Shown here piece by piece: positions 1 through 64,000 of a stretch of 64,000 bases of DNA. The position numbers were made by a program, and so were the translations under genes. The notes beneath the pieces are model-generated. The model did no database searches, had not been told where the DNA came from, and saw nothing but the letters and a program-made list of their open reading frames with translations. The first letter of the stretch is position 1. Each line of letters starts with the position of its first letter. This DNA comes from Crocosphaera sp. (GTDB taxonomy: Bacteria; Cyanobacteriota; Cyanobacteriia; Cyanobacteriales; Microcystaceae), in the NCBI RefSeq assembly GCF_030064895.1, contig NZ_JASJEB010000012.1:1-64000 (forward strand), written 5' to 3'.

Positions 1-365
1 TATCATTTATCATTCGTTTGGAAGTAGGCTTGAAACCTCTCCCAAACTTCTTTCTCCCTAAAGGGAGAGGCTTGAAACCAAAATGTTCAATGTTTAATGT
101 TCAATGTTCAATGTTTGGTAAATGGTTAATTTCCTGTTCTCCCCAAGACGCTCTGACTAAGAAATGACGCAAACTATGGTAAGAGACATCGGAAAAAGTT
201 AAAGATTTTTAGGAAAATCTAGGGAAAATCCTTAAGTGACCTTGAGGAAATCCAGAAATTCTCTTTAGAGTTTATACACTAAAGAAGGAAATAACTGAAC
301 CAGAGATCCTTAACTCAATATTCAGTCATTTCCGGTGTTAATGATTTTCTTAATCATCTCCTAAA
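1..365. other. Non-coding leader upstream of amt
   Basis: I see no gene in this stretch. It holds a short direct repeat (GGCTTGAAACC at 27-37 and 69-79) flanking an inverted CCTCTCCC/GGGAGAGG pair, then a heptamer tandem array (82-116). The amt promoter should lie in the remaining 200 bases. I looked for an NtcA site of the form GTA-N8-TAC, which would be expected for a nitrogen-regulated ammonium transporter, and did not find a clean one. Confidence 0.5.
82..116. repeat. Heptanucleotide tandem repeat AATGTTY x5
   Basis: Five back-to-back 7-mers alternate AATGTTC and AATGTTT. Short tandemly repeated repetitive (STRR) heptamers are known from cyanobacteria, and this is one of at least six such arrays of different sequence in the window. 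It lies about 250 bases upstream of amt. Confidence 0.8.
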
Positions 366-1862
366 ATGGTATCAACACGAACAAAAAAAGATGTCCCGGT
401 CTGGCAACCGTTAAAAACAATCGCCAGATCCTTCTCTCCATATTGGATTGCTTGTATTCCCTTAGCAGCTATTATTACTATTGTTTGGAATAAGGCTGTT
501 GTCGCTGAAAGTGTAGAAATCAACGTCCTAGAAGTTACTACGGAAAATGCTGACGCAGTTCTCCAACTACAAGGAACCCTCGACGCTATCTGGGTACTGA
601 TTGCAGCGATCCTCGTTATTTTCATGAATGCAGGTTTCGGGATGTTAGAAACCGGCTTTTGTCGTCACAAAAACGCCGTTAACATTCTCTCCAAAAACCT
701 GATTGTTTTTGCCCTAGCAACTCTCGCTTATTGGGCGATCGGTTATTCTCTAATGTTTGGCGGCCCTGAAAATCCCATTATTGGGTCTGGAGGATGGTTC
801 CTCAGTGGAGAACCGGCAACCTACGGACTCGACCCCTTCCCTGCTGGACTGCCTGTTTCCGTAGCCTTCTTGTTCCAAGCAGCTTTTGCTGGAACCGCAG
901 CCACCATCGTTTCTGGGGCAGTTGCCGAACGGATCAAGTTTAATGATTTCATAGTTTTCAGTTTATTGTTAGTAGGTATTTCCTATCCCATTACCGGCCA
1001 CTGGGTTTGGAGTGGCGGTTGGTTAGGAAGCCTTGGCTTTAGTGACTTTGCTGGCTCTACAGTGGTTCACTCCGTTGGGGGTTGGGCTGCACTGATGGGG
1101 GCAGCTATCCTCGGGCCTAGAATGAATAAATATATTGATGGTCGTCCCCAAGCGATTCCCGGCCACAATATGAGTATTGCAACTTTAGGCTGTCTCATTC
1201 TTTGGATCGGCTGGTTTGGGTTTAACCCAGGTTCTCAGTTAGCTGCTGATGAAGCTGTTCCTTACATTGCTGTTACAACCAACTTAGCGGCCGCTGCCGG
1301 TGGTGTTGCAGCTACTTTCGTCGCTTGGGTTAAAGACGGTAAACCCGACCTCTCCATGATTATCAATGGTATTTTAGCAGGATTAGTGGGTATTACGGCC
1401 GGTTGTGATGGGGTATCCTACTGGGGTGCTGTGATCATCGGTGCTGTTGCTGGTGTAATCGTTGTTTATTCTGTTAGCATTATTGATTCCGTTCTCAAAA
1501 TCGATGACCCCGTTGGAGCGATTTCTGTCCACTTAGTCAATGGTATCTGGGGAACCCTAGCAGTTGGCTTATTCAACACAGAAAGTGGCCTATTCTACGG
1601 TGGTGGTTTTGCTCAACTGGGAAGTCAAATCGTTGGTATTGTCGCCATTGGTGCATTTACAGCCATTTTCAGTGGCATTGTCTGGACGGCTCTCAAGGCA
1701 ACCATGGGTATCCGTGTGAGTGCTGAAGAAGAACTCGAGGGTTTGGATATTGGAGAACATGGAATGGAAGCTTATGCTGGTTTTGCTAAAGAAACCGATG
1801 GTTTTGGCGGTTCCGGTTCTTCTACGGTTAATGAAGATGTTACCACAGGGGCTGGAATTTAG
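366..1862 (+). CDS. amt: Ammonium transporter (Amt family)
   Basis: Inner-membrane channel for ammonium uptake. The 498-residue protein has about 11 membrane segments after an N-terminal extension of about 70 residues that contains a hydrophobic stretch (residues 25-45), which may be a signal peptide, as in other Amt proteins. The two pore histidines are visible: His235 in the VVHSVGG motif and His389 in ISVHLVNG. The cytoplasmic C-terminal tail (from about residue 440) is hydrophilic and glycine/serine rich at the end; in this family the tail gates the pore and contacts PII. The gene stands alone and ends at a strong hairpin terminator. No strong ribosome binding site precedes the ATG. Family assignment is secure; which paralog it is cannot be told. 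Confidence 0.96.
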
Positions 1863-1886
1863 TTAATTTAACCCTTAAAGTAACCT

Positions 1887-1915
1887 AAGTCCGCTATCAC
1901 TGCGGACTTTTTTTA
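1887..1915 (+). terminator. Rho-independent terminator of amt
   Basis: Perfect 8-bp stem AAGTCCGC / GCGGACTT with a 7-base loop, followed directly by a T run. It starts 25 bases after the amt stop codon. Confidence 0.9.
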
Positions 1916-2036
1916 TCAGAAATGTGGAAAGACAATTTAGCCGCGATAAATTCCCTGATGACAGCCAGAACAGGAGTTGTGTGACAAATTTTGCTATGAT
2001 AAAAAGTTGCTGGTAATTTGTAAAACTCCTGTGACT

Positions 2037-3221
2037 ATGAGTTTGAGTTGGATGCGTCGTGCTGATCGCCTAGAAGCTTTGCCTACCTATGTTTTTGCTA
2101 GATTAGATGAACTCAAAGCTAAGGCCAGAGAACAGGGATTAGATTTGATCGATTTAGGTATGGGAAACCCCGATGGTATGGCACCGCAACCTGTCATACA
2201 AGGGGCGATCGCTGCTTTACAGAAGCCTCAAACCCACGGTTATCCACCCTTTGAAGGAACGGCAAGTTTTCGGGAAGCTATTACCGCTTGGTATCGTCGC
2301 TGTTATCGGGTGGATCTCGACCCCAGTAGCGAGGCGTTACCTTTAATCGGCTCCAAAGAAGGGTTAGGCCATTTAGCCTTAGCTTACATCAATCCGGGGG
2401 ATGTTGTCTTAGTTCCTAGTCCTTCTTATCCAGCGCATTTTCGCGGGCCTTTAATTGCCGGGGCTGATCTTTATCCGCTTATTTTATCAGCCGAAAATGA
2501 CTGGTTAATTGATCTTTCTACTATCCCTGAAAATGTTGCTCAAGCAGCGAAAATTTTATACTTTAATTATCCCAATAATCCCACTACAGCAACCGCACCC
2601 AGAGCTTTTTTTGAAGAGATTATTCAGTGGGCAACCCATTACGAAATTATGTTAGTTCATGATTTATGTTATGCGGAATTAGCTTTTGATGGTTATCAAC
2701 CTACCAGTTTATTAGAAATTCCTGGGGGAAAAGAGATTGGTGTAGAATTTCATACCCTTTCTAAAACCTATAATATGGCTGGTTGGCGTGTGGGTTTTGT
2801 GGTAGGAAATTCGGAAATTATCCAGGGTTTAAGAACGTTAAAGACTAACCTAGATTATGGTATTTTTTCTGCGGTTCAAGCTGCTGCTGAGACTGCTTTA
2901 AACTTACCTCATAGTTATATTAAAAAAGTTCAAGAACGTTATCAAACGAGAAGAGATTTTTTGATTAAAGGGTTAGGAGAACTCGGCTGGAATATTAAAC
3001 CCTCTCAAGCAACTATGTATCTTTGGGTTCCTTGTCCCACTAATACTAATTCTACAGATTTTGCTCTTGATGTTTTGCAAAAAACGGGTATTGTTTTTAC
3101 TCCTGGAAATGCTTTTGGAGAAGGGGGTGAAGGGTATGTAAGAATTAGTTTAATTGCTGATTGTGATCTATTAGGAAAAGCGTTAAATCTTCTCAAGCAA
3201 GCAGGGATTTATTTTCAATAA
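2037..3221 (+). CDS. Class I/II PLP-dependent aminotransferase (aspartate/alanine type)
   Basis: Fold-type I aminotransferase of about 394 residues, likely transferring amino groups between an amino acid and a 2-oxo acid in the cytoplasm. The PLP-binding lysine is Lys243 in the motif HTLSKTYNMAGWR, and the substrate-binding arginine is probably in the late motif EGYVRISL. The frame is open back to 1977, but I choose the ATG at 2037 because the protein there begins MSLSWMRRADRLEALP, the usual start region of this family, and the 20 residues before it look unrelated. Substrate cannot be decided by eye: aspartate, alanine and LL-diaminopimelate aminotransferases are close relatives. It is a single gene, separate from the next aminotransferase by a repeat-rich gap. 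Confidence 0.88.
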   Translation: MSLSWMRRADRLEALPTYVFARLDELKAKAREQGLDLIDLGMGNPDGMAPQPVIQGAIAALQKPQTHGYPPFEGTASFREAITAWYRRCYRVDLDPSSEALPLIGSKEGLGHLALAYINPGDVVLVPSPSYPAHFRGPLIAGADLYPLILSAENDWLIDLSTIPENVAQAAKILYFNYPNNPTTATAPRAFFEEIIQWATHYEIMLVHDLCYAELAFDGYQPTSLLEIPGGKEIGVEFHTLSKTYNMAGWRVGFVVGNSEIIQGLRTLKTNLDYGIFSAVQAAAETALNLPHSYIKKVQERYQTRRDFLIKGLGELGWNIKPSQATMYLWVPCPTNTNSTDFALDVLQKTGIVFTPGNAFGEGGEGYVRISLIADCDLLGKALNLLKQAGIYFQ

Positions 3222-3405
3222 TAAATAATTACTTTATTGGAGAGATTTAAAATAAGTCTCGATGTATTTGGATCAGTACCTGCTCCAAAACTAAGAGATG
3301 GTTGGTACAAAAGCTCTATAATATTAACTTTACTTTAATTTTTCATGATATCAAATACTAATATAGTGTAGAAAAACATCAGAGAATAGTATGAATATGT
3401 CTTAA

Positions 3406-3516
3406 TATAGCCTTTCTCGGACTCATGAGGTAAACCTAATATCTAACTCCGAACTCCGAACTCCGAACTCCTAAAACTAGAAAACTCTGTACCTCACAAG
3501 TATGAGAATTGCTATA
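3406..3516. mobile_element. MITE-like element, TATAGC ends, 111 bp
   Basis: The 27-base ends (3406-3432 and 3490-3516) are imperfect inverted repeats; both begin TATAGC and end TGAGGTA when read inward. The outer TA on each side is consistent with a TA target duplication as made by IS630/Tc1-mariner type transposases. No reading frame lies inside. The core contains three CTCCGAA heptamers. Confidence 0.75.
3447..3471. repeat. Heptanucleotide tandem repeat CTCCGAA x3.5
   Basis: Three complete CTCCGAA units plus a partial fourth, inside the MITE-like element at 3406-3516. Confidence 0.8.
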
Positions 3517-3540
3517 TATAGCTTTTACAGTTGAGTCGTG

Positions 3541-3595
3541 AACAGTGTAACACAAGCAGGATAATGGTTATAGCTTAGAAAGCTGTGTTACTGTT
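3541..3595. repeat. Inverted repeat of the GTGTAACA/TGTGTTAC family (copy 1)
   Basis: Left arm AACAGTGTAACACAAGC and right arm GCTGTGTTACTGTT form a hairpin with small bulges. A second copy with the same right arm lies at 6685-6762. Both copies end shortly upstream of a start codon (76 and 21 bases), in the same orientation to the gene. Confidence 0.7.
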
Positions 3596-3670
3596 TGTCT
3601 ATTAAATGTAAATACTATAGAGACTCAAAAAATTTGATAAAATATTCCTACTATTTAACCATAAGTTAAC

Positions 3671-4789
3671 ATGACTATTCCTTTTCAACCCCAACCCTTA
3701 AACATTCCTCCCCGTTTACTTCTGGGTCCTGGTCCATCTAATGCTAACCCCCGTATTTTATCAGCAATGAGCCTTCCTCCTATTGGCCATCTTGATCCCT
3801 TTTATTTACAAATGATGGACGAGATCCAAACTTTATTACGGTATGTGTGGCAAACTGAAAATGATTTAACCATCTCTATTAGTGGAACAGGAAGCGCGGG
3901 AATGGAGGCCAGTTTAGCTAATGTGGTTGAACCTGGAGATGTGGTATTAATAGGGGTGATGGGTTATTTTGGTAACCGTTTAGTAGATATGGCCACCCGT
4001 TATGGTGCAGATGTTAGAAAAATAAGTAAACCTTGGGGCGAAAATTTTAGTTTAGCAGAATTAAAAGAAGCATTAGAAACCCATAAACCTGCTATTTTAG
4101 CGTTAGTTAATGCAGAGACTTCTACTGGGGTCAGACAACCCTTAGAAGGGGTAGGGGAGTTGTGTCGAGAACATAATTGTTTATTATTAGTTGATGCAGT
4201 TACCAGTTTAGGAGGAGTTCCTTTTTATGCGGATCAATGGGGTGTTGATTTAGCTTATAGTTGTAGTCAGAAAGGGTTAGGTTGTCCCCCCGGACTTTCA
4301 CCTTTTACTATGAGCGATCGTGCTTGGGAAAAGTTGCAAAAACGTACCACTCCAGTGTCTAATTGGTATTTAGATATGAACCTCTTAAATCAATATTGGG
4401 GAGAACCCAGAAAATACCATCATACTGCTCCTTGTAACATGAATTATGGCTTAAGAGAAGCATTATCTTTGATCGTAGAAGAAGGAATCGAAAATAGTTG
4501 GCAACGACATCAAAAAAATGCAGAATTATTATGGGAAGGGTTAGAAAAGTTAGGCTTAGTTTGTCATGTAAAAAAACAGTTTCGTTTACCAACTTTAACT
4601 ACCGTTCGTATTCCTGAAGGGGTTAACGGAAAAGCAGTTTCTAGTTATATTTTAAAAGAGTACAATATCGAGATTGGAGGAGGTTTAGGTGAATTAGCTG
4701 GGAAGGTTTGGCGCATCGGTTTAATGGGTTATAATTCTCGCCCAGAAAATGTTTTATTATTGTTAGAAGCTTTAAATAAAGTTTTATAA
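3671..4789 (+). CDS. Class V aminotransferase (alanine-glyoxylate / serine-pyruvate type)
   Basis: PLP enzyme of 372 residues of the small class V aminotransferase group. It shows the family start (PPRLLLGPGPSNANPRIL), the glycine-rich SGTGSAGMEA segment, the DAVTSLGG aspartate that holds the PLP ring nitrogen, and the Schiff-base lysine Lys201 in SCSQKGLGCPPG. In cyanobacteria such enzymes convert glyoxylate to glycine in photorespiration; a second annotation seen for close relatives is soluble hydrogenase small subunit, which is historical. Length is near the family norm (about 380). The fold and PLP role are secure; exact amino donor is an inference. Confidence 0.88.
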   Translation: MTIPFQPQPLNIPPRLLLGPGPSNANPRILSAMSLPPIGHLDPFYLQMMDEIQTLLRYVWQTENDLTISISGTGSAGMEASLANVVEPGDVVLIGVMGYFGNRLVDMATRYGADVRKISKPWGENFSLAELKEALETHKPAILALVNAETSTGVRQPLEGVGELCREHNCLLLVDAVTSLGGVPFYADQWGVDLAYSCSQKGLGCPPGLSPFTMSDRAWEKLQKRTTPVSNWYLDMNLLNQYWGEPRKYHHTAPCNMNYGLREALSLIVEEGIENSWQRHQKNAELLWEGLEKLGLVCHVKKQFRLPTLTTVRIPEGVNGKAVSSYILKEYNIEIGGGLGELAGKVWRIGLMGYNSRPENVLLLLEALNKVL

Positions 4790-4810
4790 CTTTCTAATCT
4801 TTCAAAAATC

Positions 4811-4939
4811 TAAGTAGTCGGACATAAATATAGTTAACTGTCTTAAGAAATGTAAATAAGCGGTAACCCCTATCCCTGCTCCCTTCTCCCCGCTCCCCCG
4901 CTCACTTTGCAGTAACGTTTATTTTTGTCCAGGTACTTA
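4811..4939. mobile_element. MITE-like inverted-repeat element, family C
   Basis: The right end (4913-4939, read on the minus strand as AGTACCTGGACAAAAATAAA and onward) is matched in inverted form, imperfectly, by the left end starting at 4812 (AAGTAGTCGGACATAAATAT). A 25-base copy of the same end sequence occurs on the plus strand at 36100-36124. The interior is pyrimidine-rich with a roughly 7-base period. It fills most of the gap between two genes. Confidence 0.6.
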
Positions 4940-5011
4940 GTATGGTGTGTGATTTTTTTGAGTTAAGTGGGAATAATCATAGTAAACAGTAAGTTAAACT
5001 TGTGAAATTCT

Positions 5012-6523
5012 ATGAATATAACAACCCAGACTGATACCAGTTTGATCACTTTTTTTCTCAACACTCGTCTAGACTGTATTTCTGCAACTGTTTCTGAAGT
5101 CTCTGTCAAAGACAATTTTCTGATGATCATGATAGAATCCATTGATATCCCTGATCAAGAAAAATCAATAAAAATCATCCAAGAAAATTGTTTTAAACTC
5201 AACCTTAAATCCGTAGAAAGGGTAAAAGTTTATGGAAAAAAACAAGGAAATACTCTACCCGACTGGGATCAAGAATTGGGTTTAAAATTATCAACAACAC
5301 AGACAACGACTTCCCAAAATCTTATTCACACACCTTCCCCAAAAAAGCATAAAAATCAGAATATTTCTGCAACAACGACCGATTATGTAGAGGATTCTCA
5401 AAAGTCTTGGTGGCATTCTATCACTCAAACCGCAACATCTACAAGTAATGCGATCGGTGGTGCGATGACACAAGCAGGAGGTGTCATAGCTGATAATGCT
5501 ATGGAAATTGGCAAAACAGTAGCAGATACTACCGTCAATGCAGGATCAGCAATGGGAAAGGCAGCTTTATCAATACCAGGTGGTGTTGGTTATTTATACG
5601 ATGTAGTCAGCAACAATCCTCAACTCCAAGAATTAACAAAAGGATGTAAAATTGATTGGTTAGTTGCAATTATTGAAAACGTTGATGTCGTTAAAGCAGA
5701 GACAGAAGTTAAACAATTAAAAGAAAAATATCCTCATGAAACCTCATCTGAAATTGCTCATCGTATTATCGTAGATAAAGCAATATATTCAGGTGGGACA
5801 GGATTAATGAGTAGTCTAGTTCCGGGTGTTGCTGCTGCCATGTTTGCTGTAGATTTAGCAGCAACGACTTTGTTACAAGCAGAAATGGTTTGTCAGATAG
5901 CTTGTGCTTATGGTTTAGACTTAGAAGATAGTGCAAGAAAAGGAGAAATTTTATCAATTTTTGGCTTAGCTTTAGGAGGGAGTCAAGCAGCTAAATTAGG
6001 TGGAAAATATGCTCTTAAAGCAGGATTAGGATTCTTAAGAAATATTCCTGCTGCTGGTGCTGTAATTGGAGCAAGTACCAATGCGCTTATCATTTACGCT
6101 TTAGGACATAGTGCTTGTCAATTTTATGAAGCACAATTTAATCCTTTAGAAATAGAAGCAACCCTTGAACAAATGCAATTGGAAGGAACAGAATATCTTC
6201 AAAAAGCTATTACTCAAGAAGTAATTATGGATCAAGTTTTAGTTCATCTATTTTTAGCTGGTAATCCTCAAATAACACAAGAAAAAATGCTTCCAGAATT
6301 ACAAACTTTGAATCTTAGCCCTGCTTCTTTAGAAAGCATTACCCAAAATTTACATAATCCGCCTTCTTTAGAGCATTTACTGTCACAATTAAATCAAGAT
6401 TTTGCTGTTGCATTACTTGCTCAATGTGAAAAAGTTGCTAAATTAGATGGAGTGATTACCCTAGAAGAATTGGCTATCATCAAAATAATAGCTAATCATT
6501 TTAATTTGCCCATAAATTTATAA
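5012..6523 (+). CDS. EcsC-like protein with C-terminal TerB-like segment
   Basis: A 503-residue protein I recognise only in part. Residues 1-125 are polar with no clear domain. Residues 130-190 are rich in Gly/Ala/Thr (GGAMTQAGGVIADNAMEIGK). Residues 200-370 contain the hydrophobic, glycine-rich helices typical of EcsC-like proteins (GLMSSLVPGVAAAMFAVD, then the aqueous ...AYGLDLEDSARKGEILSIF segment), and probably associate with the membrane. The last 45 residues (LLAQCEKVAKLDGVITLEEL) resemble the start of a TerB-type helical domain. It is transcribed alone. The EcsC assignment is family resemblance, the function is unknown, and I do not propose one. Confidence 0.55.
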   Translation: MNITTQTDTSLITFFLNTRLDCISATVSEVSVKDNFLMIMIESIDIPDQEKSIKIIQENCFKLNLKSVERVKVYGKKQGNTLPDWDQELGLKLSTTQTTTSQNLIHTPSPKKHKNQNISATTTDYVEDSQKSWWHSITQTATSTSNAIGGAMTQAGGVIADNAMEIGKTVADTTVNAGSAMGKAALSIPGGVGYLYDVVSNNPQLQELTKGCKIDWLVAIIENVDVVKAETEVKQLKEKYPHETSSEIAHRIIVDKAIYSGGTGLMSSLVPGVAAAMFAVDLAATTLLQAEMVCQIACAYGLDLEDSARKGEILSIFGLALGGSQAAKLGGKYALKAGLGFLRNIPAAGAVIGASTNALIIYALGHSACQFYEAQFNPLEIEATLEQMQLEGTEYLQKAITQEVIMDQVLVHLFLAGNPQITQEKMLPELQTLNLSPASLESITQNLHNPPSLEHLLSQLNQDFAVALLAQCEKVAKLDGVITLEELAIIKIIANHFNLPINL

Positions 6524-6684
6524 AATAGTATTGGCGATCACTAATTAATGTAAGGGGGGAGAATAGATTAATTTAACAGATTTGTTAAAATTATGACTTC
6601 CCTAAAAAAACGGTACACTTTTTTATATCTAGCAACGATTTAATAATTGATGTTTGATAATAGAGAGTTTACATTTTAGTATTC

Positions 6685-6762
6685 AATAGTGTAACATAGG
6701 CATTACTTCTACACGATCAGTACAAGAAAGATTTTTACATCCTAGAAGGCTGTGTTACTGTT
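6685..6762. repeat. Inverted repeat of the GTGTAACA/TGTGTTAC family (copy 2)
   Basis: The left arm reads AATAGTGTAACATAGGC and the right arm GGCTGTGTTACTGTT. The right arm and the TAGAA before it match copy 1 at 3541-3595, while the loop is different and longer. It ends 21 bases before the start codon of the methyltransferase gene, so it should be part of that mRNA leader or promoter. Confidence 0.7.
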
Positions 6763-6782
6763 TATTAATATATATTCAGAAG

Positions 6783-7655
6783 ATGTTAACTAAAACCTTC
6801 ATACCTAAACTAACTGATGATGGATCTTATACCTTCTTTTCCGATGAGTTTGAAGAGTTATTTCATTCCCATTCAGGAGCAAAACAAGAAGCAAAATATA
6901 AATTTATTGAACCTTGTAAAATAAAAGAAAAAGTAACTATTAAAAATACAATAAGAATACTTGATATTTGTTACGGATTAGGTTATAATACAGCAGTTGC
7001 TTTAGAAAATGTTTGGTCAATTAATCCTAAGATAAAAGTAGAACTATTTGCCCTAGAAAAGGACATAAATGTACCCTTGCAAACTATAAATTCTAACTTG
7101 TTAGATAATTTTTCAGATAATGTTATTGATAACTTAAAAGGTTTAGCAAACCATCAAAAAATCAAAAATAATCGTTTAAATGCTCAACTATTACTAGGAG
7201 ATGCAAGACAAACAATAAAAACAATAATTAATCAAACATTTCTAGCAGATGCTATATTTTTAGACCCATTTTCTCCTCCAAAATGTCCTCAACTGTGGAC
7301 AGTAGAATTCATAAAATTAGTATCTCAATGTTTAGGAAAAGATGGACATCTGGCAACTTATTCCTGTGCAGCTTCAGTGAGAACTGCTTTACAATTAGCA
7401 GGGTTAAAAATAGGAGCAACTAGAAGTGTAGGAAGGCGATCGCCTGGAACTATTGCTAACTGGAAAGGTAATAATTTACCTCCAATATCTCAACAGGAAA
7501 AAGAACATCTACAAACCCGTGCAGCTATTCCTTACCGAGATCCTAACCTAACAGATATGGCGGAAACAATTAAAACTAGAAGAGAAAAAGAACAAAGTAA
7601 AAGTGATTTAGAATCTAGTAGTCACTGGAAAAAAAGATGGTTAAATAATGGATAA
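6783..7655 (+). CDS. MnmD-like SAM-dependent methyltransferase (tRNA U34 modification)
   Basis: A 290-residue protein of the MnmC methyltransferase-domain family without the FAD oxidase half, so of the free-standing MnmD type. It begins FIPKLTDDGSYTFFSDEFEELFHSHSGA, the family's N-terminal hallmark. The SAM loop DICYGLGYNT lies near residue 60 and the catalytic-region motif DPFSPPKCPQLWT near residue 160. In the family this domain methylates the aminomethyl group of wobble uridine 34 in some tRNAs. The C-terminal 50 residues are charged and probably flexible. Codon use is very AT-rich, like its surroundings. The family is secure; activity on tRNA is by homology. Confidence 0.82.
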   Translation: MLTKTFIPKLTDDGSYTFFSDEFEELFHSHSGAKQEAKYKFIEPCKIKEKVTIKNTIRILDICYGLGYNTAVALENVWSINPKIKVELFALEKDINVPLQTINSNLLDNFSDNVIDNLKGLANHQKIKNNRLNAQLLLGDARQTIKTIINQTFLADAIFLDPFSPPKCPQLWTVEFIKLVSQCLGKDGHLATYSCAASVRTALQLAGLKIGATRSVGRRSPGTIANWKGNNLPPISQQEKEHLQTRAAIPYRDPNLTDMAETIKTRREKEQSKSDLESSSHWKKRWLNNG

Positions 7656-7671
7656 TTAAGTTGATAGAAAA

Positions 7672-7699
7672 AACTGGTAACTGGTAACTGATAACTGAA
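7672..7699. repeat. Heptanucleotide tandem repeat AACTGGT x4
   Basis: Four 7-base units (AACTGGT, AACTGGT, AACTGAT, AACTGAA) fill the gap between the stop codons of two convergent genes. Confidence 0.8.
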
Positions 7700-7981
7700 T
7701 TAACTCCAGTCTTGTCCACCTTCTCCAGAAGACTTTTTATAAACCTTTCCTTTTTGGTGAAGCTGACGAGTTTTCTCGAATAATTCTGCTTCCGTTAACT
7801 CCCATTGTTCTAAAATTAAATCTAAATCTTGGGTTAATTGTCGGGCCCCAGGAAAATTACCATAACGAATACGAAGTCTAGCTAATTCCGCTAAATTATA
7901 GTCAGTGGGGTCAGCTACTAATAACTCATTAACAATAACGCGATCGCTTTTTTCTTGGGGATGCTTTTGATCTTGCGCCAT
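7700..7981 (-). CDS. DUF3288 family protein
   Basis: A soluble 93-residue protein that matches the cyanobacterial DUF3288 pattern (DQKHPQEKSDRVIVNELL, then PTDYNLAELARLRIRYGNFPGA). No catalytic motif, signal peptide or membrane segment is visible; it is predicted largely helical. It starts four bases after the stop codon of the WD40 gene on the same strand, so the two are almost surely one transcript. Function is unknown. Confidence 0.75.
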   Translation of the reverse strand: MAQDQKHPQEKSDRVIVNELLVADPTDYNLAELARLRIRYGNFPGARQLTQDLDLILEQWELTEAELFEKTRQLHQKGKVYKKSSGEGGQDWS

Positions 7982-7984
7982 ATA

Positions 7985-9070
7985 TCAAAAAGTGCGACGT
8001 AATTTTAGAGATTCATAAAAAGCAGGAGAAATCTCCCAGAGATTAACCACTCTGTCAAATCCACCAGAAGCTAAATATTGTCCATCAGGACTAAAAGCAA
8101 TGACATTAACTCGATCGCTATGCTCTTGAAAATGCCGTAATAAGCGGCCAGTTTGCGCATTCCATAACCTAATCCCATCATGACCCGCACTAGCTAAAAC
8201 TTGACCATTAGGACTAAGGGCCATCGCTTGAATTGGGCCTCTATGACCAGTCCAAGTATCCAATAAATCCCCTGTTGCCAAATCCCAGACCTTAATAGTG
8301 CGATCGCGACTTGCAGTAATTAAGCGTTTTTGGTCAGAAGTAATGACCAAACCAGAAATAGTTTGAGAATGTGCGTTAAACTCTGAGACAACTGTTTTAT
8401 CCCTTAAATTCCAAAATCTAACAATTCCTTGATTATCTCCACTAGCAACTAAAAATCCGTTAGGGTGTATTGCCAAAGCGTGAGCAGGTATACCAAAATC
8501 TTCCAGTTGATAGAGAAAACGAGGTGGTTCCAAGGTCCAAACGCGAATCCCATCCAAAGCACCCGTTACCACTAGCTGACTATCAGGTGTTACCACTAAA
8601 TCTAAAACATGGCTGTAATGTTCAAAAGAAGTTACCTTACTATCTCTTTCTGGCCAAACCCAGAAGTGAATATCAGAGTCTTCCCCACTACTGACTAAAG
8701 TTTGACCATTAGGGGAAACTTCTAGGGTTAAAATTGCGGAACTCTGAGTGCGCAGGGTATTAATTTCATGTCCATCTTGAATAGACCAAAATTTCAAAAA
8801 AGGTTCATTACTGCTTCCACCACTGATCACCGTCCTTCCATTCGGACTGAACGCCAAAGAGCGAATGGGAGTAGTATGGCCTGTTAAACGATGTTTAAAG
8901 CGTATTCCTAAGTTAACCACGGGAATTTTTTGCTCAGATAAGGCTTCTCGTTGTTGACGAATTAACTGAGCATGACTAGGAAGTGTCCAGCCTTGTCCTA
9001 AAACAACTAACGTCATTAAGATGAGTTTTAGGGTTGTGATTAGCTGCTTTTGCTTTTTCTGATCCTTCAT
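7985..9070 (-). CDS. Exported WD40-repeat protein
   Basis: A 361-residue protein with an N-terminal signal sequence (residues 10-34, ending THAQ-like SHAQ) followed by seven WD40 repeats, from about residue 57 to 350, enough for one closed beta-propeller. Repeat marks such as SPNGQTLVSSGEDSDIHFW and SRDRTIKVWDLATGD are clear. It is probably periplasmic and serves as a binding scaffold; no enzyme domain is attached. It is followed directly by the DUF3288 gene in one operon. The partner is unknown. Confidence 0.85.
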   Translation of the reverse strand: MKDQKKQKQLITTLKLILMTLVVLGQGWTLPSHAQLIRQQREALSEQKIPVVNLGIRFKHRLTGHTTPIRSLAFSPNGRTVISGGSSNEPFLKFWSIQDGHEINTLRTQSSAILTLEVSPNGQTLVSSGEDSDIHFWVWPERDSKVTSFEHYSHVLDLVVTPDSQLVVTGALDGIRVWTLEPPRFLYQLEDFGIPAHALAIHPNGFLVASGDNQGIVRFWNLRDKTVVSEFNAHSQTISGLVITSDQKRLITASRDRTIKVWDLATGDLLDTWTGHRGPIQAMALSPNGQVLASAGHDGIRLWNAQTGRLLRHFQEHSDRVNVIAFSPDGQYLASGGFDRVVNLWEISPAFYESLKLRRTF

Positions 9071-9136
9071 CGGATAATAAGGGCTTTTATGGTGTAATTT
9101 TTTAGCCCTATTGTATCGACTTTGCCAATTTCTTGC

Positions 9137-9424
9137 TTAGCGACGATATTTCTCATGGGTTAATAAAGGCAAAGGGACATTAGAAGAACTAGGAGGAAGA
9201 TAGCGTCTAGGTTTATTCTCTGTGATAATCGGCTGCGCTTTTTGTACTTGCCACCAGCGTAAAATAATGGAAACAGAGACAATCAACAATCCGAAGGAGA
9301 ATAAAGACCCGCTTTGACCAACCCCTCCCATCACCGCATCTACAGCCCCCACAACTAGAATAAAACTAGAAATGGGTTCTTTGCGATAAAGGGTTCTGAG
9401 AACACGAGGCAATAAAATCTTCAT
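9137..9424 (-). CDS. Small membrane protein of unknown function
   Basis: A 95-residue protein with two hydrophobic segments (about residues 17-35 and 40-58) and a basic, proline-rich C-terminal tail (NKPRRYLPPSSSNVP, ending HEKYRR). The tail is probably cytoplasmic. It lies 66 bases upstream of the WD40 gene on the same strand and may be cotranscribed. I do not recognise the family. Confidence 0.6.
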   Translation of the reverse strand: MKILLPRVLRTLYRKEPISSFILVVGAVDAVMGGVGQSGSLFSFGLLIVSVSIILRWWQVQKAQPIITENKPRRYLPPSSSNVPLPLLTHEKYRR

Positions 9425-9693
9425 GCTAATTGGATCGATTAAGATATCTATTCTAATTTCAGCTTATCTTATGTGCCATAAAATGAACTGTATAAATTAC
9501 GGAAATTAGATTAATTATTACGGTATCTCACTTAGGATAAGTTACGGTAGTTTATCCAATCTCTATCAAAAATGTCAATAATTAACTGAAAGTTTGAAGA
9601 GGATGGGGTGTAAGGGTGGCAGGGTGTAGATATAGAGATTATTTCTCAAGTCTCTCCTAGTCTCCCATTCTCCCAGTATCCCCAGTCTCAATA

Positions 9694-9870
9694 TCACTGT
9701 AAGCCTAACCAGGATAATAAACCTTGTCCTGTAAAATATTCAATGGCCAAAATTAATAAAAAGCCCACCATAGCAGCACGACCATTTAACCGTTCTGCAT
9801 AATCGTTAAAACCAAATTTAGGATCTTCGAGCTTAGGGGTTTCTGTGGGTTGGGTAGAAGGTTCACTCAT
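9694..9870 (-). CDS. High-light-inducible protein (Hli/Scp)
   Basis: A 58-residue, one-helix chlorophyll-binding protein of the light-harvesting-like family. The signature YAERLNGRAAMVGF carries the conserved Glu, Asn and Arg that bind chlorophyll and lock the helix pair; the helix runs through LLILAIEYFTG. Residues 1-20 are a polar, proline-rich N-terminal arm. Such proteins dimerise in the thylakoid membrane, hold pigments during photosystem II and chlorophyll-synthase assembly, and quench excess light. ATG at 9870, stop TGA at 9694-9696. It is a single gene and expression is expected to rise under strong light, which the sequence does not itself show. Confidence 0.92.
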   Translation of the reverse strand: MSEPSTQPTETPKLEDPKFGFNDYAERLNGRAAMVGFLLILAIEYFTGQGLLSWLGLQ

Positions 9871-9975
9871 GGGTTTTCTCTGTAATTATTTTCTTTACAT
9901 TTCTTTACTTTACCAACTAAAGTCACAAAGGAGAAATCTCATTTTCATCGACTTAGACTACAGACGTTTATATTT

Positions 9976-10001
9976 TAGGGGTCAACGCCCGTTGACCCCT
10001 A
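9976..10001. repeat. Perfect 12-bp-stem palindrome between hli and BI-1-like gene
   Basis: TAGGGGTCAACG / CGTTGACCCCTA with only two loop bases. It lies 30 bases beyond the stop of the BI-1-like gene on the minus strand but has no T run in that direction, so it is either an imperfect terminator or a dispersed palindrome. An outer ATATTT/AAATAT pairing extends it slightly. Confidence 0.7.
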
Positions 10002-10031
10002 CAGAAATATCTTTAGCTGGGTTTTAAACTT

Positions 10032-10760
10032 CTAGTCACGGCCATTGATAGCAATGAGCAAGCGTAAAATGAAGATAAATAAATTGATGTAGGTGAGGTA
10101 CATGGACAACGCAGCAGGAAGATACTGTTCATCTCGATAAGTACGAGGAAGGATGTAAAAATCTACTACCGCAGCCCCAACAAATAAGAGAACCCCTAAC
10201 CCAGAAATAGCGATTTCTAGCCAGCTAGGGCTATAAACTCCAAAAAAGGAGAAGATTAATTGCCCGAAGATCACCACTAAGAGGGCAATCATACCTAAAC
10301 CGATGGTTTTGGTTAAAGCCATACCATCTTGCTCAGAGAGATTAGACCCCACACTCTTAGCAAAAATGAAAGTGATGCCACAACCTAAAGCAGCGATCGC
10401 AATTCCTTGGCTACCCACTCCTTGAGTTCCCAAGGCGACAAAAACGAGTCCACTGAGGGTGTAACCGGATAAGAGGCTATACAAAGCCAATAAAGGTAAA
10501 GCGGTGCTGTTATTGCCCTTTTCAGCGATATTGCGGGCAACAAAAAATAGAACCAATTCCAAAACGATCGCCACGAAGAAAGTAGGGAAAAAGAGATTAG
10601 GGAAAGATTGAATCACCCCTAACCCTCCGTAGGTTCCCACTGCGGTTAAAACTAAGCCACCTCCAACAAAAGGTAAAGCATTCGCGATCACATTGGGCCC
10701 GACAAGATGTTGACTTTGGGCTTCGCGAATCGCATCACGAAAGTTACTGGTATTACTCAT
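10032..10760 (-). CDS. Bax inhibitor-1 / YccA-like membrane protein
   Basis: About 242 residues with seven predicted membrane helices, the layout of the BI-1 (TMBIM/YccA) family. The frame extends to 10799, but the ATG at 10760 has a GAGGGA ribosome binding site at the right distance and starts the typical sequence MSNTSNFRDAIREAQSQ. The late acidic and aromatic segment (VVDFYILPRTYRDEQYLPAALSMYLTYINLFIFILRLL) matches the family's C-terminal pore region. In bacteria relatives act as pH-sensitive calcium leak channels or regulators of membrane proteolysis. Which role applies here is not known. Confidence 0.8.
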   Translation of the reverse strand: MSNTSNFRDAIREAQSQHLVGPNVIANALPFVGGGLVLTAVGTYGGLGVIQSFPNLFFPTFFVAIVLELVLFFVARNIAEKGNNSTALPLLALYSLLSGYTLSGLVFVALGTQGVGSQGIAIAALGCGITFIFAKSVGSNLSEQDGMALTKTIGLGMIALLVVIFGQLIFSFFGVYSPSWLEIAISGLGVLLFVGAAVVDFYILPRTYRDEQYLPAALSMYLTYINLFIFILRLLIAINGRD

Positions 10761-11128
10761 ACAATCCCTCTTTATTGACTCAAAGAATAACTTAAACAAC
10801 TACTTATGTTTATAGCGAAAAATTAACCCAAGTGGCTAGTAAAGAATACCGAATCAGGGAACTGGTCAAAATCAATAGTTGCTAAAGTACCTCAGGGTAA
10901 ATCTGCGTATTTCTCCAGATTAATTGTGGAGAAGTGCCTCAAATTTCCGTGTAATACCCATAGTAGGGAATTTCTCTGAGAAAGATAATAAGGAGACATA
11001 GACAAGATTCCTTAGTAGGATTTTCAACCTACCAACTGATAGAGGCTGAGCCAAGACTGTTTTGTTAGGGATGTTCTCGTAACTCCTATTATTATTTTTC
11101 CCTTGAAAATTTGTTGGATGTAACAATT
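10761..11128. other. Divergent intergenic region upstream of sigF
   Basis: 368 bases between the BI-1-like gene and sigF. No credible reading frame, hairpin with T run, or repeat was found. It should hold both divergent promoters. The sigF side has an AT-rich stretch (CTCCTATTATTATTTTTCCC) just before the start codon. Confidence 0.5.
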
Positions 11129-11911
11129 ATGACTCACTATAACCAAAGCAATACGAAGAAACATAGAGATAGCATGGAGCTTTTGAGTGCTTATGCCCGT
11201 AATCCTTCTTTAGGGTTACGAAATAAATTGGTAGAGTGTAATTTAGGATTAGTTCGTCAAGTTGCCCATCGCATTAATTGCCAGTGTTCAGAACCTTACG
11301 AAGATTTAGAACAGATTGGTTCTTTAGGTTTAATTCGTGCCATTGAACGTTTTGACCCTCAACAGGGTTGTGCTTTTAGTTCCTTTGCCATTCCCTATAT
11401 TCGCGGAGAAATGCTCCATTATCTTCGGGATAAAGGCAGTGTCATGAGAATTCCTAGAAGGTGGCAAGAACTATATAACAAAGGCAAAAAAATACGTAAA
11501 AAGTTGACGGTCAGTTTAAAGCGTTCTCCTTTTGATTGGGAAATTGCAGAAGCTTTAATGGTTCCCTTAGAAGAATGGAATGAATGTCAACTGGCACTGC
11601 AAAACCGTCTTTTAGTGAGTTTAGATGCAACCATCAGCCAAAATATGGATTGTTCTATTAGTTTTGGGGATACTTTGCCAGATCATCATTACCAAGCGAA
11701 ACAAAAATTAGAAGAAGATCGCTTACAATTACAAAGGGCTTTGAGTCAACTAGAGGATAAAACCAAGGCGGCCATCGAGTGTGTCTTTTTGCATGAACTT
11801 CCTCGCAAAGAAGCAGCCAAACAGATTGGTATTAGCCCCATGACGGTGACGCGCCATCTTAAAAAAGGCATTGAGCAGTTAGGCTCTCTGTTAGAACCTC
11901 AAGTGGCTTAG
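11129..11911 (+). CDS. sigF: RNA polymerase sigma factor, group 3 (SigF-like)
   Basis: A 260-residue alternative sigma factor. It keeps region 2 (LVRQVAHRI then DLEQIGSLGLIRAIERFDP, the core-binding and -10-recognition helices), region 3 (IPRRWQELYNKGKKI) and region 4 with its helix-turn-helix (PRKEAAKQIGISPMTVTRHLKKGIEQL), and it lacks the region 1.1 of housekeeping sigma factors. The length and the early KHRDSMELLSAYARNPS segment match cyanobacterial SigF, which in Synechocystis governs type IV pilus genes and motility. A TTG at 11111 could extend it by six residues; the ATG at 11129 gives the better family start. No anti-sigma gene is adjacent. Confidence 0.85.
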   Translation: MTHYNQSNTKKHRDSMELLSAYARNPSLGLRNKLVECNLGLVRQVAHRINCQCSEPYEDLEQIGSLGLIRAIERFDPQQGCAFSSFAIPYIRGEMLHYLRDKGSVMRIPRRWQELYNKGKKIRKKLTVSLKRSPFDWEIAEALMVPLEEWNECQLALQNRLLVSLDATISQNMDCSISFGDTLPDHHYQAKQKLEEDRLQLQRALSQLEDKTKAAIECVFLHELPRKEAAKQIGISPMTVTRHLKKGIEQLGSLLEPQVA

Positions 11912-12259
11912 GAGATGATATGTTTAGGGCTATTTTTCCATTGGTTGAACCAGTTTCTAGCAATTCTCATAAGGTGTAAAATCTAATGAAGCAGCAAATT
12001 GCCAGTATTTACGCCCTGATTCTAAAGTTTTCTCTCAATATAAAAAGCTTTTGTAATGGGAATTTAACTAGAAGCTGACAGCAATTTTGCGCCAAGATGT
12101 ACGGAGGTAGATATATGTTACTTCTTCTTCCCACACTCCCCACACATCCCGTCACCCCCTCACCTCCTGCAACCTCCGAAAATAAGCTATGGTATAAGAA
12201 AGAAATTTTAGCTGAAATTGTCAAAAAAGGTGACAAAAATCAACCATTGAGGAGAATTT
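11912..12259. other. Intergenic region upstream of the guanylyltransferase-like gene
   Basis: 348 bases with no credible gene; short open frames here do not resemble proteins. A pyrimidine-rich block (about 12120-12175) made of CCCACAC/CACCTCC variants is the only structure. A GAGGAGAA ribosome binding site ends it. Confidence 0.5.
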
Positions 12260-14785
12260 ATGCGTGCAGTGCTAATGGCTGGTGGATCGGGAACTCGGCT
12301 ACGTCCATTGACCTGCGATTTACCTAAACCGATGGTACCGATATTAAATCGCCCCATTGCAGAACATATCATTAATCTACTAAGACGAAATAATATAACA
12401 GAAATTATCGCTACGTTGTACTATCTTCCCGATGTTATGCGGGATTATTTTCAAGATGGCAAAGAGTTTGGAGTGGAAATAACGTACGCTGTGGAGGATG
12501 AACAACCTTTAGGGACTGCTGGTTGTGTGAAAAACGTGGAGGATCTTTTACAAAATACCTTCTTAGTCATTAGTGGCGATAGTATCACCGATTTTGACCT
12601 GCAAGCTGCCATCGCCTTTCATCGTCGAAAAAAATCTAAAGCTACTCTCGTCCTTACCCGTGTGCCTAACCCTATGGAGTTTGGGGTAGTTATTACCGAT
12701 AAACAGCAAAAAATCAGCCGTTTTATGGAAAAACCTTCCTCCAGCGAAATTTTTTCCGACACTGTTAACACCGGCACCTATATTTTAGAACCAGAGGTCT
12801 TACAATACCTCCCAGTCAACCGAGAAAGCGACTTTTCCAAAGATTTATTTCCCCTTCTCCTAGCCAAAGGAGAACCCATGTATGGTTACATTGCCGAAGG
12901 ATATTGGTGCGATGTCGGCAATTTAGATGCTTATCGAGAAGCGCAATACGATGCCTTAGAAAAAAAAGTTAACCTGGATTTTGCTTATAGTGAACAGTCT
13001 CCGGGGATATGGTTAGGACAAAATACTTACATTGACCCGACAGCTACAATTGAACCCCCGACACTGATTGGTGATAACTGTCGCATTGGTCCAGGGGTGG
13101 CTATCGAGCAAGGTTGTGTCATGGGTGATAATGTCACTATTGGGGCTGCTTCTGACCTAAAACGGCCAATTATTTGGAATGGTGTTACCATTGGCGATGA
13201 ATCTTATCTGGCTGCTTGTGTTATTGCCAGAGGAACCCGTGTTGACCGTCGGGCCCAAGTATTAGAAGGGGCAATTATTGGCCCATTGTCTATTGTGGGA
13301 GAAGAAGCACAGATTAGCTCAAATGTGCGAGTTTGGCCGAGTAAACGTATCGAATCAGGAGCTATCTTGAATATTAACTTAATTTGGGGTAGTACCGCTA
13401 ATCGCAATTTGTTTGGTCAACGGGGTGTAACGGGATTGGCCAATATCGATATTACCCCGGAATTTGCTGTAAAATTAGGGGCGGCCTATGGATCAACCCT
13501 CAAAGCTGGATCGCAAGTGGTGGTATCACGGGATCAACGGGGGTTTTCTCGCATGATTAGCCGTTCTTTGATTTCTGGGTTGATGTCGGTGGGTATCGAT
13601 ATTCAAAACCTGGAAGCTACGGCCATTCCTATTTCTCGTACTATGACCCCTAAGTTGGGGGTATCTGGTGGGGTTCATTTACGGGCCCATCCGGATCGCA
13701 CGGATCATATTTTAATCGAATTTTTTGACCACGAAGGTATTAATATTTCTAAGTCCCAAGAAAAGAAAATCGAAGGGGCTTATTTTAAGGAAGATTTACG
13801 ACGGGTGGGTATTGCTGATATTGGCAGTATGGCCTATCCTGCACAAGTTATTGAAACTTATCGTCAAACTTTTGAAACCCAATTGGATCTTGACAGCATT
13901 AGTAACAGTGAACCCAAAATTGTCATTGACTACGCTTACGGGGTGTCAGGGGCGATTTTACCGCAACTTCTGAGCAAATTTGGCTGTGATGCTATTGTCC
14001 TCAATGCTAGTCTCCGTCAAACTTCGGTTTCTACTGAGGAGAGAGAGTCTCTACTTCATCAACTGGGCCAGGTGGTTGAAGCAGTGAAAGCTAATTTAGG
14101 GGCCCAGGTTTCTGCTAATGGAGAACAGTTTATCCTAGTTGATGAGTCTGGCCTGCCTATTCGTGGAGAATGGTTGACTGCTTTAATGGTCAATACTATT
14201 TTTACCGCCTATCCTCGTAGTATTGTGGTTGTTCCGGTGGAAGCTTCTAGCGCGGTTGAACAAATTGCCCGTCGTCATGATGGTAGGGTTATTCGCACTA
14301 AATCTAACCCCACTGCTTTGATGGAGGCGGCCCAAGCTAATCCTAACGTTTCTTTGGGGGGAAGTGGAGACACTGGCTTTATTTTTCCTCAGTTACATCC
14401 TGGGTTCGATGCTATGTTTAGTTTAGCGAAACTGTTGGAAATGCTGGCTACTCAAGGGCGATCTCTTGTACAAATTCAAGCAGAATTACCTCGTATTTGT
14501 CATAAATCTTACGTTTTACGCTGTCCTTGGAAGATTAAAGGGGCGTTGATGCGTTATTTGGTAGAAATTCATCATCATGAACAACTGGAATTAATTGACG
14601 GTGTGAAAATTATTAATCGTCAAAATGATAATTGGATCTTAATTTTACCGGATGCTGGAGAAGCTTTTGTCCATATTGTCGCTAACAGCGATGATCGAGA
14701 ATGGGTAGATGTTAATCTTAGAGAATATCGTCACAAAGTACAGAACTTTATCGAACATGAGCAAGATAATTTGAGTAGTATGTAG
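12260..14785 (+). CDS. Nucleotidyltransferase / left-handed beta-helix / phosphomannomutase-like fusion
   Basis: An 841-residue three-part protein usually annotated mannose-1-phosphate guanylyltransferase. Residues 1-235 are a sugar nucleotidyltransferase with the intact nucleotide loop GGSGTRLRPLT and the metal region SGDSITDFD. Residues 255-370 are hexapeptide repeats forming a left-handed beta-helix. Residues 385-830 have the phosphoglucomutase/phosphomannomutase shape, but the serine loop (normally TASHNP) reads RAHPDRTDH near residue 475, and the DGDxDR metal loop is not found (VDESGLP near 627). So the first domain looks active and the mutase domain looks catalytically dead. The likely role is supply of an NDP-sugar for extracellular or lipid-linked glycans. 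A strong GAGGAGAA site sets the start. Confidence 0.85.
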   Translation: MRAVLMAGGSGTRLRPLTCDLPKPMVPILNRPIAEHIINLLRRNNITEIIATLYYLPDVMRDYFQDGKEFGVEITYAVEDEQPLGTAGCVKNVEDLLQNTFLVISGDSITDFDLQAAIAFHRRKKSKATLVLTRVPNPMEFGVVITDKQQKISRFMEKPSSSEIFSDTVNTGTYILEPEVLQYLPVNRESDFSKDLFPLLLAKGEPMYGYIAEGYWCDVGNLDAYREAQYDALEKKVNLDFAYSEQSPGIWLGQNTYIDPTATIEPPTLIGDNCRIGPGVAIEQGCVMGDNVTIGAASDLKRPIIWNGVTIGDESYLAACVIARGTRVDRRAQVLEGAIIGPLSIVGEEAQISSNVRVWPSKRIESGAILNINLIWGSTANRNLFGQRGVTGLANIDITPEFAVKLGAAYGSTLKAGSQVVVSRDQRGFSRMISRSLISGLMSVGIDIQNLEATAIPISRTMTPKLGVSGGVHLRAHPDRTDHILIEFFDHEGINISKSQEKKIEGAYFKEDLRRVGIADIGSMAYPAQVIETYRQTFETQLDLDSISNSEPKIVIDYAYGVSGAILPQLLSKFGCDAIVLNASLRQTSVSTEERESLLHQLGQVVEAVKANLGAQVSANGEQFILVDESGLPIRGEWLTALMVNTIFTAYPRSIVVVPVEASSAVEQIARRHDGRVIRTKSNPTALMEAAQANPNVSLGGSGDTGFIFPQLHPGFDAMFSLAKLLEMLATQGRSLVQIQAELPRICHKSYVLRCPWKIKGALMRYLVEIHHHEQLELIDGVKIINRQNDNWILILPDAGEAFVHIVANSDDREWVDVNLREYRHKVQNFIEHEQDNLSSM

Positions 14786-14819
14786 AGTTATCAGTTATTG
14801 TTTTTCTATTACTGCTATA

Positions 14820-16463
14820 TTAGGTTTTTCGAGTGCTAAAAACTCCTATGAAACTCTCGATCATAAAACCGATTAATAAACCGAATAAATGACTTAACAT
14901 ACTGACTTGAGGAATGAGGTAATCAGAGATTAATTGTACAGTAATAATTATTAGCATCATTGATAGTCTTTTACTGTTAATAGAGGACTTTTCATTTAAC
15001 CATCTCCTTAAAAATATTGCTGTTAAACTGCCTACTAAACCCATAACTGATGCTGAAGCACCAACTAAAATATAATCTAGTTTATTAGTATAATTAGCGA
15101 GTAAGGAAAAGGCAAACATTGAACCTATTCCACTGAGAAAATAAATAATAATATAGTGATATTTATTACTAATAGCTTCTACTAAATTTCCTAGGAAATA
15201 AAGTGCTAACATATTCATTAAAAAATGTCCCCACCCATAGTGAAGAAAATTAGCTGTAATTAATCGCCAAAATTCACCTTCCCAGACAACAATAGGAACT
15301 AAAGCACCTAGTTGATATAAGGTTTCCAGGTTTTCACTACCACCAAACCTGATTTGTGTAACAAATACCAAGAAATTGATAGTGATTAAAAATAGAGTGA
15401 TTTTTTTATTTTTGCTCCTCAAAATATTAGTATTTATATTTGTTTTTTTATTATTAATGTGAATCTGATAAAGATTTTTATAAGCACTATTTTTTATCTT
15501 TTCTAATAAAGGAATTGATGTTTTTTTGATTCTCCACTCAACTGATGCTCTCAAAATGTTATGATTCATCGAATATTTTTTTAGTAAAATTTGGTAATAA
15601 TCCTTATTTTTATTCATAACCGTTTTAGCTGTCACTAACCAAAATTGTTGTAAGTATTCTGGATAAAATGACAATTCAGAGGCAAATAATTGTTTAAGGG
15701 CTGATATTTGACCAGAAAAAGCAAATCCATATAATTTAATACGAGAAATATAAGTGTATTTTTTTTGTTTTAATAAAATAGATTGCACTTTTGAAATATT
15801 TTCAAATAGTTGATTTAGTTTTCCTGTTTCTCCTAATGCTCTGAGGTAATAAGTCAATAAAAGAGGGTCCGAAAATAAGATTTTTTTATCAATTTCATGT
15901 TCAAAAAGCTGTAAACATTTTTGCCAATCTCCTAAAATTTCATAATAAAAAAGTCCATAGTAATAATTAAAAATAGGAAGACAAGTATTGTTTTTGTTTA
16001 AAATATTAATCCCTTTGTTTATATTTCCATTATCAGCTAATTCTAATCCTAATAATAATTGGTAATAATTTTGACAATATTTCGTAAAATGTAAGCAGAG
16101 TATTATAGATAAAATTTGACGAGATTTTTGATAGTTTTTTACTTCAAATAAACGATCAAAACGATATAATAGCCACCGGGGAATTATCAAGAAAAGAGTT
16201 AGTAAAATCCCCCCTATCCAAGCACTTAAACTCAAATTAATAGTCAATAATAAACCAGTTACTAAAATAATTAATACACTAATGGTTATCCAGCCATCAT
16301 TTTTAGGAATAATCTCTTTAATAACTTGAATAATAGTAGCTAAACAAGTAGAAAAAACTGTTATAATGATAAAGACATTGATATCTATCATACTTAATTT
16401 ATGCTGAAAGAAAAAACCTAAAGGCAACATAAATAAGATAAAAAATGTTGCTTTTAGGGACAA
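14820..16463 (-). CDS. Rhomboid-family intramembrane serine protease with long N-terminal region
   Basis: A 547-residue membrane protein. The C-terminal 200 residues are a rhomboid domain: His413 and Asn417 in GWGHFLMNMLA, the catalytic serine Ser470 in GASASVMG, and the partner His525 in LSHLFGLL. Residues 1-90 contain two to three membrane helices, and residues 120-350 form a soluble, helix-rich region that looks TPR-like (for example LLGLELADNGNINKGINIL). Rhomboids cut single-pass membrane proteins; the helical middle region may bring substrates. It is very AT-rich, more so than its neighbours, which fits an accessory gene. Substrate is unknown. Confidence 0.85.
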   Translation of the reverse strand: MSLKATFFILFMLPLGFFFQHKLSMIDINVFIIITVFSTCLATIIQVIKEIIPKNDGWITISVLIILVTGLLLTINLSLSAWIGGILLTLFLIIPRWLLYRFDRLFEVKNYQKSRQILSIILCLHFTKYCQNYYQLLLGLELADNGNINKGINILNKNNTCLPIFNYYYGLFYYEILGDWQKCLQLFEHEIDKKILFSDPLLLTYYLRALGETGKLNQLFENISKVQSILLKQKKYTYISRIKLYGFAFSGQISALKQLFASELSFYPEYLQQFWLVTAKTVMNKNKDYYQILLKKYSMNHNILRASVEWRIKKTSIPLLEKIKNSAYKNLYQIHINNKKTNINTNILRSKNKKITLFLITINFLVFVTQIRFGGSENLETLYQLGALVPIVVWEGEFWRLITANFLHYGWGHFLMNMLALYFLGNLVEAISNKYHYIIIYFLSGIGSMFAFSLLANYTNKLDYILVGASASVMGLVGSLTAIFLRRWLNEKSSINSKRLSMMLIIITVQLISDYLIPQVSMLSHLFGLLIGFMIESFIGVFSTRKT

Positions 16464-16497
16464 GAAAGATATAAAAGAAAATTGCTAGTTTCTTTGA

Positions 16498-16674
16498 TTA
16501 AGAATTATTAGGAAAAGTTTCTTCAAATTCCTCAATCAGTTCGTCTAGTTCTTCAAGAGCTTGTTTAACATCGACTCGTAAGATTCCTAAATCTGGTTTT
16601 TCCAAAAGTTCCACTAAAAATCCTCGTTTACCTTCAATCAATTTGACCTGTTCCTGGATTGTTTCCTTATCCAT
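16498..16674 (-). CDS. Small acidic helical protein
   Basis: A 58-residue frame (begins MDKETIQEQVKLIEGKRG, ends EEFEETFPNNS) with an amphipathic, glutamate-rich pattern that fits a two-helix hairpin or coiled coil. It lies 34 bases upstream of the rhomboid gene on the same strand. The codon pattern looks coding and the composition is not that of random AT-rich sequence. I do not recognise a family; it may be a small cyanobacterial conserved protein. Confidence 0.55.
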   Translation of the reverse strand: MDKETIQEQVKLIEGKRGFLVELLEKPDLGILRVDVKQALEELDELIEEFEETFPNNS

Positions 16675-16835
16675 TATTTTGAACCTAAAATAAACACCAA
16701 CTCTAGGATAAACAATCTTGATACTTCTAGTCTAGTGTTATAATGTCATTTTAGCAAGATTGATTAAGATATGAAGAGGTTTAACTATACTTTTATCTAC
16801 TTATTAGTACCTCCTAATCATAATCCGTACTGCTA

Positions 16836-17366
16836 TCAAGTTGACATCTGTTTCAAATAAGCTTCATAACCTAATTTTTCTAGATTTTCTTGTTTATCTA
16901 ACACCATTTGTTCTAATTCTTGTCGATATTTTTGTACTTTTTTCAACAAAATAGTATCGTGAGCAGCTAACATTTGAATGGCTAATAGTCCTGCATTTTG
17001 GGCGTTATCAATAGCTACCGTAGCAACGGGAATGCCTCTCGGCATCTGTACAATGGAATAGAGAGAATCTACGCCCTGTAGGTGACGAGTGGCAACCGGA
17101 ACCCCAATGACAGGTAATGGGGTCAAAGAAGCCACCATTCCTGGAAGATGTGCCGCACCTCCAGCCCCCGCAATAATCACTTTTAATCCTCGTTCATGGG
17201 CGGTTTGAGCGTAGTTAACCATACGTTGCGGCGTTCTATGTGCTGACACAATGGCCACTTCCCAACCCACTTCAAACCTTTGGCAAACAGCGATCGCTTT
17301 TTCCATTGTGGGCAAGTCCGAATCACTACCCATGATAATACCGATTGGGGGAGACGAAGAACTCAT
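16836..17366 (-). CDS. purE: N5-carboxyaminoimidazole ribonucleotide mutase
   Basis: The class I PurE mutase of purine biosynthesis, which moves the carboxylate of N5-CAIR to give CAIR. All landmarks are present in 176 residues: [12 protein letters not shown] near the N-terminus, the catalytic histidine in SAHRTPQRM, and the [14 protein letters not shown] loop. It forms octamers in the cytoplasm in known cases. The C-terminal 20 residues ([19 protein letters not shown]) are the usual helix. The ATG at 17366 starts directly at the family's first strand ([16 protein letters not shown]). PurK is not next to it. Confidence 0.96.
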
Positions 17367-17540
17367 CAGAATTTAATAGTAAAATAAACTTCCATTTCAT
17401 GCTATCATCTTAATAGAAATTACTTAATATTGGGAATATAACATTTACCTATTTAGACTCAATATATTTCCATTATACAAAATGTTGTTTCATGATTTTG
17501 GTCAAATGTCAAGAAAGCTAACCATTATTTTGAAGGCAAA

Positions 17541-18701
17541 ATGTTAAAAGATATTACCATTATTAACGCTAAAATTCACGGATATCAAGAGCAACAAAAA
17601 ATCTTGATCAACGAGCAAGGATTGATTGAAGATATCCGCTCAATGGGAGCAATTAATTCAACTCAACAGCGGGATAAAATATACGATGCCCAAGGTGACT
17701 GGATTTCCTTGGGAGGGGTTGATTTACAAATTAATGGAGGTTTAGGATTAGCCTTCACAGACATCCAAGAACAACACCTACCCAAATTGCACCAAATTTG
17801 TGAATTTTTATGGCAGGAAGGTATTGATGGTTTTTTGCCTACTTTAGTAACAACTTCTGTAGAAAATGTACAGAGATCGCTCTCAATTTTTGAGCGGTTT
17901 ATGAAGGTACAAGAGGAAGAAAATATGGAAACTGCTAGAGTTTTAGGTGTTCATTTAGAAGGACCTTTTTTAAACCATGAAAAAAAAGGAGCGCATCCTG
18001 CTCAATATCTTTTAACTCCTTCCGTAGAAGCAATAGAATGGTTATTAGAAGGACATGAATCCATAGTTAAAATTATTACCCTAGCTCCAGAATTAGACCT
18101 AACTGATGAAGTGATTCCTTATTTATCTTCACAGGGAATTATTGCTAGTTTAGGTCATTCCCAAGCCAATGCCAAACAAGCCAAAAAAGCCTTTGAAAGG
18201 GGTGCATCAATGGTAACTCATGCCTTCAATGCTATGCCTACTTTACATCATCGGAAACCTGGATTATTAGGGGAAGCAATGATTAACAATAATGTTTATT
18301 GTGGCTTAATTGCTGATGGAAATCATGTTTGTCCAACGATGATCGAATTATTATTAAGAAGTAGTTTTTATGAACAAGGTGTTTTCTTAGTAAGTGATGC
18401 CTTAGCACCCATCGGTTTAGGGGATGGGGTTTATCCTTGGGATGATCGACAAATCCAAGTCAAAAAAGGCACTGCTAGACTAGCTAATGGGACATTAGCA
18501 GGAACAACATTTCCCTTATTAGTTGGGGTTAGAAATTTAGTTAAATGGCAATTATGTCCTCTAGGAAATGCCATCGCTTTAGGGACAGAATCTCCTAGAA
18601 AAGCCATAGGTTTACCAGGAATTTCTCCTGGGCAATATGCTAGTTTATTACGATGGAACTGCCAACAAGATAATAATCAAGTCTATTGGAAAAGACTATA
18701 A
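17541..18701 (+). CDS. nagA: N-acetylglucosamine-6-phosphate deacetylase
   Basis: Amidohydrolase-superfamily enzyme of 386 residues that removes acetate from GlcNAc-6-phosphate during recycling of amino sugars. Visible marks are LQINGGLG near residue 62, the metal-binding glutamate in HLEGPFLN, histidines in LGHSQANA and THAFNAM, GLIADGNHV, and the catalytic aspartate in LVSDALAPIG. A GAAGG site precedes the ATG by 6 bases. It is divergent from purE with about 170 bases between. NagB is not adjacent. Confidence 0.93.
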   Translation: MLKDITIINAKIHGYQEQQKILINEQGLIEDIRSMGAINSTQQRDKIYDAQGDWISLGGVDLQINGGLGLAFTDIQEQHLPKLHQICEFLWQEGIDGFLPTLVTTSVENVQRSLSIFERFMKVQEEENMETARVLGVHLEGPFLNHEKKGAHPAQYLLTPSVEAIEWLLEGHESIVKIITLAPELDLTDEVIPYLSSQGIIASLGHSQANAKQAKKAFERGASMVTHAFNAMPTLHHRKPGLLGEAMINNNVYCGLIADGNHVCPTMIELLLRSSFYEQGVFLVSDALAPIGLGDGVYPWDDRQIQVKKGTARLANGTLAGTTFPLLVGVRNLVKWQLCPLGNAIALGTESPRKAIGLPGISPGQYASLLRWNCQQDNNQVYWKRL

Positions 18702-18786
18702 ATAATAGTTAACAATTGATAATTTATAATATTTTTACTACTATTTAGTGCTATGATTTTAAGTAGGAATTGATTATTATTTTACT

Positions 18787-19890
18787 ATGTCAGAGTCCTC
18801 TCCATCCCTCCACCTCCAAACTGCGTATAATCCTTATGGTAGATGCGTTTTTTTACAAGTCTTAGCAAAACCATCAGTCACATCTTGGGGGGAGTTTACC
18901 CTAGACTTAAATTGCCGTTTCAATGAACAGGAAAAGTCATTACTAGATGGTCAAATAAAGTTTGGTATCAAAGGAGGTAAACTTAACCTCGAGGTACAAC
19001 AAGGAAAAATCATCAAATCGCAGTTAAATAGTGATATTCCCTTTAAGTTAATAGAATCTTATGATCACACCGTTGTCTGGCATTTAATAGCCCAAACGGG
19101 ACAATCTACCGTTAAAATTGATCATTCATCTCCTTTAGCAACCATTCAAATTAGGGATGAATCTGCTGTTGTTACTGTCTCTTATACAATTAATTTAGCA
19201 GATGTCTCCATTACCGATGTAACAGGGTTATGGCGACACGATATCCACCCCAATAAACACAGTATTTTAGAGAGAAAACTGGCTCAATTTTTGTGGAAAG
19301 AAAGATTATCTCCTGAAATTTCTCTGATTCAATTAACCTCTAATTTATCAGAAGAAGTCAAAAAAATAGATAGTCCAATCACTAATATTGAACCGCAACA
19401 ATTGACTGAGTTACATCAATTAATTGATAAGCTTTATGAGATTAAACATAACGATTTATTAGAATTACTGGGAATTGCACAGTTAAACTCTCAAACTGAT
19501 TTAGCAGGAGGCAATTTTTTAGCCACTGAATTAAGTGGGATTGAGTTAAGTGGGGCTAATTTAACTCACAGTAATTTTCGGGGTGCAAACTTGACCGATG
19601 CCGATTTGAGTGAGGCAATGTTAGGCTATAGTAGGTTTAGTGGGGCCGATTTGAGTGGGGCTTATTTAGGTAATGCCAACTTACAGCAAGCCGATTTTTA
19701 TCGTAGTAGTCTGGCCTTAGCCAATTTGATTGGTGCTGATTTAAGAGGGGCAAATTTACAGGATGTTAACTTAAGTCAAACCAATTTAAGTGGTGCGTTA
19801 GTTAAAGGTGCTAAATTCGGTAATAATGAAGGCATGACGACAGAAATGAAAACAAACCTCATGGAAAGAGGGGCAGTTTTTTCTGAGTAA
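18787..19890 (+). CDS. Pentapeptide-repeat protein with beta-rich N-terminal domain
   Basis: A 367-residue protein in two parts. Residues 1-190 look beta-rich and carry no motif I know. Residues 245-350 are about twenty pentapeptide repeats of the A(D/N)LXX kind (LSGANLTHSNFRGANLTDAD), which build a right-handed quadrilateral beta-helix. There is no signal peptide or membrane segment, so it is probably cytoplasmic. Pentapeptide proteins are frequent in cyanobacteria and most have no known role. It follows nagA by 85 bases on the same strand. Confidence 0.82.
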   Translation: MSESSPSLHLQTAYNPYGRCVFLQVLAKPSVTSWGEFTLDLNCRFNEQEKSLLDGQIKFGIKGGKLNLEVQQGKIIKSQLNSDIPFKLIESYDHTVVWHLIAQTGQSTVKIDHSSPLATIQIRDESAVVTVSYTINLADVSITDVTGLWRHDIHPNKHSILERKLAQFLWKERLSPEISLIQLTSNLSEEVKKIDSPITNIEPQQLTELHQLIDKLYEIKHNDLLELLGIAQLNSQTDLAGGNFLATELSGIELSGANLTHSNFRGANLTDADLSEAMLGYSRFSGADLSGAYLGNANLQQADFYRSSLALANLIGADLRGANLQDVNLSQTNLSGALVKGAKFGNNEGMTTEMKTNLMERGAVFSE

Positions 19891-19944
19891 TTGAACAGAA
19901 TAAGATTACTGTTTATCTTGGAATGATAATTTCCAAAATGTTTT

Positions 19945-20310
19945 TTATTCATCTGAGGTTAATCCCTCTTTAATGTCTAAGAAAAATTCGACAATATCGG
20001 TCAAGGAAATCCTCAACAAAGAGAGTATGCCAATAGCAATTAAGAGAATTCCTAACAGGAAGTTATCATCAGATAAAATCAGTCCTACAACTACGATAAA
20101 ATAAGGAGAAACAATCCCACTAATTTTTTCAACAATAGTAACAATTTCAGGATTTTCTGTAGTAACTGATAATTGCTTTCTATTGGTGATTTTGCTTAAT
20201 TCTGTATCATCTTCAGCAGTTTCTTCTAATTCAGATTCTGAAGGAAACATAATATCAGGAATCTCCATATTTTCTGGAGATTGATCTTCTTTGGGTTGTC
20301 TTCCAAACAT
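19945..20310 (-). CDS. Small two-helix membrane protein
   Basis: A 121-residue protein: residues 1-60 are acidic and disordered-looking (SESELEETAEDDTELSKI), then two hydrophobic helices (about 70-86 and 88-105) and a short acidic end. An AGAGG site precedes the ATG. It follows the desaturase-like gene on the same strand by 23 bases and is probably cotranscribed with it. The arrangement (acidic tail plus membrane hairpin) vaguely recalls thylakoid CAAD-type proteins, but I cannot support that assignment. Confidence 0.6.
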   Translation of the reverse strand: MFGRQPKEDQSPENMEIPDIMFPSESELEETAEDDTELSKITNRKQLSVTTENPEIVTIVEKISGIVSPYFIVVVGLILSDDNFLLGILLIAIGILSLLRISLTDIVEFFLDIKEGLTSDE

Positions 20311-20333
20311 AATTAACCTCTGATTTTATTGAT

Positions 20334-21833
20334 TTAGGGTAACCAAAACTGGGGAATTAAATTATTAACAAATTCACGCAAATTTTGGTTAATTACTCTC
20401 CCTAACTTGATATGGGGTTCGTCGGGTTCTACAGGAATAATCTTAGCAGGATTTCCTCCTAATTTTTCTATAACTAAATTAGCAGCTTCTAATCCAGTGA
20501 CGTAAGCTTTTTCCTGTGACCAAGAACCATGATTAGTAATCACCCAATCTCCACTCAAATATAAATTAGCGATAGGAGATTTTGCTGGGAGTAAATATTG
20601 ATAGCTACCAGGGGCAAAATGGGTGACTCCTTGACGGACTTTAATCACACGACTATCCATTATATTAGCATTAGCAAAGCCTGGAACACAAGTAGTTAAA
20701 TCTTGATGAACTTTTTTAATAATTTGTTCATCATTCATGGTTAATAATTGATTAGCGTGGTAAAAATCTGCCTCGATAACAGTTCCAGGTAAATCTTTAT
20801 ATTCATCATGAAGATTATTGAGATCAAAAAATGTCCATCCTGTGGTTTTATCAAAGCCAAAACAAGCATTAGAAGGGAGGGGAATATTAACTTTTTTATC
20901 AAACCATAAACGGGTTGCTAAAACATCAATTGCCCCTAAATTAGATAGATTAGAAAATTCTGGGTATTGATTTAAGACTTTACTTTGAGTAACTATTTTT
21001 TTAATCCCACTAATACTGACTCCTAAAATAACAGCATCGGCATCAAAAATTTCGTTATCACAGCTAACCCCTTTAGCTATCCCTTGATTATTAACAATAA
21101 CATCAGTCACTCGCTTATTAGTTAAAATTTTACCACCCAAACTTTCTATCTTATCTACCCAAGGTTTAAAGATCATTTCTCCTACAGTTCCTCGACACCA
21201 AACTACATCAAAATCAGGTTGATGAGCTAAGATAAAATAATAAAGCATTCCTAGAGTTGCTGCTGCACTACATTGTTCTCCAGGAGCAAATAAACCCACT
21301 AATAACATCGGTTCAAAAGCATCTTTATAAAGGCGAGAAGAAACCCCAAATTGCTTAAATAACTCCCTAGCTGTTACTTTATCATAGCGTTTCCAAGCTT
21401 CAGGGGAATTATCAAAATCAATCAAGCTATAAAGTAAAGGTAAAGCCGATAAGCGATCGCTGAAAGGTAGCCGTTTAAACTTAGTATAAAGAAAAGTTCC
21501 TAATGGGGTAGGTAAAAGAGGTTCATCTTGAAAAATAGGAGATTCTACCTCTAAACCGGCTGGGGAATATTGGGAGGAACGAGTCCAATTTGTAAAGGGA
21601 TTTAACTCTAGTTCTTTGACTAATTGAAATATGTTTTGATAAGGATACCAAAACCCATGAATTCCTGCTTCTATAGATTTGCCATCCTCAGTTTTCCAGC
21701 CAGCAACTAAACCCCCAGGATAAGGAGATGCTTCTAATAAAGTGACATCATAACCTTGTTTTGCTAAGTGATAGGTTGCCCCTAAACCTGCCCAACCGGC
21801 ACCCACAACCACTACTTTTTTGGGTTTTGACAT
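20334..21833 (-). CDS. FAD-dependent oxidoreductase, carotenoid desaturase-like
   Basis: A 499-residue flavoprotein of the amine oxidase / phytoene desaturase superfamily. The Rossmann dinucleotide fold sits at the N-terminus (VVVGAGWAGLGATYHLAKQGYDVTLLEA), followed by the EAGIHGFWYPYQNIF segment seen in zeta-carotene desaturase relatives, and the C-terminal FAD motif LYLSGDWVITNHGSWSQEKAYVTGLEAA. No signal peptide is seen; such enzymes bind the thylakoid surface. Likely substrates are carotenoids or other polyprenoid lipids; the plain plant-type CrtP/CrtQ are normally closer to each other than this one, so the exact step is open. It heads an operon with a small membrane protein gene. Confidence 0.75.
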   Translation of the reverse strand: MSKPKKVVVVGAGWAGLGATYHLAKQGYDVTLLEASPYPGGLVAGWKTEDGKSIEAGIHGFWYPYQNIFQLVKELELNPFTNWTRSSQYSPAGLEVESPIFQDEPLLPTPLGTFLYTKFKRLPFSDRLSALPLLYSLIDFDNSPEAWKRYDKVTARELFKQFGVSSRLYKDAFEPMLLVGLFAPGEQCSAAATLGMLYYFILAHQPDFDVVWCRGTVGEMIFKPWVDKIESLGGKILTNKRVTDVIVNNQGIAKGVSCDNEIFDADAVILGVSISGIKKIVTQSKVLNQYPEFSNLSNLGAIDVLATRLWFDKKVNIPLPSNACFGFDKTTGWTFFDLNNLHDEYKDLPGTVIEADFYHANQLLTMNDEQIIKKVHQDLTTCVPGFANANIMDSRVIKVRQGVTHFAPGSYQYLLPAKSPIANLYLSGDWVITNHGSWSQEKAYVTGLEAANLVIEKLGGNPAKIIPVEPDEPHIKLGRVINQNLREFVNNLIPQFWLP

Positions 21834-22255
21834 TTTCTTACCTTGAGTATTTTAAATGTTTTTTTGATTGATTATGTTATAATCAAAGGTATATCCATTT
21901 TGGAGGAAGAAAGATAAAAAATTCTGTTAACTTAACTTTTCAGAACTATCTAGAATACGATGATAACACAAATTGTATTTATTAACTGGCGAATTGATAA
22001 TTAATATTTATGACTCCTGCTAGTCCTTTACCGAATAATTAATCTTTAAAGCCTCCCCTTTCAAGGAGATAAATCAAAAAAATTTCCTTTTAGCCAATCT
22101 CCTTCTTGAAAGAAGAGGTAATTATTAATTCTTTATTTTTAATTGCTGAAGAATAATCAAATTCTTGTTTCTCAGACTTCCCCTAATCTAAAATTAACAG
22201 TGGACAAAATTTTATTTTTAAACTAAAAACTTAATAGTAAAAGCTAGTTAGAATC
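21834..22255. other. Intergenic region, 422 bp
   Basis: Between divergent genes. No credible reading frame. A CTCCCC/AAGGAG and a CTTCTTGAAAGAAG hairpin-like motif occur near 22052-22125; neither has a T run. Promoters for both neighbours should be here. Confidence 0.45.
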
Positions 22256-22561
22256 ATGTTGAAACCATCTAAAATGCTATTATTTTGCTTCCTATTATTT
22301 CTCTGGCAGCCCTTATTTAAGATTGCCAAAGCTGAACAAGTTTGTAAAGTCACCGATCCCACTGGAACCCCTCTTAATGTTCGGGAAACCCCCAATGGTA
22401 GAATTGTTGGTACATTAAAAAATGGTGTGGAAGTTTATATTATTAAAATTAATTATGACTCTCAAGGCCGTCCTTGGGCTTTAGTGAGACGATCTTCTCA
22501 AGGCCAAAGTGGGGCCTTTGGTTGGGTATTTCGAGAGTTTATTAGTTGTTTTAATCGTTAA
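22256..22561 (+). CDS. Small secreted SH3-domain protein
   Basis: A 101-residue protein with a signal peptide (residues 1-26, ending KIAKAEQ) and a single bacterial SH3-like domain: the pattern DPTGTPLNVRETPNGRIVGTLKNGVEVYI is classic, with a closing GWVFREFISC. Two cysteines (in EQVCKV and EFISCF) probably form a disulfide. The protein should be periplasmic; SH3b domains of this kind often bind peptidoglycan. It lies 41 bases upstream of the ABC permease gene on the same strand, but whether they work together is not known. Confidence 0.8.
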   Translation: MLKPSKMLLFCFLLFLWQPLFKIAKAEQVCKVTDPTGTPLNVRETPNGRIVGTLKNGVEVYIIKINYDSQGRPWALVRRSSQGQSGAFGWVFREFISCFNR

Positions 22562-22602
22562 AATTTCAAAACATTAGTTAATTATCAAAAAATTTTCATC
22601 AA

Positions 22603-23775
22603 ATGAGTATCTCATCCCTTGACTTACTAGCTCTAACTTATAACTCTTTACGAAGTAACCCCTTGCGTTCTGTTCTGACAATGCTAGGTGTGTTTATGGG
22701 GGTAGCTTCAGTCAGTGCGACTCTAAACATAGGTAGCATTTCTCGATCTGTCATGGAACAGCAACTGGCCGAGCGAGAAGCTCCTCAGTTGCTTATCCAA
22801 TTTCGGCTCAATGATGGGAGAAAACTTCAGCTAGATGATATGGAATTTTTAAAACAGAGGATGACAGGTTTACAAGCCATTAGTGCCGATAATTGGTTCT
22901 CTAGGGGTCAAGTTATCTTCCAAGATAGGCGGGCAAGGCTTTCTCTCGTTGGGGTTTCCCAAGACTACCTATTAACTAAGGGAGAGTCAGTTCTACAAGG
23001 GCGTTTCTTTAATGCTGATGATTTTGCCAACTATCAGCCGTCAGTCGTTATCGATGAATTTTTGGCAAAGCAACTTTTTCAGGGACAAAACCCTATCGGT
23101 AAGCGCGTTTATGCAGCAGACAAGCCCTATATCGTAATTGGGGTGGTAGAAACCAAACTTAGATCAGCAGATGACCAACCAAGGGGTGAGATATTGGTCT
23201 CGATGTCCATATCCAGAGTTTTGACAGGTAGTTCCGAGATTGGAACAATACAGTTACGTCCCAACAACATCGAAGATATCAAATACCTGGAAAAACAGGC
23301 CAAGGAACTATTATTGCAACGCTATCCTGGTGGAAGGTTTTGGTCTAACAACAATATGAACGATATCTTGGAGCAAAGGGAAACACTGACATTTGTTTCC
23401 CGAGGTCTGCTACTCTTGGGGATAATCACCCTGTTGGTTGGTGGTGTTGGTGTTGCCAATATTACCCTCGCTTCAGTGGCTGAGCGCACTCAAGAAATTG
23501 GACTTTTGCGAGCTATAGGAGCAACTCAGACAGAAATTGCGCTGATCTTTATCCTGGAAGCAATCATGCTCAGTTTAATTGGGGGAACAGTGGCCATCAC
23601 CACTGTGCATGGAGCAACAATTATCATAGCCCATCGGTTTGAGTTGCCCTATGAATTTCAACTAGAGACTGCTGCTTTGGCCTTAGGATCATCCTTAACA
23701 GTGGGATTAGGAAGTGTTTTCTTTCCTGCCGTTCAAGCTACTAAGCTAGATCCAGTTAAAGCACTGCGATCTTAG
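22603..23775 (+). CDS. ABC transporter permease (MacB/FtsX type)
   Basis: A 390-residue permease of the MacB/LolC superfamily with four membrane helices: one near residue 20-42 (SVLTMLGVFMGVASVSA) and three in the last 130 residues (LLLLGIITLLVGGVGVANI, then two more). A periplasmic domain fills residues 50-260. The conserved ERTQEIGLLRAIGA cytoplasmic loop is the coupling segment that touches the ATPase. It lacks a fused ATPase, which is encoded by the next gene on the opposite strand. Together with the MFP and TolC-like genes it makes a complete MacAB-TolC-type exporter, probably for a lipid, peptide or glycolipid. This segment reads less AT-rich than the genes around it. Confidence 0.88.
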   Translation: MSISSLDLLALTYNSLRSNPLRSVLTMLGVFMGVASVSATLNIGSISRSVMEQQLAEREAPQLLIQFRLNDGRKLQLDDMEFLKQRMTGLQAISADNWFSRGQVIFQDRRARLSLVGVSQDYLLTKGESVLQGRFFNADDFANYQPSVVIDEFLAKQLFQGQNPIGKRVYAADKPYIVIGVVETKLRSADDQPRGEILVSMSISRVLTGSSEIGTIQLRPNNIEDIKYLEKQAKELLLQRYPGGRFWSNNNMNDILEQRETLTFVSRGLLLLGIITLLVGGVGVANITLASVAERTQEIGLLRAIGATQTEIALIFILEAIMLSLIGGTVAITTVHGATIIIAHRFELPYEFQLETAALALGSSLTVGLGSVFFPAVQATKLDPVKALRS

Positions 23776-23793
23776 ATGTTGTTTGTCTAGGTT

Positions 23794-24540
23794 TTAAGAA
23801 GCACCAACAGCTATGTCAACCATGGCCTCTGGAGTGAGATGGGAATGCAGCACTTCCCCATCCTGAAACCAAACGATGCGCTGGGTTAGACGTGCTACTT
23901 CTATCTCATGGGTTACCATCACCACAGTAATGCCATTACTATTGAGTTCGTCAAAAAGTTCCATAACCTCGTTCGTGGTACGAGAGTCGAGTGCGCCAGT
24001 GGGTTCGTCCGCTAACAAAAGAACCGGTTGGTTAACAATGGCACGAGCGATGGCCACTCGTTGCTGTTGCCCTCCAGATAATTGATTTGGTTTGTTCTGC
24101 ATTCGATTAGCCAAACCAACTCGCTTCAAGGCTTCTGCGGCGCGATCGCGTCTTTGCTTTTTGGGTACCCCGGCAAAAATCATTGGTAACATTACATTTT
24201 CTAGTGCCGACATGTGGGCCAACAAGTGAAATTGCTGAAAAACAAAGCCAATTTTGAGATTGCGGATCTTGGCTAACTCTACCTCTGGTAACGCAGAGAC
24301 ATCGACATTATCCAGATAATAGCGTCCTGAAGTTGGTCTATCAAGACAACCAATCAGGTTCATAGTTGTGGACTTTCCTGATCCCGAAGGACCCATAATT
24401 GAGCAATATTCGCCCTTTTCTACTATTAGGTTAATCTTAGAAAGAGCATGGACTTTTGTATTGCCACTTCCATAGACTTTTTCTATATTCTCCAGACGGA
24501 TAACTAAAGATTTGTCTTGATTGGTCATTTCATTTATCAT
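23794..24540 (-). CDS. ABC transporter ATP-binding protein (MacB/LolD type)
   Basis: A 248-residue ATPase with Walker A GPSGSGKST, the Q-loop QQFHLLAHMSALEN, signature LSGGQQQR, Walker B LLLADEPTG and the switch histidine in VMVTHE. This is the LolD/MacB subgroup that pairs with FtsX-like permeases, here surely the gene at 22603 although it lies on the other strand and the two end 18 bases apart. The start is uncertain: the ATG at 24540 and another at 24528 both lie at the edge of a heptamer repeat array, with no ribosome binding site visible before either. Confidence 0.9.
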   Translation of the reverse strand: MINEMTNQDKSLVIRLENIEKVYGSGNTKVHALSKINLIVEKGEYCSIMGPSGSGKSTTMNLIGCLDRPTSGRYYLDNVDVSALPEVELAKIRNLKIGFVFQQFHLLAHMSALENVMLPMIFAGVPKKQRRDRAAEALKRVGLANRMQNKPNQLSGGQQQRVAIARAIVNQPVLLLADEPTGALDSRTTNEVMELFDELNSNGITVVMVTHEIEVARLTQRIVWFQDGEVLHSHLTPEAMVDIAVGAS

Positions 24541-24559
24541 TTAACATTTATCATTTATC
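24532..24559. repeat. Heptanucleotide tandem repeat ATTTATC x4 at the ATPase start codon
   Basis: Units ATTTATC, ATTTAAC, ATTTATC, ATTTATC. On the minus strand each unit carries an ATG, so the start codon of the ATPase gene lies inside the array. The same heptamer opens the window (bases 1-16). Confidence 0.8.
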
Positions 24560-24568
24560 ATTAGTTTG

Positions 24569-24649
24569 ATGGTATTTCCATACAATCTATTTAGAAAGCT
24601 CATTTTGCTAAAATTTTACTACTATGGTATTTCCATACAATCTATTTAG
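24569..24649. repeat. 26-bp perfect direct repeat duplicating the TolC-like gene start
   Basis: Bases 24569-24594 are repeated exactly at 24624-24649, 55 bases apart. The second copy holds the ATG and the first codons (MVFPYNLFR) of the TolC-like gene. The first copy also starts with ATG but is out of frame (55 is not a multiple of three) and runs into a stop at the end of the second copy, giving a possible 26-codon upstream frame. Confidence 0.9.
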
Positions 24650-26129
24650 GATAATTATAGTTCTCCTGTCGGCAACTTCAGGAATGTTTTGTACTGTTTC
24701 TTTGATTTTTATTCAACCAGTTCAAAGTAATCTTATAATGCAGATTGATTCCCAGCCAACTGAGCAGGAAATTGAAACCATAGAGCAACCAACCCAGCAG
24801 AAAGTAAATTTAACACTTGCGGATGCTGTTAACCTGGCCCTGCAAAATAACAGAACTATTAAAAATAGCTACCTTCAGAGAATAATTGACAGACAGGAAT
24901 TGGCCGTAGCTGAAGATGTATTTGTTCCTAATTTCATTCCCGAACTATTTTTTGGATTTAATCAAAGATTAGAGCGAGATACGCAAGAATTGAGTCTCTC
25001 TGGAAATTTAGAGGTCAAAACCCCTATCGGTGGCACCCTGGAAATAACCTCCGAGAGTCTAGACGAAGGGATAGGAATAAACAATTTAGATTTTCGAGTA
25101 ACTTTTGACCAACCCTTATTAAGGGGATTTGGAACAGAAATCAATCGAGTTCCCATTGAGGTTGCCAGACTTGAAGAAGGGGTCAATATTTTTGCCTTAA
25201 AATCAACCCTAATTGATACTATTACCGATACCATTGAAACATACTTGAGTTTACTCCAAGCTCAGGAACAAGTGAAAATTCAGGAACTTGCCCTTAATAA
25301 TGCTAAAAGGCAACTAGAGATTATCCAGGTATTGATTGATGCTGGCAGACGTGCGCCAATTGAACTGGTCCAAAGCAAAACAGATGTTGCTAATCGAGAG
25401 GTTCGTGTCTTAGAGGCTCAAAATAGACTAGCTCAAGCTCGTTTAGATATCATTGATATTCTTGATATTGAAAAAAACCTACAACTTGTAGCTACAGATA
25501 TTGAGGATGGAGTAGAATCAATTACTCTGGACAGAGATAAACTTACTCAGTTAGCTTTTGCCAATAACCCAGAGTATTTGCAATCTTTAAAAGAATTACA
25601 AATAGCAAAATTTAACCTATTGTTGGCAGAAAATGAAAAACGTTGGGACTTGGATTTACAGGTAAGTTATGGCTTAACCACTAGGAGAGATATAGATGAT
25701 AATCAAACAGATGTCAGAGCCGGAATAAGAGTGAGCCGTGAATTTGGTAATCTTTCCCTGGAACAGTCAGTGGAGCGAAGTCAAGTCAACCTTGAGCAAA
25801 CAAATAACAGTCTAAACGAAGCACGTGAAAGCCTGAAAATTGAGCTTAACAACAGAATTAGAGACGTTAAATTTAATTCTCAGCAAATAGAACTCGCGAA
25901 GAATGCTAGAGAGTTGTCTGAGCAACAACTGGAAAACGAACAAGAGAAACTAAGATTGGGAGTCAGAGGGGTTCGACTGATTGATGTTTTGAGATTCGAG
26001 AATGACTTGGTACAAGCAAAAAATAGAGAACTTAATGCCATGATTGACTATCTAAATGCGTTAACAAGGCTTGAGCAAACCCTTGGCATCACATTGGATA
26101 GATGGAATATCAAAATCAACGAAACCTGA
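24624..26129 (+). CDS. TolC-family outer membrane efflux protein
   Basis: A 501-residue outer-membrane channel protein. It begins with a hydrophobic signal (residues 8-33), then the family's first motif LTLADAVNLALQNNRTIKNSYL, two long helical hairpins with repeated QAQEQVKIQELALNNAKRQLE-type heptads, and beta-barrel strands such as LDLQVSYGLTTR and VRAGIRVSRE. It should trimerise and bridge periplasm and outer membrane for the neighbouring MFP and ABC proteins. No ribosome binding site is evident, and the start codon lies in a duplicated 26-base block. It converges on the MFP gene with only 6 bases between the stop codons. Confidence 0.9.
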   Translation: MVFPYNLFRIIIVLLSATSGMFCTVSLIFIQPVQSNLIMQIDSQPTEQEIETIEQPTQQKVNLTLADAVNLALQNNRTIKNSYLQRIIDRQELAVAEDVFVPNFIPELFFGFNQRLERDTQELSLSGNLEVKTPIGGTLEITSESLDEGIGINNLDFRVTFDQPLLRGFGTEINRVPIEVARLEEGVNIFALKSTLIDTITDTIETYLSLLQAQEQVKIQELALNNAKRQLEIIQVLIDAGRRAPIELVQSKTDVANREVRVLEAQNRLAQARLDIIDILDIEKNLQLVATDIEDGVESITLDRDKLTQLAFANNPEYLQSLKELQIAKFNLLLAENEKRWDLDLQVSYGLTTRRDIDDNQTDVRAGIRVSREFGNLSLEQSVERSQVNLEQTNNSLNEARESLKIELNNRIRDVKFNSQQIELAKNARELSEQQLENEQEKLRLGVRGVRLIDVLRFENDLVQAKNRELNAMIDYLNALTRLEQTLGITLDRWNIKINET

Positions 26130-26135
26130 TAATCC

Positions 26136-27587
26136 TCACTTATCACTAACTACTTTTAGAGGCATTCCTGGCTTTAGAGAGGAATCAGGCGAGGGGACAA
26201 TGACCTGTTCTCCGATGTCCAGACCGGAAGTCACCTCTACCTTTATTAAGCCCTCTAGTCCTAGACTGACTGGCTGCTTCTGAGCTTTACCTTGAGCGTC
26301 CTGCACCCACACAAAAGCATTAGCTCCAGAGCCTTGAATTAAGTCTCGGTTCAAAACTACTGCATTTTTGCGCGCAGCTAAAACAATCTCGGCATCCACC
26401 CTGCTACCGGGAATTAGAACCTTGCTGGGTTTGTCCAGTTCCACCGTTGCTGTCACAGTGGCGTTAGAGTTATTCTTATTTAAATTAGTGGCTACCTTTG
26501 ATATAGTTTGTACTCGCCCAGTGTAACTTTTGGCTTGGGGACTTATAGGACTAATGCGGACTGGCTGGTTAACTTGTACTTGATTGGCATCGAGAGGAAA
26601 GAGTTCGAGTGTCACTAGCTCTTGTGAGGTATCACCCAAAGTTAATAGAGGTTCGCCTAGCCTAACCACATCTCCAGCCTTGATGTTAATTTCAAGCACT
26701 TTTCCAGTAAAGCTGGCCCTAATAAAATTGTCCTGGATTTTCTGTTCAAATTTCTGCTTCTCGAGTTGAAGGCGTTTCAATTCTCGAGTATTGGTGTTTA
26801 CTTCTGATTGAGCGTCCTGAAATTGAGCTTGAGCAATCAGGACTTGCTTTGAGAGTTCTCGCTGTTTACTTTGTCTTTGGTTCTGAAGACTCTGGAATTC
26901 GAGGGTAGCAAGTTCAACCGCTAATTCAGCATCCCGTAATTGAGATTGAGCGACGAGAACTCGGTCTTTCTGCTGTTGAAATTCATTGTCTGGAATGAAA
27001 CCTTTTTCCAGTAAAGTCTCAAGTTCTTGGAGTTCTTCTTGAGCAGCATTTAGTTTTTTTGTATATTCAATAACTTTCTCGCCATTACGTTTGAGTTGGA
27101 GTTCTTGTTTTTGAATCTCTATTTGTTTGACAGAAAGTCCTTCGACTTCTTGTCGAGCTACTGTTAGCTTACGGGAGGCTTCAATAGTTTTCTCCCGATT
27201 ACGCTCAAGTTGTAGTTCTTGTTTTTGAATCTCTAACTGCTGTTGAGCCAGAGCAGTTTGCTGTTCTGGGTCTCTCAGCATAACCAATATTTGACCAGAT
27301 TCTACCCTCTCACCTACTTGCACCAGTACCCGCTCTACTATACCTCCTCCATCAACTGGGGATTTGAGAGTTTGTTGATTGGCTAATTCAACAATGCCGC
27401 TCTCATTAATCAAATTTTCAACAGTATCTTTCTTCACCGTAAAAGATTGGACAGCTAGTGGCTCTAATGCTCGATTCCGCATCGAGTCATAACCCAACCA
27501 GCCACCAGTACTGATAACTAACAGCATTGTTGAAGAAGCTATCCATTTAAGGCCCGTGTTGAATTTTTCTTTTGCCACTGTTTCCAT
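26136..27587 (-). CDS. Membrane fusion (adaptor) protein, MacA/HlyD type
   Basis: A 483-residue periplasmic adaptor. One N-terminal membrane helix (residues 14-30), split biotinyl-lipoyl halves (VDGGGIVERVLVQVGERVESGQILV and FTGKVLEINIKAGDVVRLGEPLL), a very long coiled coil between them (about residues 105-290, with a repeated QKQELQLKRNGEK block that looks internally duplicated), and a beta-barrel/membrane-proximal end (TATVELDKPSKVLIPGSRVDAEIVL). It links the ABC permease with the TolC-like channel. It is transcribed toward the TolC-like gene. Confidence 0.9.
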   Translation of the reverse strand: METVAKEKFNTGLKWIASSTMLLVISTGGWLGYDSMRNRALEPLAVQSFTVKKDTVENLINESGIVELANQQTLKSPVDGGGIVERVLVQVGERVESGQILVMLRDPEQQTALAQQQLEIQKQELQLERNREKTIEASRKLTVARQEVEGLSVKQIEIQKQELQLKRNGEKVIEYTKKLNAAQEELQELETLLEKGFIPDNEFQQQKDRVLVAQSQLRDAELAVELATLEFQSLQNQRQSKQRELSKQVLIAQAQFQDAQSEVNTNTRELKRLQLEKQKFEQKIQDNFIRASFTGKVLEINIKAGDVVRLGEPLLTLGDTSQELVTLELFPLDANQVQVNQPVRISPISPQAKSYTGRVQTISKVATNLNKNNSNATVTATVELDKPSKVLIPGSRVDAEIVLAARKNAVVLNRDLIQGSGANAFVWVQDAQGKAQKQPVSLGLEGLIKVEVTSGLDIGEQVIVPSPDSSLKPGMPLKVVSDK

Positions 27588-28009
27588 AACTTATTATTCG
27601 CTAAAGACATTTGCCAGAGACCCATCAATACTTTAGGATTATGGCACATTTACGGCTCTGATTATAACAAAAGACTATGGACAATTAGAAAAATAAAGAA
27701 TCTAGCTAAGTTAATTCTGTTATTACTTGTGCTTCAAAACTTAAATAAACTATATATTATTTTACATAAATAATCATTATTAAGAATATTTGTTAAGATT
27801 TTGAGAGAAGACTATAACAAATTTATTGTAGTTTAATTATCCTAGAATTATAGCAGGACAAAAATATATCTTTGACATTTTTCTATTCCCTATTTATTTT
27901 CACTCAAACCTATTGTCAATACGATTATATCCTGTCTTAGAGTCACAATAAACAGTTATCTTAAGTATCAATACTTAAGGATCATTTTAAAGCATTCGGA
28001 GGTAATTTT
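27588..28009. other. AT-rich intergenic region, 422 bp
   Basis: No gene seen. It separates the MFP start from a small membrane protein. The last 20 bases hold a perfect GGAGGT ribosome binding site at 27998-28003. An ATCAATACTTAAGGATC stretch (near 27965) is close to palindromic but I assign nothing to it. Confidence 0.5.
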
Positions 28010-28138
28010 ATGAACACTGACTTTTCACAAGGCTTAGAAGTGATTGGCTTAATTATCCTTGCTTGTGCCATTATATCACCTATTTTACTCTGGTTATTGA
28101 ATTATAAATCAGAAACAATCCAACACACTGACGGTTGA
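28010..28138 (+). CDS. Small single-helix membrane protein (42 aa)
   Basis: A 42-residue frame: a short polar start (NTDFSQGLEV), one hydrophobic helix (IGLIILACAIISPILLWLL) and a polar tail (NYKSETIQHTDG). The best Shine-Dalgarno sequence in this part of the window, GGAGGT, lies 7 bases before the ATG. It is too short for standard gene calling, but the signal plus helix argue that it is translated. Family unknown. Confidence 0.65.
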   Translation: MNTDFSQGLEVIGLIILACAIISPILLWLLNYKSETIQHTDG

Positions 28139-28154
28139 ATGCTTATAGTTAAAA

Positions 28155-29650
28155 TTAGGGAGAAACCACTACTTTTCTCTCATCACTAACTTGAGTTTTC
28201 AACTCATATCCCCCTGCTTTAACTTGTAATTTTCTTTCTTTGTAATCTAAAAATATAGGAGATTTATCTTTTGTTTGACTATTGTAAAGTATTAAAAGGT
28301 TACGATATTGCCCTATTTGATATCCTCTTTTTTTTCCTCTTCTCACCAAATTTTTACCCGTATTAGCCACAAAATAATCAACTCCTCTTTGGGAATTATA
28401 AGCCATTAATTTAAACGGGGCAACATCCCCATCAGCAAATTTTGCAACCAAACTACCCATTTGATAATTATGACTAAAAAACTGAGTTTCCCAGTAGCTA
28501 GGTTCATCAGAATTGCCAGGTTCCCAATTTTCATATAAAGGTTTAGTGCTGAAAATTTCCAGAGGTTTCTTAAACTTTTTATGGGCTAACGCTACAGCAG
28601 CTAATGGGGGACGATAGGAACTGGTAATCAGAAATAAACTATCAGTCTCAGGATAATTATTAGGTAAGGGAGTGTCTCCAAAATATAACCAAAAAGTCTG
28701 TGAAGCATCGGAACCTAAAGCCACATTTCCTCCTCCGTAGTCTCGTTTCACTGGTCCTCCCCAACCTCCTCGATAATATTTAATTCCAGCAGCTATAGAC
28801 ATCCAATCTAAGGCCGCTTTTGCTAACAATTTGACTCGGGATCTTTGGCAAAATCATAAAGATTTAGATAGGGAGCAAAAGTGTGTCCATGATATACTTC
28901 TGAGTCCCATTCTCCCATACCAATATGATATAATGCCCATACATATCGCTGGATTTTCTCTTTATAAATTAAGCGTGTTTTTTCGTTACCCGTTTCTTCG
29001 GCCATTAAGTAAACAGATGTTTCTCTCATTGCCCTTAAATTATCTGTATTTCGTCCATCAACCCATCTTCCTCGACGACTAATATCCCAGTCTCTACCAC
29101 TACCATCTCCTAACCCATAAACAGGGTGAGGACGGATTAAAGGATCTTCTTGTGTCCATTTTTTTGCCCCTTCAAACATCCTTTTTTTATAGTCAGGATC
29201 AAGAAATTTTCCATATAAAAAATACTTACGAATTTGTCCTTTTAAAGTAAAAGAATAGTAGTAATCAATACCATCGGTGTGTTGATGTTTTTCAGCTTGT
29301 GGATCTTCTTGTTGTAAAAATGCGATCGCTTTGTCTTCATTTCCTGCTAAAAAATCAAACATTGCTCTAGGATAAGAGCGTTTTTCGTTTTCACTATAGC
29401 CATTACCGTAACTTTCTATATCTGCAAATTTATCAATAACTTCTAATGATCTTTTTTGAAAGTTTTTCTCTAGTTCTTCTGTCCATTGATTGCGATATTT
29501 TGGAGCAAATTCTGGTAATTTTAAAGAAGATATTTGACTAATTTCTTGGGTGACTTGTGTTGTTTTTCCTAGAGGAGAAGAACAACTGATTAATGTTATA
29601 CCAAAAAAGATGAAAAAACTGAGAGGATAACTAAGTATAGATGGTTTCAT
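28155..29650 (-). pseudogene. Lipoprotein of about 500 aa, split by a one-base frameshift
   Basis: Two frames on the same strand make one protein. The first (28823-29650, 275 residues) has a lipoprotein signal ending LISCSS and runs to NLYDFAKDPE, then hits a stop. The second (from 28829 down to 28155, 224 residues) continues LLAKAALDWMSIAAGIKYYRGGWGGP. Between them the DNA reads GA-GTC-AAA; adding one base before GTC at about 28835 restores an unbroken frame, DPE-VKLLAKAALDW. So one base was lost, in the cell or in the read. The intact protein would be periplasmic and mostly helical with Trp/Tyr/Gly motifs, perhaps an alpha/alpha-toroid of carbohydrate-active type, which I cannot confirm. 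It starts 6 bases after the stop of the binding-protein gene. Confidence 0.8.
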
Positions 29651-29656
29651 AACTAA

Positions 29657-31099
29657 TTAATCTTTGATAATTTCAAAATCGTATTCAGAAAAATTACTAC
29701 TTTTCTGAATTACTCTCACTAATAAAGGATCTGTATTGCGATCGCCACTTTTGAGAAATTGTAGGGGATCTCCTGACGTTTCAGAGGGAGATAAATTGGT
29801 TTGTTGTAACTTAGTTAAGACGCTATTTCTAGTAGCATTTTCAGATAATGCTTTTGTAAAAGCTTTGGTTGCATCATAACTGGTTGCTGTGCGCCAACTG
29901 ACTCGCCCTCCCCATCGTTTTGCTGCTAAGTTTGTATAAGGATAAGTAGGTTGAGCAAACCAAGGAACTGCTAATACTAAACCGTTTACGCCCCCTCGAC
30001 TTAATTGTAACGTAGCAGGGTTATATAACGCATCACCTCCCAATAGTTTTTTAGGGTTTGTTAAACTAGCATTAGCCTCAGCAACCTGTAAAGAAAGATT
30101 AATAATCTTATTATTAGTATTAGGAAATATAACAAAACCATCCACTTGATTTTGTAATGCTCTTACTGTGTTTTTAGGATCAAAACTAGGATCACTCATA
30201 TCTAAAACTTCTGTTGAACCTAACAATTGAAACCCATTAACAAAAGCTTGCTTAAGACTTTGACTATAATTGCTGGTAGAAGTGTAAAAAACAGCTACCC
30301 TGCTCATATTATTTCTGACAGCATATCTAGCTAAAAATTGTCCTGACTTTCCATCTGATGGCACTGTTCTAAAAAAGACATTACCAGATAAACTGGTACT
30401 GGTGCTAGTAGGAGAAATCATAGCTATTCCTGCTGTTTCATACTCTTTTAAACCTTCGGCACTGGCACCACTAGAATTATGACCAATAACTCCTAAAATA
30501 TCATTATTATTGACAATTTTATTGGCAACTTGTTGAGCATATTTTTTATCATTACTATCATTAACAATGATGATTTCTAATAGTCTCCCATTGATACCTT
30601 GTTGATTAAATTGAGTTTGTGCTTGTGCAACTCCCCGTAACATTTCTAGGGCGTTGGTTTGTTTTGTATCTACGGGAACAACAGCAGCTAAAATGAAGGG
30701 GTTTCCTGATTTTCTTGCTTGGGAATTATTAAGATAAATTTGAACTTCTGGATCACTTGGTGCAGTATTGATTGCTTGTCTAAACTGTTGATAAGCTTCC
30801 TCATAGTTTCCTGCCTTAAATGCTTCTATACCTCGATCAGAATTGAAATTTACTTGATTAGTAAATAAACGGCGATCGCCACTACTAAATCTTTGTTCTA
30901 AGGGAATACCTGTTAAATTAGGGTTAGTAGGAGACGAAGTTGGTGTTGGGGAGGGAGATAGGGTAGGAGTGGGGTCAGGAAGACGGTTATTATCAGTAAT
31001 AATAAGGGGTTTAAGTGCTAATTCCCAAAGGACAATAATAATAGTTAGAGTTCCAATAGTGCTTAAGGTAGCGAAAATTATTTTTAAGGTGTTATTCAT
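29657..31099 (-). CDS. Membrane-anchored TPR plus periplasmic-binding (Peripla_BP_6-like) protein
   Basis: A 480-residue protein: membrane anchor at residues 8-30, a Pro/Ser/Thr linker (PTPTLSPSPTPTSSPTNPN), a single TPR-like unit near residues 90-125 (RGIEAFKAGNYEEAYQQFRQAI), then a type I periplasmic-binding fold (about 130-480) like that of branched-chain amino acid receptors (IIVNDSNDKKYAQQVANKIV, VIGHNSSGASAEGL, ISPTSTSTSL). No ABC permease is nearby, so it is more likely a sensor or receptor than a transporter part. A close paralog, broken at its start, lies upstream. The downstream lipoprotein gene begins 6 bases after its stop. Confidence 0.82.
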   Translation of the reverse strand: MNNTLKIIFATLSTIGTLTIIIVLWELALKPLIITDNNRLPDPTPTLSPSPTPTSSPTNPNLTGIPLEQRFSSGDRRLFTNQVNFNSDRGIEAFKAGNYEEAYQQFRQAINTAPSDPEVQIYLNNSQARKSGNPFILAAVVPVDTKQTNALEMLRGVAQAQTQFNQQGINGRLLEIIIVNDSNDKKYAQQVANKIVNNNDILGVIGHNSSGASAEGLKEYETAGIAMISPTSTSTSLSGNVFFRTVPSDGKSGQFLARYAVRNNMSRVAVFYTSTSNYSQSLKQAFVNGFQLLGSTEVLDMSDPSFDPKNTVRALQNQVDGFVIFPNTNNKIINLSLQVAEANASLTNPKKLLGGDALYNPATLQLSRGGVNGLVLAVPWFAQPTYPYTNLAAKRWGGRVSWRTATSYDATKAFTKALSENATRNSVLTKLQQTNLSPSETSGDPLQFLKSGDRNTDPLLVRVIQKSSNFSEYDFEIIKD

Positions 31100-31269
31100 G
31101 AATAATCGTAAGTTAACTTGTAATTTTACTTATTTTTGCTTAATGATAGCTTAATTTTTAAACTGATAACAATTCCCTCTTACCATAATAGGTATTATAT
31201 CTACATAGCGATCAATAATTTATAATGCTCTTTTTTTAGGTAATAAGTAACTATAGATAATTTTATGAC

Positions 31270-32569
31270 TCATTTATCTTCGATAATTTCAAAATCGTAT
31301 TCAGAAAAATTACTACTTTTCGGAATTACTCTTACTAATAAGGGAGCGGTATTGCGATCACCACTTTTGAGAAATTGTAAGGGTTCTCCTGATGTTTCTA
31401 AGCCAGATAAATTAGTTCGTTCTAAATTACTTAACACACTATTCCTTGTGGCATTTCCAGATAATGCTTTAATAAACGCTTTGGTTGCATCATAACTGGT
31501 TGCTGTACGCCAACTGACTCGTCCTCCCCATCGTTCTCTTGCTAAATTTGTGTAAAGATAAGTTTGCTTAGTAAACCAAGGGACTGCTAATACTAAACCT
31601 GCTACTCTCCCTTGATTTGATTGTAAGGTTTTAAAGTTATATAAAGCATCACCTCCTAATAGTTGTTTAGGTTTTGATAAATTAGCATTAGCATCAGCAA
31701 TTTGTAACGAAAGATCAATAATCTTGTCATCAGCATTAGGAAATAAAACAAAAGCATCTACTTCATTTTGTAGTGTATCCAGTATTTCTTTTGCATTAAA
31801 ATTAGGCATATTCATATCTAAAACTGTTGGTGAATCGACCCCTGTAAAACCATCAACAAAAGCCTGTTTAATACTTTTACTATAATCGCTAGTTGATGTA
31901 TAAAAAATAACAACTTTACCCATATCCTCTTTGATAGCATATCTAGCTAAGAATTGTCCTGATTCTTCATCAGGTGGCACTGTTCTAAAAAAGACATTAC
32001 CGGATAAACTGGTACTGGTGCTAGTAGGAGAAATCATCGGTATTCCTGCTGCTTCATATTCTTCTAAACCCGCAGCAGTAGCATCACTAGAATTGTGACC
32101 AATGACTCCCAAAATATCAGTGTTACTGACAATTTTTTGAGCAACTTGTTGAGCATAATTCTTATCATTACTATCATTAACAATGATAATTTCTAATAGT
32201 CTACTATTATTATTCTGTTGTTCATTATATTGAGTTTGTGCTTGTGCAACTCCCCGTAACATTTCTAGGGCGTTGGTTTGTTTTTTATCTACTGGAACAA
32301 CAGCAGCTAAAATGAAGGGATTTCCCGATTTTCTCGCTTGGGAATTATTAAGATAAATTTGAACTTCTGGATCATTACGTACTTTCTTGACTGCGTGGGT
32401 AAAGTTTTGATAAGCTTGCTCATATTTTCCTTCCTTAAATGCTTCTATTCCTTGAGCAGCATAGGAGTTTTCTTGATTAGTAAATAAACGGCGATCACCA
32501 CTACTAAATCTTTGTTCTAAAGGAATACCTCTTATTATTGGTTGAGGGAGGATTAAATTCTATATTCAT
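31270..32569 (-). pseudogene. Paralogous TPR/periplasmic-binding gene with frameshifted start
   Basis: The 330 residues from the ATG at 32262 match the neighbouring binding protein almost throughout (MLRGVAQAQTQYNEQ, VIGHNSSDATAAGLEEYEA). The same frame stays open to 32559 and continues the match (GIPLEQRFSSGDRRLFTN), but it has no start codon and stops upstream at TAG (32560-32562). A plausible start, ATG at 32569, overlaps the ATPase stop as ATGA, but reads MNIEFNPPSTNNKRYSF and stops after 21 residues. A frame change near 32530-32545 would join them. The membrane anchor and linker of the paralog are absent. Either the gene is decaying, a short internal-start product is made, or the sequence has an error. 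Confidence 0.75.
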
Positions 32570-33897
32570 TGTCTTTCCTTGAGATTCTTCTCAAAGTATA
32601 AACGATATAATTGACATCGTGGCTCTATTTTGCCATTTTTACGTTTGATAAAGCCTAAATCTTCTAATTTATTTATCTCATCAAAGCTCAATTCTTTTGA
32701 CTCTGGTTTGTTGAGATTTTCTTGAAATGCTTCATATAAGTCTTGATTATTTTCTCTTCTTAAGATAGAGAACTGTTGTCGTAAAAATTGACTATAAATT
32801 TCCCATTCGGTAGATGCTTTATCGAGAATATTATTGAGACTTTCTGCATTAGTTGAAATTTTTTGAAAAGTTAACTCAAATAAATAGGGATGACCACCTG
32901 TTAAAGCTTTGAGTTTATTAATATCATCTGCCTCTAGTTTTAGTTGATATTGTTGAGCAAGTTTATTTATTTGTAAATCATTAAACTCTTTTAATTTAAG
33001 ATGTATCCCTATGTTAAATGGAGATTGATTAATATCTAAATCGGTATAGTCCCCAACATGGGCTAACACTAACCTTAACTTACCCCAAGTTGGATTAATG
33101 TTTGCTGTTTCATGCCAACTTCTAAGCATAGTCAAAAAACCCCCTGCTACTTCTGCATATTCAGGCTCAAATAATTTATCTAATTCATCTAATCCTAATA
33201 TTAAAGGTGCTTCATCATCAGATAATACATACTTTTCAAAAAAACTCGTTGCTTTGAGCTTACTATTCCCTGGATGTTTTTCCCATTTATATTCTTTAAA
33301 TTTTTCTTCTAATCCTAACATCTGGGCAACACTAATACAAAAAAATTGCAAAAAATTATCTAAGGAGCTAAAATCATCTTTTTCTGCTAAGCTCATAGAT
33401 ATATTAATGCCTCTTAATCCTTTGTTCTGTCCATAGTTGATTAAACGGGATAAGAAAGTGGTTTTACCCATTTTAGGCGAGCCTTTAATTCTCAATAAAG
33501 AACCAGGTTTCAGTATTTCTTTCTTAGCTATTGTTTCCAGGATAGGGTGTTCAACATAGTGATTTATACTGAGTCTTTGCTTTTTAGGTACAAAAGTTGT
33601 TTGGGGTGAATCAGGTTTAAGTGTTGCTTGGAATCTTATAATCGCCCCCTTGAAACTGCGCTTACTGACTTTCTCCCCTAAAGCATTTGACAGGTCTTCC
33701 CAGAACTTATGGCCAAGATCACCTTTAAAATAATTTGCTGTGTATGATGTATCTTTTACCATGTCATCATAAGTTAAACCTTGCCAAGAACCTTTAAATA
33801 GAACAGTCTCAGCATCACTTAATCCCCTTCCATTTTTGGAAAGCATAGCTTCATTCACAGTTTTTAGTGCTGTTTTTAGTTCTGCCTCTAGTTCCAT
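32566..33897 (-). CDS. STAND-like AAA ATPase (AAA-like, vMAP-type N-terminus)
   Basis: A 443-residue NTPase. Residues 1-90 form a helical domain (GLSDAETVLFKGSWQGLTYDDM, then GHKFWEDLSNALGEKVSKRSFKGAI) of the type seen at the N-terminus of cyanobacterial vWA-MoxR-associated and NTPase regulators. The P-loop is GSPKMGKTT (residues 139-147), Walker B LILGLDELD (232-240). The rest is helical and ends in a winged-helix-like region (FDEINKLEDLGFIKRKNGKIEPRCQLYRLYFEKNL). Such proteins sense a signal and switch by nucleotide exchange; several act in biological conflict systems. Its stop overlaps the next possible start (ATGA). No effector domain is fused, so the output must be elsewhere. Confidence 0.75.
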   Translation of the reverse strand: MELEAELKTALKTVNEAMLSKNGRGLSDAETVLFKGSWQGLTYDDMVKDTSYTANYFKGDLGHKFWEDLSNALGEKVSKRSFKGAIIRFQATLKPDSPQTTFVPKKQRLSINHYVEHPILETIAKKEILKPGSLLRIKGSPKMGKTTFLSRLINYGQNKGLRGINISMSLAEKDDFSSLDNFLQFFCISVAQMLGLEEKFKEYKWEKHPGNSKLKATSFFEKYVLSDDEAPLILGLDELDKLFEPEYAEVAGGFLTMLRSWHETANINPTWGKLRLVLAHVGDYTDLDINQSPFNIGIHLKLKEFNDLQINKLAQQYQLKLEADDINKLKALTGGHPYLFELTFQKISTNAESLNNILDKASTEWEIYSQFLRQQFSILRRENNQDLYEAFQENLNKPESKELSFDEINKLEDLGFIKRKNGKIEPRCQLYRLYFEKNLKERQ

Positions 33898-34004
33898 TTA
33901 GATAAAGATAATAAATTTAATTCTTTTGTTTTACCATGATTAACCATGACTTAGCTATAATGATATGAGATAGTAAAAGTTAAGACTTGAAAAACCTTGT
34001 CATC

Positions 34005-34211
34005 ATGGGAAATAAAACTACTATGGAATTCGTTGCTGGCAAAAACTCATCCGCTTTGATCAGAAAGGTAGCCAAAGAATTGGATCTTACAGAAGAGGAG
34101 GTTGTGCAAAAAGGGATAACTTTTATGAAATTGTATGCCGGATTACAAAAATCGAAAAGAGGACGTATTCTTTTAGAAGCAGACGGCAAAACACAAGAAA
34201 TAATTGTTTAG
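34005..34211 (+). CDS. Small ribbon-helix-helix-like protein
   Basis: A 68-residue protein (from MGNKTTMEFVAG) with a strand followed by two helices (SALIRKVAKELDLTEEEVVQKGITFMKLYAGLQ), the layout of RHH-type regulators or antitoxins, then a short tail with a beta hairpin (GRILLEADGKTQEIIV). The frame could start at TTG 33987, but the ATG at 34005 gives a better start. It is divergent from the ATPase gene (107 bases) and one base from the next gene, so it may regulate either. Function is an inference from the layout. Confidence 0.6.
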   Translation: MGNKTTMEFVAGKNSSALIRKVAKELDLTEEEVVQKGITFMKLYAGLQKSKRGRILLEADGKTQEIIV

Positions 34212-34212
34212 A

Positions 34213-34629
34213 ATGACTTCAGATCCATCCGAAAAACCTGAACAAAAAAGAAAAACTGACTCGGAAAATTTAGAATCATTTGCTGAGGAGTATGATCCTG
34301 ATAAGTCTAATAATTCACAAGCGGAGTCCAGCAAAGATGATGATACAGATTTTCGGCTTAGGAATAGAAATAATTGGATAGCCTCTATTTTAGCTCTTGC
34401 TTTGTGGGCGACCCTTATCTTTACTATAGTTTATCATTTGATTTCTACTGTTAAGTTTTCTAACTATCTTGTAGATTCAAATACTCCCATAGAACTTGAA
34501 AAAGTCCAAACTGCTGTCACATTGGTAGATGATACCGCTAAAACCCTCTATTCTTTTTTGGGGACTTTGGTAACTGCTGTCACTGCGTATTATTTTAAAA
34601 CGGTTGCAGATGAGGGCAATAATAGATAA
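34213..34629 (+). CDS. Two-helix membrane protein of unknown function
   Basis: 138 residues from the ATG at 34213, one base after the stop of the RHH-like gene, so surely the same operon. Residues 1-50 are polar and acidic. Two membrane helices follow (about 60-80, WIASILALALWATLIFTIVYHLI, and 110-130, TLYSFLGTLVTAVTAYYF) with a periplasmic loop of about 25 residues. No motif identifies it. It is probably membrane bound, with both ends in the cytoplasm. Confidence 0.6.
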   Translation: MTSDPSEKPEQKRKTDSENLESFAEEYDPDKSNNSQAESSKDDDTDFRLRNRNNWIASILALALWATLIFTIVYHLISTVKFSNYLVDSNTPIELEKVQTAVTLVDDTAKTLYSFLGTLVTAVTAYYFKTVADEGNNR

Positions 34630-34695
34630 ATCTTATCAAAAAGCGAAATCTTAAACAGAATTTGAAACCATTAAACCTAGTTGAAATTCTAATTT

Positions 34696-35313
34696 TCAGA
34701 TTGTTTTAGTGGCAACTCCTTGATACATATAGCCTGAAACTTTAGGCATATCCTCTGCATAAAATTCTTGGATCTCAACTTGATTAAATTGAGTTTCAAT
34801 TAATTGCTTCATATTGCGATTTAAGTGACAACCATCAGCAATAATTTTTTGTAGGGGAGTTAAACGATTTTGCCAAACTTGGATAGTAGCTTCATCACTT
34901 AATCCGTGTTCAATAAAATAGAATTTTTGTCCGGGTTTTAAAACACGATAAATTTCTGATAACGCTTTTTCAATGTTAGGAATACTGCACAATGTCCAGG
35001 TACTAACCACAGCATCAAAACTATTATCATCCATCGGTAAATTTTCTCCTCCTAACACTTTATTTTCAACAGGAATAACACTAGATTCAATCCTTTTTTT
35101 CGCATAACGATTCATGCCTTGATTGGGATCGATAACTGTTAATTTTGTTACGCTTTCTGGATAATAAGCAAGATTTAATCCTGTACCAAAACCAATTTCT
35201 AGAACTTCTCCTGAAACATCTTTTAATAATTCTTTTCTATACTCAGAAAAAGGAGAACCAGACATCATCATTTCAATTCCATAAGGAAAAATAACATCAG
35301 AATAAAAACCCAT
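34696..35313 (-). CDS. Class I SAM-dependent methyltransferase
   Basis: A 205-residue methyltransferase with the SAM-binding loop VLEIGFGTGLNLAYYP near residue 37, the acidic post-strand residue in LTVIDPNQGM, and the DAVVSTWTLCSIPNIEKALSEIYRVLKPGQKFYFIEHG block typical of the UbiE/Methyltransf_11 group. Substrate is likely a small lipid or thiol-like molecule; methylation of arsenic or quinones is a common alternative and cannot be distinguished. An AGGAGG site precedes the ATG, and it lies 11 bases downstream of the HAD gene on the same strand. Confidence 0.82.
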   Translation of the reverse strand: MGFYSDVIFPYGIEMMMSGSPFSEYRKELLKDVSGEVLEIGFGTGLNLAYYPESVTKLTVIDPNQGMNRYAKKRIESSVIPVENKVLGGENLPMDDNSFDAVVSTWTLCSIPNIEKALSEIYRVLKPGQKFYFIEHGLSDEATIQVWQNRLTPLQKIIADGCHLNRNMKQLIETQFNQVEIQEFYAEDMPKVSGYMYQGVATKTI

Positions 35314-35324
35314 TTCATTTCCTC

Positions 35325-36065
35325 CTAAGTTAAAACTTTTGCTAATTCTAGATCAAAATAACCTTTGTTTGGGAAGTCACCTCTAATAACTGTAAAATTA
35401 TTATGGGGTTCTCCTAAATTATTTAATACTAAACTAGCTAAAGAAAAATCTTGATTTTTTGTGTAATCATGTAAAGTAATTATTGTTTTTAAATTAGCTT
35501 GAGCAGCAGCTTGTAGGCCATGAAAAGAATCTTCAAAAACTAAACATTCTTCTGGGTTTAAATCCATCTTTTCTAAGACATAATTATAAATATCAGGAGA
35601 TGGTTTTTTATCAGCAACAATATCCCCGGCCGCAATCACTTCAAACCAATGAGGATTTAAGTGTTTTTCCAATAAAGCTAAAGCATTGGGTAATGCGCTA
35701 GTAGTTGCGATCGCTAATCTTATTTTTTGATTATAAGCTTCTTCAATTAAGCGTTTTACTCCTGGACGTAATTGAATTTCTCCTGATGATAATAAGTCAC
35801 AATAATGAGTTGTTTTTGCTTGATGAAGTTGAGGTATTAAGGTTTCTAAACTCTCCTTGATTTTAGGGTGATATTGTTGTATGTAATGTCTAATTCTTTC
35901 CTTACCCCCAGAGATTTCTAATAACTCACCATAGAGATTTTCTGACCAATACCAATTTAAATCAGCCTCAGAAAAAGCACGATTAAAAGCAATTCTGTGG
36001 CCATCTCTTTCTGTTTCAGCCAATGTTCCATCTACATCAAAAATTAAAGCTTTTAGTTGTGTCAT
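35325..36065 (-). CDS. HAD-family hydrolase (CbbY-like)
   Basis: A 246-residue phosphatase of the beta-phosphoglucomutase/CbbY subfamily. Motif I is DVDGTLAETE (nucleophile Asp near residue 10), followed by a helical cap (AFSEADLNWYWSENLYGELLEISGGKERIRHYI), motif II TTS, a lysine before DIVADKKPSPDIY and motif IV CLVFEDSFHG. CbbY enzymes dephosphorylate xylulose-1,5-bisphosphate, a Rubisco inhibitor, and this protein has the close pattern; substrate by homology only. It heads a two-gene operon with the methyltransferase. Confidence 0.82.
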   Translation of the reverse strand: MTQLKALIFDVDGTLAETERDGHRIAFNRAFSEADLNWYWSENLYGELLEISGGKERIRHYIQQYHPKIKESLETLIPQLHQAKTTHYCDLLSSGEIQLRPGVKRLIEEAYNQKIRLAIATTSALPNALALLEKHLNPHWFEVIAAGDIVADKKPSPDIYNYVLEKMDLNPEECLVFEDSFHGLQAAAQANLKTIITLHDYTKNQDFSLASLVLNNLGEPHNNFTVIRGDFPNKGYFDLELAKVLT

Positions 36066-36097
36066 AATGAATTTTATTTCATCAAAAAATTAGGTAA

Positions 36098-36124
36098 TTA
36101 GTACCTGGACAAAAATAAACGTTA
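36098..36124. repeat. Dispersed repeat end, family C (second copy)
   Basis: The 25 bases 36100-36124 are identical to the minus-strand sequence of 4913-4937. Here only one end is seen; no matching inverted copy was found within the next 150 bases, so it may be a decayed element. Confidence 0.7.
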
Positions 36125-36267
36125 AAGTTGAGAAGAGGCAGAAGGCAATCCCCTATAACCCCTAAACTTAAGGGTTCAGCTAGGAGATGAAACCTAATAT
36201 CAAATCTTCCTTCTAACACTCCCCACATTCACTTAAACCAATAGTTAAATGCTTAAGTAATTGTTGC

Positions 36268-37359
36268 TTAAAGTCCATCTACCAGAGGATGGAAATAGAA
36301 AGCAAAACCAATGACAATATAAGTTGCTAATAATAAAGTTCCTTCTAACCAATTAGAACGACCATCAGAACTAATAGAATTAGTAATTAACACAGCCACC
36401 GCTACAGACACTAATTCAAAAGGATTAAAATCTAAATCCATCGGTTGCCCTAAAAACCAACCAGCAATCACTAAAACTGGGGCAACAAATAAAGCAATTT
36501 GTAAACTTGAACCCACCGCTACCGACATAGATAAATCCATTTTATTTTTCATAGCAACAGTAACCGCCGTTGCGTGTTCTGCCGCATTACCAACAATAGG
36601 TAATAAAATCACGCCAGTAAATAAAGGAGTTAAACCCAAAGAGGAAGTGGCTTGTTCTAAAGAATTGACCAATAATTCTGATTCTATCGCAACCCCAAGA
36701 GTCACTAACAAAAGAATTATCACCCATTTACTAACATTAATATCACCGCCTTCTTCTTTTTTCGTTTCATCTTCGGCCGCTACCCCAACATCATAAAGAT
36801 AAGCATGGGTTTTCATAGAAAATAATAAAGTTAAGCCGTAAACTAAAATTAAAACAATAGCCACAGCAACCGACAAATTTTGTAAAGTTTGTTCTTCAAT
36901 ACCAGTAGAAGTATATTGCACCGCAGTGGGTAATAAAATAGCGATGACAGCTAAATTCATAGAAGAGGCATTCATACGGGCCGCCACGGATTGAAATTCC
37001 TGTTCTTTGTAGCGAAGTCCCCCCAACAACATAGAAAAGCCCACCACCAATAATAAATTACCGATAATTGAGCCGCTAATGGTTGCTTTGACCACACCAA
37101 TTAAACCTTCCTTTAAAGCCACTAATGCCAAAATTAATTCTGTAGCATTGCCAAAGGTCGCGTTTAATAGCCCTCCTAAATTGGGACCGACCACCACAGC
37201 GATTTCTTCTGTCGCTTGGCCCATCAAGGCAGCTAGAGGCACAATAGCCAAGGCCGCCATAATGAAAGTCAGGGTTGCTCCCCATTCTAGATATTCAGAT
37301 CCTAGAGATAAAGGGATAAAAATCAATAAAATTGACAAAATAGCACTTTTATTCAGCAT
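36268..37359 (-). CDS. Ca2+/H+ antiporter (CaCA family, Cax type)
   Basis: A 363-residue membrane exchanger with about 11 helices. The two alpha repeats are clear: GGLLNATFGNATELILALVAL near residue 60 and LLPIVGNAAEHATAVTVAMKN near 250, each with the acidic residue that carries Ca2+. A short acidic cytoplasmic loop (VAAEDETKKEEGGDI) separates the halves. It should move Ca2+ out of the cytosol in exchange for protons, across the inner or thylakoid membrane. It is a single gene divergent from the ABC permease. Confidence 0.9.
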   Translation of the reverse strand: MLNKSAILSILLIFIPLSLGSEYLEWGATLTFIMAALAIVPLAALMGQATEEIAVVVGPNLGGLLNATFGNATELILALVALKEGLIGVVKATISGSIIGNLLLVVGFSMLLGGLRYKEQEFQSVAARMNASSMNLAVIAILLPTAVQYTSTGIEEQTLQNLSVAVAIVLILVYGLTLLFSMKTHAYLYDVGVAAEDETKKEEGGDINVSKWVIILLLVTLGVAIESELLVNSLEQATSSLGLTPLFTGVILLPIVGNAAEHATAVTVAMKNKMDLSMSVAVGSSLQIALFVAPVLVIAGWFLGQPMDLDFNPFELVSVAVAVLITNSISSDGRSNWLEGTLLLATYIVIGFAFYFHPLVDGL

Positions 37360-37495
37360 GATCGTCCTCAGCGATAGGTTCCGATTTTGAAGTCCGTTTC
37401 TTAGTTTAGGCCATCAATGAGCTTGACATCTTCTCGTAATCTCAAGTTATATGATAAAACTATTGCAATGCTTTAGTAATATTCAGTGTCTATTC

Positions 37496-38380
37496 ATGAG
37501 CCAAGCTAACCCTCATAAAACTCAAGATAAATATAAGAAATCCTTGCCTGTAGTGGTTTATCAACCGGAAAGTCGTGTCAAGCACCCACTTCTGTTAGTC
37601 AAGGAAATGTGGTACGATTTGCTGGCTTCTCGTGATTTAGCGTGGCAACTATTTCAACGAAATATTCAGTCTCAATATCGTCAGTCTATACTTGGCATCC
37701 TGTGGATTTTCCTTCCTCCTTTAATCACTGCTCTGGGTTTAACGGTTCTCAGAAAAACGAATGTTTTGAATATAGGAGAAACCCCCATCCCCTACCCTGT
37801 TTATGTTGCTTTGAGTATGACTCTCTGGCAAACCTTCATTCAAAGCTTTAACAATACCATGGGAGCCGCTCGAAAGGCCAAACAGATGTTGATGAAATTG
37901 AATGTCCCTCCAGAAGCCTTTGTAATCTCGACACTGGCACAAATTTTATTTAATTTTCTCATTCAACTAATTCCCATTGTTTTCATGTTTGTCTGGTTTA
38001 AAGTAGCAGTCAGTTGGACAATTATTTTAGCTCCGGTTGCCTTTATCCATATGCTAATGTTTGGTACTGGTATCGGATTAATCTTAAGCCCTTTTGCTTG
38101 TCTCTATGGTGACGTTAATAGAGGAATCGGTTTTGTAAATAAGTTCTGGATATTTGTGACTCCTGTGATTTATCCTCAGCCTAGAGAGGGTATCTGGGCA
38201 ATTTTAGTCGCAATTAATCCTGTTACTCCCCTATTAGTAACCACAAGAGATTTGATAATCACTGGAGACATTGCTAATATCTCAGGGTTTTGGATCGCTA
38301 GTGGTGTAGCCTTGATTACTACATTTTTCGGATGGATATTCTATCGCTTATCTTTGCCATTTTTGGTTGAAAGAGCCTAA
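37496..38380 (+). CDS. ABC-2 type polysaccharide/O-antigen export permease (Wzm-like)
   Basis: A 294-residue permease with six membrane helices, of the family that exports lipid-linked polysaccharides. The short amphipathic start before the first helix (ASRDLAWQLFQRNIQSQYRQSILGILW) and the late NPVTPLLVTTRDLI segment are the family marks. I choose the ATG at 37496 (MSQANPHKTQDKYKK) since the residues before it are unlike relatives. Its ATPase partner (Wzt) normally follows directly, but here a hairpin follows and then gltX, so the partner must be elsewhere. Confidence 0.85.
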   Translation: MSQANPHKTQDKYKKSLPVVVYQPESRVKHPLLLVKEMWYDLLASRDLAWQLFQRNIQSQYRQSILGILWIFLPPLITALGLTVLRKTNVLNIGETPIPYPVYVALSMTLWQTFIQSFNNTMGAARKAKQMLMKLNVPPEAFVISTLAQILFNFLIQLIPIVFMFVWFKVAVSWTIILAPVAFIHMLMFGTGIGLILSPFACLYGDVNRGIGFVNKFWIFVTPVIYPQPREGIWAILVAINPVTPLLVTTRDLIITGDIANISGFWIASGVALITTFFGWIFYRLSLPFLVERA

Positions 38381-38406
38381 ATGATTAGAGTAAGCAAAAA
38401 TTAAGG

Positions 38407-38453
38407 GAACAATCGGCTAAAAGAGGGTTTTATCTCCCTCTCTCTGATTGTTC
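38407..38453 (+). terminator. Long hairpin after the Wzm-like gene
   Basis: Outer arms GAACAATC/GATTGTTC and inner arms AGAGGG/CCCTCT pair across an interior loop. No T run follows, so it may be a factor-dependent or imperfect terminator, or an mRNA-stabilising structure. Confidence 0.5.
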
Positions 38454-38582
38454 TGGAACTAACATCTCTTTGCATTTTCAAACCTTTTATAACAAGAAAA
38501 AATACTATCAATTGAAAGTTTTTCCTCATGCCAATTTTCCATTAGTTATCATTATTTTTAATCACAAAACATTCCCTGATAA

Positions 38583-38607
38583 AACCCGGTCGTTAACAAC
38601 GGGGTTT
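38583..38607. repeat. Palindrome, family GTTAACRACGGGGTTTGAA (copy 1)
   Basis: An imperfect palindrome centred on GTTAAC. The right half plus flank (ACGGGGTTTGAA) also occurs at 47687-47699. Both copies lie downstream of a transporter gene. Confidence 0.65.
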
Positions 38608-38690
38608 GAAAATAATTAGTTGATGAGTTAACCAAAAATCAATTATGATCATAAGTTGAACTAAATAATATTGACTACAGGGAAAATTTT

Positions 38691-40142
38691 GTGACAGTCA
38701 GAGTTCGGATCGCCCCTAGTCCTACAGGGAATTTACACATAGGAACCGCCAGAACCGCCGTTTTTAACTGGTTATTTGCTCATCATAACCAAGGCCAGTT
38801 TATCCTCAGAGTTGAAGATACCGATCAAGAGCGATCGCGTCCAGAATATACAGAAAATATTAAATCAGGTCTCGCCTGGTTAGGTTTGAGTTGGGATGAA
38901 GGACCCTTCTTTCAAACCCAACGCCTCGATCTCTATCGTAAAGCCATTCAAACCTTACTGGACAAAGGATTTGCCTATCGTTGTTATTGTACCCCAGAAG
39001 AATTAGAAGAGATGCGAGAGGCTCAAAAAGCCAAAAATCAAGCTCCTCGTTATGATAACCGTCATCGTCATCTCACAGAAGAACAACGTCTTGCTCTTGA
39101 AGCGGAAGGAAGAAAACCAGTCATCCGCTTTATGATCGATGACGATCGCGAAATTGTTTGGCAGGATCTCATCCGAGGTCAAGTTACTTGGAAAGGAAGT
39201 GATCTCGGTGGAGATATGGTGATCGCGCGTATTGCTGATAACCCAGAACAACCTTTTGGTCAGCCTTTATATAACTTGGCCGTGGTGGTGGATGACATGG
39301 ATATGGAGATTACCCAAGTTATCCGAGGAGAAGATCATATTGCTAACACCGCTAAACAAATTCTCTTATACGAAGCTTTCGGGACAACCGTTCCAAGCTT
39401 TGCCCATACCCCCTTAATTTTGAACCAGGAAGGACGAAAATTGTCCAAACGAGATGGAGTGACTTCCATCGATGACTTCCGTAAAATGGGCTTTTTACCC
39501 CAAGCTTTAGCTAACTATATGACCCTCTTGGGATGGACTCCCCCAGACTCCACTGAAGAAATTTTCACCTTGACAGAAGCTGCTGAGAAGTTTAGTTTGG
39601 AACGGGTTAATAAGGCCGGGGCTAAATTTGATTGGGATAAACTCGATTGGATTAATAGTCAATATTTACACAAAATGTCGGGGGATGAATTAGTGGATCT
39701 TTTGCTTCCCTATTGGCAAGAAGCCGGTTATTCTCTCAATTTAGATAGCGATCGCCCTTGGTTAGAACAAATGGCTACCCTGATCGGTCCTAGTCTCACC
39801 CGTTTGAGTGATGCAGCTAAAGAAAGTGTCTTATTGTTTGGTGAAACTGTAGAATACAGTGAAGAAGCTATAGCCCAAATGCAGCAAGAAGGGGTTAGGG
39901 AAGTTTTGCAAGCTGTTTTGCAGAAGATTGTTGAATCTTCTCAGTTAACACAAGACGAAGCTAAAGATACCATCAAACAAGTGACAAAAACCTTTAAAGT
40001 GAAAAAAGGATTAGTAATGCGATCGCTTCGTGCTGGTTTAATGGGTGAATTACACGGGCCAGATTTAATTCAATCTTGGCTTTTACTTAATCAAAAAGGG
40101 TGGGATAAAAGTCGTTTGAGTCATGGCTTAGATTCATTATAA
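38691..40142 (+). CDS. gltX: Glutamyl-tRNA synthetase
   Basis: A 483-residue class I synthetase that charges tRNA with glutamate for protein synthesis and, in cyanobacteria, for making tetrapyrroles through glutamyl-tRNA. The HIGH-type motif is [15 protein letters not shown] at residues 10-24 and the KMSKS-type motif KLSKRDG near residue 250. The anticodon-binding region fills residues 330-483 ([23 protein letters not shown]). The start codon is GTG, which the sequence and the family start ([13 protein letters not shown]) both require. Length is normal. Confidence 0.97.
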
Positions 40143-40171
40143 TTGTTTCAACATCTCTCCATAAACCTTGG

Positions 40172-40228
40172 GGTGGGCAAAGCAGATAGGTATTTAAAGC
40201 CAGGAAAAATCTGAAATCTTTGCTCACC
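40172..40228. repeat. Short inverted repeat downstream of gltX
   Basis: GGTGGGCAAAG and CTTTGCTCACC form an inverted pair with one mismatch around a 35-base loop, and inner AGAT/ATCT pairs add to it. It lies 30 bases past the gltX stop and may work as a terminator or be a dispersed repeat. Confidence 0.5.
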
Positions 40229-40388
40229 TTAGAAAAACAAAATTGATAAGGATCACATCTATATTTTCCTAATATCATAATTAACTCACTCTTAAGATTG
40301 TTATCATTAAGTAATGATAATTCTGTTGGATTACAACTTTCTAGCAATTATAGGTAGACCCATTAATGCGTAATCGTTAGAAATTTTT

Positions 40389-41345
40389 TTAGGATTGATT
40401 AGAAAATGGTATCAGTTTTAAAAATGTCTCTTTTCTAGGTTTGAGTCTCACTAACCTTCTGAGACTACCAAGAACTAAGTTCCAAAGATATCCATATTGA
40501 GGATATAGTTTTACCAAAAAAACTTCAGCTAAAACATACCGTCGGTTGGTGGTCTTATACTGGAATTCTGGAGGATTACTTTCTGTACGAAACTGTTCAG
40601 GAAAGGGTAAAATATGTCCAATAATGTCACCTTTCTTGACAAGGCCTTTCGTGTACAATTTAGCTTGCACTCCTAAACCAAGCAGTCGATCAGCACACCA
40701 AAAAGGAATATATTTGAATGGTCCGAAAAGGGTGAATAATTTAACCACATCATTAATGCACTCTTGGACTAAGCTATTTTTCCATACTTTTTTGTCAAAA
40801 TTTTCTTGATGGGGTCCATGATGATCTTTACGATCTTTGATAAGACACAGCAAATTTAATTTATTTTCTAAAGGAGAAATAGGAACTTCTTGTAGAGTTT
40901 CTGTTGTTTCTAAATGTCGATCTTCTCCCCTTCTAACTTGAACGGCTTCTAAATTAGTAAATGGTTCCCATTCTTCTAATAGTTTTTCTTGGCTACCGTA
41001 AGGATAAAATTTTTGTCTAAGTTTGAACATATAGCTATTAGGAAAAATTCTAAAATATTCAAGAACAACCTCTTCTATTTTCGGGTACAAATATTCATCA
41101 CAATTAATGGATAAAACATAAGTTCCTGACGCATTTGATACAGCGGTAATCCTTTGTATCACTTCTCCTCTGATGGGACTGGTGATTTGACGAATACGAG
41201 GATCATCATTATTCAGTAAGGGAACTTCAGGGGGATAAACCAAAATAAATTCAACATTTCCCTCAACTTTTGCCAATGCTTCTATCCAAACTTGAGGAAC
41301 ATTATCCCGCATAGGAATAATAACTGATAAGGTAGGTTTTTTCAT
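40389..41345 (-). CDS. Glycosyltransferase family 2-like protein
   Basis: A 318-residue protein beginning TLSVIIPMRDNVPQVWIEALAK, the start of a GT-A fold, with a DxD-like site in VLSINCDEYLYPKIEEV near residue 85. The C-terminal third is unlike standard GT2 proteins and contains basic and aromatic stretches but no clear membrane helix. Acceptor and donor cannot be named. It stands alone. Confidence 0.65.
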   Translation of the reverse strand: MKKPTLSVIIPMRDNVPQVWIEALAKVEGNVEFILVYPPEVPLLNNDDPRIRQITSPIRGEVIQRITAVSNASGTYVLSINCDEYLYPKIEEVVLEYFRIFPNSYMFKLRQKFYPYGSQEKLLEEWEPFTNLEAVQVRRGEDRHLETTETLQEVPISPLENKLNLLCLIKDRKDHHGPHQENFDKKVWKNSLVQECINDVVKLFTLFGPFKYIPFWCADRLLGLGVQAKLYTKGLVKKGDIIGHILPFPEQFRTESNPPEFQYKTTNRRYVLAEVFLVKLYPQYGYLWNLVLGSLRRLVRLKPRKETFLKLIPFSNQS

Positions 41346-41615
41346 TGGTTTAATATCTAGCTAAACTATAATACAATTAATTTTTTAATAGATTGTATCA
41401 ATTTTATACATTATAATGCTTGCTCTGTCAAGGAATGAAACTCCTAATAATTTGTAAGCGTTGAATTAACTATTAAAAATCTCATATTTATATTATAAAA
41501 ATTTACTCAAGTATCCTTAGGTTTCCTTAATCTTTGACCGTCTGTCTATGGAAAAATTTTGATATTTTTTCTAGCATTATTGAAACCACGGAAATTATTA
41601 TCTGAAACTGAAACG

Positions 41616-42536
41616 ATGAACAATATAGTTAAGAATTCCTTCAAGTTTTTGCTCTTAGTTACAGCCATGTTATTTTGTTTAGGTTTTTCTTCAGCGAGTG
41701 TAGAGAAATCAACAATTTCTCCTAATTTTTCTCAAGGAATTTACTATTTAAGACAAGAAAAGTACCAAGAAGCTATTGGGGAATTTACTCAGGTTATTAA
41801 TGATAAGAATCAGTGGATTGCTTCTGCTTATAGTAATCGTTGTCTGGCTTATTTACAATTGAATAATAATCAAGCTGCTAAAAGAGACTGTCAAGAAGCT
41901 TTAGAGATGAATTCAGATAATGTTGAAGCTTATCTTAATAAAGGATTAGCTGATTATAGACTGGAAAATTATTCTCAATCTTTAGCTGCTTATCAAGAAG
42001 TTCTTAAAAGGCAGGAAAATGATTATCGTGCTTATTATAATCAAGGATTAGTCCATTTTCAACTAGGGAATTATCAACAAGCTTTAAATAGTTATAATCA
42101 AGCTCTAAAAATCGATGAAGATGATTCTTTGGAGCATAAAACATTGATTTATCATGATCGTGCTTTAGCCCATTTACAATTAGAAGATTTTTCTGAAGCG
42201 ATCGCTAATCTTACCCATGTTCTTATTTTAAATCCAAAAGACGAACAAGCCTATTATCAACGAGGTTATGCTTATCAAAAATCAGGAAATTATCAGGCTG
42301 CTTTTCAAGATTTTACAGAAGCAATTACCCTAAATCCTCAGTTAACTACTGCCTATATTAACCGAGGAATTTCTGCTGCGATTTTAGGATTTCAGACGGT
42401 TGCTTGGCAAAATTTTAAAATTGCTCTTACTCAGTTTCAAGAACAAAATAACCAGACAGGTTATCAGCAAACTCTCAATTTAATGCGTAAATTTAAAAAA
42501 GTTACTTCTAATACCTATGAATCTCCTATTGGTTAG
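41616..42536 (+). CDS. Exported TPR protein
   Basis: 306 residues from the ATG at 41616 (MNNIVKNSFKFLLLVTAML), which puts a signal sequence right at the N-terminus. The frame could start earlier, but those residues are not signal-like. Six to seven tetratricopeptide repeats follow, for example QGIYYLRQEKYQEAIGEFTQ and YNQGLVHFQLGNYQQALNSY, ending near residue 290. It is probably periplasmic and a protein-binding scaffold. It is convergent with the SGNH gene; the two overlap at their stop codons by about 11 bases. Confidence 0.82.
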   Translation: MNNIVKNSFKFLLLVTAMLFCLGFSSASVEKSTISPNFSQGIYYLRQEKYQEAIGEFTQVINDKNQWIASAYSNRCLAYLQLNNNQAAKRDCQEALEMNSDNVEAYLNKGLADYRLENYSQSLAAYQEVLKRQENDYRAYYNQGLVHFQLGNYQQALNSYNQALKIDEDDSLEHKTLIYHDRALAHLQLEDFSEAIANLTHVLILNPKDEQAYYQRGYAYQKSGNYQAAFQDFTEAITLNPQLTTAYINRGISAAILGFQTVAWQNFKIALTQFQEQNNQTGYQQTLNLMRKFKKVTSNTYESPIG

Positions 42537-43461
42537 TAGAATTAATAATTAATTGACTAATATGTTGACTAACTAATTGATCGCCTAAAGAACTCAGATG
42601 GATATGATCTCGATATAAATCATCAATATTTTCCTGTTTACTAAAAATAGGTAAAAAGTCAATAAACGCTACATTATTAGTATCTACCCACTCTTGTAAG
42701 CGTTTTCTAGCCACTTTTTCATAATCTCTGGGTTCTGGGTTCATTTCCCGTTTAAGAGGGGTTAAAACTATCATAAATTGACTCTCATTTTCAGTTGTGA
42801 TCGCTTTCATTTTATCGATCGCTTCTAAATTAAATCCTACTCGATCTCCTCTTTCTCCCATTATTTCTCCTAGTCCTGGGATATTAGGATTACGATAAAA
42901 CACTCTTTCTAAAATTTCTTCTATGGCTAAAATTGGTTGTTTATCAGGATAACTGATATCTTTTCCTACTCTTAAAGGGGTGGGTTTTGTAGCGAACAAA
43001 TCATCTGTATTGATTACTAAAAGAATTACTTGGGACTCAAAAGTTCCAAACCGTTTTAAATAGGCCAATTGATTTCTTGGTCCCCAAGAGTTGGCAGAAG
43101 CGTTTAAAACCTCTATTGTTGGTGATAGTTTCTTGTCAATTTCTTCTTGTACTAATGCAGAAATAGTTTCTTTTTGATCGGTCCACCAAGCACCATTAAC
43201 AATAGAATCACCGATGAAAAAAAGTCTTATAGTATCATTTAAAGGACTAGATTCAATGGCTTCTGTCCGCATAGAATATTGATTAATAATCGTCAATTTT
43301 CCGAGACGACGAACCTTTTGATTAGGGGCTAATAAATAGCCAATCTCATCATCAGCGATATAAAGGGGACGTTTACCTAATCCTAAAAATAATCTTAAGC
43401 TGCCTTCAAAAATTAGGAAACTAATGAGAATAATACCAAAACTGAGCAAAACAATTTTCAT
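42526..43461 (-). CDS. SGNH/GDSL-like hydrolase, membrane anchored
   Basis: A 311-residue protein with an N-terminal hydrophobic anchor (IVLLSFGIILISFLIFEGSL), then the block I motif IRLFFIGDSIVNGAWW with the nucleophile serine, a block III-like LNASANSWGPRNQLAYL, and the closing DHIHLSSLGDQL with the catalytic Asp-His pair. The pattern fits an acetylesterase acting on surface sugars, as in the AlgX/DUF-SGNH group. Substrate is not known. The active site should face the periplasm. Confidence 0.78.
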   Translation of the reverse strand: MKIVLLSFGIILISFLIFEGSLRLFLGLGKRPLYIADDEIGYLLAPNQKVRRLGKLTIINQYSMRTEAIESSPLNDTIRLFFIGDSIVNGAWWTDQKETISALVQEEIDKKLSPTIEVLNASANSWGPRNQLAYLKRFGTFESQVILLVINTDDLFATKPTPLRVGKDISYPDKQPILAIEEILERVFYRNPNIPGLGEIMGERGDRVGFNLEAIDKMKAITTENESQFMIVLTPLKREMNPEPRDYEKVARKRLQEWVDTNNVAFIDFLPIFSKQENIDDLYRDHIHLSSLGDQLVSQHISQLIINSTNQ

Positions 43462-43492
43462 CGGTTTAATAAGAGATATAATTGTAGAATAC

Positions 43493-43597
43493 TATAGCAG
43501 ATAAAAATTAGTTAGGACATTGTTTGAATCTGTCGCTGTCATTGGTGAGGTACGAGGAATTTCTACTAATGTCCTAACCATAATGCTTAGTGCTATA
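43493..43597. mobile_element. MITE-like element, TATAGCA...TTAGGACAT ends, 105 bp
   Basis: Left end 43493-43520 and right end 43569-43597 are inverted repeats sharing TATAGCA at the tip and GTTAGGACAT inside, with a variable 11-12 base segment between. The same end structure is found at 46010-46116. The TA at each outer edge is consistent with a TA target duplication. It has no reading frame and lies between two genes. Confidence 0.8.
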
Positions 43598-43627
43598 GAA
43601 GCAGTAAATCAATTAATGAAGCTAATT

Positions 43628-44365
43628 TTACAAAGCTTCTTCTAGGGTAGATAAAGGAATTGCTCCTGAAAAAACTTGACCATTAAAAATAAATAAAGGG
43701 GTTCCTTGAATTCCAATTTTTGCAGCAAGTTCCATATCTTTTTGAATGGCAAAATCAGCATTTCTACTATTGCGATCGCGTTCAAATTGCTCAATATCAA
43801 GATCCAAATTTTCAGCAAGTTCAATATAGAAATCTTCTCCTAAGCTGTCTTGTTGCGTAAATAAAGCATCATAATAAGGCCAAAATTTTCCTTGTTGTTG
43901 TGCGGCCCAAGACGCTTTCGCAGCTCCCAAAGCTTGAGGATGAATGCCAATTAAGGGAAAATGTTTATACACTAAAGTAACCTCATCCTGGTGCTTAGCA
44001 ATAAATTCTTCAACGGTTTCGTAAGCTTTTGCACAATAAGGACATTGAAAATCAGAAAATTCTAAAAGAATCTTTTTTTGACTTCGAGATCCGGTGGTGG
44101 GTGAGTCAGCGATAATGGTTTGAGGATTGGTTTTCAGTTGTGATGCAAAGGACTGTAGAGCCTGTTTTTGTTGTTCTTGTTGTTGTTTTTGATAAGCTTG
44201 AACCGACTCGATCACGACTTCTGGGTTTTGACGAATAATATCTAAAACTGTTTGCTCCAGTTTAGGGTCAATAACTGCTTGTGCAGAAGGTACAATGATA
44301 GTAGGTGTCCAAGTCAAACCTATTATCAATAATAATGCGATGAAAACATTTAGTGCTTTTTTCAT
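43628..44365 (-). CDS. DsbA-family thiol-disulfide oxidoreductase
   Basis: A 245-residue exported thioredoxin-fold protein. Signal sequence at residues 5-30 (VFIALLLIIGLTWT, ending SAQA), a helical and glutamine-rich linker (YQKQQQEQQKQALQSF), then the DSBA-like domain with active-site C108-P-Y-C111 in SDFQCPYC, and the cis-proline loop GIQGTPLFIF near residue 225. It probably oxidises or isomerises cysteines in the periplasm or thylakoid lumen. The C-terminus (LSTLEEAL) is normal. It stands alone. Confidence 0.88.
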   Translation of the reverse strand: MKKALNVFIALLLIIGLTWTPTIIVPSAQAVIDPKLEQTVLDIIRQNPEVVIESVQAYQKQQQEQQKQALQSFASQLKTNPQTIIADSPTTGSRSQKKILLEFSDFQCPYCAKAYETVEEFIAKHQDEVTLVYKHFPLIGIHPQALGAAKASWAAQQQGKFWPYYDALFTQQDSLGEDFYIELAENLDLDIEQFERDRNSRNADFAIQKDMELAAKIGIQGTPLFIFNGQVFSGAIPLSTLEEAL

Positions 44366-44466
44366 GCAGTCCTACCAGTTGAGTTAATTACCTTATTGAC
44401 GGTATTATATTAATGCTCCTAAGTCAATTAACAACGAATTCAAACTAAAATTTATATTAAAATTAT

Positions 44467-44949
44467 ATGACTAAAACTATTACTGTACAACTGGATCACA
44501 TCACTGCTTTAGATATTACTCCTGTCAAAGAAATAATTGAGCCAATATTAGAAAAAAATGCGATCGCTTCCCTAGAACAAAGCTTATCTTTTGACATTCA
44601 ATATCCCCGTGAACCAGATGATCCTAGAGAACTTTCAGAAGTTCCTGAGATTCGTTTATGGTTTGTTCGTTTGGACACTATTTATCCTTGGTTTCCTTTT
44701 CTTTTAGACGCAAAAGAAGGAGATTTAGCTAGATATTCTGCTATGTTAGTTCCCCATCAATTTAACCGTGTGGAAGGGATTCAATACAACCCCGAAGCGT
44801 TAGAAATTTTTGTTATGAATAAGTTATTTGTTCTTTCTGACTGGTTACAAACACAAGGTCTTTATTCTCAGTTTCGTTTGCAATCTCTAGCGCAACTGTT
44901 TGGTTATGATATCGATGATAGTTTTTTTGCTATGATAAAAAAAGGATGA
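44467..44949 (+). CDS. CRR6-family NdhI maturation factor
   Basis: A 160-residue soluble protein with the CRR6 (DUF1817) pattern: VQLDHITALDITPV at the start, EIRLWFVRLDTIYPWFPFLLDAKEGDLARYSAMLVPHQF in the middle and YNPEALEIFVMNKLFVLSDWL near the end. In plants and cyanobacteria CRR6 is needed to assemble the NdhI subunit into the photosynthetic NDH-1 complex, which drives cyclic electron flow and CO2 uptake. No cofactor site is visible. It is a single gene. Confidence 0.88.
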   Translation: MTKTITVQLDHITALDITPVKEIIEPILEKNAIASLEQSLSFDIQYPREPDDPRELSEVPEIRLWFVRLDTIYPWFPFLLDAKEGDLARYSAMLVPHQFNRVEGIQYNPEALEIFVMNKLFVLSDWLQTQGLYSQFRLQSLAQLFGYDIDDSFFAMIKKG

Positions 44950-45054
44950 AAATACTCAATAAATTATAAATAAACTATTGATAATTTAGGTTGTTAAACT
45001 CAATAAAAACTAAGGTTGATCTATTGATTTGGACTGGTTGAACATAATAGGTTT

Positions 45055-45075
45055 GGGCTTAATAATATTAAGCCC
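45055..45075. repeat. Perfect palindrome GGGCTTAATA-A-TATTAAGCCC
   Basis: Ten-base arms around a single base, located about 105 bases past the CRR6 gene. It has no T run. It may be a transcription stop or a protein site. Confidence 0.55.
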
Positions 45076-45157
45076 CTACAATTAAACAGCAAAACAAAAT
45101 TATGATACTGTACAATTGATGAATAAGTTGCCCGTTTTCTACCTAAAATAATCACCC

Positions 45158-45202
45158 GTAGGGGTTTAACACTGTTAAACCAACACACTGTTAAACCCCT
45201 AC
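45158..45202. repeat. Inverted repeat GTAGGGGTTTAACA / TGTTAAACCCCTAC
   Basis: Perfect 14-base arms separated by a 17-base loop that itself contains a third TGTTAAAC-like copy. It lies 33 bases downstream of the PEP-CTERM gene (minus strand) and may end its transcript, though no T run is present. Confidence 0.65.
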
Positions 45203-45234
45203 AAAATATTATTATCTTCTCATTATTTGACGAT

Positions 45235-45804
45235 TTATTTGGCTTGCTTTTGGCGTTTAGATAATAAACCTACTCCACCCATTAATAATAACCCGAAAAT
45301 GGTAGTAGGTTCAGGGGTAGAAGTAGTAGCAGCAGAAGAATATACAAGGGTTGAATTATCCGAGTCAACAACACCAGTAAATCCATTACTACTACCGGAA
45401 ACGTTTAGCAAACTGCCAGCACCAGGTACATTCAAAAATAGTCCATCTGTCTCATTTGCTGCTGTAAAGAAACTGGTTAAAGGGTCAATTGTTCCTCCAG
45501 TGACGGTAAAGCTATTTACCGCTACGGCTAAATTGGCGAAAACATCAAAGGGAGTAGTATATCCCAAGGCAGCAGGTGCAGAAGTGACGAAAACAGAAGT
45601 TGCAGCAAAGGTTCCGTCCCCATCAGGTAATTCAATGGTTCCTTCTACTGTACCGTTAACAGGACCATCTTCATTACTGAAAGAGAAATCAAAAGTAGCA
45701 GCATTTGCTACATCAGCAGTTCCGAAAACCGTAGCAACAGTCAACAAACTTGCACCTAAGACGGTGGAGGGTAAAACACTGGACAGAGAAAGATTCTTAA
45801 TCAT
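45235..45804 (-). CDS. PEP-CTERM sorting domain protein
   Basis: A 189-residue exported protein. Signal peptide at residues 5-35 (SLSSVLPSTVLGASLLTVATVFG, then ANA), a small Ser/Gly/Thr-rich beta domain, and a C-terminal sorting tail: PEPTTIFGLLLMGGVGLLSKRQKQ, with the PEP motif, one helix and a basic end. Such tails are cut by exosortase and the protein goes to the surface or into extracellular polymer. No exosortase gene is in the window. The middle domain has no known function. An apparent frame on the other strand in the same place is a mirror effect. Confidence 0.88.
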   Translation of the reverse strand: MIKNLSLSSVLPSTVLGASLLTVATVFGTADVANAATFDFSFSNEDGPVNGTVEGTIELPDGDGTFAATSVFVTSAPAALGYTTPFDVFANLAVAVNSFTVTGGTIDPLTSFFTAANETDGLFLNVPGAGSLLNVSGSSNGFTGVVDSDNSTLVYSSAATTSTPEPTTIFGLLLMGGVGLLSKRQKQAK

Positions 45805-46009
45805 GACAATTTCAAAAATTTACTAAAAAACATGAGTAATTCTACCCCCCCCGATTATTTTGTCAAGTTAATAGTTGATTAAGATGATTTATGCTGATTT
45901 TAGAAGGTTTTTAGCAGTTTAACAGCACTCACTCAACCGAAATATTGATACACCCAATTGAAGTTTACTCTTGTTTCTATTGCGCAACAGTTAGATATGA
46001 AGATGAAAA

Positions 46010-46116
46010 TATAGCAGTCGCCAAAGCTATTAGGACATTTTTCTGTTCCCTGTTCCCTGTTCCCTGTTCCCTTAAAATATAATTTATGTGTCCTAACTAG
46101 CCTGTCTATTGCTATA
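46010..46116. mobile_element. MITE-like element inserted in the 48-bp array
   Basis: Ends 46010-46037 and 46089-46116 are inverted repeats (TATAGCA outside, TTAGGACA inside). Comparison with the neighbouring uninterrupted unit shows the insertion site GAAAA-TA-TTTGAG; the inserted sequence is 103 bases (46012-46114) plus a duplicated TA. This is the signature of IS630/Tc1-mariner type movement. It contains four TGTTCCC heptamers. Confidence 0.88.
46044..46071. repeat. Heptanucleotide tandem repeat TGTTCCC x4
   Basis: Four perfect units inside the MITE-like element 46010-46116. The same heptamer recurs at 47806-47825 inside another inverted-repeat element. Confidence 0.85.
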
Positions 46117-46353
46117 TTTGAGTTTGTTTCTATTGCGCAACAGTTGGAGATGAAGATGAAAATATTTGAGTTTGTTTCTATTGCGCAATAGTTGGAGATG
46201 AAGAAGAAGATATTTGAGTTGGTTTCTGTTGCGCAACAGTTGGAAATGTCAATACTCCCCACACTTACTCAATTGAAAACTGCTATCAATTGCAACATTC
46301 CGTTAAAATTAAGGTCAATTTTAAGATGATCAATTATGTAGCGATCGCAGAAT

Positions 46354-47661
46354 ATGAACTCATTTTTAACAAAATATCGTCTCAAGTCCCCCCTAGCTTG
46401 GGGTTTAGCCCTTGCCTTTAGTAGTAGTCTCTTAGCCGGTTGTAATAACCCAACCCCCACCGACACCGGAACCACCCCCACAGCCAGTGGAAATGGGCTG
46501 AAAATAGGGGCTTTACTACCGGTTACAGGGGACCTCGCGTCCATCGGGGCAAATATGCCAGAAGCCGTTAAATTAGCCGTTGAAGAGATTAATGCTTGTG
46601 ACGGGGTGAACGGTCAACCAGTTACCCTAGTTACCGAAGATACTCAAACCGACCCGGCTGCCGGTGGTGCAGCCATGACCAAACTAGCTGAAGTTGACCG
46701 TGTTGCGGGTGTAGTTGGGGCCTTTGGTAGTAGTGTTTCTGGTGCTGCTGTGGGTATTGCAGCGCAAAATAAAGTTATGTTGATCTCTCCAGGAAGTACC
46801 AGCCCGGTATTCACCGATCAGGCTAAAAACGGTGATTTTAACGGCTATTGGGCGAGAACCGCCCCTCCAGATACCTATCAGGCCCAAGCATTAGCAGCAT
46901 TGGCCAAAAAACAAGGCTTTAACAATGTTTCTACCGTTGCTATTAATAATGATTACGGGGTAGCCTTTGAGCAGCAGTTTGTGGGGGCGTTTGAGAAGTC
47001 AGGGGGTGAAATCCTTTCTAAAGATAAACCCGTCCGTTACGATCCCAAAGCTGCTACCCTCGATAGTGAAGCAGCAGCCGCTTTTGCCGATAACCCCGAT
47101 GCAGTGGCAGGGGTTCTTTACCCAGAAACCGGCAGTATTTTATTACAAGCAGCCTATAAACAAGGTTTAAGCGAAGGAGTTACCGTTTTATTGACCGATG
47201 GAGTTTATTCTCAGGACTTTGTGGAACAGGTGGGCAAAACTCCTGATGGTAGCTTTATCTTAGAAGGAGCATTAGGAACGGTTCCTGGTGCTGATGGTGA
47301 AGCGTTAGAAGCTTTTACCAGCAAATGGAACGAGAAAACGGGTAAAGATGTTACTGCTTTTGTTCCTCATAGTTGGGACGCAACAGTATTATTGATGTTG
47401 GCTGCCGAAGCTGCTAAAGCTAATACAGGGGAAGGAATACAAAGTAAAATCAGAGAAGTGGCCAACGCCCCAGGAACAGAAGTTAGTGACCCCTGTGAAG
47501 CAATCGCGTTAGTTCGGGATGGGCAAGATATCAACTATCAAGGGGCTAGTGGTAATGTTGATATTGATGAAAATGGAGATGTTGTGGGTAGTTATGATGT
47601 TTGGACAGTGAAAGCAGATGGGACTACCGAAGTTATTGATAAAGTGAGTCCTGCGGAATAG
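46354..47661 (+). CDS. Periplasmic amino-acid-binding lipoprotein (NatB-like)
   Basis: A 435-residue lipoprotein: signal at residues 14-28 with lipobox LLAGC (cysteine near residue 29), a Pro/Thr linker, then a type I periplasmic-binding fold (LKIGALLPVTGDLASIGANMPEAVKLA, VVGAFGSSVSGAAVGIA, SPGSTSPVFT). The closest familiar protein is NatB of the cyanobacterial neutral amino acid ABC system (N-I). The permease and ATPase genes are not in the window. Upstream is a 48-base repeat array with palindromes, a possible operator. Its binding pocket motif GSTSP is the conserved amino-acid-contacting region. Confidence 0.85.
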   Translation: MNSFLTKYRLKSPLAWGLALAFSSSLLAGCNNPTPTDTGTTPTASGNGLKIGALLPVTGDLASIGANMPEAVKLAVEEINACDGVNGQPVTLVTEDTQTDPAAGGAAMTKLAEVDRVAGVVGAFGSSVSGAAVGIAAQNKVMLISPGSTSPVFTDQAKNGDFNGYWARTAPPDTYQAQALAALAKKQGFNNVSTVAINNDYGVAFEQQFVGAFEKSGGEILSKDKPVRYDPKAATLDSEAAAAFADNPDAVAGVLYPETGSILLQAAYKQGLSEGVTVLLTDGVYSQDFVEQVGKTPDGSFILEGALGTVPGADGEALEAFTSKWNEKTGKDVTAFVPHSWDATVLLMLAAEAAKANTGEGIQSKIREVANAPGTEVSDPCEAIALVRDGQDINYQGASGNVDIDENGDVVGSYDVWTVKADGTTEVIDKVSPAE

Positions 47662-47671
47662 TTTTTCAGCC

Positions 47672-47695
47672 AACCTCGTCGTTAACGACGGGGTT
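47672..47695. repeat. Palindrome, family GTTAACRACGGGGTTTGAA (copy 2)
   Basis: AACCTCGTCGTTAACGACGGGGTT is almost self-complementary; the 14-base core CGTCGTTAACGACG (47677-47690) is perfect. It follows the natB-like gene by 11 bases and may be its terminator. Copy 1 is at 38583-38607. Confidence 0.7.
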
Positions 47696-47714
47696 TGAAT
47701 CAAGTCAGAAGTAA

Positions 47715-47868
47715 ACTGATATCTTGCACCAGTACAGAAAAACCAAATCAAGAAGCCTAGAAAATCAATTATCAAGCAGTTACAGTGAAAATTAATCCTG
47801 TTGCCCGTTCCCTGTTCCCTGTTCCTTCTCTAAACTAGCTAATTTTATCGAAGGTGCAAGATGTGAGT
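47715..47868. mobile_element. Inverted-repeat element with TTGCACC ends
   Basis: Left end (ACTGATATCTTGCACC, 47715-47730) and right end (GGTGCAAGATGTGAGT, 47853-47868) match in inverted form apart from two bases. GTTCCCT heptamers lie inside (47806-47825). It occupies almost the whole gap between two convergent genes. Being short and without a gene, it is MITE-like. Confidence 0.6.
47806..47825. repeat. Heptanucleotide tandem repeat GTTCCC(T) x3
   Basis: CGTTCCC, TGTTCCC and a partial third unit, the same heptamer as at 46044-46071. Confidence 0.75.
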
Positions 47869-47877
47869 AAACCTATC

Positions 47878-49068
47878 CTAACCATAACGATTGGCCCAAG
47901 GATTGGCCGTTAGTCCATGGGCGATAATGCTTAAAAGAACAGTACAAGTAACTGTGGTTGTTAAGATATTACCACTCGGCAAATTACTATTAAGGACAAT
48001 AACAGCAAAGACAATACTTGCCAGTCCTCGTGGTCCAAACCAACCCATAAACAGTTTACTTTCCAAGTCTAAACTAATATCAAAGAGACATAAAAAGACA
48101 GGTAAAATACGAACTATTGTTAAACTTAAAATCGAATACAAGATAATTGGGAAAGTAAGTTGTCCTATATATTTCCCTACAGAAGTTACTCCAAAAACAA
48201 CCCAAGTCATTAAAGACATAGCATTACCAATTCCCTCGGAAACTTCTATCATTTCATGCTTATAAACTTTAATCATACTGCCAAAGAAAAGTCCACCCAC
48301 AAACGAAGCAATAAAACCACTTCCTCCTAAACTTTGTGCAGTAGCAAAACAAGTAAATGCGATGGCAGGAAGAGAAATTTGTCGCCATGTTTTTGTAACC
48401 CAATTTTTTCTGACAGCAAAATGGCCTAATTGTGCGCCAAAAACGGCAATACTTGCCCCTACTAAGCCACCAATACCAATTTCTTCCACAAATAAATGCA
48501 CCACAAGCTCAGATATACCACCTTCCATATTTCCAGGAATTACAATAGCTAATAAAACGAATAAGATAGGCACACAAATACCATCGTTTAAGCCACTTTC
48601 TACATTTAAAACTTGCCGAATTTGAGCAGGAACTTTCGGATTACTAACTACTGCTTTTCCCAAGGCCGCATCAGTCGGGGCTAACATAGTAGCTAAAATT
48701 CCTACTTCCAGCCAACTTACATTAGGAAATAACAATTTACCTACACCTACTCCAAAAATAATGGTAATAGGAAGTCCGATTAACAGTAAGCGAGATGGTA
48801 AACTCAGGCTACTTTTAAGTATTTTTAAGTCAGCACCAGAAGCATCTGAAAAAAGCACTAAAGCAAGGGTTAATTCAGCCAGTAAGCGAACTCCCTCGGA
48901 TTCAATATCTAATGGTAAGATGTTTAGCCCATTTTGTCCCGATAAAAACCCAAAGACAACATATACCATTGCATCGGAAATAGAAGTGGATTCTAATCGT
49001 CCTGCAACGATACTATAAATAAAAGTAAAGGCTGCAATTATTGCTAAGATTTGATATAAACTTTCCAT
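47878..49068 (-). CDS. Cation:proton antiporter (CPA1/NhaP type)
   Basis: A 396-residue exchanger with 11 to 13 membrane helices. The conserved acidic pairs are in ATMLAPTDAALGKAVVS (Asp near residue 133) and in VLNVESGLNDGICVPILFVLL (ESGLND near 157), the cation site of the NhaP/CPA1 group. A glycine-rich FMGWFGPRGLASIVFAV motif near the end is the family's second landmark. It should exchange Na+ or K+ for protons. No cytosolic regulatory domain is attached. Length is short but within the family. Confidence 0.88.
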   Translation of the reverse strand: MESLYQILAIIAAFTFIYSIVAGRLESTSISDAMVYVVFGFLSGQNGLNILPLDIESEGVRLLAELTLALVLFSDASGADLKILKSSLSLPSRLLLIGLPITIIFGVGVGKLLFPNVSWLEVGILATMLAPTDAALGKAVVSNPKVPAQIRQVLNVESGLNDGICVPILFVLLAIVIPGNMEGGISELVVHLFVEEIGIGGLVGASIAVFGAQLGHFAVRKNWVTKTWRQISLPAIAFTCFATAQSLGGSGFIASFVGGLFFGSMIKVYKHEMIEVSEGIGNAMSLMTWVVFGVTSVGKYIGQLTFPIILYSILSLTIVRILPVFLCLFDISLDLESKLFMGWFGPRGLASIVFAVIVLNSNLPSGNILTTTVTCTVLLSIIAHGLTANPWANRYG

Positions 49069-49263
49069 ATATTAACTTTTTATATAAAACAAAATTTGGA
49101 TTTTTCTGCAAAAAGTATCATTACTATGAAGATACTGAATTAATTAATCCCCCTGAGTATATCATAGAAAAATTAGCTGTTCTAGGTTAACTATGATAAA
49201 TTAGTAGCGATGGTAAAATGAACTAAAATATCTGATTCATTTATTATTGATAGAAGGGGACAT

Positions 49264-49422
49264 ATGGGACTCAAATGGTGGTTTAAGTGGTGGACAATCG
49301 CAGGATTCGTTGTTTTAGGAATTACAGTTTTAAGTGAACCTCCTCGGTTATGGTTTTGGTTAGCTATTTTAGCAGCTTTAATTATTTATGGTTTTGAACG
49401 AGCTTTAAATGAAGATAAATAA
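49264..49422 (+). CDS. Small two-segment membrane protein (52 aa)
   Basis: A 52-residue frame with tryptophan-rich start (MGLKWWFKWWTIAG), two hydrophobic segments and an acidic end (NEDK). A GAAGGGGA ribosome binding site lies 5 bases before the ATG. It sits alone between the antiporter and FUSC genes on the opposite strand to both. Family unknown; the composition and ribosome site argue for a real gene. Confidence 0.65.
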   Translation: MGLKWWFKWWTIAGFVVLGITVLSEPPRLWFWLAILAALIIYGFERALNEDK

Positions 49423-49431
49423 TTGAGAATG

Positions 49432-50475
49432 TTAATTCGTCAATTCTTGCAACTCTGATGCGATCGCTCTCAGTCCATAAATAGTAGCAGACATTCGTTT
49501 AATTTCACTAGGATTAATAGTAGATGAGGAAATATCCTCTTCAGAAATTTCTGTTAAGCGATCACTGATAGCTTGATTTAATTCTGATAAGTTATCTAAG
49601 GGAGTTTCTAACAGTAATGAAGATGAAGGTATGATAGTTTTACTCACAGTTTTAAAACTAACGTTAGTCGCTGTAATCAAATTATCTAGTTCTGTTTGTA
49701 TGCGCCAATGAAGATTATCGTTGTCTCCTCCTTCTAAATTAATTCCTAAATTTAATACCAAACGAAAAAGTGACTTTATCTGCATAATTAGACTCTTTCG
49801 ACGCTGATATGATGTTTCATCTACAAAGGGTAAAAAAATTTCACTTTCTGCATTTTCTAGTAAAGATTCAATTCCATTAATTTGCTTAGTTATATTATTA
49901 ATTAATTGCTTACGAAATTGTGTATTTTCCATCAACTTTCCTTGTTTATAATCATTGATAATTTGTTGGTAGAGTTGACTAATACTTGCTATAATTTTAC
50001 CCAAAGCAGGATCGATCTTTTCTACATCTCGATTCGGCCAGAAAGCAATATTAACAATAATTCCTACAATAGAACCGAGAAAAATGTTCCAAAATCTTAA
50101 GCCAATATATTCAAAGGGTTCATTACTGTAAGATCCGCTTAAGGCTATGATAGTAACAATAACCGCAAAAGATAATAAACGCTTCGGTAAATTAAACCAA
50201 TATCCTGCTGTAATTAAGCTAACAATTCCAATAGGAAGACTAATAATAGAATTACCTTGGAAAGCAACAGTAACAATCATCCCAAATGATGTCCCTAATA
50301 AAGCAGATTTTAGTTTATCTAATACATAACTGATAGTATCCCCTGCAATGGGATGAATACAAAGTATAGAACCATAAAGAACATAGTTCATATTTCTGGT
50401 GTGAAGTGCATTACCAATAGCAAAAGCAAGGGCTGCACCAAGGGCAAGTTTTATAATATATATATTGCTATTCAT
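49432..50475 (-). CDS. FUSC-family membrane protein (aromatic acid exporter type)
   Basis: A 347-residue protein with six membrane helices in the first half (YIIKLALGAALAFAIGNAL then AGYWFNLPKRLLSFAVIVTIIAL) and a helical cytoplasmic second half (KQINGIESLLENAESEIFLPF). This is the half-size FUSC pattern (one six-helix bundle plus soluble helices) of AaeB/YccS-like exporters. It follows its partner gene by 7 bases and should form a complex with it. Likely to move weak acids or aromatic compounds; the substrate is unknown. Confidence 0.72.
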   Translation of the reverse strand: MNSNIYIIKLALGAALAFAIGNALHTRNMNYVLYGSILCIHPIAGDTISYVLDKLKSALLGTSFGMIVTVAFQGNSIISLPIGIVSLITAGYWFNLPKRLLSFAVIVTIIALSGSYSNEPFEYIGLRFWNIFLGSIVGIIVNIAFWPNRDVEKIDPALGKIIASISQLYQQIINDYKQGKLMENTQFRKQLINNITKQINGIESLLENAESEIFLPFVDETSYQRRKSLIMQIKSLFRLVLNLGINLEGGDNDNLHWRIQTELDNLITATNVSFKTVSKTIIPSSSLLLETPLDNLSELNQAISDRLTEISEEDISSSTINPSEIKRMSATIYGLRAIASELQELTN

Positions 50476-50482
50476 AATTATT

Positions 50483-51583
50483 TTATTTATTATTTATTTG
50501 TTGAAATTTTAGGGTATTGAGGGACTGATTAATGATAACTTGAGTAGAAGATTCTTCTACTAAGGTGATACTTTCAGAGATGGTTTTAACTAAACCTTCT
50601 AAACTATATTCAATTAATGCGACATTGAGACGACTGATTAAATCAAAAGACTGAGTTTCTCCATTTTCTCTCATTTTATTTAAGTGATTTTTCCATCTTT
50701 GAAGATTAATATTAGGATTAGGTAATAACAGATTTGAAGTAGGGTTTAAAGTTACATTTGCTAATGTTAAGAGGGTTTCACTTAGAGTATCATTCAAGGG
50801 ATAAATATCAGGTTTTATTCTATTTAATAGGAAATTATTTTTATTTGTATGGATTAATTTTCTTAATTCTTGTAGATGTAAAAAAGTTTTCTTTTGAAGT
50901 ATAATCAATTGCTCCCATTTTTGTTGTTCTGTTACGGACAAACTATTAGTCATAACAGCAATTTTTAATGCTTTATTAATGCCCTTTATCTGTTTTTCTA
51001 TTTGCAAATTTTGGGAATTAATTTTTGAATCATCTTCTTCAAAACCTAAAGCATCTTGACTTAAAATTTCTAAAGTACCAAAGAGTTGACTTACTTGTTT
51101 TTCTACAATTTGACTACTATATACCGGCCAAAAGAAACTATCAACAAATAGCCCAAAGGCAACACCTACTGATATTAAGACAAGCATATAAACAAGGGTA
51201 GTATAGGGTGAAGATGAGCGAAGAACTGCCATTGCAGTGAAGATTCCTATGGGAGTTAAACCCAGATTTACTGCAACTGGTATCCAATTTTTAATCCCCC
51301 ATCCTGTTAGTAAAATAAACAAAAAAACGATAACACTATTGATATAAGAAAAGCTGGCAATAAACGCTGCTAAAATAGACGCAACTGCCATAACTAAGAG
51401 CATTTTTTTAACTATAAACCTTTTTAATTCAATAGGATCTGGAAAAAGCAAAATAACAACAAAGACAAATAAAGGTCCAAAAAAACTTAAGCTGGCCTGA
51501 ATATCTAGTACCAGTGCAACACTAAATGCTAGTGGTATAGCGATCGCTAATTTAATTAATTTGTATCGATAGACTTTATCCAT
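50483..51583 (-). CDS. FUSC-like membrane protein (DUF2955-type)
   Basis: A 366-residue protein with six membrane helices in residues 8-155 (LAIAIPLAFSVALVLDIQASLSFFGPLFVFVVILL) followed by 200 residues of helical soluble sequence. It resembles the small FUSC/DUF2955 group and is probably the second half of an AaeB-like exporter with the next gene. It is in the same operon, with an HlyD-type protein upstream. A HigB/HigA module lies on the other strand in the gap between this gene and the HlyD gene. Confidence 0.7.
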   Translation of the reverse strand: MDKVYRYKLIKLAIAIPLAFSVALVLDIQASLSFFGPLFVFVVILLFPDPIELKRFIVKKMLLVMAVASILAAFIASFSYINSVIVFLFILLTGWGIKNWIPVAVNLGLTPIGIFTAMAVLRSSSPYTTLVYMLVLISVGVAFGLFVDSFFWPVYSSQIVEKQVSQLFGTLEILSQDALGFEEDDSKINSQNLQIEKQIKGINKALKIAVMTNSLSVTEQQKWEQLIILQKKTFLHLQELRKLIHTNKNNFLLNRIKPDIYPLNDTLSETLLTLANVTLNPTSNLLLPNPNINLQRWKNHLNKMRENGETQSFDLISRLNVALIEYSLEGLVKTISESITLVEESSTQVIINQSLNTLKFQQINNK

Positions 51584-51757
51584 AGATATAATCTCATTTA
51601 AGAATCAAAAAACACAGTAACAACAATAATAGGTGTCGTATTTGGATTATAATCACTCTTCTGTACTTGATAATGATGGTAAGACAAAAAATGGTTATTA
51701 TCATGTCGATAAATTTATTGGTGTCGGTGGGTTTGATAACGTTATAATCCCAAATAA

Positions 51758-52060
51758 ATGCACATTATCACTCATAGACGACTCAAAGAATTTTGGGAAA
51801 AACATCCAAATGCTCAATCAAGTCTACAAATATGGTATTCCCGCACCAGAGAAGCAAGATGGGAAAATTTCAATCAGCTACGTAATATTTTTCCTCAAGC
51901 AGATCAAGTGGGCAATCTAACCGTCTTCAATATCAGTGGGAACAACTATCGCTTAATTACTCTGATAGACTATAGATATCAAAAAGTTTTTGTTCGTGCC
52001 GTCCTTACCCATGCAGAATATGACACAGACAAATGGAAAAAAGACCCTTGGTTCTCTTAA
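51758..52060 (+). CDS. HigB-type toxin (RelE superfamily mRNA interferase)
   Basis: A 100-residue protein with the HigB pattern: TRRLKEFWEKHPNAQSSLQIWYSRTREARWENFNQLRNIFPQADQVGN, a central strand VFNISGNNYRLITLIDYRYQKVFVRAVLTHAEYDT and the closing KWKKDPW. Such toxins cut mRNA on the ribosome. Family landmarks (the conserved lysines, ISGNNYRL and HAEYD) look intact, so the toxin could be active. The matching antitoxin follows directly but is shortened. Confidence 0.82.
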   Translation: MHIITHRRLKEFWEKHPNAQSSLQIWYSRTREARWENFNQLRNIFPQADQVGNLTVFNISGNNYRLITLIDYRYQKVFVRAVLTHAEYDTDKWKKDPWFS

Positions 52061-52256
52061 AAATCAAGCTTACCTGAAATTATTACAAACTTTTCCTCCT
52101 CGTCCTATTGCATCAGAAGAAGATTACCAAGCTACTCAAAAGGTTGTTGATAAATTAATTGATCAAGGCAGTTTAACCACCGAAGAACAAGATTATTTGA
52201 ATGTTTTAGGGTGTTTAATCCGAGATTATGAGGATCTTTATTTTCCCTTTAACTAA
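52020..52256 (+). pseudogene. HigA-type antitoxin, truncated (no helix-turn-helix)
   Basis: The frame from about 52020 to 52256 encodes the N-terminal HigA half (YLKLLQTFPPRPIASEEDYQATQKVVDKLIDQGSLTTEEQDYLNVLGCLIRDYEDLYFPF) and then stops. In known relatives this half (about 60-70 residues, toxin binding) is followed by an XRE helix-turn-helix of a similar length, which is missing here. There is no clear ATG at the expected place after the toxin stop; the ATG at 52020 overlaps the toxin gene. I treat it as a decaying gene. It may still bind the toxin. Confidence 0.65.
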
Positions 52257-52265
52257 GTTTATAAT

Positions 52266-53765
52266 TTAACGCTGATATATACCTGTTATCCACCGTAAAC
52301 TAGCTATTGCATAACTAATAAGCGATCGCTCTTGAACAGTCACCCGTACTTCACCTAATGCACCTTCAACAATCTGGGTGTTTGGCCCCTCGCTTTGTGT
52401 CCATTCATAACCAGAGGGATTATCAGGATTTTGACGTAATTCTAGCTCAACCTGGACAACAGGAAGGTTTTGCGCCCTCCCATTATCAGGAATGGTGTAG
52501 GGGACAGGATTTTGCACTAATGCGTTAGCTAACTCTGAATCGCCGACAATACTTGCTACTTCCTGCACAGTTACGGTTTTAGAGGAAACGGCAGTCACTG
52601 TGGAGGGAATCGCACCATATTCCTCACGCACACCCCCAAAACGTCGATTTGTGAGCAAATGGGGAGTCATTTTACCTACCATTCCCTGACGAATACGGTT
52701 TGCATCTTCTGGGGTGAAAAAGGCGTAAGCAGTAGCTATCGGTTTATTTTTACTGTCCATTATCTCTGGGGTATTGACTCGTAATGTTCCCAACGCAGTC
52801 CCTACTTGTATATATTCTCCTGCATTTCCACTAACGGTTACTACTGTGCCATTATAAGCAGAAATTACTAAGCTATCTTTGGCTATTTTGGCTTTGAGGT
52901 TATCAATATCTCGCTTTAAATTATCAATGGTATTTTGACGCTGCACATTCGCCTGTAAGTCGGTTAATCTTAGGTTAGCTGAATCTGTACGAAGTTTCTC
53001 TAGTTGAGCGCGTAAATTTTCATTTTGTGCGTTTAAATTGATGTTTGCTGAGGCTAATTCTTCTTCCACTGAGCTTAAATTTTCTAGCTGTGCATATAAA
53101 TTAGTGCGTTCATTTTGGCTTTGTTGTAATTGGTTTTCAGAATTAACAATTTGGAAGCTTAAAGGAGCAACTGCACCTTCTGCGATTAAATCAGTATATG
53201 CTTCAAAACGGCGTTGAGTTAAGTCAATAAATTCATCGAGTTGAGTAATTCTTTCTTGATAAGCTTTACGTTGTTTTTTGACAGCAATAAGTTTAGTTTG
53301 ATTGGCTTCAATTTCTTTAACATTGGCTGCAACTTGTTGAGGAAGAGAAACACTTTCTAATTGTAAAGTTTGTTGCTGCAAGTTACTACGAATTGTTTGA
53401 GCATTACTAATAGCTAAATTTTCTGCTTCATATTCTGCTAATTCCTCTTGTTGGTTGCGGAGTTGTTCTTGTAAGTCCGGAAAATCTAGAACAGCAATTA
53501 CCTGTCCTACTTTAACACTATCACCGGGTTTAATCCTTATTTCTAATATTTGTCCACCTGTTCCTCTTGGTTGAAAAGAAATAATGGATCGCGGTTGAAT
53601 TAAAATAGATTGACCAATAACACTGGTAGGAATACGTCCTACTACAGTCCACCATCCCGTTAAACCAACTAGGGTAATAGTTGGTAGTAGACGAAAAATT
53701 ACATGGGGTTTATACGTTTTAGAAGGGGTTAAGGTTTGTTGTCTTTTTTCTTGAAATGTTGTCAT
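52266..53765 (-). CDS. HlyD-type membrane fusion protein, NHLP-bacteriocin exporter group
   Basis: A 499-residue adaptor with one membrane helix (LLPTITLVGLTGWWTVVG), a lipoyl half (GQILEIRIKPGDSVKVGQVIAVLD), a long coiled coil (about residues 105-290) and a C-terminal region whose landmarks (AYAFFTPEDANRIRQGM, then REEYGAIPSTVTAVSS and NPSGYEWTQSEGP) match the NHLP leader bacteriocin secretion proteins. That group normally sits beside a peptidase-ABC transporter. Here none is present; instead two FUSC-like genes follow on the same strand after a TA module. It may have been recruited to the FUSC efflux system or be the rest of a lost peptide exporter. Confidence 0.75.
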   Translation of the reverse strand: MTTFQEKRQQTLTPSKTYKPHVIFRLLPTITLVGLTGWWTVVGRIPTSVIGQSILIQPRSIISFQPRGTGGQILEIRIKPGDSVKVGQVIAVLDFPDLQEQLRNQQEELAEYEAENLAISNAQTIRSNLQQQTLQLESVSLPQQVAANVKEIEANQTKLIAVKKQRKAYQERITQLDEFIDLTQRRFEAYTDLIAEGAVAPLSFQIVNSENQLQQSQNERTNLYAQLENLSSVEEELASANINLNAQNENLRAQLEKLRTDSANLRLTDLQANVQRQNTIDNLKRDIDNLKAKIAKDSLVISAYNGTVVTVSGNAGEYIQVGTALGTLRVNTPEIMDSKNKPIATAYAFFTPEDANRIRQGMVGKMTPHLLTNRRFGGVREEYGAIPSTVTAVSSKTVTVQEVASIVGDSELANALVQNPVPYTIPDNGRAQNLPVVQVELELRQNPDNPSGYEWTQSEGPNTQIVEGALGEVRVTVQERSLISYAIASLRWITGIYQR

Positions 53766-54271
53766 TTTTAAAATTATAAATTACGATTCACATTGTATTA
53801 AGTTAATATCCTAATGCAATACTAACCGAATTGCAAGAATTATCTATTGATATAGAGAAAAAATAGGCGGCAATAGGTTATTTTTAATTTTTGGCTATAG
53901 TTGAGAGATAGATTTAATATTTTTCCTCAAGTTGACTATATCATTGAATCTCGAATAAAAACACTTATTTTTGTAATTTATATTTCAATCAATCACCATG
54001 AATCATTAATTTAAACTGTAATATTTAGACTATTTTCTACACTATTTGCCTCTGGTTAATCAGAAATAGTTAAATAAAGAATATCCTCTTGTTCAAAATA
54101 TTTCATTTTTGGGTTATTCATAAATAGTATATATCTCAGTTGCTAAGGGAAATCTAATTTGTTGCCGTATCGTTGATCAACGCTATAATGTAAGACCCAA
54201 GGTAATCATTAAAATAACAAATTGTTACATTTGGGTGTAATTATTCATAATTAATCTAACAATATTTTACT
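53766..54271. other. AT-rich intergenic region, 506 bp
   Basis: No gene seen; in particular I looked for and did not find a small peptide precursor beside the NHLP-type adaptor. The part near 54160-54190 holds a good promoter for dnaE. The rest shows nothing I can name. Confidence 0.55.
54162..54189 (+). promoter_or_regulatory. dnaE promoter with palindrome between -35 and -10
   Basis: A -35 candidate TTGCCG (54162-54167) and a perfect -10 TATAAT (54184-54189) are separated by 16 bases. The spacer contains the 12-base perfect palindrome CGTTGATCAACG (54171-54182), a typical position for a repressor site. Transcription would start near 54196, giving a leader of about 76 bases. Confidence 0.6.
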
Positions 54272-56896
54272 ATGTCTTTCGTTGGCCTACATATACACAG
54301 TGATTATAGTTTACTCGATGGTGCGTCTCAATTAAAAGCTTTAATTGATCGTGCGGTAGAATTAGAAATGCCAGCGATCGCTTTAACAGATCATGGAGTC
54401 ATGTATGGGGCGATCGAATTAATTAAAGTCTGTCGAAATAAGAGTATTAAACCCATTATTGGTAATGAAATGTACGTTATTAATGGGGATATTGAAGAGA
54501 AGAAAAAGTATAAAAAATATCATCAAGTTGTCTTAGCTAAAAATACACAGGGTTATAAGAATTTAGTGAAATTAACCACACTTTCCCATCTAAACGGAAT
54601 GCAAGGAAAAGGTATTTTTGCCCGTCCTTGTATCAATAAAGAACTATTAGAAAAATATCACGAAGGTTTAATTGTTACCAGTGCTTGTTTAGGGGGAGAA
54701 ATACCTCAAAGAATTTTAGCAGGAGATTACAAAGAAGCAAAAGCAGTTGCTAAATGGTATCAAAAATTATTTAAAGATGACTTTTATTTAGAAATTCAAG
54801 ATCACGGTTCTGTTGAGGATAGAATTGTTAATACTGCTATTGCTAAAATTGCCCATGACTTAGGGATTAAAATTGTGGCGACTAACGACTCTCATTTTAT
54901 TTCTTGTTACGATGTAGAGGCACACGACGCATTATTATGTATTCAAACTGGTAAACTTATTACCGATGAAAAAAGACTTAGATATAGTGGCACAGAATAT
55001 TTAAAATCTGCTGATGAAATGCGGTTATTATTTCGGGATCATCTTACGGATGAGATTATAGAAGAAGCCATTAATAATACCTTAGAAGTTGCAGAAAAAG
55101 TTGAACCTTATAAAGATATTTTGGGAGAACCCCGTATCCCAGACTATCCTGTTCCTGCTGGACATAATGCCGATAGTTATGTAGAAGAAATAGCTTGGGA
55201 AGGATTATTAACTCGTTTAAAATGTCGCTCTCGTAGTGAAATTCCTGATGACTATCGGGAACGGTTAGAATACGAACTAAAAATGTTACAACGGATGGGT
55301 TTTTCTACATATTTTTTAGTAGTTTGGGACTATATTAAATATGCTAGAGATAACCGTATTCCCGTAGGGCCAGGAAGGGGTTCAGCAGCCGGCTCTTTAG
55401 TTGCTTATTGTTTAAAAATTACTAATATTGATCCAGTACATCACGGACTATTATTTGAAAGATTTCTGAACCCTGAAAGAAAATCGATGCCTGATGTTGA
55501 TACAGATTTTTGTATCGAAAGACGAGACGAAATGATTAAATATGTTACTAGAAAATATGGAGAAGCTAATGTTGCTCAGATTATTACCTTTAACCGCATG
55601 ACATCAAAAGCAGTGTTAAAAGATGTGGCCAGAGTATTAGATATTCCCTATGCTGAGTCAGATAAAATGACAAAAATGATCCCAGTTTCAAGAGGAAAAC
55701 CTGCTAAATTAAAAGTCATGGTTTCTGATGAAACACCAACCCCAGAATTTAAAGAAAGGTACGAAAATGATCCCGTTGTTCATCGTTGGGTTGATATGGC
55801 AATTCGTATCGAAGGAACTAATAAAACCTTTGGGGTTCATGCAGCAGGAGTCGTTATTTCTTCTGAACCTTTAGACCAAGTTGTTCCCTTACAAAAGAAT
55901 AATGATGGGGCAGTGATCACTCAATACTATATGGAAGATTTAGAGTCCTTGGGATTATTAAAAATGGACTTTTTAGGTTTAAGAAATTTAACCACAATTC
56001 AACGCACTGCTGATTTAATTAAACAAAATCAAGGGGTAGAATTAGACTTAGATCAACTGCCATTAGATGAAAAAAAAGCATTAGAAATTATTGCCAAAGG
56101 AACTGCAAAAAAACTACCGCCTGATGTACAAAAAACTCATAAACTATTAGAAAAAGGAGATTTGGAAGGCATATTTCAGTTAGAATCATCGGGAATGAAA
56201 CAGATTGTAAAAGATTTAAAACCATCGGGAATTGAAGATATTTCTTCTATTTTAGCTTTATATCGTCCCGGTCCTTTGGATGCCGGATTAATCCCTAAAT
56301 TTATTAACCGTAAACATGGAAAAGAAGCTATTGTTTATCAACATAAACTATTAGAACCCATCCTAAAAGAAACCTATGCAGTATTAGTTTATCAAGAACA
56401 AATTATGAAAATGGCGCAAGATTTAGCCGGTTATTCTTTAGGAGAAGCTGACTTATTGCGTCGGGCCATGGGTAAGAAGAAAATTGCAGAAATGACCAAA
56501 CATCGAGAAATTTTTATTGATGGTTCTACAAAAAATGGTGTTCCTCAAGCTATTGCAGAAGATTTATTCGAGCAAATGATTAAATTTGCCGAATATTGTT
56601 TAAGTTATGAAACTGAAATTTTAACCGTTGAATATGGACCCATGTGCATTGGGAAAATAGTAGAAGAAAACATCAATTGTACTGTTTATACAGTAGATAA
56701 AAATGGTTTTGTTTACACTCAACCTATAGTCCAATGGCATAATAGAGGAGAACAAGAAATATTTGAATATGTTCTAGAAGATGGTTCAAAAATTCGAGCA
56801 ACTAAAGACCATAAATTTATGACAACAGATGGTAGAATGTTACCCATTGATGAGATTTTTGAGAAAAATTTAGACCTTAAACAAGTTACTCTATAA
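54272..56896 (+). CDS. dnaE: DNA polymerase III alpha subunit, N-terminal half, with split intein N-fragment
   Basis: An 874-residue precursor (DnaE-N). It begins with the PHP domain ([20 protein letters not shown]), then the polymerase palm with [11 protein letters not shown] and the catalytic aspartates in PDVDTDF, and continues to [18 protein letters not shown]. At Cys776 (codon 56597-56599) the N-fragment of a split intein starts: [14 protein letters not shown], with block [12 protein letters not shown] and ending LDLKQVTL; it is 99 residues. A second gene elsewhere must encode the intein C-fragment plus DnaE-C; the two parts splice in trans to give the whole polymerase. This arrangement is characteristic of cyanobacteria. 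Confidence 0.97.
56597..56893 (+). other. Split intein N-fragment (DnaE-N intein)
   Basis: 99 codons from Cys1 (CLSYETEIL) to the stop. The first residue is the nucleophile cysteine and the block B TxxH motif is TKDH. The PMCIGK stretch has Cys at position 17 where well-known homologs read LPIGK; it adds a second non-catalytic cysteine close to the active site. Otherwise the match to other cyanobacterial DnaE inteins is close. Confidence 0.95.
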
Positions 56897-56970
56897 ATAT
56901 TTTTTTTGGAAGTGTTTTTATCGCACTATCTATCATAGAGATTCTGAGTACCTCGGAATGACAATTAAAG

Positions 56971-58071
56971 TTATAAACTTATAGGTGATTCAAAAGAAAT
57001 AACAGGTTCATTAGTGGTAAATTTAAGTCCATGACTTATTAACTCATCAGCTATTTGTCTTTTCGATACTTCTACCATTCTTTCTCTTAATTCGATAGAA
57101 CTTTCAGTGGAACCCAAAATAAAAAATGTGATTCTCGCACGACTCAATTTCTTATTAGGATGTTCCAGAAAAATTGTACTTGATGTATCAGGTTCTACAC
57201 CAAAAAATGAGTTAATATATTTATTATTAATTTGCTTAACCAAAGATTTTTCATAGTCATTTAAAATATTATCAAAATCTAGATATATTAAGATCATAAC
57301 CTTTTTTCCTCGGGTCACATTTTCAATTTGCCACTCAGCCATTTTTGAGTTTGGGACAATAACAAGGGTATTTTTTCCCACTGTTCTAATTTTAGTTGAA
57401 CGTAACCCAATAGACTCAACTCTACCAAAGGTTTTATCATTATCTGGAAGGCGTATATATTCCCCTTGAATAAAAGGTTTGTCTAAAAAAATAATCACAG
57501 TTCCAAATAGTTGTTGTAAAGTATTCTGTGCTGCAAAACTAAGGGCTAAACCACTAATAGAAGCGCCAGCTAATAAACCAGTTAAGGGAACCCCGTATTG
57601 ATAAGCAAAAATAGACAATGAAATTAGACCAAATATAATATTAAAAATTGTTTCAAGAGCAAGAAGAATTTCTGTTGTATCTCCGCCAATTTTTCTAAAT
57701 AAATTGATTCCATATACTTTGATCAGTTCTTTAGAAATTCTCGAAAAAATCCAAATAATAAAAATAACAAAACTAAAATTAATTAAGAAATGAAGTAAAG
57801 TAGGTAATTTTTCATTTTCTTTTAACCAAAACCAAGAACAATAAATTAAAATCCAAGTTCCTACTCTGTTAATAATAATCTTATTTTCTCTAATTAAATT
57901 ATTATAAATAGTATGACGTTGCTGAGAAGGAAAAAACCATAAACCTAGAGAAAATAATCTAGTTATAGATTGACCAATTATTACAGATAACATAACCAAC
58001 AGACAAAAGATTGCCAACTGAAAAAAACCAGAAGTCACTAAAAATTCATAGATGGACTGAATGATTTTCAT
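56971..58071 (-). CDS. MscS-type mechanosensitive channel (copy 1)
   Basis: A 366-residue membrane protein with four to five helices in the first half and the conserved MscS pore and beta domain: GLLAGASISGLALSFAAQNTLQQLFGTVIIFLDKPFIQGEYIRLP, then VESIGLRSTKIRTVGKNTLVIVPNS, and a helical alpha/beta end. It should open under membrane tension and release solutes on osmotic downshift. A close paralog is encoded 20 bases upstream on the same strand, so the two are likely one transcript. Confidence 0.87.
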   Translation of the reverse strand: MKIIQSIYEFLVTSGFFQLAIFCLLVMLSVIIGQSITRLFSLGLWFFPSQQRHTIYNNLIRENKIIINRVGTWILIYCSWFWLKENEKLPTLLHFLINFSFVIFIIWIFSRISKELIKVYGINLFRKIGGDTTEILLALETIFNIIFGLISLSIFAYQYGVPLTGLLAGASISGLALSFAAQNTLQQLFGTVIIFLDKPFIQGEYIRLPDNDKTFGRVESIGLRSTKIRTVGKNTLVIVPNSKMAEWQIENVTRGKKVMILIYLDFDNILNDYEKSLVKQINNKYINSFFGVEPDTSSTIFLEHPNKKLSRARITFFILGSTESSIELRERMVEVSKRQIADELISHGLKFTTNEPVISFESPISL

Positions 58072-58091
58072 AACTATTTTATGAAATTATT

Positions 58092-59180
58092 TTATATAGA
58101 AATTTCTGAATTAATAAAAATACTATCAATAATTTTGTGATTAATACCATGTTCTAATAATTGATGACGAATATTTTCTCCAATAATTTTTATTATTTGG
58201 ATACGAAAATCTCCGGGGTTTTTATCTTTCAATGGCATAAAATATTTAATTTGAGCTTGAGTTATTTTCTCATTTTTGTCATTAATAATATCTTCAAAAT
58301 CAACATGAATATTCCGAGATTCTACTTCATTTTTAAGACTAGATTCAGTAATTAATTGACTAACAAAAGATTTTTTACTATCAGATAAACATTCAAAAAA
58401 GCTCATTTTAATAACATTAATTAGCTTACTAGCCCCTGTAAAATTTTCGATATTAATTTGAGTTAAATAGTTATTGGGAACAACCATTAATGTACCCTTT
58501 CCAGAAGTACGAATTTTTGTAGAACGTAATCCCATAGACTCAACTTTCCCAAAAGTTCCATCTGGTAAACCGATATAATCACTAACCACAAAAGGACGAT
58601 CCAAATAGAGAACAATTCCTCCTAATAATTGTTCCAATGTTTTTTGAGCAGCAAAAGCGATCGCAACACCACTAATTCCTAAACTAGCAATTAAACCAAA
58701 TATATTAATTTCATGAGCTTGGGAAAAAATGGTAATAATAATAAATAAAAATACAAAAAAAGTTAATCCTTTAGCAACAATTAGTAAATCACTATTTAAC
58801 TTTTGTCCATTTTGAGTAATCTTAGTCAGATAAATAGTAAAAAAACGCTCAATTAAACGATAACCTATCCAACTAATTACCAGAGACACCGATACACCTA
58901 TGGGAAACTCAATAATATTAATTGATTGGAGTTTAGGGACTAAACCATGAGTCACTAATAAAATAATATCAGCTAATAACAAAAGAATAATTGACTGTAA
59001 TAAAGCTTGATCTGGATTAATTATTCGTTGGTAAATCTCTTGAGTTTCCGCAGTAGCTATACTCTCTCGGAAACTCACTAATAAACGGAGTATTTGGGGC
59101 AAGGCAATGATTACAAGAATAATCGCTAAACCCACAGGAATTATCGGCCAATTAGTCAATATTTTCTCAAAATTAAACAT
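58092..59180 (-). CDS. MscS-type mechanosensitive channel (copy 2)
   Basis: A 362-residue paralog of the next gene with the same plan: helices in residues 15-195, the pore helix GLIASLGISGVAIAFAAQKTLEQLLGGIVLYLDRPFVVSDYIGLP and the beta domain VESMGLRSTKIRTSGKGTLMVVPNN. The pore sequence and the loop GDFRIQIIKIIGEN differ enough to allow different gating or hetero-heptamers. It is the first gene of the pair. In salt-loving unicellular cyanobacteria several MscS copies are common. Confidence 0.87.
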   Translation of the reverse strand: MFNFEKILTNWPIIPVGLAIILVIIALPQILRLLVSFRESIATAETQEIYQRIINPDQALLQSIILLLLADIILLVTHGLVPKLQSINIIEFPIGVSVSLVISWIGYRLIERFFTIYLTKITQNGQKLNSDLLIVAKGLTFFVFLFIIITIFSQAHEINIFGLIASLGISGVAIAFAAQKTLEQLLGGIVLYLDRPFVVSDYIGLPDGTFGKVESMGLRSTKIRTSGKGTLMVVPNNYLTQINIENFTGASKLINVIKMSFFECLSDSKKSFVSQLITESSLKNEVESRNIHVDFEDIINDKNEKITQAQIKYFMPLKDKNPGDFRIQIIKIIGENIRHQLLEHGINHKIIDSIFINSEISI

Positions 59181-59264
59181 AACCCCATACCCAAATTATC
59201 TTTAGGAAAAACATTAATTAAAATGTTTCTATTGATAGTACACAAATTAAAGTAAAAAATAGCT

Positions 59265-60674
59265 TTAATGGTTAACAGAAGATGGAATAGACAATGAAAA
59301 ATTATTGGCTTTTTCTAACTGAGAAGCTAAACGAATTAAAGTTAACTCATCAGCAGGTTTTCCTACTAATTGAACTCCCACCGGCAAACCCTTTTCATCC
59401 TGTGCCATTGGTAAAGTCATTGCCGGTAAACCACTAGCATTAAAAGCAGGACAGGGCGCAATCCAATTCATAATTTTGTCTAAAGTTTCTTCCGGTGATA
59501 AATGGGCCCATTGTCCAACTTTAATCGGTTGATGTAAATATACAGGTAAAAGTAAGACATCAAAATCTTCAAAAAAAGCCACTAATTGACGGGAAAAAAT
59601 CTGTATTTTATGAACAGCTTGTAGATATTCTCCTGCACTTAACCCTTGTTCATGAAACCAATTATTCAAAGGACTCAATAGATTTGAAGGCACTCCCGAT
59701 GCTCCAATACCCGATTGCCAAATCTTGACAAATGGATCAATTAATTCCTCCACTGATGGACATTTAATTTCTAAAGAATGACCCAAAGACTCTAATAAAT
59801 TAGCAGTTTTTTCTACTGTTTCTTTAACAATGGTTTCGCTGTTTGTAAAAGGAGGAATATGATCACAAAAAGCAATTTTTAAAGAACGAGACTCTTGTTT
59901 TGTTGCCTCTAAAAAAGAGATTTCAGGAGACGGCAACCAGTAGGGATCACCAGGAATATAACCCGACATAACATCTAATAAAGCTGCTGCATCAGCCACC
60001 GTACGAGCTAAAGGACCGTTACTAGAAATCCCACTTTGATAGTCTCCCACCGGCGCATTAGATATCCTTCCTCGGGTCGGTTTTATCCCCACTAATCCAC
60101 AACAAGCAGCCGGACCACGAACCGAACCCCCACCATCAGAACCTTGGGCAATGGGACACAAAGCAGCCGCCACAGCAGCAGCAGCCCCTCCACTCGATCC
60201 CCCTGGCGTATAGTCTAAATGCCAAGGGTTACGGGCAGGAGAAAAGCCTGGAGGTTCCGTGTATGGAAATGACCCCAGTTGAGAGGTTGCAGTCTTCCCT
60301 AAAATGATAAACCCTGCTTCTTTCATCTGCATTGTCACCCCGTCATCATAACTAGCAATATCCTCCTTAAGGGCAGCCACACCGTAACTTAAAGGCATCC
60401 CTGCCACTGCGTTTAGGTCTTTAATAGCAGTGGGAACACCAAAAAAAGGAGGCAGACTATTGGGATCAGATGTCTTAATTAATTGTTCAGTTTTCTCTTT
60501 GGCCTCTTGGAACGCCGTTTCAGCAGCAACATGGAAAAAACTGCCCAGTTGGGGGTTATATTTTTCGATTCTTTTTAGATATAGTTGGGTTAATTCTAGA
60601 GGAGAAATGCTGCGATCGCGGATTAATTGCGCTAAGTCTAACGCAGGAGTAAAGGCTAAATCAAGGGAGTCCAT
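59265..60674 (-). CDS. Amidase (amidase-signature family)
   Basis: A 469-residue hydrolase of the GatA/amidase-signature family. The catalytic triad is visible: Lys85 in VPTAIKDLN, cis-Ser160 in YTPGGSSGGAAA, and the nucleophile Ser184 in GSDGGGSVRGPAA. The gly/ser-rich core (residues 150-200) is complete. No GatB or GatC gene is nearby and it lacks GatA's typical C-terminal tail, so it is more likely a free-standing amidase acting on small amides than the tRNA amidotransferase. Substrate unknown. Confidence 0.85.
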   Translation of the reverse strand: MDSLDLAFTPALDLAQLIRDRSISPLELTQLYLKRIEKYNPQLGSFFHVAAETAFQEAKEKTEQLIKTSDPNSLPPFFGVPTAIKDLNAVAGMPLSYGVAALKEDIASYDDGVTMQMKEAGFIILGKTATSQLGSFPYTEPPGFSPARNPWHLDYTPGGSSGGAAAAVAAALCPIAQGSDGGGSVRGPAACCGLVGIKPTRGRISNAPVGDYQSGISSNGPLARTVADAAALLDVMSGYIPGDPYWLPSPEISFLEATKQESRSLKIAFCDHIPPFTNSETIVKETVEKTANLLESLGHSLEIKCPSVEELIDPFVKIWQSGIGASGVPSNLLSPLNNWFHEQGLSAGEYLQAVHKIQIFSRQLVAFFEDFDVLLLPVYLHQPIKVGQWAHLSPEETLDKIMNWIAPCPAFNASGLPAMTLPMAQDEKGLPVGVQLVGKPADELTLIRLASQLEKANNFSLSIPSSVNH

Positions 60675-60905
60675 GGCAATAAATGGTATTTAATTTGGGT
60701 TGTTAAAAATAGGGAGATTATTTTTTGTCATTATAAGGTTGACATAATTTAATCTATCATGTTAGCTTGTGATTTAGCTGGCCAACTTTAATTAAAGGAT
60801 AGAATGATTTAGTAATCATTAATTAAAAATATATAAGTTGACTTAATCCTTGTTTTTTGTTTTTAACCTCATTCAGTAATCCTTTTAGCTATTTATAGAA
60901 ATTTG

Positions 60906-62291
60906 ATGACTAATTTAGAGCAGTGGCGCGAAAAAAATCTCTCCTACTATAAAGACATTGAGGAGTTGTATCAATTTTTTGTGCAACCGAAATCCGATGT
61001 TTTAGAGATTGGTTCAGGAACAGGTCATTTACTCAACTCAGTAACACCTGATATGGGAGTAGGAATTGATAGTAATTCCTTAATGGTAGAGTTATCAGAG
61101 AAAAAGTTTCCTGACTTAAAATTATTAGTGGAAGAAGCCGAAGTATTTCAACCTGATCAGGAATTTGATTATATTTTAATGGCTAATACTATTAGTTATT
61201 TAGATAATATTCAAAAAGCTTTATTGAATGTTAGAAAAGCCTGTAAGCCTTCTACTAAAGTTATTCTAACCTACCATAATCCTGCTTGGGAATTAATTTT
61301 GAGGTTGGCAACCTTATTAAAGCAAAGAATGCCCATTGACAACCTCAACTGGTTAAGTTATGGAGATATTGAAAATCTCCTGGATCTTGAAGGATTAGAA
61401 GTTATTGGCAGAGGAAAACGGATGTTACTGCCGAAGAAAATACCATTATTATATCAGTTATTTAATAAATATTTAGCTCCTTTACCCATTATTAATGATC
61501 TTTGTTTAACCGAATATGTTATTGCTAGAGTCCAGACAGATTTAAGTCAAGCACAAGAGAACATACAAAATAGTACCTGTTCCGTGATAGTTCCTGCTAG
61601 AAACGAAGCAGGAAATATCGAAAGTTGTGTAACTCGAATGCCCCGTTTAGGAAAACATACCGAAATCATTTTTATTGAAGGTAATTCCAGTGACAATACT
61701 TGGGAAGAAATTAAGCGAGTTCAAGCTAAGTATGGCGAGGAATGGGACATAAAAATTGCTCAACAAAAAGCTAAAGGAAAAGGAGATGCAGTTCGTCAAG
61801 GTTTTGCCATGGCCACTGGCGATATTTTGATTATTTTAGATTCAGATTTAACCGTTAGACCTGAAGATTTAGTTTACTTTTTTGAAGCAGTCGCATCAGG
61901 TCGCTGTGAATTTGCCAATGGTTGTCGTTTAGTTTATCCTCTCAGTGATGAAGCGATGCCTTGGTTAAACCGTATGGCAAACCGCTTTTTTGCTTGGTTA
62001 CTTTCCTATCTTTTAAATACAGAAATTAAAGACTCTTTATGTGGAACTAAGGTATTGTCTAGAGAAAATTATTTACGCATTGCAGAAAACCGTTCCTATT
62101 TTGGAGAATTTGATCCCTTTGGAGATTTTGACTTATTATTCGGAGCTGCAAAACTAGGTTTAAAAATCAAAGATATCCCAGTGAGATATGATCCCAGAAC
62201 CTATGGAAGTTCCAATATTCAGCATTTTAAAGAAGGCTTAGTTTTATTAAAAATGTGTCTGTATGCAGCGAAGAAAATCAAATTTCGTTAA
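60906..62291 (+). CDS. Fusion of SAM methyltransferase and GT2 glycosyltransferase
   Basis: A 461-residue two-domain protein. Residues 1-195 are a class I methyltransferase (SDVLEIGSGTGHLLNSV near residue 34, then EFDYILMANTISYLDNIQKAL). Residues 223-461 are a GT2 fold with CSVIVPARNEAGNIESC, the DSDLT metal-binding segment and SLCGTKVLSRENYLRI near the end, as in dolichol-phosphate-mannose-synthase-like enzymes. It probably decorates a lipid-linked sugar and methylates it or a partner. The ATG at 60906 is used; a TTG lies directly before it. Three genes on the same strand follow or belong to the same glycan locus. Confidence 0.82.
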   Translation: MTNLEQWREKNLSYYKDIEELYQFFVQPKSDVLEIGSGTGHLLNSVTPDMGVGIDSNSLMVELSEKKFPDLKLLVEEAEVFQPDQEFDYILMANTISYLDNIQKALLNVRKACKPSTKVILTYHNPAWELILRLATLLKQRMPIDNLNWLSYGDIENLLDLEGLEVIGRGKRMLLPKKIPLLYQLFNKYLAPLPIINDLCLTEYVIARVQTDLSQAQENIQNSTCSVIVPARNEAGNIESCVTRMPRLGKHTEIIFIEGNSSDNTWEEIKRVQAKYGEEWDIKIAQQKAKGKGDAVRQGFAMATGDILIILDSDLTVRPEDLVYFFEAVASGRCEFANGCRLVYPLSDEAMPWLNRMANRFFAWLLSYLLNTEIKDSLCGTKVLSRENYLRIAENRSYFGEFDPFGDFDLLFGAAKLGLKIKDIPVRYDPRTYGSSNIQHFKEGLVLLKMCLYAAKKIKFR

Positions 62292-62355
62292 TTAATTCAC
62301 TTTCCTGTGTAGCCGTTTATTTAGGAATTTATGAACCAGAAATCATAAGATTAAA

Positions 62356-63177
62356 ATGATACAATTTTTTCAAAAAATATTGCTATTGATTTATAGTATT
62401 GTTAACAAAACAGGTCTTCTCGAAACCCCTTGGTTCAAAAAAATTTTTAGATATTGTTACTTTTTATATAAAAAATATTTTGAAGATCCTTTTTTTGGAC
62501 TTACCCAGAAATATCCTGATATTTTTCAAGGAGGACACATACTAGATATTGGAGCTAATATTGGCTATACGGCGACGATTTTTTCTGATATCATGAGATC
62601 GGAATTTCGAGTATATGCCTTTGAGCCTGATAAAACTAATTTTTTGACACTACGAGAAACTATAAAATACCATGGGTGTATAGAAAAAATTATTCCCATT
62701 CAAGCTGCCGTGGGAGAAACAAAAGGAAACATAGAATTATGGCATAATGACAATCATCATGCTGATCATAGAATAGCTACCAAACAATACCAAAAAACGG
62801 GCGTTGATCTTATGCAATTGACTAAAGTTGCCTTATGGTCTGTAGATAGTTTTGTTGAAGAAGAACTGAATAATGAAGCCATCAAATTTATCAAAATTGA
62901 TGTTCAAGGGTACGAATTTCCTGTTTGTTCAGGAATGGAAAGGACATTGAATAATAATCCTGATGCTGTAATTGTTCTAGAATATATGCCAGAAAGTATG
63001 ACTGAGTTAGGGTTTACACCAGAAGCAATTTTTGGCTATTTTGAACAAAGAGAATATTTAATGTATATCCTGCATCAAAAAGGAAATCTCGAAAAAGCCA
63101 GGAGTGGTGTTATCAACGACTTAGTTAAAAAACGAGGTTATATCGATTTAGTATTTAGTAAAACTAGCTTACAATAA
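62356..63177 (+). CDS. FkbM-family methyltransferase
   Basis: A 273-residue methyltransferase of the FkbM group that usually methylates sugar hydroxyls in glycans and glycolipids. The SAM loop is HILDIGANIGYTATIFS near residue 70 and the later acidic motif IKFIKIDVQGYEFPV near residue 178. A short hydrophobic stretch at the N-terminus (FQKILLLIYSIV) may be a membrane contact. It follows the fusion gene by 64 bases on the same strand and likely works in the same pathway. Confidence 0.85.
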   Translation: MIQFFQKILLLIYSIVNKTGLLETPWFKKIFRYCYFLYKKYFEDPFFGLTQKYPDIFQGGHILDIGANIGYTATIFSDIMRSEFRVYAFEPDKTNFLTLRETIKYHGCIEKIIPIQAAVGETKGNIELWHNDNHHADHRIATKQYQKTGVDLMQLTKVALWSVDSFVEEELNNEAIKFIKIDVQGYEFPVCSGMERTLNNNPDAVIVLEYMPESMTELGFTPEAIFGYFEQREYLMYILHQKGNLEKARSGVINDLVKKRGYIDLVFSKTSLQ

Positions 63178-63208
63178 GTGTTAATTATCTGCCACAGATT
63201 ATGGAACT

Positions 63209-64000
63209 ATGAATTTACTAAAATCAGACAAAACACTCCCTATTTTTTCTCAATCATGGCTCTATACCATAGGAATTTTTCTCATTGGATTAACCCTGTA
63301 TTTTTCCATTCTAAGCATTGGTATTCCCGATAAACTTGTTTTTCGTTTGTTGACTTCTGACCCAACCATTCTTTCCTTTGTAATACTAAGCCTATTATAT
63401 TTTGCCTATCGTCCTTCGGGTTGGTTAGGGACATTGACCAGTTTTACTGCTACCTTAACCCTATTTGCCACCCAATTATCAGGGTTCTGGCGTAGTGGAA
63501 TCAATTTAACTGCCTACATGATGTCAGGTTTATTAACCATGACGGATACAACAGACTATTATAATAGTGCTTTGAAACTATTAGAAGGAGGAACTTTTGG
63601 TGCAGTCTCCTCTTGGCGGCCTTTAGCCCATGGGGTTTTAGCCACTTTACTAGGGTTAACTCAACAAAACCTACAACTTACCATTGCTTTGTTAGTTTTA
63701 ATGGTTGCGATCACCTCTTTTATTTTAGCGCGTGAAATACAGCAAACCCAAGGAACTGGACCAGCAGTAGTTTTAATAGTAATCATATTTTTATATTATC
63801 GAGTTTACCTTGGTACACCTTCGACAGAAGGCTGGGGCGTAATATTAGGAATGGTTGCTTTAGCCTCCCTATGGCGTGGAGTTTGCAATTCTCAAAGTCA
63901 GCTTTATTTATTGGGAATTTTTCTGTTGACATTAGCTTTAAATACTCGTGCAGGTGCTTTTTTTGTTTTACCTGGCTTAATTTTATGGGGTAGCTGGTTT
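63209..64000 (+). CDS. Polytopic membrane protein, incomplete at the window end
   Basis: From the ATG at 63209 (MNLLKSDKTLPIFSQSWLY) the frame stays open to the last base, giving 264 residues so far. It holds about seven hydrophobic segments, from residue 16 onward (WLYTIGIFLIGLTLYFS). A loop with TDTTDYYNSALKLLEGGTFGAVSSWRPLAHGVLATLLGLTQ is polar. The pattern resembles glycosyltransferase-C type or lipid-linked-sugar proteins of unknown reaction. It follows FkbM by 31 bases on the same strand and belongs to the glycan locus. Its end and full family are beyond the window. Confidence 0.75.
   Translation, partial: MNLLKSDKTLPIFSQSWLYTIGIFLIGLTLYFSILSIGIPDKLVFRLLTSDPTILSFVILSLLYFAYRPSGWLGTLTSFTATLTLFATQLSGFWRSGINLTAYMMSGLLTMTDTTDYYNSALKLLEGGTFGAVSSWRPLAHGVLATLLGLTQQNLQLTIALLVLMVAITSFILAREIQQTQGTGPAVVLIVIIFLYYRVYLGTPSTEGWGVILGMVALASLWRGVCNSQSQLYLLGIFLLTLALNTRAGAFFVLPGLILWGSWF

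Follow-up and report, generated by a model that had tools for sequence, protein, structure and literature searches.

Three putative miniature IS630-type transposons, two of them with heptamer arrays, in a Crocosphaera genome

The window, a stretch of 64,000 nucleotides from a Crocosphaera sp. contig, contains three short elements of approximately 100 bp each, all without a transposase gene: MITE A (46010..46116, + strand, TA duplication included), MITE B (3406..3516, + strand) and MITE C (43493..43597, + strand). All three had been reported at these positions in the initial annotation. In each of them the mobile unit reads TAGC...GCTA and the outermost TA on either side is the target duplication, which for A leaves a mobile unit at 46012-46114 with the ends TATAGCAGTCGCCAAAGCTATTAGGACA and TATAGCAATAGACAGGCTAGTTAGGACA. 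The arms of A pair imperfectly, with 71% complementarity over 31 nt. The ends of C carry TTAGGACA as in A, and those of B carry TGAGGTA. Within the window, the pattern TATAGC-N(8-18)-TTAGGACA gives four ends, all from A and C, against 0.01 expected from 100 shuffles. The loops of A and B hold heptamer arrays, with 4.3 units of CTGTTCC in A (46043..46072, + strand) and 3.9 units of AACTCCG in B (3445..3471, + strand); no heptamer array was found in C, the family of which is more diverged. A fourth terminal-repeat element, with the ends ATCTTGCACC/GGTGCAAGAT, lies at 47721-47862 and also contains a CTGTTCC heptamer array. Neither the CTGTTCC and AACTCCG arrays nor this fourth element had been mentioned in the initial annotation.

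The target sites can be read directly. MITE A is inserted in a 48-bp tandem repeat of 2.8 units (46114..46248, + strand) that contains TTGCGCAA, and the other repeat units provide the unoccupied site gaaaaTAtttgag with one TA, compared with gaaaaTA[TAGC...GCTA]TAtttgag at the occupied site. This bears out the TA duplication that had been proposed at 46010. For B and C, unoccupied sites were found in two genomes of the same genus (G007 and G002). The single-TA site tcaaTAtatagatttt in G007 (L228) corresponds to ttaaTA[TAGC...GCTA]TAtatagctttt in the window, and the single-TA site ttcTAgaagacataaatcaat in G002 (L214), the clearest example for C, corresponds to tacTA[TAGC...GCTA]TAgaagcagtaaatcaat. 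C is also absent from the other relatives compared, in which the intergenic stretches resemble the window less.

We then consider the draft genome (5.5 Mb, 188 contigs), in which the pattern TATAGCA-N(8-16)-TTAGGACA has 104+110 matches (214 ends) and TATAGC-N(12-16)-TGAGGTA has 38+51 matches (89 ends), with 0 matches genome-wide for the reversed control patterns of both end types. The genome-wide end search that had been suggested thus gives a clear signal for both kinds of ends. A search with a copy pattern anchored inside the left end, tips excluded, found 91 copies of MITE A. Among 80 sites that were read, 66 copies are identical over 107 bp, 13 are identical copies of a second subtype and one is 93 bp long. 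All 78 complete sites have TA on both sides (TATAGCA...TGCTATA), and the remaining 2 of the 80 are truncated at the end of a contig. At the position three bases from the TA, A or T is found in 57/61 left and 60/61 right flanks (62 A sites read). The interior of family A varies only in the heptamer array and at a few single bases that differ between the subtypes. B has 41 matches in the genome, itself included, with identities of 76-100%; some are partial, and the full matches range from approximately 98 to 140 bp, many in steps of seven. C has 30 matches including itself, many of them partial, with identities of 71-100%, and judged by divergence it looks like the oldest of the three. Family A would then have expanded in a recent burst, and B and C would be older.

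The position of A relative to genes was assessed by joining the flanks of each copy. The measure is crude and was applied only where 250 bp or more of sequence is available on each side of the copy, the others having been set aside before counting. Of the 39 copies assessed, 21 lie in an open frame of 110 aa or longer, compared with a fraction of 0.02 for shuffled flanks and 0.768 at 2000 random TA places in the window. This suggests only weak avoidance of genes by A.

These numbers also bear on whether the elements are mobile at all. They could be structured RNAs or regulatory hairpins held at conserved places by selection, and their RNA folds do beat shuffles, with z values of -5.2 for A on the + strand, -2.8 for A on the - strand, -4.9 for B and -3.6 for C. 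However, any pair of inverted ends folds, near-identical copies of A occur at many unrelated places, more than half of those assessed being inside open frames, and relatives have unoccupied sites. Better folding is what inverted ends lead one to expect and Rfam has no match in the window, so RNA structure was rejected as the main function and we regard immobile hairpins as extremely improbable. The initial annotation had named hairpins confined to conserved places, with no matching transposase, as the outcome that would speak against its transposon reading; the unoccupied sites and the scattered near-identical copies contradict such hairpins.

A transposase gene with matching ends, which had been proposed as a check, is found in three elements. 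The A/C-type IS630 element (G000:C50:135-1092, 958 bp, ends TATAGCAATCGCCAGGGCGATTAGGACA and TATAGCAACCGCCAAGGCGGTTAGGACA) shares the tip and the inner box with the A and C ends. Its two frames of 131 and 158 aa have the domains HTH_Tnp_IS630 (PF01710, 1e-13) and DDE_3 (PF13358, 7e-39), and the DDE frame matches the NCBIfam IS630 transposase model NF033545 above the cut-off. It is the only TTAGGACA-type element found in the genome with both transposase domains, and 3' fragments identical to it occur at five other genome places. The TAA stop of its transposase lies within the right-end inner box TGTCCTAA, and many of the 33 relatives printed out have a similar arrangement. For B, the IS630 element G000:C59:2-1256 has an end, TATAGCGTTTCTCGGACTCATGAGGTA, that is letter-for-letter an end of several B copies, and a second B-type IS630 element (G000:C117:44566-45632) abuts a B copy, with one TA common to both. 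DDE_3 (PF13358) is present in C59 and C117; HTH_Tnp_IS630 (PF01710) is found in C117, and C59 matches other HTH models but not PF01710. As a side observation, a tandem repeat that includes sites resembling GCGATCGC lies upstream of the transposase frames in C59 (L173:1081-1176).

Compared with the DDE part of C50, those of the two B-type elements have identities of 34% and 36%. Since the two kinds of inner box are carried by separate IS630 elements with divergent DDE parts, they go with two kinds of transposase. This does not support the previous proposal of a single family with exchangeable interiors. The shared tip TATAGC is indeed present in A, B and C, and both IS lineages have it. A single MITE family whose members exchange interiors and inner boxes would account for the common tip, the similar size and the heptamer arrays in both A and B, and TTAGGACA-type and B-type sequences are indeed neighbours on contigs C31 and C35. 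Nevertheless, the two end kinds belong to separate IS630 elements, and we consider such exchange very improbable. No exchange of whole interiors between the end types was seen among the copies read, which were all selected by their boxes and are by themselves no test for hybrids.

Taken with the unoccupied sites in relatives and the scattered copies, the matching IS630 ends in the genome support the earlier assignment to non-autonomous relatives of IS630/Tc1-mariner transposons. We estimate a probability of about 93% that A, B and C are miniature non-autonomous IS630/Tc1-mariner transposons that depend on a helper IS630 transposase with the same bipartite ends and duplicate TA on insertion. 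The transposase would come from an IS630 element at another place in the genome whose bipartite ends match, consisting of the tip TATAGC and the inner box TTAGGACA in the case of A and C, and of the same tip and TGAGGTA in the case of B. It would bind both ends of the MITE, excise it and insert it at a TA, which would be duplicated. Two related full-length transposons most likely move the three elements. MITE families are thereby paired with candidate helpers in one genome, with the insertion rule seen at three places.

None of the three transposase elements (C50, C59, C117) was seen as one uninterrupted frame. In C50 the HTH and DDE frames are offset by one step and separated by a run of A. 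We compared the frames in 19 relatives (L117 and L120-L137) from 55 loci with transposase relatives: the HTH motif is placed as in C50 in 13, is in the other shifted frame in 3, is continuous with the DDE frame in 2 and was not found in 1. A run of at least six A is present in the examined stretch of all 19. These frames and runs fit a programmed frameshift or slippage, and the HTH and DDE frames are probably joined at the run of A, either by a -1 frameshift or by slippage.

The helper of A is less certain than its class. The left end of A matches the right end of C50 at 23/28 positions, and the ends differ outside the tip and the inner box. Hence, A did not arise from C50 by simple internal deletion, and its true parent may be another IS630 element that has been lost or is unassembled. 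A scan of the 55 transposase-relative loci for exact TTAGGACA-type ends found no exact parent; the closest ends, in L139 and L168, agree with the left end of A at 25/28 positions. It is conceivable that the MITEs are as described but that a different IS630 transposase, not that of C50, moved A. A and C50 have different 14-bp spacers, and the ends of these two loci, from Leptolyngbyaceae and Planktothricoides, resemble the left end of A more closely. Set against this, C50 is the sole two-domain element of the TTAGGACA type found and has identical 3' fragments at five other places, and we consider a different helper rather unlikely.

Some IS ends contain a 6-bp palindrome (ATCGCC AG GGCGAT), which was considered as a working part and rejected; we see it instead as a feature of one IS subgroup. 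Among 79 distinct ends, which are related to each other, a mean of 3.13/6 positions pair, compared with 2.74 (sd 0.09) for shuffled halves, and the palindrome is poor or absent in many ends, including the MITE ends.

Beyond this genome, TATAGC-N(11-15)-TTAGGACA is present in 46 of the 59 genomes searched, the window's own included, which makes the end motif a feature of most related genomes searched. Those of the 55 transposase-relative loci that are named come from cyanobacterial records. Abundant GCGATCGC sites are a mark of cyanobacteria, and the window has 25 of them against 0.09 expected. A literature search on the inner-box sequences gave no cyanobacterial paper among the ten listed, and searches on heptamers together with MITEs or transposable elements in cyanobacteria both led to a single paper, the same in each case.

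The closest comparison is ISY100 (ISTcSa), the IS630 element of Synechocystis PCC 6803. Mini-elements that retain just 30 bp of each ISY100 end are still mobile, and the target is almost always a TA, duplicated upon insertion as here (PMC2170065). ISY100 is 947 bp long with 24-bp imperfect ends, near the 958 bp of C50, and its transposase combines a DDE domain with two HTH motifs in the N-terminal part, the present elements having HTH and DDE parts too; in contrast, it encodes one 282-aa protein, whereas we see two frames separated by a run of A (PMC2170065). The 187-bp MITE of Microcystis aeruginosa PCC 7806 likewise has many identical copies, 33 in one strain, but its ends are assigned to ISL3-family transposases and not to IS630 (PMC11448079). 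MITEs of the IS630 type are already a known kind, and the heptamer cargo is the unusual part of the elements described here. Nezha (Zhou et al. 2008) is reportedly another cyanobacterial MITE, and its title describes it as active.

Both A and B carry their heptamer arrays as passengers, and the arrays gain or lose whole units. The majority subtype of A has four CTGTTCC units, and the second subtype (13 copies) has CTGTTGC in all four and is otherwise distinguished by only a few substitutions. In the 93-bp copy there are two CTGTTGC units, and mixed units occur in some other A-type copies from the window's own genome and from G007 (L278, L259, L266). In B, 26 copies selected by their inner boxes were read, and their arrays have approximately two to eight units of CTCCGAA or CTCCTAA. 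Arrays of at least three CTGTT(C/G)C units have 187 matches in the genome, most of them inside A copies among the matches listed; since each four-unit copy of A gives two matches, approximately 180 of the 187 are expected to come from A. Among the matches listed, such arrays outside A lie on C2 and C54. In the sister genomes, the CTGTTCC heptamer also occurs without A ends (20 sister loci fetched). At four of these loci it is found beside ATCTTGCACC/GGTGCAAGAT ends, with both ends in L261, L269 and L271 and one altered end in L270. As the fourth window element, which is unrelated to A and 1.6 kb away from it, holds the same heptamer, CTGTTCC is not tied to one MITE family.

Heptamer repeats of Nostoc and Xanthomonas are also seven-base arrays with a variable number of units, mainly in non-coding DNA, and generally showed no association with mobile elements in that study (PMC4692102). 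In this they differ from the CTGTTCC and CTGTTGC arrays of at least three units studied here, most of which are inside MITE A among the matches listed. A tandem array inside a MITE is known from BrickBuilt of Porphyromonas gingivalis, which contains a minisatellite with a unit of 23 bp instead of 7 bp, in an unrelated organism (PMC4596501). Based on the presence of one heptamer in two unrelated elements and of another in B, on the growth and shrinkage by whole units and on unit variants that are homogeneous across an array, we tentatively propose, at somewhat less than even odds, that the loops of cyanobacterial MITEs serve as vehicles, perhaps nurseries, of heptameric repeats, and that MITE bursts then spread the arrays. 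If true, this would be a concrete dispersal route for heptamer repeats in cyanobacterial genomes. The heptamer cargo connects the study of short tandem repeats in cyanobacteria with that of their miniature transposons, both long-standing topics, and makes it testable whether the repeats are dispersed as transposon cargo.

Other heptamer arrays in the window are AATGTTC at 82-115, TCCCTGC at 4873-4903, AACTGGT at 7672-7697 and TCATTTA at 24530-24562; the flanks of the first and the last were read and have no obvious inverted ends. The window also contains a 29-nt inverted repeat at 45147-45213 (79% complementary, 9-nt loop) in which AACACTGT and ACACTGTTAAACCCCTAC occur, and a sequence resembling it flanks a copy of A in L285.
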